Positions 1 through 42,080 of a stretch of 42,080 nt of DNA are shown here, in pieces. Position numbers and translations under genes: made by a program. A model generated the notes under the pieces. The model was not told the DNA's origin, made no database searches, and saw only the letters and a list, made by a program, of their open reading frames with translations. The DNA is from Brevundimonas vancanneytii (GTDB lineage: Bacteria; Pseudomonadota; Alphaproteobacteria; Caulobacterales; Caulobacteraceae), in contig CAMAVA010000008.1 in assembly GCA_945861515.1 (NCBI GenBank), forward strand, positions 1 through 42,080. The letters run 5' to 3'. Position 1 is the stretch's first letter, and each line of letters opens with the position of its first letter.

Positions 1-2216
1 CTGTAGTCGGCGCTGATCAGCACATGGCCCGGCTCGGCGATGAAGGCCTTGCGGATCTTGCGGCCTTCCTCGGTGCGGATCGGGATGTTCTGCAGGTTGG
101 GATCGGAGGAGGACAGCCGCCCGGTGGTGGTCGAGGCCATGGCATAGGCTGTGTGGACCCGGCCGGTGGCCGGGGCGATGGCGGCGATGAGGTTGTCTGT
201 ATAGGTGCCCTTGAGCTTTGACAGCTGGCGCCAGTCGAGCAACAGCCGGGGCAGCTCATGGCCCTGGGCGGCCAGGCCCTCCAGGACATCGACGTCGGTG
301 GCCCACTGGCCGGTGGCGGTCTTCTTGCCGCCCTCCAGGGCCATCTCGCCAAACAGCACCTCGCCGATCTGTTTGGGACTGCCCAGGTTGAAGGGGCGGC
401 CCAACAGGGCGTGGGCCCTAGCCTCGAACTCGGCCATGCGCAGGGAAAAGTCGTGGCTGAGATGGCGCAGCACCTCGGTGTCAACCTTGATCCCCGCGTT
501 TTCCATGGCCGCCAGGACCAGCGGCAGGGGACGTTCCAGGGTCTCATAGACGGTCAGCAGGCCTTCCTTCGCCAGGCGGGGCTTGAGCAGACTGTGCAGC
601 CTCAGGGTGACGTCAGCGTCCTCGGCAGCATAGGCCGTGGCCTCGGCCAGGCCCACATGGCGGAAGCTGATCTCGGACTTGCCGCTGCCGGCCACCTGCT
701 TGAAGGGGATGGGCCTGTGGCCCAGCCACAGCTGCGACAGCTCGTCCATGCCATGGCTGTGCAGCCCCGCCTCCAGGACATAGGAGATGAGCATGGTGTC
801 ATCGATCGGCGAGACCGCGATGCCATGGCGCGACAGGACGCCCAGGTCATACTTGGCGTTCTGGGCGATCTTCAGAACCGTGGGGTCCTCCAGCAAGGGC
901 TTCAGCCGGGCGATCACCGCCTCGAGCGGAATCTGTTCCAGATCGGCCGCCGCCTCCAGGGCCAGGCCGTCCTTCTCCCGGTGGCCGACCGGGATGTAGC
1001 AGGCCTCGCCCGGCGCCACGGCCAGGGAAATGCCGCAGAGCCCGGCCGTGGCTGAACCGAGGGCGTCTGTCTCGGTGTCGAAGGCAAGCTGGCCGACATC
1101 CCGGGCCCGGGCAATCCAGCGGTCGAGGGTTTCAAGGTCGCGGACACAGACATAGAGGCCGGTATCGACGGGGACTTCGAGGGCCGGCGCGGCGGCAGAC
1201 GTCTCGCTGCGGCCATAGGCTGGGCGATACTGCGGGGCCGTCGGCATGGCGTCCGGGGCCAGGGGGGTCAGGGCAGCGACGGGCGTCTCGCCATGGGCCG
1301 CCCCGATCCGCCGAGCCAGGGTGTTGAACCCCATGTCCTCCAGGAAGGCTGACAGCACGGCCGGATCAGGGTCCCGGACCTTCAGGTCATCGATGGGTTC
1401 GGGCAGGGGGGTGTCGCAGTCCAGCTGGACCAGTTGCCGGGACAGGCGGATCTGGTCGGCAAAGTCGATCAGGGTCTGACGGCGCTTGTCCTGCTTGATC
1501 TCTCCAGCACGGGCGAGCAGGGTTTCCAGGTCGCCATATTCGTTGATCAACAGGGCGGCGGTCTTGATCCCGATGCCCGGGGCGCCCGGCACATTGTCGA
1601 CGCTGTCGCCGCACAGGGCCTGGACCTCGACGACCTTTTCCGGCGGCACGCCGAACTTCTCGAACACCTGATCGGGGCCGATCCGGACGTTCTTCATGGT
1701 GTCCAGCATGGAGACGCCATTGCCGACCAGCTGCATCAGGTCCTTGTCGGACGAGATGATGATCACCTCGCCGCCCATTTCCCGCACCCGGCAGGCATAG
1801 GCGGCGATGACGTCATCGGCCTCATAGCCGGGCAGTTCCAGGCTGGGCACGCCAAAGGCCCGGGTGGCCTCGCGGACCAGGGGAAACTGTGGCCGAAGGT
1901 CCTCGGGCGCCGGCGGGCGGTGGGCCTTGTACTGGTCGTAGAGCCTGTTCCGAAACGTCTTTTCCGAATGGTCGAAGACCACGGCCAGATGGGTGGGCGC
2001 ATCCTCCTTGCTGTCGCGGAGGAGCTTGAACAGCATGTTGCAGAAGCCCGAGACGGCGCCGACCGGCAGGCCGTCCCGTTTGCGGGTAAGCGGCGGCAGG
2101 GCGTGATAGGCCCGGAAGATGTAGCCCGACCCATCCACCAGATAGAGCCGCAGCGGCGGGCCGTCCTGGGTCATGTGGCAGGGCTCGGGGGCGTCAGGGA
2201 CAGCGGCGTCAGTCAT
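1..2216 (-). CDS. polA: DNA polymerase I (C-terminus outside the window)
   Basis: Family A polymerase that fills gaps and removes Okazaki RNA primers. The minus-strand frame is open from the ATG at 2216 to the window edge, giving about 738 residues. Domains in order: an N-terminal 5'-3' nuclease (LYLVDGSGYIFRAYHALPPL near residue 23); a 3'-5' exonuclease with the Exo I DTETD motif, an Exo II-like QNAKYD and the Exo III Y-x3-D (YAAED), so proofreading looks intact; then the start of the polymerase domain (NLGSPKQIGEVLF, TTTGRLSSSDPNLQNIP). The frame leaves the window at ADYS, the beginning of polymerase motif A, so the fingers and most of the palm are missing only because of the boundary. An in-frame ATG at 2174 is an alternative start that would drop 14 residues. 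The adjacent plus-strand gene starts 117 bp away, divergently. Identity is secure. Confidence 0.96.
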   Translation of the reverse strand, partial: MTDAAVPDAPEPCHMTQDGPPLRLYLVDGSGYIFRAYHALPPLTRKRDGLPVGAVSGFCNMLFKLLRDSKEDAPTHLAVVFDHSEKTFRNRLYDQYKAHRPPAPEDLRPQFPLVREATRAFGVPSLELPGYEADDVIAAYACRVREMGGEVIIISSDKDLMQLVGNGVSMLDTMKNVRIGPDQVFEKFGVPPEKVVEVQALCGDSVDNVPGAPGIGIKTAALLINEYGDLETLLARAGEIKQDKRRQTLIDFADQIRLSRQLVQLDCDTPLPEPIDDLKVRDPDPAVLSAFLEDMGFNTLARRIGAAHGETPVAALTPLAPDAMPTAPQYRPAYGRSETSAAAPALEVPVDTGLYVCVRDLETLDRWIARARDVGQLAFDTETDALGSATAGLCGISLAVAPGEACYIPVGHREKDGLALEAAADLEQIPLEAVIARLKPLLEDPTVLKIAQNAKYDLGVLSRHGIAVSPIDDTMLISYVLEAGLHSHGMDELSQLWLGHRPIPFKQVAGSGKSEISFRHVGLAEATAYAAEDADVTLRLHSLLKPRLAKEGLLTVYETLERPLPLVLAAMENAGIKVDTEVLRHLSHDFSLRMAEFEARAHALLGRPFNLGSPKQIGEVLFGEMALEGGKKTATGQWATDVDVLEGLAAQGHELPRLLLDWRQLSKLKGTYTDNLIAAIAPATGRVHTAYAMASTTTGRLSSSDPNLQNIPIRTEEGRKIRKAFIAEPGHVLISADY

Positions 2217-2332
2217 GCCGCCAGACTATCGCCAACCGGCGGCGGGGTCAGCAGGCAAGTGTGGGCGCCAACGGGGGTTGCATCCACGGCCAGATCGGAC
2301 AAGGGTCGCAGCGACACAACGGAGTCCCGGCC

Positions 2333-3367
2333 ATGCGTCCCCTGTCCAGCCAGGTCGTGACCCTGGCCATCGCGCTTCTGGGATCAGGGATGGTTTTCGC
2401 CGCCCGGGCCGCAGAGCCTGTGGTCACCAATCCATCCTGGCTGAAGAAGCCGACCGGCGAAAACGTCGCCAACTATTATCCAAGCCTTGCCCTGGATCGG
2501 TCGATCAGCGGCTCTGTCGTATTGTCCTGCGGAGTCCGTATCGATACCCGGCTGGAAAACTGTTCTGTCGTCTCCGAGTGGCCCTACGGCATGGGTTTCG
2601 GCGAAGCGGCGGGCAGGGTCATGCTCGACTCTGCGCGGTTCAGGCCGCGGACAGTCGATGGCAAGCCGACTGGCGATGGGCAGATCCGCATTCCGTTCAA
2701 GTTTATCGCGCCGACCCCCAGCGCCCGTTTCGTCATTGTCGATCCGATCTGGGCGGCCGCGCCAAGTTTCGAGGCCATGGAAGCCGTCTGGCCCAAGGAT
2801 GGCAAGGTAGCCTCCCCCGCCACGGTGGTGATGCGCTGCATGCTTGTTGCGACCGGAAGTCTGCGGGAGTGCACCTTCGGCGCTGATTCGTCCGGAGGCC
2901 TTTTGCGCAGCGCGACCAAGGCGCTGATCCAGGAGCATTTCCGGATGAGGATGACACCCGAGGAAGCAAAGACCTATTCCAATTCCGACGTCGTGGTCAG
3001 CCTGACCTTCCTCGATCCGGCCAGCCCGGAAGGACGCAAGCGTACGGTGCGGGAACCACAGTGGATAACGACCATCGATCCGGAAAAGCTTCTGGCAATC
3101 TTCCCTCAGCAGGCTGCCGAGGCGGGTGTGAAGGCCGGCCGGGGCATCGCTGACTGCCTCGTCGCCCCCGACGGACAGCTGACCGATTGCAAGGCCGGAC
3201 GCGAGACTCCGCCGGGTCTGGGATTTGGCGCGTCAGCCGTCGCTGTCGCCTCGCTGATGCGGATGAACCCCTGGACGCGCGACGGTCGCCCGGTCGCCGG
3301 CGCCCGGATCAGGCTGCCCATCGATTTCAACCTTTCGCCGGAAGATGGCGCGGCGGCCGCAGACTAG
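2333..3367 (+). CDS. Exported protein with three TonB-C-like modules
   Basis: Predicted 344-residue periplasmic protein. The ATG at 2333 is chosen over an in-frame one 24 codons upstream because it is preceded by GGAG and opens directly into a signal peptide (MRPLSSQVV..., cleavage near ARA/AEP, residue 26). The mature part appears to hold three copies of a TonB-C-like unit, roughly residues 45-125, 150-225 and 245-340. Copies 1 and 3 share a C-x-V...L-x-x-C pair, a G-x-GFG stretch, R-x-x-P/M-x-P and a final hydrophobic strand (IRIPFKF, IRLPIDF). Copy 2 is more divergent. There is no N-terminal TonB anchor or Pro-rich periplasm-spanning linker, so this is not a canonical TonB. It could be a stand-alone energy-transducer-like or protein-binding module. 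It converges with the next gene, leaving a 12-bp gap. The exact function is unknown. Confidence 0.75.
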   Translation: MRPLSSQVVTLAIALLGSGMVFAARAAEPVVTNPSWLKKPTGENVANYYPSLALDRSISGSVVLSCGVRIDTRLENCSVVSEWPYGMGFGEAAGRVMLDSARFRPRTVDGKPTGDGQIRIPFKFIAPTPSARFVIVDPIWAAAPSFEAMEAVWPKDGKVASPATVVMRCMLVATGSLRECTFGADSSGGLLRSATKALIQEHFRMRMTPEEAKTYSNSDVVVSLTFLDPASPEGRKRTVREPQWITTIDPEKLLAIFPQQAAEAGVKAGRGIADCLVAPDGQLTDCKAGRETPPGLGFGASAVAVASLMRMNPWTRDGRPVAGARIRLPIDFNLSPEDGAAAAD

Positions 3368-3379
3368 CGTTACGGCCGA

Positions 3380-4177
3380 TCAGCCGAAACCGGCATTCAG
3401 GTCCGGCAGGCCCTGTCCGGCCTCGACAAAGACATTGGCGTCGCCCTGGTCCAGATAGGCCTTCGTCAACCGGGCCAGGGTTCCATAGGCGGCGCGGAAG
3501 GGGCCCGTGGCCGAACTCAGACGGCGCACGCCCAGGGCCGCCAGGCGCGTGGCCGGGGGCAGGCCGGCCCGTCCCATGACATTGAGCGGCAGGGAAATCC
3601 CGGCGGCCAGCTTGCCGATGAGCGGCTCTTCCACAGGGCCGGGCACGAAGACGCCGCTGGCCCCGGCGCCGGCATAGAGGGCGGCGCGGCGCAAGGTCTC
3701 GGACAGGGCGGCCTCGCCCTGGGCCAGGCCCCGCAGATAGACGTCGACCCGGGCGTTGATGAACAGGGCAATCCCGGCGCGGTCGGCGGCCTTGCGGGCG
3801 GTTTCGATCTTGGCGGCATGGAGCGCCGGGTCCCGGCCGCCATCCTCCAGATTGACGCCCACCGCGCCTACGCCGATCACGGCGGCGAGGGTTTCGGCCA
3901 GGATGTCCAGGTCATCGGTAAAGCCGCCCTCGATATCGGCGGTCAGGGGGAGGCTGGTGACCCGGGCTATGCCGGCGATCACGTCCAGCAGCACGGGCAG
4001 GGGCAGCTGGTCGCCGTCCGGATAGCCCCGGGACCAGGCCACGGCGGCGCTGGAGGTGGCGATTGCGGCGGCGCCGGCCTCCTGCATCAGGGCGGCGCTG
4101 GCGCAGTCCCAGGCATTGGGCAGGACCAGCACGGCCGGGCCGGCATGAAGATCATGAAAGGTCTGGGCCAGGCTCAT
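3380..4177 (-). CDS. Isocitrate lyase / PEP mutase family protein
   Basis: A 265-residue protein of the ICL/PEP-mutase TIM-barrel superfamily. Visible marks are the N-terminal LVLPNAWDCASAALMQEAGA, a Ser/Ala-rich TSSAAVAWSRGYPDG turn, the metal-region ADIEGGF, and VGVNLEDGG. The usual catalytic K-K/R-C-G-H loop of true isocitrate and methylisocitrate lyases is not seen. This places it in the divergent group often annotated as 'phosphoenolpyruvate mutase-like' or 'oxaloacetate decarboxylase-like', where substrates are mostly unassigned. Members cleave or form C-C or P-C bonds next to a carboxylate using Mg2+. The start ATG at 4177 is the first in the frame. It is a monocistronic minus-strand gene. 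The superfamily is secure; the substrate is not. Confidence 0.85.
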   Translation of the reverse strand: MSLAQTFHDLHAGPAVLVLPNAWDCASAALMQEAGAAAIATSSAAVAWSRGYPDGDQLPLPVLLDVIAGIARVTSLPLTADIEGGFTDDLDILAETLAAVIGVGAVGVNLEDGGRDPALHAAKIETARKAADRAGIALFINARVDVYLRGLAQGEAALSETLRRAALYAGAGASGVFVPGPVEEPLIGKLAAGISLPLNVMGRAGLPPATRLAALGVRRLSSATGPFRAAYGTLARLTKAYLDQGDANVFVEAGQGLPDLNAGFG

Positions 4178-4279
4178 GAGCGGCGTCTCCGGTCTTGAGC
4201 GGAGGATAGCGGATCGGCTGCGGTTGTCTGGCGGAATCCGGCTGTGGCCGTAACGGGCGTCAAGGGCGCAGATCCGGAC

Positions 4280-4495
4280 TCAGTGGCCGGCTGAACCTTC
4301 ATCGGCGCCGGCCGCCGTAGCGGCGACAAAGCGGCGGTCGCAATAGGGGCAATCGACGAACCCTGCTCCGCCCATTTCCAGCCAGACCCGGGGATGTCCC
4401 AGCGCCCCGCCGACGCCTTCGCAGGCGACCCGGTGGCTGGTGACGACGACCGTCTCTGGCGCGTCGGCGGAAGGCGTATCGGAAGATTGGGCCAT
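4280..4495 (-). CDS. Small zinc-finger protein (zf-CHCC family)
   Basis: A 71-residue protein with the signature of the zf-CHCC family, the bacterial counterpart of the complex I accessory subunit NDUFS6. It has a Cys in VACEG, a His in GHPRVWLEM, and a C-x-x-C pair in DCPYCDRRFV, giving a C-H-C-C zinc site across residues 24-54. The tail is short and Ala/Gly-rich. Length is normal for the family. In alphaproteobacteria such proteins are thought to assist or belong to respiratory complex I, but no complex I gene is nearby, so that role is inference from the family. The start ATG at 4495 is the only reasonable one. Longer overlapping frames here lack any recognisable motif. Confidence 0.83.
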   Translation of the reverse strand: MAQSSDTPSADAPETVVVTSHRVACEGVGGALGHPRVWLEMGGAGFVDCPYCDRRFVAATAAGADEGSAGH

Positions 4496-4656
4496 GCAGG
4501 GTCTCGAGAGATACGGGTCTGGCGCCTTGGCTTAAAGGCGTTGGGGGCATACCTAGGGCGGTTCATGCGCGGGGCTGGTTCCGCGCCGCCTCCATAAAGC
4601 GGGGGAGGGGCCGGGCGTCAATCGCCCAGGGTCCTGCTTCGCGCCCCGTCGATCGG

Positions 4657-5625
4657 ATGCCCATGGAATTGCCTGACTACGCCATCGAAGCCAGAGGGGT
4701 CTTCAAGACCTATGCGGCCACCAAGACCACGCCGGAAAAGCGGGCCCTCAATGGCATCGACCTGAAGGTGCCGCGGGGCTCCATCTTCGGGCTGCTGGGC
4801 CCCAATGGCGCCGGCAAGTCGACCTTCATCAACATCCTGGCCGGCCTGACCCACAAGACCTCCGGTACGGTGCAGATCTGGGGCCGGGATATCGACGAGC
4901 GGCCAAGGGACGCCCGGGCCGCCATCGGGGTGGTGCCGCAGGAACTGGCGGCGGATGTGTTTTTCACGCCGGAAGAATCCCTGGAGACCCAGGCCGGCAT
5001 GTATGGCGTGCCCAGGGCGCAGCGCCGCACGGCCGAACTGCTGGCGGCCCTGGGCCTCTCCGACAAGGCCAAGGCCTATGTGCGCCAGCTGTCCGGCGGC
5101 ATGAAGCGGCGTCTGATGGTGGCCAAGGCCATGGTGCACAATCCGCCGGTCCTGATCCTGGATGAACCCACGGCCGGGGTGGATGTCGAGCTGCGCCGTC
5201 AGCTCTGGGCCTATGTCCTGGAACTGAACCGGCTGGGCGTCACCATCGTCCTGACCACCCATTATCTGGAAGAGGCCCAGGAGCTGTGCGACCGGATCGC
5301 CATCATCAACCGGGGCGAGGTGGTGGTGAGCGAGCCGACTGCCACCCTGCTCAAGCGGCTGGATATCCGCAACGTGGTGGTCACCCCGGACAACCCGGTC
5401 GAGAACGCCCCGAGCCTGGCCGGGTTTGATACGAGAATGCGGGCGGGCGGCGCCTTTTCGGTCAGCTACCGGACGGGGGAGTCCAGCGTCGAACAGGTTC
5501 TGGCCGCCGTCCGGGCCCAGGGCATGACCATCCGCGACATCGCCACCGAGGACCCGGACCTGGAGGATGTCTTCCTGTCCCTGACCTATGCCGCCCCGGA
5601 TGCGGCGGACCCGCTGAAGGACTGA
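4657..5625 (+). CDS. ABC transporter ATP-binding protein (ABC-2 / drug-export type)
   Basis: A 322-residue ATPase of the DrrA/CcmA-like class that normally energises ABC-2 exporters. Walker A is GPNGAGKST (near residue 48), the Q-loop lies in GVVPQEL, the signature is QLSGGMKRRL, Walker B is VLILDEPTAGVD, and the switch His is in TTHYLEEA. The C-terminal 85 residues form the extra beta-rich domain typical of this class and end in DLEDVFLSLT. No permease gene follows. The next gene, 5 bp downstream, is a small DUF1330 protein, so the membrane partner must be encoded elsewhere. The ATG at 4657 and another at 4663 are equivalent candidates, and neither has a strong Shine-Dalgarno sequence. The substrate cannot be told. 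Confidence 0.9.
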   Translation: MPMELPDYAIEARGVFKTYAATKTTPEKRALNGIDLKVPRGSIFGLLGPNGAGKSTFINILAGLTHKTSGTVQIWGRDIDERPRDARAAIGVVPQELAADVFFTPEESLETQAGMYGVPRAQRRTAELLAALGLSDKAKAYVRQLSGGMKRRLMVAKAMVHNPPVLILDEPTAGVDVELRRQLWAYVLELNRLGVTIVLTTHYLEEAQELCDRIAIINRGEVVVSEPTATLLKRLDIRNVVVTPDNPVENAPSLAGFDTRMRAGGAFSVSYRTGESSVEQVLAAVRAQGMTIRDIATEDPDLEDVFLSLTYAAPDAADPLKD

Positions 5626-5630
5626 GTCCC

Positions 5631-6062
5631 ATGAGCAGCATTGACCCGACCCGCCCGCAGTTTGACGCCTTCAAGGCCCTGCCGCGGGACACGACGATCC
5701 ATATGCTGAACCTGATCCGCCTGCGGCCCCTGGCGGCCTATCCGGAGGACCATCCCAGCCATGGCAAGGGCCTGACCGGCCTGGAGGCCTACCGCGCCTA
5801 TGGCCGGGAGAGCGCGGCGATCTTCGCCCGGGTCGGCGGCCGCCAGATCTGGGCCGGAAAGCCGGAAGGCGTCCTGACCGGACCGACCGACGAGCGCTGG
5901 GATATCGCCTTCATCGCCCAGTATCCGGGCGGCGGCGCCTTCCTGGCCATGGTCACCGACCCGGTCTATCGCGAGGTGGTCAAGCATCGCACCGCCGGCG
6001 TCGAGGACAGCCGCCTGATCCGGTTTGCGCCTCTGGAGCCCGGCGAAGGCTTCGGGGAGTAG
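5631..6062 (+). CDS. DUF1330 domain-containing protein
   Basis: A 143-residue protein of the DUF1330 family, a dimeric alpha-beta barrel (ferredoxin-like) fold. The family look is clear in MLNLIRLRPLA, the conserved EAYRAYGRESAAIFARVGG, and WDIAFIAQYPGGGAFLAMVTDPVYRE. It starts 5 bp after the ABC ATPase stop and is probably co-transcribed with it. The biochemical role of DUF1330 proteins is not established, and nothing here suggests a specific substrate. About 45 bp separate it from the convergent rho gene. Confidence 0.82.
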   Translation: MSSIDPTRPQFDAFKALPRDTTIHMLNLIRLRPLAAYPEDHPSHGKGLTGLEAYRAYGRESAAIFARVGGRQIWAGKPEGVLTGPTDERWDIAFIAQYPGGGAFLAMVTDPVYREVVKHRTAGVEDSRLIRFAPLEPGEGFGE

Positions 6063-6107
6063 GACAGACCCTCCCCCACGGCCTGCGGCCCTGGGGAAGC
6101 ATCCAGA

Positions 6108-7559
<1,452 letters not shown>

Positions 7560-7824
7560 GGCGTGAGGCGCCGCAGGCGGCGGCCTCTTTGGGTATCAGG
7601 ACGTCGGCCCTGTGGGGGCGGCGACTATGGACGTGTCGTTCGGGGGTCCAGCGGGTCGACGGCGCGGCGAGCGCGCGGAGGGGCTGGAAGGAGGCGGGAA
7701 CCCCTGATTCCCGCAAAGGAAAATCAGAAGTCGGCCTGAGGGGAACCACAGCGCGCCCGCCGCGTCAAGCTGCGGATGCGGTTGCCGGGGTTCAGGCAGG
7801 CCGGCAGGGACGGGTTCGATATGT

Positions 7825-8286
7825 CTAGCCGCCAAACTCTGTGGTGACCGCAATGACCATGACAATGGCTGCCAGGAAGGGAAGTTCATTGGTCATGCGC
7901 CAGAACTTCTCCGACCGCTGGTTCGTTCCTGCGGCCAGACGCTTGCGGCTGGCGGCCAGATACATGTGCCAGCCGGTCAGGAACAGGACGCCGGCCAGCT
8001 TTGCCAGCATCCAGGGCTCCTGAAGAAACGACCAGCCCCGGGACACACCATCGGCGGCAATCAGGCAGAGACCAAAAAACCAGGCAATGACCATGGCCGG
8101 GTTCATGATGATGGCCAGAAGCTTGGCTTCCATGGTCTGGAAGGTCTGTTCCGTTTCCGAGCCTGGGGTCGCCTTGACATGATAGGCAAACAACCTGGGC
8201 AGATAGAGCAGGCCCGCCATCCAGGCGATCACCGCCAGGATGTGGAGGCCGCGCAGAAGGTCGTACTGTTCGGCAAGCCAGGTCAT
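7825..8286 (-). CDS. hemJ: Protoporphyrinogen oxidase HemJ
   Basis: A 153-residue integral membrane protein of the HemJ (YhhN/CopD-like, formerly UPF0093) family. It oxidises protoporphyrinogen IX to protoporphyrin IX in the penultimate step of haem synthesis in many alphaproteobacteria. Visible features are four hydrophobic segments, the N-terminal LRGLHILAVIAWMAGLLYLPRLFAYH with its conserved His and Arg, and the KLAGVLFLTGWHMYL helix. The product is the substrate of the ferrochelatase encoded next upstream (hemH, 53 bp away), which supports the call strongly. It has the expected length. It is probably transcribed with hemE-hemH. Confidence 0.93.
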   Translation of the reverse strand: MTWLAEQYDLLRGLHILAVIAWMAGLLYLPRLFAYHVKATPGSETEQTFQTMEAKLLAIIMNPAMVIAWFFGLCLIAADGVSRGWSFLQEPWMLAKLAGVLFLTGWHMYLAASRKRLAAGTNQRSEKFWRMTNELPFLAAIVMVIAVTTEFGG

Positions 8287-8339
8287 CGGCGATCTGCGTC
8301 CATGCTAGCGGAAAGGTGGGGCCGAACGGCTGGGGCGGT

Positions 8340-9374
8340 TCAGGCCGCTCTAGGACATTTTTTCGAACCGGAACAGCGAAACGAGCCGTCTGAATCGGCG
8401 CCGGGTCTGGCCAACGCCCGGGCGGCGGCCTCGGCAAGGCCAGCGATGAATCCGGGATCAGTGCCGAGGGCCGGCACCCGGACATAGGCCTGGCAGCCTG
8501 CCTTGTGGGCCACTTCGCCGTATTCGATGTCCAGCTCGACCAGGGTTTCCACATGTTCGGACACGAAGGCGATCGGGGTGATGACGATGGCAAGGCCTTC
8601 AGCGGCCGCCAGACGGATCTCGTCCTCTGTATTGGGGCCGATCCATTTGAGCGGGCCCACCCGGCTCTGGTAGCTGACCTTCCAGTCCCATCCCGGTCCC
8701 AGCCGGGCGGCCACGGCCGCTGCGGTGGCCTCCACCTGTTTCTGATAGGGATCACCAGCCTTGATCACCGCTTCGGGCAGACCGTGGGCCGAAAACAGCA
8801 GCCGGGCTGGGCCGGGCCGGCCGGCGGCCGCATAAGCCGTTTCGATCAATCGCGCATGGGCCTCGACAAAGGCCTCTCCGGCTGGCCAGCAGCAGAGGGT
8901 GCGGGTCTTGCCGCCGCCGCGATAGGCGCGGTGCCAGGCTGCGACGGAGGAACCGGTCGTGGTGGTGGAAAACTGCGGGTACAGGGGCAGCAGGAGGATT
9001 TCGTCCGGAGCGAAGGCCGCCACATCCGCCGCCGTGTCGGCCGTCAGGGGATGCCAGTAGCGCATGGCGATGAAGGCCTTGACCTCATCGCCCGGCAGTT
9101 TGGCGCCGAGCGCCGCGATCAGGGCCTCAGCCTGTTTCCTGGTCTCGGGCAAGAGGGGCGAGCCTCCGCCCATCAGATCGTAGTTTCCCTGGGCGAACGG
9201 CGCCCTCCGGCGGGAAATCAGCCTGGCCAGGGGCGTGCGGAAAATTCCAGGCAGATTGATGATCGCCGGGTCATTGAACAGGTTGAACAGAAAGGGCTGG
9301 ACCGCTTCCGGACCGTCGGGTCCGCCGAGGTTGAACAGAACCACAGCGATCCGGCGCGGGTGGGCGGTGCTCAT
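8340..9374 (-). CDS. hemH: Ferrochelatase
   Basis: Inserts Fe2+ into protoporphyrin IX, the last step of protohaem synthesis; 344 residues. Motifs are the N-terminal VLFNLGGPD, FLFNLFNDPAII, the catalytic His in LLFSAHGLPE, the SYQSRVGPLKWIGP stretch, and FVSEHVETLVELDIEY with the second conserved acidic site. The C-terminus ends in a Cys-containing tail (CSGSKKC). Ferrochelatases of some proteobacteria carry Cys residues that bind a [2Fe-2S] cluster, but whether this tail does is only a guess. The start ATG overlaps the hemE stop by four bases (ATGA), so the two are translationally coupled. Confidence 0.97.
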   Translation of the reverse strand: MSTAHPRRIAVVLFNLGGPDGPEAVQPFLFNLFNDPAIINLPGIFRTPLARLISRRRAPFAQGNYDLMGGGSPLLPETRKQAEALIAALGAKLPGDEVKAFIAMRYWHPLTADTAADVAAFAPDEILLLPLYPQFSTTTTGSSVAAWHRAYRGGGKTRTLCCWPAGEAFVEAHARLIETAYAAAGRPGPARLLFSAHGLPEAVIKAGDPYQKQVEATAAAVAARLGPGWDWKVSYQSRVGPLKWIGPNTEDEIRLAAAEGLAIVITPIAFVSEHVETLVELDIEYGEVAHKAGCQAYVRVPALGTDPGFIAGLAEAAARALARPGADSDGSFRCSGSKKCPRAA

Positions 9375-10399
9375 CGTCCAGTCACTTGCCTCAGGACCTG
9401 TTCAACATGGCTGATCGGGGTGTCAGGCAGGATCCCGTGCCCGAGATTGAAGATGTAGCGCCCGCCACCCCATTGGGCGAGCAATTCGTCCACCCGGCGT
9501 TCGAGGGCCGGCCCGCCCGCGCGCAGCAGCAGCGGATCGAGGGCGCCCTGGATGGCATGGGTCTTCTGAAGCCGCTGTCCCAGGGCCGCCGGCGCGGCTG
9601 TATCCAGGGCGATGGCTGAGACATCGACCTGGTCCGCATAGCGTTCGGCAAGGGCCGCCGCGCCGCGCGGAAAGCCGATGACCGGAGCGGTCACACCGAG
9701 ATCCTTCAGGCGTTGGACGATCATCCTGTGGGGACTGATGACCAGTCTCTCGAACAGGTCTTCCGGCAGGCCCTCGGCCCAGCTTTCAAAAAGCTTCAGG
9801 ACCTCGGCCCCCGCCTCTGCCTGCATGGCCAGGTAGCGGGCGGTGCTTTCCGAGAGGATGTTCATCAGCCGGTCCATCTCGTCCGGCCGTTCATAAGCGA
9901 AGGTCCGGGCGCGGGAACGGTCCGAGGAAGCGCCCTCGATCATGTAGCTGCCGACGGTCCAGGGGGCGCCGGCAAAGCCGATCAGTGTCTTGTCCGGCGC
10001 AAGCTGGGCACGCACCAGCGACAGGGTCCGGCCGATGCTGGAGAGTCTTTCCGTTGAGGCGTCGATCTCACCCGCCAGGCTGTCCATGGACGGGAGATCG
10101 CCCAGTCTCGGTCCTTCACCCGCCTCGAACCAGACCTTCTGGCCGAGGGCCCCCGGGATCAGCAGGATATCGGCAAAGACAATCGCCGCATCAAACGGAA
10201 AGCGGCGCAACGGCTGCAGGGTGGCCTCGGCCGCCATCTCGCTGTCATGACAGAAGGCGATAAAGTCCGGGGCCCGGGCTCTCAGTTCGCGATACTCGGG
10301 CAGATAGCGTCCGGCCTGGCGCATGAACCATACCGGCGGGCGATCGAGGGTTTCGCCAGCGAGAACGCGGAGGAGGGGAGCGGCAACAGTCTGGGTCAT
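9371..10399 (-). CDS. hemE: Uroporphyrinogen decarboxylase
   Basis: Decarboxylates uroporphyrinogen III to coproporphyrinogen III in the cytosol; 342 residues. Signatures are RPPVWFMRQAGRYLPEYR near the N-terminus (substrate-binding Arg and Asp region), IVFADILLIP, GFAGAPWTVGSYMIEG, LFESWAEGLPEDLFERLV, and the C-terminal NLGHGILPDTP. It is the first gene left of the origin-like region and is transcribed away from it, exactly as hemE flanks Cori in Caulobacter crescentus. An exact CtrA-type site lies 51 bp upstream of the ATG. Genes hemE, hemH and hemJ follow each other here, so three late haem steps are clustered at the origin. Confidence 0.98.
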   Translation of the reverse strand: MTQTVAAPLLRVLAGETLDRPPVWFMRQAGRYLPEYRELRARAPDFIAFCHDSEMAAEATLQPLRRFPFDAAIVFADILLIPGALGQKVWFEAGEGPRLGDLPSMDSLAGEIDASTERLSSIGRTLSLVRAQLAPDKTLIGFAGAPWTVGSYMIEGASSDRSRARTFAYERPDEMDRLMNILSESTARYLAMQAEAGAEVLKLFESWAEGLPEDLFERLVISPHRMIVQRLKDLGVTAPVIGFPRGAAALAERYADQVDVSAIALDTAAPAALGQRLQKTHAIQGALDPLLLRAGGPALERRVDELLAQWGGGRYIFNLGHGILPDTPISHVEQVLRQVTGR

Positions 10400-10444
10400 G
10401 CCGCCTTCTGTCGTTCCCCGGGCTTTCAGGCAAGACCCCTCTTA

Positions 10445-10449
10445 GAGTC
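10445..10449. promoter_or_regulatory. GANTC (CcrM methylation) site in the origin
   Basis: GAGTC directly abuts the left CtrA site. CcrM methylates GANTC late in the Caulobacter cell cycle, and such sites near promoters and the origin report passage of the replication fork. A single 5-mer is weak evidence alone; its position against a CtrA site gives it weight. Confidence 0.5.
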
Positions 10450-10464
10450 TTAATAAGAGATTAA
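10450..10464. promoter_or_regulatory. CtrA-binding site, left end of the origin
   Basis: Exact match to the CtrA consensus TTAA-N7-TTAA (ttaa-taagaga-ttaa). It sits 51 bp upstream of the hemE ATG, so it could act on both origin silencing and the hemE promoter. The exact spacing makes chance unlikely in this GC-rich sequence. Confidence 0.82.
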
Positions 10465-10547
10465 GTTTGAAGGGTAGTAGGCAGTAGGCCACTGTCAGGC
10501 GGGGATGATCGCCGTTTGGGCGGGGCCCTGCGCAGGATCGACGCGGT

Positions 10548-10568
10548 TTTTTCACCGTTCGATCCACA
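10548..10568 (+). promoter_or_regulatory. Paired DnaA-box-like 9-mers
   Basis: Two neighbouring candidates. The 9-mer at 10548-10556 (tttttcacc) matches TTWTNCACA at eight of nine positions. The one at 10560-10568 (cgatccaca) matches the Caulobacter G-box TGATCCACA at eight of nine. They are 12 bp apart start to start and adjoin a T-run that could help unwinding. The assignment rests on sequence match and location only. Confidence 0.6.
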
Positions 10569-10693
10569 GCGGACACGGTCTTGCGCAGGCTGTGAGCAGC
10601 AGGATAACCTTCTGAATAGGATAAGAAAAACCAGGAGTGGTCCATGGGAAGACGCAGGGGATGTCGGGTATGGCTGCCAGTTCTGGAGGAAGT

Positions 10694-10698
10694 GAGTC
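10694..10698. promoter_or_regulatory. Second GANTC site in the origin
   Basis: GAGTC in the middle of the hemE-ppsR region (within gtgagtcacc). It is a candidate CcrM methylation site, with the same meaning and the same limits as the one at 10445. Confidence 0.45.
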
Positions 10699-10808
10699 AC
10701 CAGGAAGTTCTGCCGCGGTCGGAGCTGTTGATGTTTGCCAGGCAAAGAGGGTTCTTGTCCCGGGTGGGCCTGGCGGGGGCCAATCTGCGGGGGAGCGATG
10801 TGTACCGG

Positions 10809-10823
10809 TTAACGAAGTGTTAA
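10809..10823. promoter_or_regulatory. CtrA-binding site, right end of the origin
   Basis: Exact TTAA-N7-TTAA (ttaa-cgaagtg-ttaa), ending 54 bp before the ppsR ATG and 4 bp before a DnaA-box-like 9-mer. Close CtrA/DnaA placement is how the two proteins compete at C. crescentus Cori. It could also control the ppsR promoter. Confidence 0.83.
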
Positions 10824-10827
10824 CGGG

Positions 10828-10836
10828 CCATCCACA
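10828..10836 (+). promoter_or_regulatory. DnaA-box-like 9-mer beside the CtrA site
   Basis: The 9-mer ccatccaca keeps the ATCCACA core of the DnaA box and differs at its first two positions. It lies 4 bp from the right CtrA site, so occupancy by CtrA and DnaA may be mutually exclusive. Confidence 0.5.
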
Positions 10837-10877
10837 GACTGGCAGGGACCAGAGGCGCGCACTAAAGGGATTGTTTC

Positions 10878-11726
10878 ATGACCACGCCGCCGCGGATCGC
10901 CACCTATTTCCATGTTCACCTGGTCTCGGACTCGACCGGTGAAACCCTGAACGCCATGGCCCGCGCCGTCTGCGCCCGGTTCACCGACACCCTGCCGATC
11001 GAACATATCTATGCCCTGGTCCGGTCGCCCAGGCAGATGGAACGGGCCCTGGACGAGATTGCAGCGGCGCCGGGAATCGTCATGCACACCATCGCCGAGC
11101 GGGACCTGAGGGCCGCCCTGGAGGAGGGATGCAGGGTCCTGGAAATGCCCTGTATTGCGCCGCTGGATCCGGTGATGGCCTCGATGAGCCGCTATCTTGG
11201 CGTGGCCATCTCGGCCCGGGTCGGGGCCCAGCATGCCCTGGACAACGACTATTTTGACCGGATGGAAGCCCTCAACTACGCCATCGGTCATGATGACGGT
11301 CAGGGCGGCCAGGACCTGTCCCTGGCCGATGTGGTGCTGGTGGGGGTGTCGCGAACCTCGAAAACCCCGACCTGCATCTATCTGGCGCACAGGGGCATAA
11401 GGGCGGCCAATGTTCCCCTGGTTCCCCATATGCCAGCACCGGAGCAGCTTCTGGGCCTGAAGAAGACACTGATCGTAGGGCTCATCACCTCGCCTGACCG
11501 GCTGGTCCAGATCCGGCGCAACCGGCTGCTCTCCCTGAAGGAAGACCGGGGGTCCGACTATGCCGATATCGATCAGGTCCGACAGGAGATCATCCATGCC
11601 CGGCGGCTCTTCGAGCGTCATGGCTGGCCGGTCATTGATGTGACCCGGCGGTCGGTCGAGGAGACGGCCGCGGGCATCATCAACCTGCTGAACGGCGGAC
11701 ACGCCCAGATCGAGGTCCTGTCATGA
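10878..11726 (+). CDS. ppsR: Pyruvate,water/phosphate dikinase regulatory protein (DUF299)
   Basis: Bifunctional kinase/phosphorylase that switches PEP synthase or pyruvate phosphate dikinase off and on by phosphorylating a Thr beside its catalytic His; 282 residues. Family marks are the N-terminal HLVSDSTGETL, the P-loop GVSRTSKTPTCIYLA near residue 157, and the conserved C-terminal DVTRRSVEETAAGI. It corresponds to 'RP001', the first gene right of the origin in C. crescentus. The ATG at 10878 follows AAGGGA. It overlaps maf by four bases and heads an operon with maf, aroE, coaE and dnaQ. Which dikinase it controls cannot be told from this window. Confidence 0.95.
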   Translation: MTTPPRIATYFHVHLVSDSTGETLNAMARAVCARFTDTLPIEHIYALVRSPRQMERALDEIAAAPGIVMHTIAERDLRAALEEGCRVLEMPCIAPLDPVMASMSRYLGVAISARVGAQHALDNDYFDRMEALNYAIGHDDGQGGQDLSLADVVLVGVSRTSKTPTCIYLAHRGIRAANVPLVPHMPAPEQLLGLKKTLIVGLITSPDRLVQIRRNRLLSLKEDRGSDYADIDQVRQEIIHARRLFERHGWPVIDVTRRSVEETAAGIINLLNGGHAQIEVLS

Positions 11727-12319
11727 CGCCGGTGATCCTGGCCTCGACCAGCACCGCCCGTCGCAGCCTGCTGGCGGCTGCAGGCCTTTCCCATACGGCG
11801 CTGTCTCCCGGGGTGGATGAAACCGCCGCCAAGATCGCCCTGCTGGCCGATGGCGCATCCCCGGCCCAGGTCGCCGAGGCCCTGGCGCGGCAGAAGGCCA
11901 TTGCGATTTCCCGTCTGCATCCGGAAGCCTTCGTGATCGGCGCCGATCAGACCCTGGATCTGGACGGCCAGCTCTTCGACAAGGCCGAAACCGCGTCAGC
12001 GGCCAGGGCGCGGCTCGCGCTGTTGAGGGGGCGGACACACCTGCTTCATTCGGCTGTGGCGGTGGCCATGGGCGGGCAAACGGTCTGGGCGCAGTCGCCG
12101 TCGGCGCGGCTGACCATGCGGGATTTTTCCGATGCCTTCCTGGACGAATGGCTCAGTCGGCAAGGCGACAGCGTGCTGGGCTCCGTTGGCTGCTATCGGC
12201 TGGAAGACGAGGGGATCCAGCTGTTTTCAGCGGTTGAAGGGGACTATTTCACCATTCTGGGCCTGCCCCTGGTGGGACTTCTGGCCTTTTTCCGTGAGCA
12301 GGGAGTCATGGCGGCATGA
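11723..12319 (+). CDS. maf: Maf-family nucleotide pyrophosphatase
   Basis: A 198-residue Maf/HAM1-like protein that hydrolyses non-canonical or excess nucleoside triphosphates to monophosphates. It has the signature ILASTSTARRSLLAAAG, the E/K active-site region (DETAAK, RQKA), and VIGADQTLDLDGQLFDKA. The ADQ rather than ADT motif points to the YceF-like branch (m7GTP preference in E. coli) rather than the YhdE branch; this is an inference. ATGA overlaps on both sides couple it to ppsR and aroE. Confidence 0.93.
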   Translation: MTPVILASTSTARRSLLAAAGLSHTALSPGVDETAAKIALLADGASPAQVAEALARQKAIAISRLHPEAFVIGADQTLDLDGQLFDKAETASAARARLALLRGRTHLLHSAVAVAMGGQTVWAQSPSARLTMRDFSDAFLDEWLSRQGDSVLGSVGCYRLEDEGIQLFSAVEGDYFTILGLPLVGLLAFFREQGVMAA

Positions 12320-13167
12320 TCTCGGGCGCGGCGGTCATAGCCGGCGTGGTTGGCCATCCGGTGACCCATTCCCTGAGTCCGGCCCTTCACAATGCCTGGA
12401 TCGCGGCCGCGGGTCTGGACGCGGCCTATGTTCCCTTCCGTCCCGGCCCGGGCGGGTTCGAGGCCTTCGTCCGGGGGCTGAGAGGCGGAGCGATTCGCGG
12501 ATTGAACGTCACCATCCCCTTCAAGGAAGCAGCGCTCGCCCTGGCGGATGAGGCCGATGACCTGGCGCGGTTGGCGGGGGCGGCCAACCTGCTGATCCTT
12601 GAAGAGGACGGTCGCATCTGCGCCCGCAACACGGACGGACCGGGTATGCTGGAGGCGATCGCCGAGCAGGCGCCGGGTTTTGACCCGACGTCTGGACCTG
12701 CGGTCATACTGGGGGGCGGGGGCGCTGCCCGGGGGGCCGCCGCAGCCCTGAAACTGGCCGGCGCCCCGGCCATCTGGCTGGTCAACCGAACCCTGCAACG
12801 CGTGGAGGTGATTGCCGGGACTCTCGGGCAGCCGGTCTCTGCCCTGTCCCAGGAGCAGATGGACAGCCATCTGGGCGAGGCGGCCCTCATCATCAACGCC
12901 ACCTCCCTGGGGTTGGGAGGCGGACCTGGCCCGCCGCTGGATTTTTCCCGAGTGGGGCCCGATGTCGTGGTGATGGACATGGTCTACAAACCGCTGGAGA
13001 CGGACTTTCTGCGCCGCGCGAAGATGGCCGGCCTGAGGACCGTCGACGGGCTCGAAATGCTGATCCGCCAGGCCATGCCCAGTTTCGAGGCCTTCTTCCT
13101 GATCAGGCCGCCGGCCTTCCTGGATGTTCGCCGCCTGACCCTCGAGATTCTTGGAGACGCGAGATGA
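12316..13167 (+). CDS. aroE: Shikimate dehydrogenase
   Basis: NADPH-dependent reduction of 3-dehydroshikimate in aromatic amino acid synthesis; 283 residues. Motifs are the N-terminal [17 protein letters not shown] (substrate Ser pair), the catalytic Lys in [13 protein letters not shown], the substrate Asp in RNTDGPGML, the Rossmann loop [11 protein letters not shown], the NADP-binding VNRTLQR, and NATSLGLGG. All expected residues are present and the length is typical. It has four-base overlaps with maf and coaE. Confidence 0.96.
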
Positions 13168-13814
13168 TGCTTGTGGGTCTGACCGGCTCGATCGGCATGG
13201 GTAAATCGACGACCGCGCAGATGTTTCGGGACGAGGCTGTCCCTGTCTATGACGCGGATGCCGAAGTTCACGCCCTCTATGCACCCGGCGGGGCTGCCGT
13301 CGGCCCGCTGGCAGAGGCGTTCGGGGAGGACGTCATCGTCGGCGGGGCGGTGGATCGGGGTCTGCTGGGCGCGAAGGTGCTGGGCGACCCGGCAGCGATG
13401 AAACGGCTCGAAGCCATCGTCCACCCGCTGGTGGGGGCCAGCCGACAGGCGTTTTTCGAGGCGGCCAAGGCGTCTGGCGCGCCCATCGTTGTGCTGGATA
13501 TTCCGCTGCTGTTCGAGACCGGCGGCGAAAAGGCCATGCAGGCGGTCGTGGTCGTGTCCGCCCCGGCAGAGCTGCAGCGTGAACGGGTCCTGGCCAGACC
13601 AGGCATGACCCCGGAAAAGTTCGAGGCCATTCTGGCCCGGCAGCTGCCGGATGCGGAAAAGCGCGCAAGGGCCGATTTTGTCATCGAGACCGGCCAGGGT
13701 CTGGAGGCCGCCCGAGATCAGGTGCGGAAGCTGTTGGCAACCCTTGCCCGGCGACTGGACGGCCCCGGCGAACAGGGCGAAGGATCAGGCGATGGCGCGC
13801 CACATCGTTCTTGA
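13164..13814 (+). CDS. coaE: Dephospho-CoA kinase
   Basis: Phosphorylates dephospho-CoA, the last step of coenzyme A synthesis; 216 residues. The P-loop is [12 protein letters not shown] at residues 5-16, followed by [11 protein letters not shown] with the conserved Asp pair, and [14 protein letters not shown]. The Gly/Ser-rich last 15 residues lie beyond the family core and overlap the dnaQ start by 23 bp, so part of this tail may just be read-through into the next gene. It is fourth in the ppsR operon. Confidence 0.95.
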
Positions 13815-14490
13815 TACGGAAACGACCGGACTGGATCCCAACACAGGGCACCGGTTGATCGAAATCGCCTGTGTCGAGGTGGTCGACTACATCCCGACGG
13901 GCCGGGAATTTCACCAGTATGTCCAGCCGGACCGGACGATCGATCCGGACGCCGAGCGGGTGCACGGCATTTCACTCGCGAAGCTGCAGGGAAAGCCGCG
14001 GTTTCATCAGCCGGAGGTCGTCGACGCCTTCCTGGCCTTCATCGGGGATGACACCCTGGTGGCCCATAACGCCCCGTTCGACCGGGGTTTCATCAATGCC
14101 GAGCTGGCGCGCTGTCAGAGGGCGCCGCTGCCGGAAGGGCGCTGGATCGATACCCTGGCCCTGGCCAAGAAGAAGTTTCCAGGGATGTACAATTCCCTGG
14201 ATTCGCTCTGCAAGCGGATGAAGATTTCCCTGGCCAGCCGCGACAAGCACGGGGCGCTGATCGATGCGAACCTGCTGGCCCAAGTCTATCTTGAACTTCA
14301 GGGCGGGAAGGAACGGGCCCTGGACCTGACCAGTTCGATGGCCGTGCGAGCCGCGGCAACGGCTGTCCAGGCCGCCTACGGGGCCCGGACCCGCGCCCTG
14401 GCCTGCCGGATTACCGAGGAAGAGCGAGCCGCCCATGAGGCGTTCGTCAGGGATGTCCTGAAGGACAAGGCGGTCTGGCTGAGAGCCTGA
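13792..14490 (+). CDS. dnaQ: DNA polymerase III epsilon subunit (proofreading exonuclease)
   Basis: The 3'-5' proofreading subunit of the replicative polymerase; 232 residues from the ATG at 13792. This start is chosen because the DEDDh nuclease fold begins at once ([15 protein letters not shown], Exo I). Exo II is [17 protein letters not shown] and Exo III has H-G-A-L-I-D. The upstream in-frame extension lies wholly inside coaE and lacks any motif. The C-terminal 50 residues fit the alpha-binding tail of epsilon. The gene overlaps coaE by 23 bp and closes the operon, which places replication fidelity directly beside the origin. Confidence 0.96.
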
Positions 14491-14522
14491 CGCCCTGTCT
14501 CAGGGTTTCCGGCAGAGCCTGA

Positions 14523-15029
14523 TCAGGCCTGGCCCACCACAATGCCGCTGGCGGCGGCCTGCTCCCGGCGCGCCTGATAGATGCCGGCAAAATCGATGGG
14601 CTCCATCATGAAGGGCGGGAAACCGCCATCCGTCGTCAGGTCGGCGATGATCCGGCGAGCGAAGGGAAACAGGAACCGGGGGGCCTCGATCATCAGGACA
14701 GGCTCAAGGTCGGTCTCGGTGATTCCCTGGACCTGGAAGAGGCCGCCATAGACCAGTTCGATATTGAAGGCCGGTTCTCCAGCCCGCTTGGCGTCGACCG
14801 TGAGCTTGAGGTCGACCTCGAACAGGCCATCGCCCCGGCCCCTGGCATTGAGCTCCACGCCGATGTCGATCTGGGGCGCGTCGCCGGCGGCCCGGAGAGA
14901 TTCCGGCGCGCGCGGATTTTCAAAGGACAGGTCGCGGGTAAACTGGGCCAGGACGCGGATTCCCGGTCCCGTCAGGTCGCCAGCGCCATTTTCAAGAGCG
15001 GGGGGAGCGCCGGTTTCGGTGTCGGACAT
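14523..15029 (-). CDS. secB: Protein-export chaperone SecB
   Basis: Tetrameric cytosolic chaperone that keeps preproteins unfolded and hands them to SecA; 168 residues. The conserved core is visible: [34 protein letters not shown], and [39 protein letters not shown]. The N-terminal 20 residues are acidic and variable, as is usual. It faces the tim44-like gene across a 293-bp gap and converges with dnaQ at 14491-14522, where a short GCCTGATCAGGC palindrome covers the stop. A secB gene is likewise found just downstream of dnaQ near C. crescentus Cori. Confidence 0.97.
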
Positions 15030-15264
15030 GCAATAGGGCTTTCGTTAAGGAAGGCTGGAGCGCCATCCGGGCTGACCGCAAGGCTCAGAACGGAAAACAG
15101 CTCTCCAAATCAAGGGCTTAGGGCGAGTTTCAAGCCGATGCCGGTTTTACAACCGTTGAAAAACGCTCTAGGCGGGGCTGCTATCACGCAGCCTCTCCCG
15201 GCGCAACGGCGGCCCGGGTGCGGCGTTAAAGACTTGTCGAGACTATGGTCTGATAAGCCTGACG

Positions 15265-15293
15265 CTGACGTAGCCCTTCCGATGCCCTATATT
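15265..15293 (+). promoter_or_regulatory. Candidate promoter for the tim44-like / mltA / smr operon
   Basis: CTGACG, a 17-bp gap and TATATT resemble a sigma-70 promoter (the -35 is close to the Caulobacter-type TTGACg). It ends 30 bp before the GTG start of the tim44-like gene. The rest of the 293-bp secB-tim44 gap shows no gene or clear motif. Based on pattern only. Confidence 0.3.
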
Positions 15294-15322
15294 GTCCATC
15301 AATCCCTGCTTCCAGCGACGCG

Positions 15323-15955
15323 GTGTTCATTTTGAACCAGACCCTACAGCTTATCATTTTCGCGGTGCTCGCAGGCGTGGTGCTGTACCAGCTCTATTCG
15401 GTCCTCGGCCGCCGGGTGGGTCGCCAGCCTGAAGACGCCCAGCGCGAGGCTCTTGCAGGCAAGGCGGCCAAGGCTCTGTCCGTCGAGCCTGAGCCTGAGC
15501 CCCTGACCGACGGGGTGGTGCTCTCGGGCCTGGCGGTGCTGCGGGCCCGGGATCCCGGCTTCGAGGTCGGGTCTTTCCTGGCCGGGGCCAAGTCCGCCTA
15601 TCAGCGGGTTGTGTCGGCGTTTCATGAGCGCCGCCGGGAAGAGCTCAGGATGCTCCTGTCGCCCGCCATCTATGACAGTTTCGAGACCGCCATGGTCGCA
15701 CAGGAGGCCGCCGGCATATCCGAGGTCGTGGACTTCCTGATCCCGCCCAGAGGGGATCTGGAATCCGCCGGCCTGACCGGCGATACCGCCCGGGCGACGG
15801 TGCGGTTCCTGGCGGAGTTTCGTATCCGTTCCAAGGGTCCGGAAGGCGAAGCGGTGGAAGATCGCCGCACGGCGGAGCTCTGGACCTTTGAGCGGGATGT
15901 CTCAGCCCGCGATCCGAACTGGACCCTGGTTCACGTGGACGCTGCGGAGGCCTGA
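15323..15955 (+). CDS. Tim44-like domain protein
   Basis: A 210-residue protein with one N-terminal membrane anchor (residues 4-22) followed by a charged linker and a Tim44-like NTF2-fold domain (about 70-205; KSAYQRVVSAFHERRREELRMLL, FLAEFRIRSK, ELWTFERDV, NWTLVHV). In mitochondria Tim44 tethers Hsp70 at the import channel. Alphaproteobacterial homologues are inner-membrane proteins of uncertain role, sometimes called TimA. The reported start is a GTG at 15323; the TTG at 15332 is an alternative. Its location between secB and mltA recurs in Caulobacter. The stop overlaps the mltA start by one base. Confidence 0.88.
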   Translation: MFILNQTLQLIIFAVLAGVVLYQLYSVLGRRVGRQPEDAQREALAGKAAKALSVEPEPEPLTDGVVLSGLAVLRARDPGFEVGSFLAGAKSAYQRVVSAFHERRREELRMLLSPAIYDSFETAMVAQEAAGISEVVDFLIPPRGDLESAGLTGDTARATVRFLAEFRIRSKGPEGEAVEDRRTAELWTFERDVSARDPNWTLVHVDAAEA

Positions 15956-17175
15956 TGCGCCGGGCTGCTGTCCTTGCGGCCCTGATCCTGTCAGGTGTTC
16001 TGGCCGGCTGTGCGACGGTCTCCACCCAACCTGCACCGGACGCTTCTCGAGGGCCCCCGCCGATAGCGGGTCCTGAAGCGCCAGCGCCGGCTCCGGCGGC
16101 CCTGCCCGGGCCGCAGGTCGGCGACCAGCGATTGCCGCCAGTGTCGCTCAGCGATGTTCCTGGCTGGACCGGAGAGGATCACGCGGCCGCCCTGGAGCTG
16201 GTGGCTCAATCCTGCCGCGAGCGGCCCAGGCCGGAGCTCGGATACGCCTGCCAGCAGATACTGGCGGTCAGCGGGTCGTCCGGTCCGGAGGCCCGCGCCT
16301 TGCTCGAATCGCTGTTCAGGGCTGAGCCCCTGGGTCAGTCCGGGCTTCTGACAGCTTATTTTTCACCGCGCTATGACGTGCGGTTTTCCCGGACTGGCGA
16401 GTTCACGGCGCCGATCCGCCCCCGGCCCGAGGATCTGCAGGTGGAACCGGACGCCCGGCCGGACCCGTCCAGACCAGGCTGGAAGGGCGAGGGACGTCTG
16501 CTGGGCGGGATCTGGGCGCCCTATGACGACCGGGGCGCTATCGAGGCCCGGGAAGAGCAGCGCCCCCTGGGCTGGATGAGGCCGGAGGATCTGTTTTTCC
16601 TGCAGATTCAGGGATCGGGAACGCTTGTTCTGCCGGATGGCCGGCGCAAGCGCGCGGTCTTTGTCGCGACCAACGGTCTGCCGTTCCGGGGGATCGCCAC
16701 ACCCATGCGCGATCAGGGCCTGCTGCCGCCGGACGGGACATCCGGAGAGGCGATCCGCTCATGGCTTGCCGCCAACCGCGGTCCTCAAGCCGACGCTGTC
16801 ATGCGGCTCAATCCACGTTACGTGTTTTTCCGGATGGAAGAGGATGACGGCACGGAGCCGCTCGGGGCCGCCGGCATACCTCTGATGGCCGGGCGAGCGA
16901 TCGCCGTCGATCCGCTGTTTCACCAGTATGGCGATCTCTACTGGATCGATGCCAGGGCGCCGTCCCTGGCGGGCGCCTTTCCCACCTACAGCCGCCTGGT
17001 CGCGGCTCTGGACACCGGGGGGGCCATACGCGGACCCGTCCGGGCCGATCTCTACATGGGCCGGGGCGAAAGGGCCGGCGCCGAGGCGGGCCGGGTGAAG
17101 CATCAGCTGTCCATGTGGCGACTGGTCCCGGCGCCCGAGTTCGCCGGACGCGGCCAGGGCGCGCCCGGGCCATGA
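15955..17175 (+). CDS. mltA: Membrane-bound lytic murein transglycosylase A
   Basis: Lipoprotein that cleaves the beta-1,4 MurNAc-GlcNAc bond with 1,6-anhydro ring formation; 406 residues. It begins with a lipoprotein signal whose lipobox LAGC places the lipidated Cys at residue 19, followed by a Pro/Ala-rich linker. The MltA barrel spans roughly 110-300 (LLTAYFSPRYDVRFSRTGEF, FFLQIQGSGTLVLPDG). The C-terminal 3D domain contains the conserved Asp residues, including that in RADLYMGRGERAG. The start sits within the tim44-like stop (TGATG), so translation is coupled. Length and domain order are normal. Confidence 0.94.
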   Translation: MRRAAVLAALILSGVLAGCATVSTQPAPDASRGPPPIAGPEAPAPAPAALPGPQVGDQRLPPVSLSDVPGWTGEDHAAALELVAQSCRERPRPELGYACQQILAVSGSSGPEARALLESLFRAEPLGQSGLLTAYFSPRYDVRFSRTGEFTAPIRPRPEDLQVEPDARPDPSRPGWKGEGRLLGGIWAPYDDRGAIEAREEQRPLGWMRPEDLFFLQIQGSGTLVLPDGRRKRAVFVATNGLPFRGIATPMRDQGLLPPDGTSGEAIRSWLAANRGPQADAVMRLNPRYVFFRMEEDDGTEPLGAAGIPLMAGRAIAVDPLFHQYGDLYWIDARAPSLAGAFPTYSRLVAALDTGGAIRGPVRADLYMGRGERAGAEAGRVKHQLSMWRLVPAPEFAGRGQGAPGP

Positions 17176-17723
17176 AGCGCCAGGCTCGTCCTGAAGAACT
17201 TCAGCTCTGGGCCAGGGTTGCAGAAACCGTGAAGCCCATGCCGGGTCGGGTCGTCCCCGCCACGCCAGCGTCCGTGGCGCCGGTGGCGGTTTCGGCTGCC
17301 CCGGTCGAGGCCGCGACCGCCAAGAAGATCAAGGGCCCCTCGCCTAGGGCCCGTGGCTTGCAGCCTCCGCCCTCGCCGCCGCCGCCGGAGCGGCTGGAGC
17401 CTGGCCGCGCCCGGCGGGTTGTCCGGGAGCGGGACCCCATTGCGGCGCGAATCGACCTTCATGGCCTGACCCTGGACCGGGCGCGGCCGGCCCTCGAATC
17501 CTTTGTCACGGCGGCCTGGTCCCGGGGCGACCGGGTTGTGCTGGTCATAACCGGCAAGGGTCGGGACGGAGCGGGCTTGATCCGCCGCCTCACGCCGGAA
17601 TGGCTGGCGGCTCCCTCGCTGCGCGCCATGATCGCCGGGGTGCAGTCCGCCCATCGGCGCCATGGCGGGGATGGCGCCTTCTATGTGGCCCTGAAGGCCC
17701 AGTCGAACCGTCAGACAGGCTGA
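17172..17723 (+). CDS. Smr-domain protein
   Basis: A 183-residue protein with a C-terminal Smr (small MutS-related) domain: DPIAARIDLHGLTLDRARPALESFV, then VVLVITGKGRDGAGLIRRLTPEWL. The D-L-H-G and G-K-G motifs of Smr nucleases are intact. The N-terminal 90 residues are Pro/Ala/Val-rich and probably disordered. The ATG at 17172 overlaps the mltA stop (ATGA) and is preferred to the in-frame ATG 19 codons upstream, which lies inside mltA. Stand-alone Smr proteins act as endonucleases on DNA or RNA in some bacteria; the target here is unknown. Confidence 0.9.
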   Translation: MKRQARPEELQLWARVAETVKPMPGRVVPATPASVAPVAVSAAPVEAATAKKIKGPSPRARGLQPPPSPPPPERLEPGRARRVVRERDPIAARIDLHGLTLDRARPALESFVTAAWSRGDRVVLVITGKGRDGAGLIRRLTPEWLAAPSLRAMIAGVQSAHRRHGGDGAFYVALKAQSNRQTG

Positions 17724-17801
17724 CGCTGGAAGGCTCAAGACGGCTTGCTCTGCGCTTCCGGACAGAGCACCCTGTGGCAAAGGTCTTCAGGGGGAAACAT
17801 C

Positions 17802-18410
17802 ATGGTCAAGGTCTACTTCGCGCCGTTTGCCCGGTCGCTCAGAGCGCTCTGGACCCTGGAGGAGCTGGGTGCGCCCTATGAGGCGGTGCGGGTACAGTTC
17901 CCGCCACGGATGGCTCAGCCTGACTATATGGGCATCAATCCCCTGGGTCAGATCCCCACCATGGTGGATGGTGATGTCACCATCTACGAGTCGGTCGGCA
18001 TCTGCGAGTATGTCGCCGAGAAGTTTGGTCCGAGCGACCTTCAGGTGAAGGCCGGGGAGGCCGGCCGGGCCGACTATCTGCAATGGTTGTGGTACGGCGA
18101 GGCCACCCTGATGCCGCCGGTGGGCGCCATGGTGCGCAACGCCCTGGGTCCTGAGGACGGCCGAAATCCTTCCGCTCTGGCCGAGGCGCGGGAGTCTGTC
18201 CTGGCGCGTCTGGTGCTTGTGGAGCAGGCGCTTGCGGGCAAGGACTTCCTGGCGGCCGGGCGGTTCACCCTGGCCGATATCTCGGTGGCCTATGTTCTCA
18301 ACCTCGGAACCCTGCTGCAGCTGGCGCCGGACTACAGCCCGGCCATCGCCGCCTATTTCGACCGGATGAAGGCGCGCCCGGCGTTCCAGGCGGCCGTCTC
18401 CAAGGGGTGA
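17802..18410 (+). CDS. Glutathione S-transferase family protein
   Basis: A 202-residue GST: N-terminal thioredoxin fold (MVKVYFAPFARSLRALWTLEELG, then GQIPTMVDGDVTIYESVGICEYV with the cis-Pro and the gamma-Glu binding ES pair) and an all-helical C-terminal domain (KDFLAAGRFTLADISVAYVLN, with the N-capping box/hydrophobic staple Asp). The ATG at 17802 has a strong AGGGGGA upstream; an in-frame ATG 19 codons earlier has no support. The substrate is unknown. It begins a three-gene metabolic stretch that separates the origin-linked operon from mnmE-parB. Confidence 0.9.
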   Translation: MVKVYFAPFARSLRALWTLEELGAPYEAVRVQFPPRMAQPDYMGINPLGQIPTMVDGDVTIYESVGICEYVAEKFGPSDLQVKAGEAGRADYLQWLWYGEATLMPPVGAMVRNALGPEDGRNPSALAEARESVLARLVLVEQALAGKDFLAAGRFTLADISVAYVLNLGTLLQLAPDYSPAIAAYFDRMKARPAFQAAVSKG

Positions 18411-18422
18411 GACCGGCTCCGG

Positions 18423-19394
18423 TCAGGGGATGAGGAGGGTCGATCCGGTAGTGCCCCTCCCCTCGATTGTTTCGTGAGCGGCGCGGGCCTCTGACAGGGG
18501 GAACTCGGCGCCGATCGCGATCTTGACGGCGCCGGAGGCAATGACGTCGAACAGGGCCCCCGCGCTGTCGTCGAGATCCGCTGTGGTCGCGACATAATCG
18601 AACAGGGTGGGCCGGGTGAGGAACAGGGATCCGCCCCGGGACAGGCGCAGGGGCTCTATGGCCGGGACCGGCCCCGAGGCATTGCCGTAGGACACCAGCA
18701 TTCCCCGGCGCCCGAGGCTGCCCAGGCTGCCTTCAAGGGTGGCTGCCCCGACGCCATCATAGACGACGCGCACTCCGGCCCCGTCCGTAAGCGTCCTGAC
18801 CTGCTTTGCGACGTCTTCCCTGTCATAAAGTATGACGTGGTCGCAGCCATGGCCCAGGGCCAGCTGCGCCTTGGCGTCCGAGCCGGCCGTTCCGATGACC
18901 AGGGCGCCGATCGATCTGGCCCATTGCGCGAGGATCAGCCCGACGCCGCCGGCCGCGGCATGGATCAGGACCGCGTCCCCGGCCGCGACCGGAAAACACC
19001 GCCGGATGAGGAACTCGGCGGTCATGCCCTTCAGCATGGAGGCCGCCGCAGTTCGGCTGTCAATGCCGGCCGGCAGCCTGACCGCCCGGCCTTCCGGCAC
19101 CACATGGGCCTGGCTGTAGGCGCCAAGGGGACCTGTGGCGTATCCGGCCCTGTCGCCTATGACGAACCGGGTCACCCCGGGGCCGATGGCTTCGACAACG
19201 CCAGAACCTTCCAGGCCCAGGATGCTGGGATAGGGGATGGGATAGAGGCCGGAGCGTTGGTAGGTGTCGATGAAGTTCAGCCCCACCGCTTCCTGCCGGA
19301 TGAGGATCTGGCCGGGGCCCGGGGTGGACTCCGGCCGTTCCACGGCCGACAAGACTTCAGGCCCTCCTGCCCGCTCCGCCTGGATCGCCAGCAT
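18423..19394 (-). CDS. NADPH:quinone oxidoreductase (zinc-free MDR family)
   Basis: A 323-residue medium-chain dehydrogenase/reductase of the QOR type. Marks are GLNFIDTYQRSGLYPIPYPSILGLEGSGVV at the N-terminus, AAAGGVGLILAQWA as the nucleotide loop, and YDGVGAATLEGSLGSLGRRGMLVSYGNASG. The Cys/His zinc ligands of alcohol dehydrogenases are absent. It reduces quinones or enones with NADPH. It follows the dienelactone hydrolase gene with a one-base overlap (TGATG), so the two form an operon, and it converges with gst. The shared context suggests detoxification or aromatic degradation, which is inference. Confidence 0.92.
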   Translation of the reverse strand: MLAIQAERAGGPEVLSAVERPESTPGPGQILIRQEAVGLNFIDTYQRSGLYPIPYPSILGLEGSGVVEAIGPGVTRFVIGDRAGYATGPLGAYSQAHVVPEGRAVRLPAGIDSRTAAASMLKGMTAEFLIRRCFPVAAGDAVLIHAAAGGVGLILAQWARSIGALVIGTAGSDAKAQLALGHGCDHVILYDREDVAKQVRTLTDGAGVRVVYDGVGAATLEGSLGSLGRRGMLVSYGNASGPVPAIEPLRLSRGGSLFLTRPTLFDYVATTADLDDSAGALFDVIASGAVKIAIGAEFPLSEARAAHETIEGRGTTGSTLLIP

Positions 19395-20098
19395 CAGACC
19401 AGGGCTCCCTTGAAGAAGTCCAGGCTGCGCTGGTTGGCCAGGGCCGCGTCCGGCCCGTCGAAATGCTCCCCGCCCTGGCGGGCGAAGGCATGGTCGCGGC
19501 CAGGGTAGTCGTGGATCTGGATCTGGGTGTGATTGTCCAGTTCCTGATGGATCAAGGCCTGGGCCTCCCTGGGCACGAACCCGTCCTGGCCGGCGATATG
19601 GAGCATCAGGGGCCGGTTGAGCTTCTCGCTCTCGGCCAGGTATTTCTCGATTCCGACACCGTAGTAGCTGACGGCGGCGTCAGCGTCCGTGCGGGTTGCC
19701 GTGAGAAAGGCCAGGAGTCCGCCAAGGCAGTACCCGACTGCTCCGACCTTGCCGTTCGAGCCGGCCATGTCGCGAACCTGGGCGACGACGGCGGCTATGT
19801 CCTGGACGCCGGTCTCGACATCAAAGGCGTTGAACAGTTCGAAGGCGCGTTTCCATTCGGCTTCGGACTGGTCAGTGATGTCGATTCCGGGCTGGATCCG
19901 CCAGAAAAGGTCCGGGCAGATGGCGAGATAGCCCTGGGCTGCGTAGGAGTCCGCAAGGTCCCGCATGACCTGGTTGACCCCGAAGATCTCCTGGATGACC
20001 ACAATGACCGGGGCCGTCTGGGCGGCCGGCCGGGCCACATAGGCCGTGAAGTCGCCGTCAGGCGTCTTGATGGTAAGGCGTTCGCCGCTCATGGTCAT
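19394..20098 (-). CDS. Dienelactone hydrolase family protein
   Basis: A 234-residue alpha/beta hydrolase of the DLH family. The catalytic triad is visible: Cys in GAVGYCLGG (instead of the more usual Ser), Asp in AGQDGFV, and His in PGRDHAFARQGG. The conserved Glu lies in VIQEIFGVN. In chlorocatechol pathways DLH opens dienelactones, but many homologues act on unknown esters, and no catechol genes are present here. Start ATG at 20098; the M at residue 3 is also possible. It is the first gene of a two-gene operon with the quinone reductase. Confidence 0.92.
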   Translation of the reverse strand: MTMSGERLTIKTPDGDFTAYVARPAAQTAPVIVVIQEIFGVNQVMRDLADSYAAQGYLAICPDLFWRIQPGIDITDQSEAEWKRAFELFNAFDVETGVQDIAAVVAQVRDMAGSNGKVGAVGYCLGGLLAFLTATRTDADAAVSYYGVGIEKYLAESEKLNRPLMLHIAGQDGFVPREAQALIHQELDNHTQIQIHDYPGRDHAFARQGGEHFDGPDAALANQRSLDFFKGALV

Positions 20099-20248
20099 CT
20101 CCCGTGCAATCAGTCAGAATTGTTGGCGAGGCCAAGGGTTGCATGATTTGGGTGCAGCCCCAGTTCGTCCGTTTCTAGACCGCACTTAACCGGCGCCCGT
20201 GTCAGGTCCAATGACAAAGCTGTGGGCAGCCTGACAGAAAGTCTGATC

Positions 20249-20500
20249 ATGAAGGTAACCATCGAGATTGACTGCTCCGCCGTCGAGGCCCGGGCCTTTC
20301 TGGGGCTTCCGGATGTGACGACGCTGAATGACCATATGGTGGCCGAGATGCAGCGCCGGATGGACGCAAACATGGCCGCCCTCGCGCCCGAGGAGCTGAT
20401 GAAGAACTGGATGGCGCTGGGCATGGGCGCCCAGGATCAGTTCCGCAAATTGATGACGGCGGCGGCCAGCTCGGCCATGGGCGGCGCCAAGACCAAATGA
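20249..20500 (+). CDS. Small DUF6489-type protein upstream of mnmE
   Basis: An 83-residue protein starting [23 protein letters not shown], a form I associate with the DUF6489 family found beside mnmE or similar genes in alphaproteobacteria. It appears to have a short N-terminal beta strand, then helices rich in Met and Ala ([30 protein letters not shown]). It has no signal peptide and no cysteine cluster apart from one Cys. The ATG at 20249 is taken over an upstream GTG because the conserved part begins there. Its stop overlaps the mnmE start by four bases, so it is translated with mnmE. The function is unknown. Confidence 0.75.
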
Positions 20501-21834
20501 ACGAGACGATCTTTGCCCTGGCCACTGCGCCCGGTCGGGCCGCGGTGGCCGTGGTGCGGCTGTCGGGTCCGGGCGTCGGCGAGGCGCTGGTCGGACTCAC
20601 GGGTCGGCGGCTGCCGACGGCGCGACGGGCCAGCCTGCGTCGTCTGAAGGACCAGCAGGGCGAGGTGCTGGACGAGGCCCTGGTCATCTGGACCCCCGGC
20701 CCTGGCAGCTACACCGGTGAAGACGCTGCGGAGCTGCATCTTCACGGCGGCGTGGCCATTGTGGAGTTGGTGTTTCAGGCCCTGTCGGATCGTGGCCTGA
20801 GGCTGGCTGAGCCCGGAGAGTTCACCCGGCGCGCTTTCGAGAACGGCCGGCTGGACCTGGCCCAGGCCGAGGCCGTCGCCGATATGGTCGATGCGGAGAC
20901 CCTGGCCCAGGCGCGGCAGGCCGTGGGTCAACTGGGCGGCGCCCTGTCGGTCCGCTACGAGGCCTGGCGAGCGGATCTGATCCAGGGCCTGGCCATGCTG
21001 GAAGCGGCGGTGGATTTTCCCGATGAGGAGCTGCCGGCGGATGTCGCCGGCCGCGCCCGGCCTGTTCTCGAACGGCTGGAACAGGAAATCACAGCGGCTC
21101 TGGCCGACGGGCAGAGGGGGCAACGGGTGCGGGAGGGGTTCCGCATTGCCCTGGTCGGGGCGCCCAATGCCGGCAAGAGCTCACTTCTGAACCGACTGGC
21201 GGGGCGCGACGCTGCCATTGTCACGGCAACCCCGGGAACGACCCGGGACGTCATCGAGGTTCCGCTGGTTCTGGAAGGCTATCGCGTCCTGATGGCGGAT
21301 ACGGCGGGCCTGCGTGACTCCGACGACCCTATAGAGATCGAGGGGGTCCTCCGGGCCAGGGCCTGGGCCCGATCTGCCGATCTTCGGGTCTGGGTGGTGG
21401 ATGGTTCCGTCTGGACTGGAAGCTGGCGGGAAGCCGCTGATCTGGCGGGTCCCGGTGATCTGATGGTCATCAACAAGGTCGATCTGCCGCCTGGCGGCGA
21501 CGCTGCAGCGGCTGCCTCTGAATGGGGGGCCGTGCAGCGGATCAGCCTGCAGACCGGCGAGGGCGTCGAGGCTCTGCGCAAGGGTCTGACGGAGCGTGTG
21601 ATTGCCGGCCTGTCCGGAGGCGAGTTTCCCCTGGCGACGCGGTTACGTCACGCCGAGAGTCTGGCTGAAGCGCGGAGCAGGCTGGTGGAAGCGCTGGCGG
21701 ATCTGGAACCGGCAGTGGAGCTGGCTGCCGAGAATGTCAGGTTGGCCAGCCGGGCCCTGGCGCGGGTGACGGGGCGGATTGGCGCAGAGGACATACTGGA
21801 TGTGGTGTTCTCGAGCTTCTGCATCGGCAAATGA
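20497..21834 (+). CDS. mnmE: tRNA modification GTPase MnmE
   Basis: With MnmG it forms 5-carboxymethylaminomethyluridine at tRNA wobble U34; 445 residues. The N-terminal domain binds the formyl-folate donor ([21 protein letters not shown]). A helical domain follows, interrupted by a G domain at about residues 215-370 with G1 [10 protein letters not shown]2 GTTRD, G3 DTAGL and G4 NKVD. The invariant C-terminal CIGK is present, with the catalytic Cys. Two parS sites follow the stop: the first starts 3 bp after it. Partner mnmG is the next gene. Confidence 0.97.
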
Positions 21835-21836
21835 TG

Positions 21837-21852
21837 TGTTTCACGTGAAACA
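21837..21852. promoter_or_regulatory. parS: parS site 1
   Basis: Perfect 16-bp palindrome TGTTTCACGTGAAACA, extended to 18 bp by flanking G/C. This is the canonical chromosomal parS bound by ParB. It starts 3 bp after the mnmE stop and is 4.5 kb from parB. It is one of a pair 49 bp apart. Confidence 0.97.
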
Positions 21853-21885
21853 CCTCCCTCTGGCGTATTGAGGATCGGCCAGGGC

Positions 21886-21901
21886 TGTTTCACGTGAAAC
21901 A
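21886..21901. promoter_or_regulatory. parS: parS site 2
   Basis: Second perfect TGTTTCACGTGAAACA in the mnmE-mnmG gap, 49 bp centre to centre from the first. The ATG inside or after it (21894) opens in frame with mnmG but is not the likely start. Confidence 0.97.
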
Positions 21902-21995
21902 TTGGTGCGTCAGCAAGGCCATGGAACCGGGGGCGGGCCCTTGCTATAGGGTCTTCTCTTGCCCCCGTCCCCGGGGGCTTCTTGTTTGGCTAGCC

Positions 21996-23849
21996 ATGGC
22001 TTCCTGGGATGTCATCGTGATCGGCGGCGGGCACGCCGGCTGTGAAGCCGCAGCGGCGTCTGCACGGCTGGGCGCCCGGACCCTGCTCCTCACCCACAAG
22101 CTCGAAACCATCGGCGAGATGAGTTGCAACCCGGCCATTGGCGGTCTGGGCAAGGGCCATCTGGTCCGGGAGATCGACGCCCTGGACGGTGTGATGGGCC
22201 GGATGGCCGATCGCTCCGGGATCCAATTCCGGATGCTCAATCGCTCCAAGGGACCGGCCGTCCGGGGGCCGCGTTCACAGATTGACCGCAAGCTCTACCG
22301 GGATGCCATGCAGGCCGAGCTCGCGGCGACCCCGAACCTTACCCTTGAGGCCGAGGCGGTCGAGGATCTGATCGTCGAGGACGGCGTGGTTGTGGGCGTC
22401 GTGGGCGGGTCTGGCCGGACCTGGCGGGCTGCCGGTGTCGTCCTCACCACCGGCACCTTTCTGAAGGGCGTCATCCATCTGGGTGAGCGGCGGATTCCGG
22501 CCGGCCGGGTGGGCGATGCTCCGGCCATTGGTCTGTCGGATCGACTTTACGCCAGTGGTCTTGCCATGGGACGGCTGAAGACCGGCACCCCGGCCCGACT
22601 GGACGGGCGGACGATCGCCTGGGACAGGCTGGAGATGCAGGATGCGGACGCCGAGCCCATCCCCTTCTCGTTCCTGACGGACCGGATCGAGGTCCCGCAG
22701 ATCCGGTGCGGCATCACCTGGACCACGGCGGAAACCCACAGGATCATTGCCGAGCGGCTGACGGAGTCGGCGGTCTATGGCGGTCGGGCCACCGGGAACG
22801 GCCCGCGCTACTGTCCCTCCATCGAGGACAAGGTTGTGCGATTTGCCGACAAGACCAGCCACCAGGTTTTTCTCGAGCCTGAGGGCCTGGATGACCATAC
22901 GGTCTATCCCAATGGGGTCTCGACCTCGGTTTCCGAAGAGACCCAGGCTCTTTTCCTGCGGACGATCCCGGGTCTGGAGTCGGTGACCATTCTGCGACCG
23001 GGCTATGCCATAGAGTATGACTATGTTGACCCCCGTGAGCTCAGCCCGGCCCTGGAGGTCAAGCGCCTGCCGGGCCTGTTCCTGGCGGGTCAGATCAACG
23101 GCACGACGGGCTATGAGGAAGCGGCGGCCCAGGGCCTGGTAGCCGGCCTCAATGCGGCGCGGCGGGCCGGAGGCTCGGAACCGGCCGGGTTCGGGCGGGA
23201 TGAAGCCTATATCGGTGTGATGATCGACGATCTCGTCACGCGGGGGGTTACCGAGCCCTATCGGATGTTCACCAGTCGAGCGGAATTCCGGTTGATCCTC
23301 CGCTCTGACAACGCCGACCAGCGGCTTACAGGTCGAGGCGAGGCCGTTGGTCTTGTCGGCCAGGGCCGGGCGGCAGTGTTTCACGTGAAACAACAGCAGC
23401 TGGCCGAGGCCCGGGCCTTTGCAGCGTCGCATAGCCTGACCCCGACGGAGGCCGTGCGACTGGGTCTTGCCGTCAAGGCCGATGGCCAGAGGCGCAACCT
23501 GACCCAGCTGCTGGCCTATCCTGACGTGACCTTGCAGAGGTTGGCCGCCGTCTGGCCAGCCATTGACGACTGGTCTGTCGTCGTTCGCGAGCAGATCGAG
23601 ATCGACGCCGCCTATAGCGGCTATCTGGATCGACAACAGGCCGATGTCGACGCCTTCCGCCGGGACGAAGACCTCAGACTTCCGACGGACCTGGACTTCT
23701 CGACCATTGGCAGCCTGTCCAACGAGGTCCGAGAAAAACTGACCCGCGTCCGACCGCAGACCCTTGGTCAAGCGGCCCGGATCGAGGGCGTGACTCCTGG
23801 CGCCATCACGGCGCTGCTGGCTCATGTCCGGCGCGCCCATGCTGCTTGA
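21996..23849 (+). CDS. mnmG: tRNA modification enzyme MnmG (GidA)
   Basis: FAD-dependent partner of MnmE in U34 modification; 617 residues from the ATG at 21996. This start places the FAD loop [12 protein letters not shown] six residues in, as in known MnmG proteins; an in-frame ATG at 21894 lies in a parS site and adds 34 unrelated residues. Further motifs are [54 protein letters not shown], and [17 protein letters not shown]. Oddly, residues 462-466 (FHVKQ) are encoded by a complete parS palindrome at 23377-23392, in a region just after the conserved [15 protein letters not shown] segment. The C-terminus overlaps rsmG by 26 bp. Confidence 0.97.
23377..23392. promoter_or_regulatory. parS: parS site 3, inside the mnmG coding sequence
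   Basis: Third perfect TGTTTCACGTGAAACA. It lies within mnmG and is read as V-FHVKQ. Because it is exact to the base within a coding gene, selection for ParB binding must act on top of protein coding. Confidence 0.97.
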
Positions 23850-24486
23850 TCCTGACCCCCAGGTCGCCGAGGCCGCCGCCTTCCAGGCCGCCATGGGCGC
23901 CACCGACGCGCAGATGCGGGATCTGGAAGTTTACCGGCTGATGCTGGAAGACTGGAACGGGCGACTCAACCTGGTTGGCCCGTCCGCCCTGGCGAGCTTC
24001 TGGCCTCGCCATGCCCTGGACAGCGCCCAGCTGCTTCGCCTGGCGCCGGAAGCCCTTCGCTGGGCCGATCTCGGAACCGGGGCCGGACTGCCGGGCCTGG
24101 TCCTGGCGATCCTCTTGAAGGACCGCCCCGGCGCCAAGATCCATCTGGTTGAAAGCCTGGCCAAGCGGTGTCGCTTCCTGGAGGCGGTTGTCGCGGACCT
24201 TGAGCTGCCGGCCGAGGTCATCAACGGCCGGGCTGAAACGGCCCGCCTGACAGTGGATGTGGTCACCGCCCGGGCGGTTGCCGCCCTGCCCCGGCTGCTC
24301 ACCTTCGCCCACCCCTGTCTCAAGACCGGGGCTGTCGGACTGTTTCTCAAGGGCCGGACTGCCCAGGCCGAGCTGGACGAAGCCCGGCAGGACTGGCGGC
24401 TTGACGCCGAACTCATTCAAAGCCTCAGCGACCCGGACGGCCGGATCGTGGAAATCAGGAGCGCATACCGTGTCCCACGTCGCTGA
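23824..24486 (+). CDS. rsmG: 16S rRNA (guanine-527-N7)-methyltransferase
   Basis: SAM-dependent methylation of G527 in 16S rRNA; 220 residues (GidB). The N-terminal helix pair has [18 protein letters not shown], the SAM loop is [17 protein letters not shown], followed by [16 protein letters not shown] and the [12 protein letters not shown] segment. The start ATG at 23824 lies inside the mnmG end; ATG 23839 is also possible. Its 3' end overlaps parA by 17 bp, so mnmG, rsmG and parA form a translationally linked chain, the classic gidA-gidB-parA-parB order. Confidence 0.96.
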
Positions 24487-25312
24487 GACTGCCCGACCCG
24501 CCGCCGAAGCCGGCCGTCCCATGCGGGTTCTGGCAATCGCCAACCAGAAGGGCGGGGTGGGCAAGACTACTACTGCCATCAATCTCGGCACGGCCCTGGC
24601 GGCGGTTGGCGAGTCGGTTCTGCTGATCGACAGCGACCCGCAGGGCAACGCCTCCACCGGCCTTGGCGTCCCGCGCCAGAACCGCAAGGTTACCATGTAT
24701 GACGTCTTTGTCGGGGAAAAGACCCTGGCTGAGGCGGCCATCCCCACCAGCCTTCCCGGGCTGGACCTGGCTGCCTCCGACGCAGACCTTTCCGGACTTG
24801 AGCTGGAACTGTCCCAGAGCCAGCGGCGGTCGTATCGTTTGAGGGATGCCCTGGCGACCCTGCGGGACACCGGTCGCTACAGCTATGTCCTGATCGACTG
24901 TCCGCCCTCCCTCAATCTGCTGACCGTCAATGCCATGACGGCGGCCGACGCCGTCTTCGTCCCCCTGCAGTGCGAGTTCTTTGCCCTGGAAGGCCTGACC
25001 CAGCTGCTGCGGACCGTTGAAATGGTGAAGGGCAGTCTCAATCCGGCCCTGGAAATCCAGGGCGTCGTCCTGACCATGTTCGACCGCCGCAACAGCCTGT
25101 CGGAACAGGTGTCGCGCGATGTCCGCAGCCATTTCGGGGAACTGGTCTATGAGACGGTGATCCCCCGCAACGTGCGCATTTCAGAGGCTCCGTCCTTCGG
25201 CAAGCCGGTCCTGATCTATGACCTGAAATGCGCTGGCTCCCAGGCCTATCTCAAGCTGGCCCGGGAGGTGGTCGCCCGGGAACGGCGACGCCTTCAGGAC
25301 ACGGCGGCCTGA
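24470..25312 (+). CDS. parA: Chromosome partitioning ATPase ParA
   Basis: Deviant Walker A ATPase that moves ParB/parS complexes poleward along a nucleoid-bound gradient; 280 residues from the GTG at 24470. That GTG has AGGAG 8 bp upstream, whereas the ATG at 24521 has no Shine-Dalgarno, so a 17-residue N-terminal extension (start read as Met, then [16 protein letters not shown]) is likely. Signature Lys is in KGGVGKTTTAINLG; Walker A' is LLIDSDPQGNAS; Walker B is YVLIDCPPSLNLLTVNAM; DNA-binding and C-terminal segments are VIPRNVRISEAPSFGKPV and YDLKCAGSQAYLKLAREV. parB follows after 60 bp. Confidence 0.96.
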   Translation: MSHVAETARPAAEAGRPMRVLAIANQKGGVGKTTTAINLGTALAAVGESVLLIDSDPQGNASTGLGVPRQNRKVTMYDVFVGEKTLAEAAIPTSLPGLDLAASDADLSGLELELSQSQRRSYRLRDALATLRDTGRYSYVLIDCPPSLNLLTVNAMTAADAVFVPLQCEFFALEGLTQLLRTVEMVKGSLNPALEIQGVVLTMFDRRNSLSEQVSRDVRSHFGELVYETVIPRNVRISEAPSFGKPVLIYDLKCAGSQAYLKLAREVVARERRRLQDTAA

Positions 25313-25372
25313 TCCCGCCCGTCGCCGTCAAACACCGAACAACACAAGTCACGACAACGGAAAGTACAGACT

Positions 25373-26260
25373 ATGGCTGAAGGACGCAGGGGTCTTGGAC
25401 GGGGCCTGTCGGCGCTGCTGGGCGAGACCGACGTGGTCGAAAACGCCGGGTCCGCCACGGCGCCGGAGGCCGGCATCCGCGAGATCCCCATCGAGCTGAT
25501 CCGGGCCAACCCGCACCAGCCGAGACGCAGCTTTGACCGGGCCGAGATCGACGCCCTGGCCGCCAGCCTCAAGGAAAAGGGCGTTCTGCAGCCCATTCTC
25601 GTCAGACCCTTGGCCGAGACCCCCGGGGAATACCAGATCGTCGCGGGCGAGCGCCGCTGGCGCGCCGCCCAGGTGGCCGCCCTGCGGACCCTGCCGGCCA
25701 TTGTCCGCAGTCTGGACGACCAGCAGGTGCTCGAAATCGGAATCATCGAGAATGTGCAACGGACCGATCTCAACCCCTATGAAGAGGCGCTGGCCTACCG
25801 CACCCTGATTGACAGTTTCGGTCATACCCAGGAGGCCGTGGCCGAGGCGGTTTCCAAGAGCCGACCGCATGTAGCCAATGCCCTGCGCCTTCTGACCCTG
25901 CCGCAAGCCATCCTGACCATGCTGGTGGAAGGGAGCCTGACCGCCGGTCACGCCCGCACCCTGATCGGATCGGAGAAAGCCGTAGACCTGGCCCGGCAGG
26001 TGATCCGGGATGGCCTCAGCGTGCGGCAGACCGAGGCCCTGGTCCGGCAGAAGCCGCCTACGGGAAAGGCCAGGACCGGCGACAGGACGCCCGCCGGCCC
26101 CAGGGACCATGACACCAGTGCGCTGGAATCCGACCTGTCTGAACTCCTTGGCGTGGCGGTGACGATTTCGGACCAGGGCGGCGCTGGGGAAATCCGGTTG
26201 CGCTACGACAGCCTGGAGCAGCTGGACGATCTTTGCCGGCGACTGACCCGGGCCGGCTGA
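25373..26260 (+). CDS. parB: Chromosome partitioning protein ParB
   Basis: CTP-dependent DNA clamp that loads at parS and spreads; 295 residues. The N-terminal GRRGLGRGLSALLGE contains the ParA-activating basic motif. The CTP-binding region has IRANPHQPRR, then YQIVAGERRWRAAQVA (box with GERRWRA), and ENVQRTDLNPYEEA. The HTH that reads parS is TQEAVAEAVSKSRPHVANALRLL. A C-terminal dimerisation helix follows a Thr/Gly/Pro-rich linker. GGAAAG lies about 10 bp before the ATG. Three target parS sites lie in the upstream gene cluster. The gene converges with a creatininase-family gene. Confidence 0.97.
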   Translation: MAEGRRGLGRGLSALLGETDVVENAGSATAPEAGIREIPIELIRANPHQPRRSFDRAEIDALAASLKEKGVLQPILVRPLAETPGEYQIVAGERRWRAAQVAALRTLPAIVRSLDDQQVLEIGIIENVQRTDLNPYEEALAYRTLIDSFGHTQEAVAEAVSKSRPHVANALRLLTLPQAILTMLVEGSLTAGHARTLIGSEKAVDLARQVIRDGLSVRQTEALVRQKPPTGKARTGDRTPAGPRDHDTSALESDLSELLGVAVTISDQGGAGEIRLRYDSLEQLDDLCRRLTRAG

Positions 26261-26272
26261 CGGGCGCAACAG

Positions 26273-26313
26273 AGCCTGTTACGATAACCGCTCTACACCG
26301 GTCGGAACAGGCT
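26273..26313. repeat. Short inverted-repeat element, copy A
   Basis: A 41-bp unit bounded by AGCCTGTTACGA and TCGGAACAGGCT (11 of 12 complementary), in the gap between convergent parB and the creatininase gene. Its right half (GATAaCCGCTctACAC...TCGGAACAGGC) closely matches the right half of the longer element at 32465-32581, so the two belong to one intergenic repeat family. It may fold into a hairpin in both transcripts, but there is no U-run. Confidence 0.65.
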
Positions 26314-26356
26314 ATGGCGCCGGCTTCAGCCCTGATCGCTTCGGCGGAACCGGCCT

Positions 26357-27124
26357 TCAGGCCCTTGACCAGGGCGTTGGCGGCGTTTCGGCCGAAAAGG
26401 CCGCGACATCCGCCATTAGCCCCTGGGCTGCCAGGGCGACCAGTTCGCCCCCCTTTTCCGGCGTGGCCAGGGCCGGATCGGAGCCCATCCGCCCGTCAGG
26501 AAAACGGGCGCGAAAATCGGCAGCCTCCCGGATCGGACCGGTCGGGGCGATCTGCGGCTCATAGTCGGCTGTCTTGATGGCCTCCGGATGGGCCCATTGC
26601 GTCACGGCGATTTCGGAAGGGGTGGCGTGGCTGCCGTGTCCGGTGGGAAACTGGCGATTGGCCAGGGCATTGACGCCGCTCAGGTCCCACCAGTTTCTGA
26701 GTTTCAGGGAAAAGCCCCGGGGTGTCTGACGATAGCTGGCCTCGGCATAGAGTTCCGAAAAGGCCGCCTCCATGGTGGCGACATTGCCGCCATGCCCGTT
26801 CAGGAAATAGATTCGCTCGAAGCCGTGAACGGCCAGGGAGCGGCACCAGTCGCCGATCGCCGCCATGAAGGTGGACGGCCGCAGGGAAATCGTGCCGGGA
26901 AAGCCCAGATGGTGCTGTGCCATGCCGATATTGAAGGTCGGGGCGATGAGCAGGTCATCCCTGCCCTTCTGGGCCTCGTGGGCGATGATCTCCGGGCACA
27001 TCCAGTCTGTGCCCAGCAGGCCGGTGGGTCCATGTTGCTCATTGGAGCCGATGGGAACCACCACGGTCCGGGATCGGGTCAGGAAGGATTCGATCTCGGG
27101 CCAGGTGGATTTTGCGAGCAGCAT
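26357..27124 (-). CDS. Creatininase family protein
   Basis: A 255-residue metal-dependent amidohydrolase of the creatininase superfamily. Ligand motifs are visible: Glu/His in PIGSNEQHGPTGLLGTD (E and H, then D), and the NGHGGN box with the second His near residue 110. Family members hydrolyse creatinine, formamides of pyrroloquinoline- or mycofactocin-type cofactors, or other cyclic amides, and the true substrate cannot be read here. No purine, creatine or cofactor genes flank it. The length is typical. The 169 bp upstream to the DUF6491 gene show no credible gene. Confidence 0.9.
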   Translation of the reverse strand: MLLAKSTWPEIESFLTRSRTVVVPIGSNEQHGPTGLLGTDWMCPEIIAHEAQKGRDDLLIAPTFNIGMAQHHLGFPGTISLRPSTFMAAIGDWCRSLAVHGFERIYFLNGHGGNVATMEAAFSELYAEASYRQTPRGFSLKLRNWWDLSGVNALANRQFPTGHGSHATPSEIAVTQWAHPEAIKTADYEPQIAPTGPIREAADFRARFPDGRMGSDPALATPEKGGELVALAAQGLMADVAAFSAETPPTPWSRA

Positions 27125-27293
27125 GGCGGACCTTTCCTTGAGCCCGCTCCTGCGGCTGCGGAGCGGTCGCAGACGGTGAGCGGACCCTGGCTGAGTGATT
27201 GGGACCCTGTGCCTCTGTTATGACCGGTTCGGCCACAACGGAACAGACCTTCACCCTACAGCTGCGCCGAAAGGCCTTCGCCGGCAGGCCGGC

Positions 27294-27731
27294 TCAGGGG
27301 CGGTCCCTCTTGGGCAGGGCCTCGACCTCGGCGGGGCTCAACCGGGTGAGGGTTCTCACCGCGCACCGTTGCGGGCCAAGGTTGCTGGTGTGAACCAGGA
27401 CCGTGACATCCTGGGCGCCGCAGATGCTGGAGGTCGGACGGCTATCCAGCCCCAGATCCAGCGCTGTGTCCATATCCATGCAGCGGCCAAACATATCCAG
27501 CCGGTAAACCTCGCGCCCTGCCTTCAGATAGAGTGTCTTCTCGTCGCGGGCGGTAAAGTTGCTGACCTGTCGGTTGAAGAAGCAACTGCTCCGACTGGCG
27601 GGGGTGCTCGATGTTGCCGGCGCCGCCCTGGGCCCGGTGGCCGGATCGGCCGATCTGGCCTGGGCCAGGGCGCCCGCGCCGAGAACAAGCGCCAGAGCGC
27701 TGACGGCAACAAGTCTGGGGTGGGTCATCAT
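27294..27731 (-). CDS. Exported DUF6491-type protein
   Basis: A 145-residue secreted protein: signal peptide MMTHPRLVAVSALALVLGAG with an Ala-rich end, then a compact domain with four cysteines (SSCFFNRQVSNF, MFGRCMDMD, SSICGAQD, PQRCAVRTL) that could form two disulfides. The pattern C-F-x-x-R-Q-V-x-N-F...L-Y-x-K-A-G...Y-R-L-D-M-F-G-R-C is what I associate with DUF6491. The function is unknown. GAGGAAA precedes the start; ATG 27731 and ATG 27728 are adjacent. It lies 42 bp from the mnmC stop on the same strand and may be read from the mnmC transcript. Confidence 0.72.
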   Translation of the reverse strand: MMTHPRLVAVSALALVLGAGALAQARSADPATGPRAAPATSSTPASRSSCFFNRQVSNFTARDEKTLYLKAGREVYRLDMFGRCMDMDTALDLGLDSRPTSSICGAQDVTVLVHTSNLGPQRCAVRTLTRLSPAEVEALPKRDRP

Positions 27732-27773
27732 GACGGGTTTCCTCGAAAACAGTCGTCCCGCTGATACATTGGG

Positions 27774-29585
27774 TCAGGATGACGGCCTTTTCGAGGCCCT
27801 GCGCGCGGCGCGCTCGGCAAAACGCCCTGGATGCACGGCCCGGGCCAGGTCGCCGGGCAGGGGAGACGCCAGCCCCAGAATGACAGCCGCAAGGTGCTCG
27901 GCCAACAGCGGAGCCAGGGTAAAGCCCCGGCCCCCGAAACCGGCCAGGGCATGGAGACCGGCCTGTCCGGCGAGGGGCCCCGCCAGCGGCAGATGATCCG
28001 GCGTGGCGCTGCGCACGCCCGCCCGCCCTTCCAGGGGCAGGGCGGCGAGGGAAGCTGCCAGACGGGGCATCCCTTCGGCCAGTTGAAGCAGGTTGGCCCT
28101 GTCGTCCTCGGGAACGGGCTCTTCGTCGGTCCGATCCCGTTGATGGGTGGCGCCAAACAGCAGGCCATCTCTTGTGGGGATGACATAGCCGCCAAAGGCT
28201 GTCGCCATCGGCGATTCCACGCCTATCGCCCTGGAAATCTGACCCCGGACGCTCCGAAGGGGGGCCATTTCCGGGGCAGGGGCAAGCGCCATTGTCTCCA
28301 GTCCGGCGCACAGCACCACGGCGTTGACCCGGGCAAGGTGTTCGCCAGCGCGGCCCAGGATGGTCCAGTCTCCAGTGCTTTCGGGCTGGAGGGCGACGAC
28401 CGCGCGACGATCGACGGGGCCCGTCCAGACCGGGATCAAGGCCTGGGGATCCACCACCAGGGCCTGATGCAACAGCAGGCCATCCAGCTGGATCTCCAGG
28501 GAGCCTGAATCGAACAGGCCGCCGGCGACGATGCGCTCGAAGCGCGTCTGGTCCCGCGGCGAGGTTGCCTGCTGTCTCGCTCCGCGCGAGATCACCGCCT
28601 CCTCGACCTGGTCATAGAGCTGCACCGCCCGGCGGAAAGCCTGGGCATGGAGCCGTCCCGCCGGGTTCTCCCCGGCATCGAGCCTGGGCGTCATCAGGGC
28701 GGCGGCATTGCCCGAGGCGGCCGCAGCGGGTCCTTTCGGATCGAAGACCTGCACGGAGGCGCCCTGCTGGCGCAGGGCCCGGGCCATCGACGCCCCGGCG
28801 ATGCCGGCCCCGATCACGGCAACCGTTCTGGAGCCGGGGTCCGGATCGGCGGGCGACCCCGGCCAGACCGCCTCCAGCCGTTGCCGTTTGCGGCCAAAGC
28901 CCGGCTGTTTCGAAACGGCAAACCCGGCCGTTTCCAGGCCACGCCGCACCCCTCCGGCCACGGTAAAGGTTGCGGCGCGGGCGCCGGACGCGCTGTGCTG
29001 GCCGACCAGGGTCAGTACCGACTCGCTCCACATGGCCGGGTTCGCCGCCGGGGCAAATCCGTCCAGGAACCAGGCATCTGCCTTGCCGGACCAGCCGGTC
29101 AGCGCCGCCTCAGCCTCCATGATCGCCAGGTCGAGGGTCGCCGAGAAGGCCGGCAGATCGATTCGGGTCCAGCCCCGGGCGTCACCCGGCCAGGCTTCCA
29201 ACAGGGCCTCCGCCGCCGACCCCAGCTCCGGCCAGCGGCCGAGGGCCCGGGCCGCGTCTGACCGGGTGAGAGGATGGGCCTCAAGGGAGAAGATCTGCAG
29301 CCGGGCCCCCGGTGGGCGGGTCTGGTTCCAGAGATGCAGGAGGGCTGCGATGTTCAGGCCGGCGCCAAAGCCCAGTTCCGCGACGGTGAACCGGGATCGC
29401 CCAGCCCAGGCTTGCGGAAGACCGCAGCCGGCCAGGAACACGGTCCGGGTTTCGGCCAGACCGTCGTCGCTGGAAAAATAGACATCGCCATAAAGGGTCG
29501 AGGCCGGCAGGCCGTCGTTGCTCCAACGAACAGGCGAAGGCCTGTCCACAGGCCTGTCCACAGGCTTGTCCACCGGGTTGCTCAC
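27774..29585 (-). CDS. mnmC: Bifunctional tRNA U34 modification enzyme MnmC
   Basis: Converts the cmnm5/nm5 wobble modification made by MnmE-MnmG to mnm5; about 603 residues. The N-terminal methyltransferase half (MnmD) has RWSNDGLPASTLYGDVYFS, AELGFGAGLNIAALLHLW and DAWFLDGFAPAANPAMW. The C-terminal FAD oxidase half has VAVIGAGIAGASMARALRQQG and ends in GLHALAGFGGRGFTLAPLLAEHLA. Both activities look intact. The reported start is GTG 29585, giving an odd N-terminus of repeated VDKP/VDRP units encoded by a 12-bp tandem repeat; in-frame GTGs within the repeat may be the true start. It acts on the product of MnmE-MnmG encoded 6-8 kb away. Confidence 0.93.
   Translation of the reverse strand: MSNPVDKPVDRPVDRPSPVRWSNDGLPASTLYGDVYFSSDDGLAETRTVFLAGCGLPQAWAGRSRFTVAELGFGAGLNIAALLHLWNQTRPPGARLQIFSLEAHPLTRSDAARALGRWPELGSAAEALLEAWPGDARGWTRIDLPAFSATLDLAIMEAEAALTGWSGKADAWFLDGFAPAANPAMWSESVLTLVGQHSASGARAATFTVAGGVRRGLETAGFAVSKQPGFGRKRQRLEAVWPGSPADPDPGSRTVAVIGAGIAGASMARALRQQGASVQVFDPKGPAAAASGNAAALMTPRLDAGENPAGRLHAQAFRRAVQLYDQVEEAVISRGARQQATSPRDQTRFERIVAGGLFDSGSLEIQLDGLLLHQALVVDPQALIPVWTGPVDRRAVVALQPESTGDWTILGRAGEHLARVNAVVLCAGLETMALAPAPEMAPLRSVRGQISRAIGVESPMATAFGGYVIPTRDGLLFGATHQRDRTDEEPVPEDDRANLLQLAEGMPRLAASLAALPLEGRAGVRSATPDHLPLAGPLAGQAGLHALAGFGGRGFTLAPLLAEHLAAVILGLASPLPGDLARAVHPGRFAERAARRASKRPSS
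29538..29573. repeat. Three 12-bp tandem repeats with CTGTCCACA units
   Basis: Three head-to-tail units AGGCCTGTCCAC, AGGCCTGTCCAC and AGGCTTGTCCAC at the mnmC 5' end, coding VDRP/VDRP/VDKP. Each contains TGTCCAC, a 6-7 of 9 match to a DnaA box. They may be a simple slippage repeat or a weak DnaA-binding cluster; the sequence alone cannot decide. Confidence 0.75.
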
Positions 29586-29670
29586 AGGCTGACCCCGGAG
29601 TCACGCACAGGGCTGGACGTCAGGTCCGTGTCAGGCACATCAGGATTCCAGGTCGGAGCGGCCTCGATCT

Positions 29671-29704
29671 AAAGCAAAGGGGGCCGCCCCGAAAGGCGAC
29701 CCCC
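29671..29704 (-). terminator. Rho-independent terminator of the Ala/Pro-rich lipoprotein gene
   Basis: On the minus strand a 10-bp GC stem (GGGGGUCGCC with GGCGGCCCCC, one U-G wobble) closes a 6-base loop and is followed by UUUGCUUU. It begins about 31 bp after the stop of the gene at 29735-29998. Confidence 0.83.
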
Positions 29705-29734
29705 TCGATACCTGGCCCGTTCAGGCCTGTCCTG

Positions 29735-29998
29735 TCAGGGGACCTTCTTTTCTTCGACCGCAGCGGCGGGTGCGGCAGCAGCGGCGTCTGCGGCCGGGGC
29801 GGCGGCGGCGTCCGTCTTGGCTTCGGCTTCAGCCGCCGGAGCCGCTGTGGCATCGGCGGGCGAGGCTTCGGCGGCCGGGGCGGCCTCGGGAGCGGCGGCT
29901 TCAGCGGCGGGCGCTTCGGTCTTCTCGGCCGGCTGGCCGCAGGCAGTGAGGGACAGGGCGGCAATGGCCGCGCTGGCGACGAGGAGTTTGCGAATCAT
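29735..29998 (-). CDS. Small Ala/Pro/Glu-rich lipoprotein
   Basis: An 87-residue protein: lipoprotein signal MIRKLLVASAAIAALSLTACGQ with lipobox LTAC (Cys at residue 20), then a low-complexity tail of Ala, Pro, Glu and Asp with almost no hydrophobic residue (A-E-A-A-x-P repeats). Such tails are extended and disordered and may span periplasmic space or coat the envelope. It has its own intrinsic terminator, which suggests a strongly expressed single-gene transcript. The function is unknown; slippage in the repeats would readily change its length. Confidence 0.8.
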   Translation of the reverse strand: MIRKLLVASAAIAALSLTACGQPAEKTEAPAAEAAAPEAAPAAEASPADATAAPAAEAEAKTDAAAAPAADAAAAAPAAAVEEKKVP

Positions 29999-30145
29999 GT
30001 TCCTGGGACCCCTTTGAGGTTTCTTCTGTTACGCCCGTTGACGGTGCGCAAAGGGGACTATGCGCCGGCTTTTCGAGAGCGCAAGCGGTGTTTTCACGTT
30101 TGCGTGATCACAAATTCCTCGCTGAGTCCTGCAGGCGTTCCGCCT

Positions 30146-31015
30146 CTATCCCTCCGCCGGAATGGCCGACAGGGCCTCTTCCAGCTCCAGGAAGCTGGGC
30201 TGGGCGCCGCTGGGAACGCTGCCCCGGCCGATCTCGACCGAGATCTGGGCGGCGTTGCCATGCAGATGGGCGACCAGGACCGACTGGATGATCTTGTAGA
30301 AGGCGCTCTCCTCATTGACCACGTCGGTCAGCCGGGCCGCCAGCGGACCAACGATGCCATAGGCCAGGAACACGCCCAGGAAGGTGCCGACCAGGGCGCC
30401 CCCGATCATCCCGCCCAGAACCTCCGGCGGCTCGGTGATGGAGCCCATGGTCTTGATCACCCCCAGAACGGCGGCGACGATGCCCAGGGCGGGCAGGGCG
30501 TCAGCCAGGTTCTGCAGGGCATGACCCGGGGCAAGCGCCTCGTGATGATGCTTTTCCAGCTGCTTTTCCATGGCGTCCTCGACCTGGTGAGGGTCCTCGA
30601 GGTTCATGGTCATCATCCGCAGGGTGTCGCAGATGAAGTCGACGGCGAAGTGATCCTTGGTGATCTTGGGAAAGCGCGAGAAGATCGAGCTCTCCTTGGG
30701 CTTTTCGATATGGCTCTCCAGGGCAATGACGCCCTTGGACTTCATGGTCTTGGTCAGCAGGAACAGCAGGGACAGCAGGTCCTTGTAGTCACTGGCCTTC
30801 CATTTGGGGCCGGCAAACGCCTTGGCCAGTCCGCCGCCTGAAGCCTTGATGGTGGTCAGGGAATTCGAGATCAGAAAGGCCGCCACACCGGCCCCGCCGA
30901 TGGCCATCATCTCGTGTGGCAGGGCGTGCATGATCACGTCCATGTTGCCGCCGGAAATCAGATAGCTGCCGAACACGAGGCCGAACAGCATGACGAGGCC
31001 GATGATCTGGAACAT
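30146..31015 (-). CDS. motA: Flagellar motor stator protein MotA
   Basis: Proton-channel stator subunit; 289 residues from the ATG at 31015. This start is chosen because MotA proteins begin M-F-Q-I-I-G; the in-frame ATG 15 codons upstream adds unrelated residues, and neither has a good Shine-Dalgarno. Four membrane segments are visible: residues 1-20, 33-52, and two after residue 175 (ALPALGIVAAVLGVIKTMGSI with the conserved Pro and Gly residues, then GGALVGTFLGVFLAYGIVGPLA). The large cytoplasmic loop carries conserved Arg and Glu residues that touch the rotor (LRMMTMNLEDPHQVEDAME). No motB is present within the window, so the partner is encoded elsewhere, as in Caulobacter. Confidence 0.95.
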   Translation of the reverse strand: MFQIIGLVMLFGLVFGSYLISGGNMDVIMHALPHEMMAIGGAGVAAFLISNSLTTIKASGGGLAKAFAGPKWKASDYKDLLSLLFLLTKTMKSKGVIALESHIEKPKESSIFSRFPKITKDHFAVDFICDTLRMMTMNLEDPHQVEDAMEKQLEKHHHEALAPGHALQNLADALPALGIVAAVLGVIKTMGSITEPPEVLGGMIGGALVGTFLGVFLAYGIVGPLAARLTDVVNEESAFYKIIQSVLVAHLHGNAAQISVEIGRGSVPSGAQPSFLELEEALSAIPAEG

Positions 31016-31163
31016 GGATTTTGTCGTCGCCCGGTGGATAAGGATCAGGGCTGCGAGCATGGCGGTTAATGCTTAATGGGCCATGAGCGGCGACCCTCAG
31101 GGCGGTCTGTCCCGCCGGGGCCGGCGGTTGCACCGGCCAGAAACCGGGCCTAACAGGATCGCC

Positions 31164-32468
31164 ATGACCCAGAAGGCGCCTCCGCCCGGACCCAGGCTAG
31201 AGCCGAGGGCGTTCGGAATCCTGTTTGCGGTGTCGATCGTGGTGGCGGTGGGCAATACCGGTCTGATGACGGTGTTGCCGGCCATTGCCCGGGAAATCCG
31301 CATCGCCGACTGGATGGCCTCCGCGGTTTTTTCCCTCTCGGCCCTGCTCTGGGCTGTGATGAGCCCGATCTGGGCGCGGGAGTCCGACCGGCGCGGTCGC
31401 AAGCCTCTCATCATGCTGGGCCTGGCCGGTTTCATGACCTCCATGCTGCTCTGCGCCGGGGTGGTCAGCCTGGGGCTCAGCCACGTCCTGCCGCCCGTTG
31501 TGATCTTCATCCTGTTCCTGATCAGCCGGGCGCTGTTTGGCCTGGTCGGGTCGGCGTCAAATCCGGCAACCCAGGCCTATCTGGCCGAGCGGACAAGCCG
31601 GTCCGAGCGGACCCAGCAGATGGCCGCCCTGGCCGGCGCCTTCGGCCTTGGCACGGTGGTCGGACCCTTTCTGGCGCCGCTCTTCATCCTGCCCGGCGTC
31701 ACGCTTGCCGGGCCGATGTATGCCTTTGCGCTGCTGGCGGGCGGAGTGCTGGTCGTCGTCTATCGCGGGCTGCCGGACGAGGAGGGCCCTCCCCGGGAAA
31801 GTCGCCGGTTCGCCGGAGCCGGCCAGGGTCAGTCCCTTTGGCGAGACCCCCGGCTGATGCCCTTCCTGCTCTATGGCTTTCTGGTCGCCTGCTGCCAGAC
31901 CTCGCAGGGCTATACGCTCGGCTTCATGATCATCGACAAGCTCGGCGTCAAACCCATGGAGGCCCTCGGGTTCACCGCCGTCGCCACAGGGGCCGGGGCC
32001 CTGGCCAGCCTTCTGGCCCAGTGGGGCCTGATCCGGATCTTCGCCATGGGTCCCAAACAGCTGTTGCGCTGGGGTGTTGGCCTGGCGGTGCTGGGCAATG
32101 TGATTACCATATTCTCGCCCGACTACTGGACGGTGGTGGCCGGCTATGCCGTATCAGCCCTGGGCTATGGCTTTGCCCGTCCCGGTTTCACCGCTGGCGC
32201 TTCCCTGACCGTGAAGATGAGTGAACAGGCCCGGGCGGCGGGGGCCATCGCCGCCGTCAACGGCCTGAACGTCATCCTGGCGCCGGTTTTTCTGGTCCTC
32301 TACGGCCATTTCCATCAGGGGCCGTTCATTCTGAACGCCGTCATCCTGGGCGGACTGCTGGTCTATGCCTTCCGGAACCCTGTCCTCAAGGATGCCGGGG
32401 AGAATCCGCCGGATGATGAGGAAACCGCCACGGCGATCATGGAGCGCCGCGACGAAGGCGGACTCTAG
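31164..32468 (+). CDS. MFS transporter
   Basis: A 434-residue major facilitator with about 12 membrane segments. The loop 2-3 signature is SPIWARESDRRGRKPLIMLG. The N half ends near residue 210, and the charged central loop (LPDEEGPPRESRR) separates the halves. It looks like a drug/H+ antiporter or metabolite exporter; the substrate is unknown. The ATG at 31164 has AGGA upstream, while the longer frame from 31083 adds a charged, non-conserved stretch. The stop codon TAG lies inside the left arm of the inverted-repeat element at 32465. Confidence 0.9.
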   Translation: MTQKAPPPGPRLEPRAFGILFAVSIVVAVGNTGLMTVLPAIAREIRIADWMASAVFSLSALLWAVMSPIWARESDRRGRKPLIMLGLAGFMTSMLLCAGVVSLGLSHVLPPVVIFILFLISRALFGLVGSASNPATQAYLAERTSRSERTQQMAALAGAFGLGTVVGPFLAPLFILPGVTLAGPMYAFALLAGGVLVVVYRGLPDEEGPPRESRRFAGAGQGQSLWRDPRLMPFLLYGFLVACCQTSQGYTLGFMIIDKLGVKPMEALGFTAVATGAGALASLLAQWGLIRIFAMGPKQLLRWGVGLAVLGNVITIFSPDYWTVVAGYAVSALGYGFARPGFTAGASLTVKMSEQARAAGAIAAVNGLNVILAPVFLVLYGHFHQGPFILNAVILGGLLVYAFRNPVLKDAGENPPDDEETATAIMERRDEGGL

Positions 32469-32581
32469 GGCCTGTTCCGTTATGATCGAACCGATCATAA
32501 CGGAAAACTAGGCTCCGATTCACAGTGTTAGAGCATCTTTCGATCCGATAGCCGCTTCACACTTATCGGAACAGGCCCTAG
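32465..32581. repeat. Inverted-repeat element, copy B (MITE/REP-like)
   Basis: A 117-bp unit with perfect 15-bp inverted ends (CTAGGGCCTGTTCCG and CGGAACAGGCCCTAG). Inside its left part is a further perfect hairpin, 14-bp arms with a 3-base loop, at 32475-32505. It sits between convergent genes, and each arm supplies a stop codon: TAG at 32466-32468 for the MFS gene and TAG (minus) at 32578-32580 for the MAPEG gene. The right half resembles copy A at 26273-26313. There is no transposase and no obvious target duplication. It may act as a two-way transcription barrier or an mRNA stabiliser, by analogy with REP elements. Confidence 0.85.
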
Positions 32582-32982
32582 CCGCCCATCACGACGGACC
32601 AGACCAGCCGTCCGAGCGCTCCGAACAGCAGGATGGCGGTGGCCAGCATCTGGATCATGAAGCCCATCTCGCGCTTGCCGGGATCCTTCACATAGCCGAG
32701 GGCATAGAGGATCCGGCCCAGCATCCAGACCCCGCCAAGCCCGGCCGCGACCCAGTCCTGGCCCCAGGCCAGGGCAAACAGCCAGAGCGACGGCAGATAC
32801 AGGGGCAGCCATTCGAGGGTATTGAGATGCACCCGGATATTGCGCTCCAGGTCCGGATCCCCGGTCATGGCCGGGGCATTGATGCCGCTGCGCCGGCGGG
32901 CGCCGCCCACCCGCATGATCATCCAGACATAGACGAGCAGGGACAGAAGCGTGGCGATGGCCACCGGAGCGTGAACGGTCAT
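32578..32982 (-). CDS. MAPEG family membrane protein
   Basis: A 134-residue protein with four predicted membrane helices and the MAPEG signature in the first loop (ERNIRVHLNTLEWLPLYLPSLWLF), where E-x-x-x-R-x-H-x-N-T-x-E is characteristic. Families of this type include microsomal glutathione S-transferases; bacterial members are thought to conjugate or reduce lipid-soluble electrophiles. ATG 32982 is preferred over an in-frame TTG at 32997, and GGGGAT lies about 10 bp before the ATG. Its stop is supplied by the inverted-repeat element. Confidence 0.88.
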   Translation of the reverse strand: MTVHAPVAIATLLSLLVYVWMIMRVGGARRRSGINAPAMTGDPDLERNIRVHLNTLEWLPLYLPSLWLFALAWGQDWVAAGLGGVWMLGRILYALGYVKDPGKREMGFMIQMLATAILLFGALGRLVWSVVMGG

Positions 32983-33080
32983 GACAGGTATCCCCAAGGA
33001 TCGGGACGGTCTCTCGCCATCCCCTTGACCGGCAAGCTGTCATGCTTTGCGAGGGTCCGGCAAGCCTGAGCTATCAATGA

Positions 33081-34910
33081 TCAGTTGGCGCGGACCACGG
33101 CCAGGACCGCCTGTCCATAGCGCGCCAGCTTGCCCTCGCCCACGCCGCTGACGGCTCCGAGGGCGGTCAGGCCGTCCGGCCGTCGACTGGCGATCTCGGC
33201 CAGGGTGGCGTCATGGAAGATCACATAGGGGGGCACATGCTGGGTCTGGGCCTCGTCCCGCCGCCAGGCCCGCAGGGCCTCGAACAGGGCGGTGTCGGTC
33301 GCGGCCAGGCTGGCAAGGGCGTCGCGGGTCCGCTTGCGCGGCCGGCCTGACCGGGTCGAGGCGTCCAGACCCTCGGGCTGCTTGCGCAGGGCCAGACGCC
33401 GCTCGCCGCGATAGACGGCCTTGACTCCTTCGGCGTCGCCCAGGCCGATCAGCGGCCGGCCGTCATTGGGGTCTTCCCGCAGCAGGCCCTCGAAAAGCAG
33501 CTGGTCGATCAGGTCCCGCCAGCCGGCTGGGCTGAACTCGCGCCCGATTCCAAAGGTGGAAAGACCTGCCTCGAAGTCCGAAACGTCCTTGGTCTTGCCG
33601 AGCAGGTGATCAACCAGCCGCCCGCGCCCGAACCGGCCGCCCATCCGATGAGCGGCGCTCAGGGCCTTCTGGGCGGCCTGGGTGGCGTCCACCGACTGCG
33701 GCGGCGCGATGCACAGATCGCACTGGCCGCAGGGCGCCGCGCTCTCTTCGCCGAAATACCGACGCACGGCCACCGCCCGGCAGGTCATCCCCTCCAGCAT
33801 GGCATAGAGCTGGCGGATCTTGCGGCCCTGGACCTGCTTGACCTCGGTCGCCATGTCGCGGCTTTCCAGCCGGCGAAAGGCCCAGGCCATGTCAGCTGCG
33901 CCATAGAGGGTGATGCCGTCCGCCGGCAGGCCGTCGCGCCCGGCACGGCCGATCTCCTGCCAGTAGGCCTCGATGGAGCCCGGCGGATCGGCATGGATGA
34001 CAAACCGCACGTCGGGCTTGTCCACCCCCATGCCAAAGGCGATGGTCGCCACCATCACCGCTGCATCGGCCTCGAGAAACTCTTCGAGCCGGCGGGTCCG
34101 CAGGTCCTTGTCCAGGCCCGCATGATAGGCCAGCGCCGGGACCCCGGCCTCCCGCAGTTTTTCAGCCAGGGTCTCCACCCCGTCGCGGGATCCGGCATAG
34201 ACCACCCCGGATTTGCCCGGCCGCTCGGCCACCAGGTCCAGAACGCGCTTGTGGGCTGGGCCGGATTTTCGTTCGGCGAACAGGGCCAGTTCCGGCCGGG
34301 CAAAGCTGTCGACATACTCTGCCGCATCCTCCAGCCGCAGCTGGGTGCGGATATCCTCGCGCGTCCGGGCGTCCGCCGTGGCGGTCACGGCCAGCCTGGG
34401 GACGCCTGGAAACCGCTCGGCCAGACGGCCCAGCAGGCGATAGTCAGGGCGGAAATCATGGCCCCACTGACTGACGCAGTGGGCCTCGTCGATGGCGATT
34501 ACCGAAAGGGGCAGCTGGGTCAGCCGGTCCAGCAAGGCGCCGGACGCCAGGCCTTCCGGCGAGACATAGAGCAGGTCCAGGGTCCCGGCCTCCAGCATCC
34601 GCCAGACCTCGGCTCTTTCCTGGGGCGGAATATTGGAGTCCAGCCGGGCGGCGGCCACGCCGGCCTGGCGCAGGGAGGCCACCTGATCGCTCATCAGGGC
34701 AATCAGCGGCGAGACCACCAGCCCGAGTCCTGGCCGGATCATGGCGGGGATCTGGTAGCAGACGCTCTTGCCGCCGCCGGTGGGCAGGACGGCGATGGCG
34801 TTGCGGCCGGCCAGGACCTCGGCAATCACCTGATCCTGAAGGCCCCGGAACTCGCCGTGGCCGAAAACACGGCGCAGGGTTTCTCGGGCCTGGGAAAGCG
34901 AATCGGTCAC
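33081..34910 (-). CDS. recQ: ATP-dependent DNA helicase RecQ
   Basis: A 609-residue 3'-5' helicase for recombination and fork repair. Helicase motifs: 0 (FGHGEFRGLQDQVI), I PTGGGKSVCYQ, Ia SPLIALMSDQV, II DEAHCVSQWGHDFRPDY, III AVTATA, V ATIAFGMGVDKPDVRFVIH, VI YWQEIGRAGRDG. The zinc-binding RQC region has Cys residues in MTCRAVAVRRYF and CGQCDLC. The RQC winged helix follows. A C-terminal HRDC domain is present (LFEALRAWRRDEAQTQHVPPYVIFHDATLAEIA). All expected parts are present. Confidence 0.97.
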   Translation of the reverse strand: MTDSLSQARETLRRVFGHGEFRGLQDQVIAEVLAGRNAIAVLPTGGGKSVCYQIPAMIRPGLGLVVSPLIALMSDQVASLRQAGVAAARLDSNIPPQERAEVWRMLEAGTLDLLYVSPEGLASGALLDRLTQLPLSVIAIDEAHCVSQWGHDFRPDYRLLGRLAERFPGVPRLAVTATADARTREDIRTQLRLEDAAEYVDSFARPELALFAERKSGPAHKRVLDLVAERPGKSGVVYAGSRDGVETLAEKLREAGVPALAYHAGLDKDLRTRRLEEFLEADAAVMVATIAFGMGVDKPDVRFVIHADPPGSIEAYWQEIGRAGRDGLPADGITLYGAADMAWAFRRLESRDMATEVKQVQGRKIRQLYAMLEGMTCRAVAVRRYFGEESAAPCGQCDLCIAPPQSVDATQAAQKALSAAHRMGGRFGRGRLVDHLLGKTKDVSDFEAGLSTFGIGREFSPAGWRDLIDQLLFEGLLREDPNDGRPLIGLGDAEGVKAVYRGERRLALRKQPEGLDASTRSGRPRKRTRDALASLAATDTALFEALRAWRRDEAQTQHVPPYVIFHDATLAEIASRRPDGLTALGAVSGVGEGKLARYGQAVLAVVRAN

Positions 34911-35029
34911 CCGCGCCTTATGGCATGAGGGGCGAGGCCGATGCAGCCCGATGCTGCGCCGTCTCCGTCATTCCGGCCAACGCCTCTGACGGTAGTCGCC
35001 CGTGTCATCCGCCCTATACTCCTGATCCC

Positions 35030-35521
35030 ATGCCAGCCGCCCTCTATATGGACGCCGTGATCCGGCCCAACCGATCCATGTCGCCCCTCGGGTTCCGGGT
35101 GGTGCTGGGCGCCCTGGCGATTCCAAGCACCCTGGTCAGCCTGGTGTTCCTGCGGATGGGCGCCTGGCCTGCGCCGATCTTCCTGGGACTGGATATCCTG
35201 CTGGTGTTTCTCGCCTTTCGCGCCAGTTTCAAGGCGGCCGAACGGCTGGAGCGGCTGATCGTCAGCGCCGAGAAGGTGGAGGTGATCGAGGAGGCCCCCG
35301 GCTATCGCCGCGTGGTCTGGACCTCCCCGACCGCCTTCACCCAGGTGGATCTTGAGGCGGTCGGCGAGCATCAGATGCGGGTCCGGCTGCGGCTGTCAGG
35401 CAAGCGTCGCAGCGTCGGCAAGGCCCTCAGCCCCCCGGAACGGGAAGCCCTGGGCGCCGCCCTGAAGGACGCCATCCGCAATGCAGGTCGGGAGCGCCAC
35501 CCCGGTAACCAGGCAGGTTAG
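35030..35521 (+). CDS. DUF2244 membrane protein
   Basis: A 163-residue protein with two N-terminal membrane segments (about 20-58) and a soluble C-terminal half of alternating strands (VEVIEEAPGYRRVVWTSPTAFTQVDLEA, MRVRLRLSGKRRSVGKAL SPPER), the layout of DUF2244, a family conserved in alphaproteobacteria. The start ATG at 35030 is preferred because upstream residues of the same frame are non-conserved and Pro/Cys-rich. The function is unknown. It converges with hslU, leaving 20 bp. Confidence 0.83.
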   Translation: MPAALYMDAVIRPNRSMSPLGFRVVLGALAIPSTLVSLVFLRMGAWPAPIFLGLDILLVFLAFRASFKAAERLERLIVSAEKVEVIEEAPGYRRVVWTSPTAFTQVDLEAVGEHQMRVRLRLSGKRRSVGKALSPPEREALGAALKDAIRNAGRERHPGNQAG

Positions 35522-35541
35522 CTCTCGGGCTGCCGCCCCGG

Positions 35542-36846
35542 CTACAGGATGAACCGGCTCAGGTCCGCATCGGCCGCCAGGGCGCCGACCCGGCTGCGCA
35601 CATAGTCGCCATCGATGGTCATCTGGGGCGCCCCGCCGTCGCCGGCGGTGAAGCTGATCTCCTCCACCACCTTTTCGAGGATGGTCTGAAGCCGCCGGGC
35701 GCCGATGTTCTCGACACTGCCGTTCACCGCCACGGCGGCGTCGGCAATGGCGTCCACGGCATCCTCGGAAAAGGTCAGGGTCACGCCTTCGGTGGCGATC
35801 AGGGCCTGTTGCTGGCGGATCAGATTGGCCTCCGGCTCGGTCAGGATCCGGCGCAGGTCATTGCGGGTCAGGGCCTTGAGCTCCACCCGGATGGGCAGCC
35901 GGCCCTGAAGCTCGGGCAGCAGGTCCGAGGGCTTGGCGACATGGAAGGCGCCGGAGGCGATGAACAGGATATGGTCAGTCCTGACCGGCCCATGCTTGGT
36001 GGAAACGGTGGTCCCCTCGATCAGCGGCAGAAGGTCCCGCTGAACCCCCTCCCGGGAGACATCGGCGCCGCTGCGGTCCGAGCGGCTGGCCACCTTGTCG
36101 ATCTCGTCGATGAAGACGATGCCGCTGTTCTCGGCCAGGCTGACCGCCTCCTGGGTCAAGGCTTCCTGGTCCAGCAGCTTGTCGCTCTCCTCGGCCAGCA
36201 GTGGGGCATAGGCCTCGGCCACCGTCGTGCGGTGGGTGCGGGTGCGGCCGCCGAAAGCCTTTCCCATCATCTCCGAAAGGTTCAGCATCCCGACCGAGCC
36301 GCCCGGCGCGCCGGGAATATCGATGCCCTGGAAGGGACTGGCCGTATCGACCAGCTGCAGCTCGACCTCCTTGTCGTTCAGTTCGCCGGCGCGGAGCTTG
36401 CGACGAAAGGCCTCGCGGGCAGCGGTGCTGCCCGGCCCGGTCAGGGCGTCGAGGATCCGCTCCTCAGCCGCCGACTCCGCCCGGGCCTTGACGGCGGCGC
36501 GCCGGCGTTCGCGGACCATGGCGATGGCGCTCTCGACCAGGTCCCGGATGATCTGGTCCACGTCACGGCCGACATAGCCGACCTCGGTGAACTTGGTCGC
36601 CTCGACCTTGAGGAAGGGCGCCTGGGCCAGCCTGGCCAGTCGCCGGGCGATCTCGGTCTTGCCCACGCCGGTGGGCCCGATCATCAGGATATTCTTCGGG
36701 GTGATCTCGTCCTGCAGGTCCGCCGGGGTGCGGCGACGCCGCCAGCGATTGCGCAGGGCAATGGCCACGGCCCGCTTGGCCTCCTGATGGCCCACCACGA
36801 ACCGATCAAGTTCGGAGACGATTTCCCGGGGCGAGAATTCGGTCAA
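35542..36846 (-). CDS. hslU: ATP-dependent protease ATPase subunit HslU
   Basis: AAA+ unfoldase that feeds proteins to HslV; 434 residues. Sequence marks are [35 protein letters not shown], Walker [16 protein letters not shown], pore loop EVGYVGRD, Walker [12 protein letters not shown], sensor region [30 protein letters not shown], and the C-terminal SRFIL that docks into HslV. It lies after, not next to, hslV: a 297-codon gene for an exported protein stands between them (gaps of 27 and 44 bp). Confidence 0.97.
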
Positions 36847-36890
36847 GCTCTTGGCATCCTGGTTCTGGGTCCTCTGGAGGGAAACGGGGT

Positions 36891-37781
36891 TCAGGCGGGT
36901 TTGCGGGGCGGGGCCGGGGCCAGCTGGTCGAAGACCAGTCGCCAGCCATCGGCCCGGGCCTGCCAGACCCGCACATAATGGCCATGACCGGGCTTCCCGT
37001 CGCGGGTCCAGTCCGCCTCGCCATAGGTCCAGGCCAGGTCCCCGGCTGCCGAGGCCTCCCCGCCCAGGGTGGTGAAGGTGATGGACCGCGCCCGGGTCGC
37101 CAGCTCGGCCTTGAAGTTGGTGCAGCCCTGGGCCGGCGGGGCGGGCGAGCCCTGCACCCGTGCTTCGCAGACCAGGACCGCCATATAGGCGGTTGTCACA
37201 TCCTCCGCGGCGGCCGCATTCAGGGCGGCATCGGCTTCGCCCACCTTGGCTCCCGCCCCTGGCGGGTCGGCAATGGCGACGGTGGACAGGGGCAGGAAGG
37301 CGGTGGCGACCTCGGGCCCCGGCGCCAGTCTCGAGCTGCTTCCCACTCCGCCCTCATAGACCCATTTCCAGCCGCCGTCGGCCTGGCGCTTCCAGACGGT
37401 GAAGTAGTGGCCGCGCCGCAGGTCGTTGACCGCATAGGGGCCGGTGGTGAAGCCCAGATCGCCGCTGCGGGCGATTCCGGCCCAGACCGGCCACCAGTCC
37501 AGCTTCGGTCCCGGAGCGTCCGGCTGGGCGCTGATGGCCTGGCGGGCGTTCATCGGTTCCGGCTGGAACAGGACGGCGTTGTCGTCCATGTGCTTCAGGA
37601 AGCTCTGCTTGATCCCCATGGTCAGGCCATCCGCGGCAAAGGCCCGCTCGGTCTGGGCCAACACGGCGGGGGTCACCGACGGCGGCGGCGGCGGTTTCTT
37701 CGCAGCCCAGGCCGGTCCGGCCAGCGCCAGCCCGGCTGCCAGACAGAGCAGGGGACGCGGGGGAAATGCAGATCGCGTCAT
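36891..37781 (-). CDS. Exported protein with two NTF2-like (SnoaL/DUF4440) domains
   Basis: A 296-residue protein: signal peptide ([26 protein letters not shown]), a short Pro-rich segment, then two NTF2-like domains, about 40-160 and 180-290. Each ends with a W-rich strand pair ([22 protein letters not shown] in the first, [22 protein letters not shown] in the second), so a duplication is likely. The second domain carries the pair of Cys in CEARV...GCTNF. SnoaL-like folds bind small molecules, but no catalytic residues are clear. It lies between hslV and hslU in the same direction, so it is probably co-transcribed with the protease, though it is exported. The function is unknown. Confidence 0.82.
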
Positions 37782-37808
37782 GGCTTCGATCTCTTGAAAA
37801 AGGCGCCG

Positions 37809-38354
37809 CTACAGGATTTCCACGGTCAGGTTGCCGTTGGTGTAGACACAGATGTCTGCAGCGATCGCCATGGCCTTGCGGGCAATCTCTTCGGCTGAAA
37901 GGTCGCTGTCCATCAGCGCCCGGGCCGCCGCAAGGGCATAGCCGCCGCCAGACCCGATGGCTGCAACGCTGTGGTCCGGCTCCAGGACATCGCCAACCCC
38001 GGTGACGGTGAAGATATGGACCCCATCGGCGACCAGAAGCATGGCCTCAAGATGGCGCAGGTAGCGGTCCGTGCGCCAGTCCTTGGCGAGGTCGACACAG
38101 GCCCGGGCCAGCTGCTCGGGATACTGTTCCAGCTTGGCTTCCAGCCGTTCGATCAGGGTGAAGGCGTCGGCCGTTGCGCCGGCGAACCCGGCCAGAACCC
38201 TGCCCCCGGCCAGGGTGCGCACCTTGCGGGCGCCGCCCTTGACCACGGTTGCGCCCATGGACACCTGGCCATCGCCGGCCAGCACCGTCTTGCCGTCCTT
38301 GCGTACCGCAAGGATGGTGGTGCCGTGCCAATCGGGAAATTTCGTGCTCTGCAT
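37809..38354 (-). CDS. hslV: ATP-dependent protease proteolytic subunit HslV
   Basis: Threonine protease subunit; 181 residues from ATG 38354. After a short propeptide ([11 protein letters not shown]) the mature chain starts [23 protein letters not shown], with the catalytic N-terminal Thr, and continues with [37 protein letters not shown], and [17 protein letters not shown]. An in-frame ATG at 38396 would add 14 unrelated residues. It starts 40 bp from divergent moeB and is the first gene of hslV-(NTF2-like)-hslU. Confidence 0.96.
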
Positions 38355-38394
38355 GGGGACGATGTGGCGAGCGGGAAGGACCGGGTCAAGCACC

Positions 38395-39135
38395 ATGGAA
38401 TTTACGGATGCCGAGGTGGATCGCTATGCCCGCCATCTGGTGCTGCGGGAGATCGGCGGGCCTGGTCAGCAGAAACTGAAAGCGGCGCGTGTGCTGATCG
38501 TCGGGGCCGGGGGCCTGGGATCGCCCGCCGCCCTCTATCTGGCGGCCGCCGGGGTGGGGCAGATCACCCTGGTCGATCCGGACCGGGTCAGCCTGTCCAA
38601 CCTGCAGCGGCAAATCCTCTTTGCGGACTCCGATGTGGGCCGACCCAAGACCGAAGCGGCGCGGGACAGACTGGGCGACCTCAATTCTCATGTTGAGGTC
38701 ATCGCCTGCGATCAGGCGCTCACCCCGGAAACCGCGGCCGGTCTGCTGGTCGGTCAGAACCTGGTTCTCGATGGCTGCGACAATTTCGAGACCCGGTTCG
38801 CCGTCTCTGACGCCTGCCTGGCCGCCTGTATACCCCTGGTCAGCGGGGCGATCGGGCGGTGGACCGGACAGGTCGGGGTGTTCAACGGCGCGCCCTGCTA
38901 TCGCTGCCTGGTGCCGGACCTGCCGCCGGACGCCGAGACCTGCCAGGCCGTCGGCGTTGTCGGGGCCCTGGCCGGAGTGATCGGATCGATGATGGCGCTG
39001 GAGGCCATCAAGCTGATTACCGGGGCGGGTCGCCCCCTGACCGGCCGACTTCTGATCCTGGACGCCCTGGCCGCCGAGACCCGGACAGTCGCTGTCGGGC
39101 CTGACCCGGCCTGTTCCTCCTGCGGACAGTCCTGA
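38395..39135 (+). CDS. moeB: Adenylyltransferase of the MoeB/ThiF family
   Basis: A 246-residue E1-like enzyme that adenylates the C-terminal Gly of a ubiquitin-like sulfur carrier (MoaD or ThiS). Motifs are [36 protein letters not shown] with the nucleotide loop, [29 protein letters not shown], and [25 protein letters not shown]. Two C-x-x-C pairs (CYRC and CSSC) make the zinc site. There is no rhodanese domain. Whether it serves MoaD or ThiS cannot be told here, as no moa or thi gene is near. Confidence 0.92.
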
Positions 39136-39239
39136 CCGGACCCAAGTCTTTGCAAGCTATCGGGGCAGGAAACCCCTATATGGGACCTGTCGGCGATTGC
39201 GGTGCTCTGCGCGCCTTGGAGCCGACCTGAAAGGACGCC

Positions 39240-39374
39240 ATGTCCAACCCCACCCGGCCCGCCCCGCCCAGGACCTATCTGTCCGATTCCCGATCCACGG
39301 GTCAGGGTTCGCGTCTTCGCCTGCCCGATGTTGACGCCCTGCGCGGCACCAAGCCCACCCGGCCCGGACAGTGA
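39240..39374 (+). CDS. Small protein 1 of the micro-ORF cluster (44 aa)
   Basis: A 44-residue Pro/Arg/Thr/Ser-rich peptide (starts MSNPTRPAPPRTYLSDS and ends ALRGTKPTRPGQ). AAGGA sits 4 bp before the ATG, which is good evidence for translation. Its stop overlaps the GTG of the next gene by four bases (GTGA). It has no hydrophobic segment and no Cys, so it is probably a disordered cytosolic peptide. Not recognised as a named family. It is the first of four tightly packed small genes that run to 39950. Confidence 0.6.
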   Translation: MSNPTRPAPPRTYLSDSRSTGQGSRLRLPDVDALRGTKPTRPGQ

Positions 39375-39568
39375 GCCTGTTCTCCGCCCTGGCGGCGGCC
39401 CTGACCGGACCGGGCGCCGATGCCGCCGCCGTCCGCGCCGAGGCCTGGGCGCTTGGCGGCCGGCATCGCGGAGACGTCCTCGAGGGCGCCAGACTCGAAC
39501 TGGCGGCGCCCGGCATCAGCCCAGACCGCGCCGGCCTGTTGCGGGCCGTGATCCGGAGCCGCGCCTGA
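39371..39568 (+). CDS. Small protein 2 of the micro-ORF cluster (65 aa)
   Basis: A 65-residue protein starting at a GTG in the stop of small protein 1. Helix-prone, with a distinctive central stretch WALGGRHRGDVLEGARLELA and a C-terminal amphipathic part GISPDRAGLLRAVIRSRA. It has no membrane segment. The gene ends 1 bp before the next ATG, so translation is likely coupled. Not recognised. Confidence 0.62.
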   Translation: MSLFSALAAALTGPGADAAAVRAEAWALGGRHRGDVLEGARLELAAPGISPDRAGLLRAVIRSRA

Positions 39569-39569
39569 G

Positions 39570-39752
39570 ATGACCAACGAGGAAGCCCAGGACCTGCAGC
39601 GACAGAACGACTATCTGAAACTTCGCTGCGCCACCCTGGAGGGCGATGTCGCCGATCTGTCTGCCCAGGTCGCCCGGTTGCAGCAGTCTCTGGAGGCGGG
39701 CGCCCTGCGCCGCGCCGCCTCTGCCCCCAATCCCCTGTCCGGCGGTCAGTAG
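39570..39752 (+). CDS. Small coiled-coil protein (60 aa), third of the cluster
   Basis: A 60-residue protein with a clear heptad pattern over residues 5-43 (LQRQNDYLKLRCATLEGDV, then DLSAQVARLQQSLE), predicting a parallel coiled coil, and a short Pro-rich tail ending NPLSGGQ. It looks like a dimerising or adaptor protein. It is separated from its upstream neighbour by 1 bp and from the next gene by 3 bp. Not recognised as a named family. Confidence 0.68.
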   Translation: MTNEEAQDLQRQNDYLKLRCATLEGDVADLSAQVARLQQSLEAGALRRAASAPNPLSGGQ

Positions 39753-39755
39753 TCC

Positions 39756-39950
39756 ATGGCCCTGACCCCCGGCCAGATCACGGCCCTCAAGAACCTCGCC
39801 CTGAAACAGGCTGGCAAGCCCGTTGACTGGATCAACATCGCCGATGCCAGGGCCCTGACCGATCTGGGCCTGGCCGAGCGGGGCCGGGAGGGCTGGACCA
39901 TCACCGCCGCCGGGACCGCAGCCCTGGCGGCGCTCAGGGACCAGACCTGA
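39756..39950 (+). CDS. Small winged-helix-like protein (64 aa), fourth of the cluster
   Basis: A 64-residue protein, MALTPGQITALKNLALKQAG..., with a pattern that resembles a small winged helix: helix 1 (QITALKNLALK), a second helix with IADARALTDLGLAER, then a wing-like GREGWTITAAGTAALAAL. Wing-type folds of this size bind DNA or another protein, but this is inferred from the pattern. It closes the four-gene cluster; 55 bp then separate it from the next gene. Confidence 0.66.
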   Translation: MALTPGQITALKNLALKQAGKPVDWINIADARALTDLGLAERGREGWTITAAGTAALAALRDQT

Positions 39951-40005
39951 CCTCGGCGCCCGGGTGCGGCTTCAAGTGACCGCCAAGCCGGTCTAGACTG
40001 GCGCC

Positions 40006-40620
40006 ATGATGCGCCCCCTGATCTCTCTGCTGACCCTGTTCCTGCTGGCCGGATGCGGCCCTTCGGACGGGAATGGCGCCAAGGCTCCTGTCGCGCCGGC
40101 CACCGAAGCCAACCTGCCCGCCGATGCCGCCGACGCCGCCCCGGCCTATAGCGCCTCGGAGGGCGGGGTCGGCCCGGTCTCGGCGGGCACGCCTTTCAGC
40201 CCTGAAGCCGTGGCGGCCCTGTTTCCGGGGTCCGAAGTCAAGGCGGCCTTTCAGAACCAGGAGGGCGTTGAAGCCCCGATCCTGACGGTCAAGGGCCCTG
40301 GCGAACTGGTTCTCGAGATTCAGGAAGGCTACAAAAAAGGCAAGGTCGGCCGGGTCCTGGTCCAGGGCGGACCGGTGGTCGGCCCCCGGGGCGAGGCGAT
40401 CCTGGATCCCTGGACCAGCATTGGATTTGCCCGCAAGGACTGTCTCTTGGGGGTCAAGGGCCACGTCCTTTGCCGCCGCCCGGGCGCGCCGTCTTTGGCC
40501 TATGTTTTCGCCATTCCGGGATTTGTAGGGGAAGTTGAGGCTCCCCCGCCGCCGGAGGCGCTGCTGGCGGAGAAGGCCTTCCTGCAGGCCTTCCTCTGGC
40601 AGGCGCCGCTCGCCTCGTGA
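40006..40620 (+). CDS. Lipoprotein, DUF1131-like
   Basis: A 204-residue protein with a lipoprotein signal (MMRPLISLLTLFLLAGCG, lipobox LAGC, Cys at residue 17), then an Ala/Pro linker and a domain starting VGPVSAGTPFSPEAVAALFPGSEV that runs to LCRRPGAPSLAYVFAIPG. The opening G-P-x-x-A-G-T-P-F and the two Cys (KDCLLG and HVLCRR) resemble DUF1131, which includes an RpoE-regulated lipoprotein in E. coli; the match is from memory. Its stop overlaps the GTG of tsaB (GTGA), so it is translationally coupled to that gene. Confidence 0.72.
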   Translation: MMRPLISLLTLFLLAGCGPSDGNGAKAPVAPATEANLPADAADAAPAYSASEGGVGPVSAGTPFSPEAVAALFPGSEVKAAFQNQEGVEAPILTVKGPGELVLEIQEGYKKGKVGRVLVQGGPVVGPRGEAILDPWTSIGFARKDCLLGVKGHVLCRRPGAPSLAYVFAIPGFVGEVEAPPPPEALLAEKAFLQAFLWQAPLAS

Positions 40621-41282
40621 TCCTGCTGGCCGTCGATACCTGTCTGGACGCCTGTTCTGCGGCCCTGGTCGAAGATGACCGGGTGCTGGCGGCCGTCTCA
40701 GAACCCATGCACCGGGGACACCAGGAGCGCCTGGCCGTCATGGTCCAGGCCCTGATGACCGGGGCCGGGATCCGCTTTGACCAGCTGGACCGCCTCGCCG
40801 CTACGGTGGGGCCGGGCTCCTTTACCGGCCTGCGGGTGGGCCTGGCCTTCGCCAAGGGCCTGTCCAGCGCCCTGTCCCTTCCCCTGGTCGGGGTGGGAAC
40901 CCTGCCGGCACTGGCCGAGGGGCAAAAGGGCTTTGTCGCCGCGGTCATCGACGCCCGCCGGGGCCAGATCTATCTGCAGGCCTTCCGCGATGGCCGGGCC
41001 CTGATGGCGCCGGACGCCCTGTCGGTGGAGACGGCCGCCGCCCGGATGGCCGAACTGGCGGGACCGGGCCCCGTGACCCTGATCGGATCCGGGGCGCCGC
41101 TGCTTGCCGGTCTGTTCGCCTCGGCCACGGTCGAGACCCCTGACGGCCCCGATCCCGCAGCCGTGGCAAGGTTGGCCCTGCAGGCTGGCGACAGAACCCC
41201 GCCGGCCCGGCCCCTCTATCTGCGCACCCCCGATGCGAAACTGCCCGGCGGCATCGAGCCCGCCTGGGACCTGGGTCGGTGA
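40617..41282 (+). CDS. tsaB: tRNA threonylcarbamoyladenosine protein TsaB
   Basis: Scaffold partner of TsaD in the synthesis of t6A at tRNA position 37; 221 residues from a GTG. N-terminal ASKHA fold: ILLAVDTCLDACSAALVEDD, HRGHQERLAVMVQALM, and the hallmark TVGPGSFTGLRVGLAFAKGL. The C-terminal lobe is short and typical. It overlaps rimI by four bases (GTGA), a common tsaB-rimI arrangement. Confidence 0.95.
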   Translation: MILLAVDTCLDACSAALVEDDRVLAAVSEPMHRGHQERLAVMVQALMTGAGIRFDQLDRLAATVGPGSFTGLRVGLAFAKGLSSALSLPLVGVGTLPALAEGQKGFVAAVIDARRGQIYLQAFRDGRALMAPDALSVETAAARMAELAGPGPVTLIGSGAPLLAGLFASATVETPDGPDPAAVARLALQAGDRTPPARPLYLRTPDAKLPGGIEPAWDLGR

Positions 41283-41725
41283 CGGCCGAAGTCGCCGACG
41301 CCTCGGATGCCGCGGTTCTGGCCGAAATCCATGCCAGCGCCTTTGACCGGCCCTGGAGCGCCGCCGAGATTGCCGCCCTTCTGGACAGTCCGGGGACCCT
41401 GGCCCTGCAGTTGTCCGAGGACCGGAAGGGTTTTGTCATGCTCCGCGCCCTGGCTGGCGAGGCCGAGATCCTGACCCTGGCCGTCGCCACCGAAGCCCGT
41501 CGGCAGGGCCAAGCCCGGGCCCTGATGCGGGCGGCCGTCGTCCAGGCCCTGGCCCGCCAGGCCCTGACCCTGTTTCTCGAGGTGGCGGCGGACAACGCCC
41601 CGGCCCTTGGGCTCTATTGCGGTCTGGGATTCGAAACGGTCGGCCGGCGCAAGGGCTATTACGACCGGGGCGACGGGTCGCCCCGCATAGACGCCCTTGT
41701 GATGCGGCTTTCCCTTAACAGGTGA
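41279..41725 (+). CDS. rimI: Ribosomal-protein-alanine N-acetyltransferase RimI
   Basis: GNAT acetyltransferase that modifies the N-terminal Ala of ribosomal protein S18; 148 residues from a GTG overlapping the tsaB stop. Motif A is VATEARRQGQARALMRAAV (acetyl-CoA loop Q/R-x-x-G-x-A), then FLEVAADNAPALGLYCGLGFETVGRRKGYYDRGDG with the conserved Asn and Tyr. It is co-transcribed with tsaB. A short AGGTGA/TCACCT inverted repeat at 41720-41738 spans its stop before fur. Confidence 0.94.
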   Translation: MTAEVADASDAAVLAEIHASAFDRPWSAAEIAALLDSPGTLALQLSEDRKGFVMLRALAGEAEILTLAVATEARRQGQARALMRAAVVQALARQALTLFLEVAADNAPALGLYCGLGFETVGRRKGYYDRGDGSPRIDALVMRLSLNR

Positions 41726-41766
41726 CGCCGCCTCACCTATCTTGCGCCTGACTCGCGGGAGGCGTC

Positions 41767-42080
41767 ATGGACCGTCTTGAAAAGCTCTGCATCGATAAAG
41801 GCATGCGCATGACGGACCAGCGCCGGGTGATCGCCCGGGTGCTGTCGACGGCTGATGATCATCCCGATGTCGAGGAACTCTACCGTCGCGCCCATGGTGT
41901 GGACCCGCATATCTCCATTGCCACGGTCTATCGGACAGTGCGGCTGTTCGAGGAGGCCGGGATCATCGAGCGTCACGATTTCCGGGACGGCCGCTCGCGA
42001 TATGAAGAGGCCCCTGATCATCACCATGACCACCTGATCGACATGAAGACCGGCCAGGTGATCGAGTTTGTCGATGAGGA
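41767..42080 (+). CDS. fur: Ferric uptake regulator Fur (C-terminus outside the window)
   Basis: Iron-responsive repressor; the first 104 residues are present. The N-terminal winged helix runs from MDRLEKLCIDKGMRMTDQRRVIARVL through HISIATVYRTVRLFEEAGIIERHDF (recognition helix). The metal-binding His cluster DHHHDHLIDM and the start of the dimerisation domain (GQVIEFVDEE) follow at the edge. A strong GGGAGG precedes the ATG. The rest of the gene lies beyond the window. The conserved tsaB-rimI-fur order supports the call. Confidence 0.95.
   Translation, partial: MDRLEKLCIDKGMRMTDQRRVIARVLSTADDHPDVEELYRRAHGVDPHISIATVYRTVRLFEEAGIIERHDFRDGRSRYEEAPDHHHDHLIDMKTGQVIEFVDE

Follow-up and report, generated by a model that had tools for sequence, protein, structure and literature searches.

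The hemE-ppsR locus

The window, that is, the whole 42,080-nucleotide stretch of Brevundimonas vancanneytii DNA analysed here, belongs to a draft genome of 3,422,927 bases in 276 contigs. It contains a 478 bp intergenic gap around which hemE (minus strand) and ppsR (plus strand) are divergently arranged, and which has a GC content of 0.577 versus 0.668 for the 42-kb window. The features of the locus are listed below, with the strand where one applies.

9371..10399, minus strand: hemE, uroporphyrinogen decarboxylase, left border (NCBIfam TIGR01464, 372.7 bits against a cut-off of 302.95)
10400..10877: intergenic hemE-ppsR gap, 478 bp, candidate Cori-type chromosome origin (from its borders, sites and kin)
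start 10415: second W-box-like TCCCCG, one mismatch to TCCCCA, at the last base
10440..10479: AT-rich stretch, GC 0.30, candidate unwinding element (GC scan of 40-mers)
10445..10449: GANTC abutting the left CtrA site, at chance number
10450..10464: predicted left CtrA site TTAATAAGAGATTAA, exact TTAA-N7-TTAA, with an aligned site in relatives
10500..10505, minus strand: weak W-box-like CGGGGA (TCCCCG on the other strand, one mismatch to TCCCCA)
10560..10568, plus strand: left DnaA-like box CGATCCACA, two mismatches from TTATCCACA
10694..10698: second GANTC, at chance number
10809..10823: predicted right CtrA site TTAACGAAGTGTTAA, exact TTAA-N7-TTAA, kept in relatives
10828..10836, plus strand: right DnaA-like box CCATCCACA, two mismatches from TTATCCACA
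10878..11726, plus strand: ppsR (DUF299/COG1806), PEP synthase regulator, right border (NCBIfam NF003742, 331 bits against a cut-off of 225)
21837..21852: parS, perfect (motif search)
21886..21901: parS, perfect (motif search)
23377..23392: parS, perfect, within gidA/mnmG (motif search)

The neighbouring genes have as their best NCBIfam matches hemH, hemJ and rho to one side and maf, aroE, coaE, dnaQ and secB to the other, the matches of hemJ, maf and aroE falling below the curated cut-offs; mnmE, gidA, gidB, parA and parB (Pfam) lie further right on the secB side. The three perfect parS sites (21837, 21886 and 23377) lie near parAB, and the genome has no others even when two mismatches are allowed. 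This cluster is 11-13 kb from the gap, a distance that we counted as agreeing with parS/parAB lying within some 10 kb of an origin. The lowest-GC 40-mer of the whole window, 10440-10479, falls over the left CtrA site. An Rfam scan of 10200-11100 gave no match at E up to 1, the gap interior matched only itself when searched against its own genome, and a simple promoter scan of 10380-10900 found no sigma-70-like site; a scan of the same interval found one terminator-like site, versus 0.5 in shuffled sequences.

The genome encodes CtrA, with 91% identity to an approximate C. crescentus CtrA sequence, as well as DnaA, GcrA and a protein with a RAMA domain, a domain carried by CcrM. The single dnaA match is on another contig (G000:C3:46189-46671), outside the window.

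The window genome and the complete relative G018 both have parS to the ppsR side of the gap, unlike C. crescentus, where we take it to lie on the hemE side of Cori. It is on the hemE side in 22 other genomes, the 24 placed being those that could be placed among the matches listed for 37 searched genomes (in others parS was, for example, absent or on another contig). The segments concerned are 20497-26260 versus 6108-10399 in the window and G018:C1:74980-86984. The switch of side in these two genomes suggests an inversion around the origin.

CtrA sites and accompanying motifs

The two exact TTAA-N7-TTAA sites that the preliminary description reported in the gap are present at 10450-10464 and 10809-10823. 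Its distances to the flanking genes were nearly right: 54 bp separate the right site from the ppsR start codon, as stated, and 50 bp, one fewer than the 51 given, separate the left site from that of hemE. Only 10 exact sites occur in the 3,422,927-base draft genome, so that the gap, 0.014% of the sequence, holds a fifth of them; with ten sites placed at random, about 0.009 pairs at such closeness would be expected. Under a looser published CtrA rule, two sites are seen versus 0.016 expected per gap (p 0.001; 2000 first-order Markov simulations of the gap). CtrA sites therefore exceed chance here, as in a Cori-type origin. No further CtrA site was found in the gap at one mismatch, and none between the outer pair at up to two mismatches.

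DnaA-box-like 9-mers and two GANTC sites are also there, as had been described, yet in the same simulations their numbers do not exceed chance (two DnaA-like boxes versus 0.78 expected, p 0.19; two GANTC versus 1.77 expected, p 0.54). The right DnaA-like box is informative because it is conserved beside the right CtrA site, and not by number: in the window CCATCCACA begins 5 bp past that site, and TCCACA occurs within 8 nt after it in 52 of the 55 gaps having the site. The left box, CGATCCACA, corresponds in offset to an exact G-box, TGATCCACA, in the sister gap L039; the window gap, whose boxes read CGATCCACA and CCATCCACA, has no exact G-box. Exact W-boxes (TCCCCA) are likewise absent from the window gap, and among 91 gaps compared only it and L040 have none. 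The G-box and W-box spellings used are those in the available text of PMC4285127. When the IHF consensus was sought at 7 of 8 positions, the window gave no match outside the left CtrA site; the sole match, being inside that site, was set aside as uninformative.

Distribution of the CtrA sites in related gaps

In order to compare the gap with its relatives, 110 related loci were collected. The genes hemE and ppsR are divergent in 108 of them; the other two (L018 and L095) are cut off by a contig end immediately upstream of ppsR. After 17 identical gaps were dropped, 91 were compared. Motif and CtrA counts and the tree scoring of position classes cover all 91; the gap alignment (20 of 91), the CtrA site scan (40 of 91), the identity comparison (22 pairs) and the interior alignment scores (27 pairs) cover hand-picked subsets. 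The tree is a quick single-gene ppsR tree, on which CtrA sites were scored by position at up to one mismatch and changes were counted with gain and loss taken together. The left-site class was confined to 50-95 bp from hemE.

Exact CtrA sites number none in 11 gaps, one in 23, two in 29, three in 18 and four in 10. The right site occurs in 55 of 91 gaps and requires a single change on the ppsR tree, marking one clade (support 91); together with its DnaA-like box it bears out the expectation that sites would be conserved between kin. The left site is found in 46 gaps (four changes), a site 118-126 bp past it in 13 (one change), a centre-right site in 32 (seven changes) and a central site in 83 (two changes). 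Within the 55-gap clade 45 gaps have the left site and 48 the central one, compared with 1 and 35 of the 36 gaps outside it, the central site being equated between clade and outside gaps by position only.

Among the 91 gaps, the central site is absent only from L115 and from one group of seven (support 92), made up of the window, L039, L040, L041 (Caulobacter sp. SLTY), L006 (G014), L007 (G018) and L034 (G036). Both outer sites are exact in all seven. Three members (the window, its sister L039, and L034) have no CtrA site beyond this outer pair; in the other four an additional one occurs at a new position, exact in two and with one mismatch in two. The view of the gap as a reduced form is right, since the central site of 83 of 91 gaps is missing in the window's group. 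Its distribution suggests that the site lost may be one that is commoner among the gaps than the two still present. A single deletion accounting for both the missing central site and the shorter spacing described below was considered and rejected: the alignment gap (23 nt) lies near the right site, not the central one.

Two further observations concern the relatives. The L034 gap (831 bp) is some 330-350 bp longer than those of the window, G014 and G018, and the extra length lies between the right CtrA site and ppsR. Also, exact CtrA sites are lacking throughout a clade of nine gaps (L015, L024, L025, L026, L028, L053, L056, L062 and L064, from records titled C. hibisci, C. zeae, C. endophyticus and others): the central and right sites are present at one mismatch, and every left site has the form TTAA-N11-TTAG.

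Spacing of the outer sites and conservation of the interior

The distance from left to right CtrA site is 357-362 bp (s.d. 1.5) in the seven-gap group and 378-387 bp (s.d. 3.0) in the 38 other gaps with both outer sites. Outside the pair, distances vary more. Over the 45 gaps, the left site is 50-93 bp from hemE (s.d. 8.6 in the group, 9.3 in the others) and the right site 68-431 bp from a fixed ppsR codon (s.d. 115 and 8.7). As the gaps are related by descent, neither the inner nor the outer distances are independent values. The symmetric placing of the two sites that had been proposed is not borne out by these ranges, and the 50/54 bp symmetry of the window is probably chance, because the outer distances vary more than the inner one. 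It is the inner, site-to-site distance that looks like a feature under selection. Helical phasing of this distance (resultant 0.43-0.45 over 45 gaps, uncorrected for their kinship) was also examined and was not used.

Compared with L039, the window has an identity of 0.82 in the adjoining 300 bp of hemE and 0.86 in 300 bp of ppsR, 0.93 around the left site and 0.88 around the right module, versus 0.57 in the interior. The interior alignment of this pair scores 4.3 s.d. above shuffles, compared with 12.9 and 13.6 s.d. for L032-L079 and L029-L030, pairs with about the same hemE/ppsR divergence. With the eight relatives compared, the window interior aligns weakly.

GC skew and replichore polarity

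The preliminary description predicted a switch of GC skew at the gap, and none was seen. The window has positive skew over its first 23 kb or so. In G018 the gap is at 87 kb, and all 10-kb bins read between 0 and 170 kb have negative skew, with the cumulative minimum near 160-170 kb (stretches from about -211 to 355 kb). Placing the origin by GC skew was accordingly given up; GC skew is described as insufficient in several Alphaproteobacteria in the accessible text of PMC1914354. An inversion close to the origin could leave a single skew sign of the kind seen across it in G018:C1:1-170000.

The orientation of GGGNAGGG was also followed. In sampled stretches of G018 it occurs 27 times forward and 2 times reverse at 1.70-2.32 Mb, and 7 and 27 times at 2.32-2.90 Mb. 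The polarity flips between 2,324,840 and 2,326,935, which misses the position opposite the gap (87.25 kb plus half of 4,470,728) by about 3 kb. Forward/reverse counts close to the gap are 19/22 at 0-87 kb, 62/43 at 87-560 kb and 30/47 at 4.0-4.47 Mb, leaning weakly in the expected direction. The 3-kb precision is partly luck, because in the four other complete genomes compared the flip is 67 kb (G026) or 80 kb (G003) off the opposite point or is not seen within 100 kb of it (G005); the best switch in G013, 94 kb off, falls at the border of the 200 kb examined. The window has 4 forward and 1 reverse GGGNAGGG left of the gap and 5 and 7 right of it, a lean the wrong way which, on small numbers, speaks mildly against an origin.

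Proposed function of the gap

The position of the gap, its sites, their conservation and their distribution on the tree are direct observations. Because of the gene context, the parS cluster, the AT minimum and the conserved CtrA/DnaA module, the hemE-ppsR gap is very probably the chromosome replication origin, as had been proposed, and of the Cori type with only two CtrA sites.

For C. crescentus, the exclusion of DnaA from Cori by CtrA is presented as the favoured mechanism in the text of PMC4468827 available to us. By analogy, protein binding at the gap, its unwinding element and its repression by CtrA can be pictured as follows. DnaA would load from the two DnaA-like boxes (10560 and 10828) and open the AT-rich stretch 10440-10479, in which the left CtrA site lies. 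Phosphorylated CtrA would occupy both outer sites in swarmer-type cells, covering the AT-rich stretch from the left one and, from the right one, crowding the DnaA-like box 5 bp away so that DnaA is excluded; the origin would then stay closed until CtrA is removed. A further and tentative suggestion, which we hold to be less than probable, is that the outer pair constitutes one spaced unit, in which the distance and not the interior sequence is selected and the central site is dispensable in the seven-gap group. CtrA dimers 357-362 bp apart might then cooperate, for example through a DNA loop or by fencing a DnaA array at both ends.

The gap could also be only the divergent promoter region of hemE and ppsR, under CtrA regulation, with the origin elsewhere, for example some 80 kb off at the skew minimum of G018. 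The skew that runs through the gap without a switch in the window and G018, the position of that minimum (near 160-170 kb, with the gap at 87 kb) and the wrong-way lean of GGGNAGGG in the window would all suit such an arrangement. It is nevertheless improbable: the adjoining CtrA and DnaA-like sites, the AT minimum and the parS cluster point to the gap itself, a near-constant inner length is presumably more than plain promoters need, and C. crescentus Cori was placed experimentally between the same two genes, according to the consulted portion of PMC1914354. An artefact of assembly or binning is more improbable still as the reason for the missing central site. The window genome is indeed a draft of 276 contigs and its interior aligns weakly with the eight relatives compared, but the site is absent in all seven members of the group, including the single-contig 4.47-Mb G018 (L007) and Caulobacter sp. 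SLTY (L041), and all seven keep the 357-362 bp spacing.

If the origin does lie here, its control by CtrA may still be vestigial, with DnaA and DnaA inactivation timing initiation and CtrA acting mainly on hemE or ppsR. The absence of the central site in the seven-gap group would fit, as would the report, in the text of PMC4468827 at hand, that C. crescentus in laboratory culture had only a mildly disturbed cell cycle when the affinity of all five sites for CtrA was reduced. We regard this as unlikely. An active role is more probable than a vestigial one, since all seven gaps keep exact outer sites while the interior drifts, aligning weakly even between window and sister, which suggests selection on the sites; in addition, a CtrA site in a new place, exact or one mismatch off, is present in four of the seven gaps.

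Cori is the standard example of an origin under a developmental response regulator, and a natural version with two sites, lacking the one present in most of the relatives compared, hints at which sites may be enough. The contribution of each CtrA site is thereby made testable through natural origin swaps.

Comparison with known origins

The predicted Rickettsiales origins resemble the window in their hemE border, in their CtrA, DnaA and IHF motifs and in a variable number of CtrA sites; as presented in the excerpts of PMC1914354, they are in silico predictions, from far relatives with AT-rich genomes.

C. crescentus Cori, as far as it is described in the sections of PMC4468827, PMC1914354 and PMC4285127 drawn on here, shares with the window the hemE/ppsR borders, TTAA-N7-TTAA CtrA sites, a DnaA-like box beside a CtrA site, an AT-rich stretch of about 40 bp and parS close by. 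By the same descriptions it has five CtrA sites, four of them conserved among freshwater Caulobacter species (PMC4468827), compared with two in the window, where neither the central site nor the IHF/CtrA double site was found and where exact TGATCCACA and TCCCCA are absent (two G-boxes and five W-boxes in C. crescentus). The C. vibrioides-type gap L013 (G001) and its near kin align with the window at the left and right outer sites and have the right module with its DnaA-like box. By the same scan L013 has five CtrA sites, four exact and one with one mismatch, which agrees with the preliminary description of the window gap as carrying fewer sites than the C. crescentus five, and its site-to-site distance is 380 bp versus 359 bp. 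One of its CtrA sites reads TTAACGCTCTGTTAA, containing the IHF-site letters as printed in PMC4285127, in the part available; these letters recur as in L013 in 2 of the 13 gaps with a CtrA site at that place.

The remaining 36 gaps, which fall outside the 55-gap clade and in many cases are titled Phenylobacterium (for example L060, L089 and L114), have the same gene borders and CtrA-type sites. Unlike the window, 35 of them have the central site, often with the centre-right one too, and the right outer site occurs in none and the left in one (L106, one mismatch); apart from L106, they share no outer CtrA position with the window. The series from Phenylobacterium-type gaps through Caulobacter to the window's group suggests an exchange of repressor sites within a working essential element. 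If the outer pair does act as a spaced unit, then, set beside Phenylobacterium-type gaps with a central site and no outer pair, it would mean that the repressor sites of one origin have been replaced completely, with intermediate forms still alive. Next to these relatives, the window gap is unremarkable as a place for an origin and unusual in its state.
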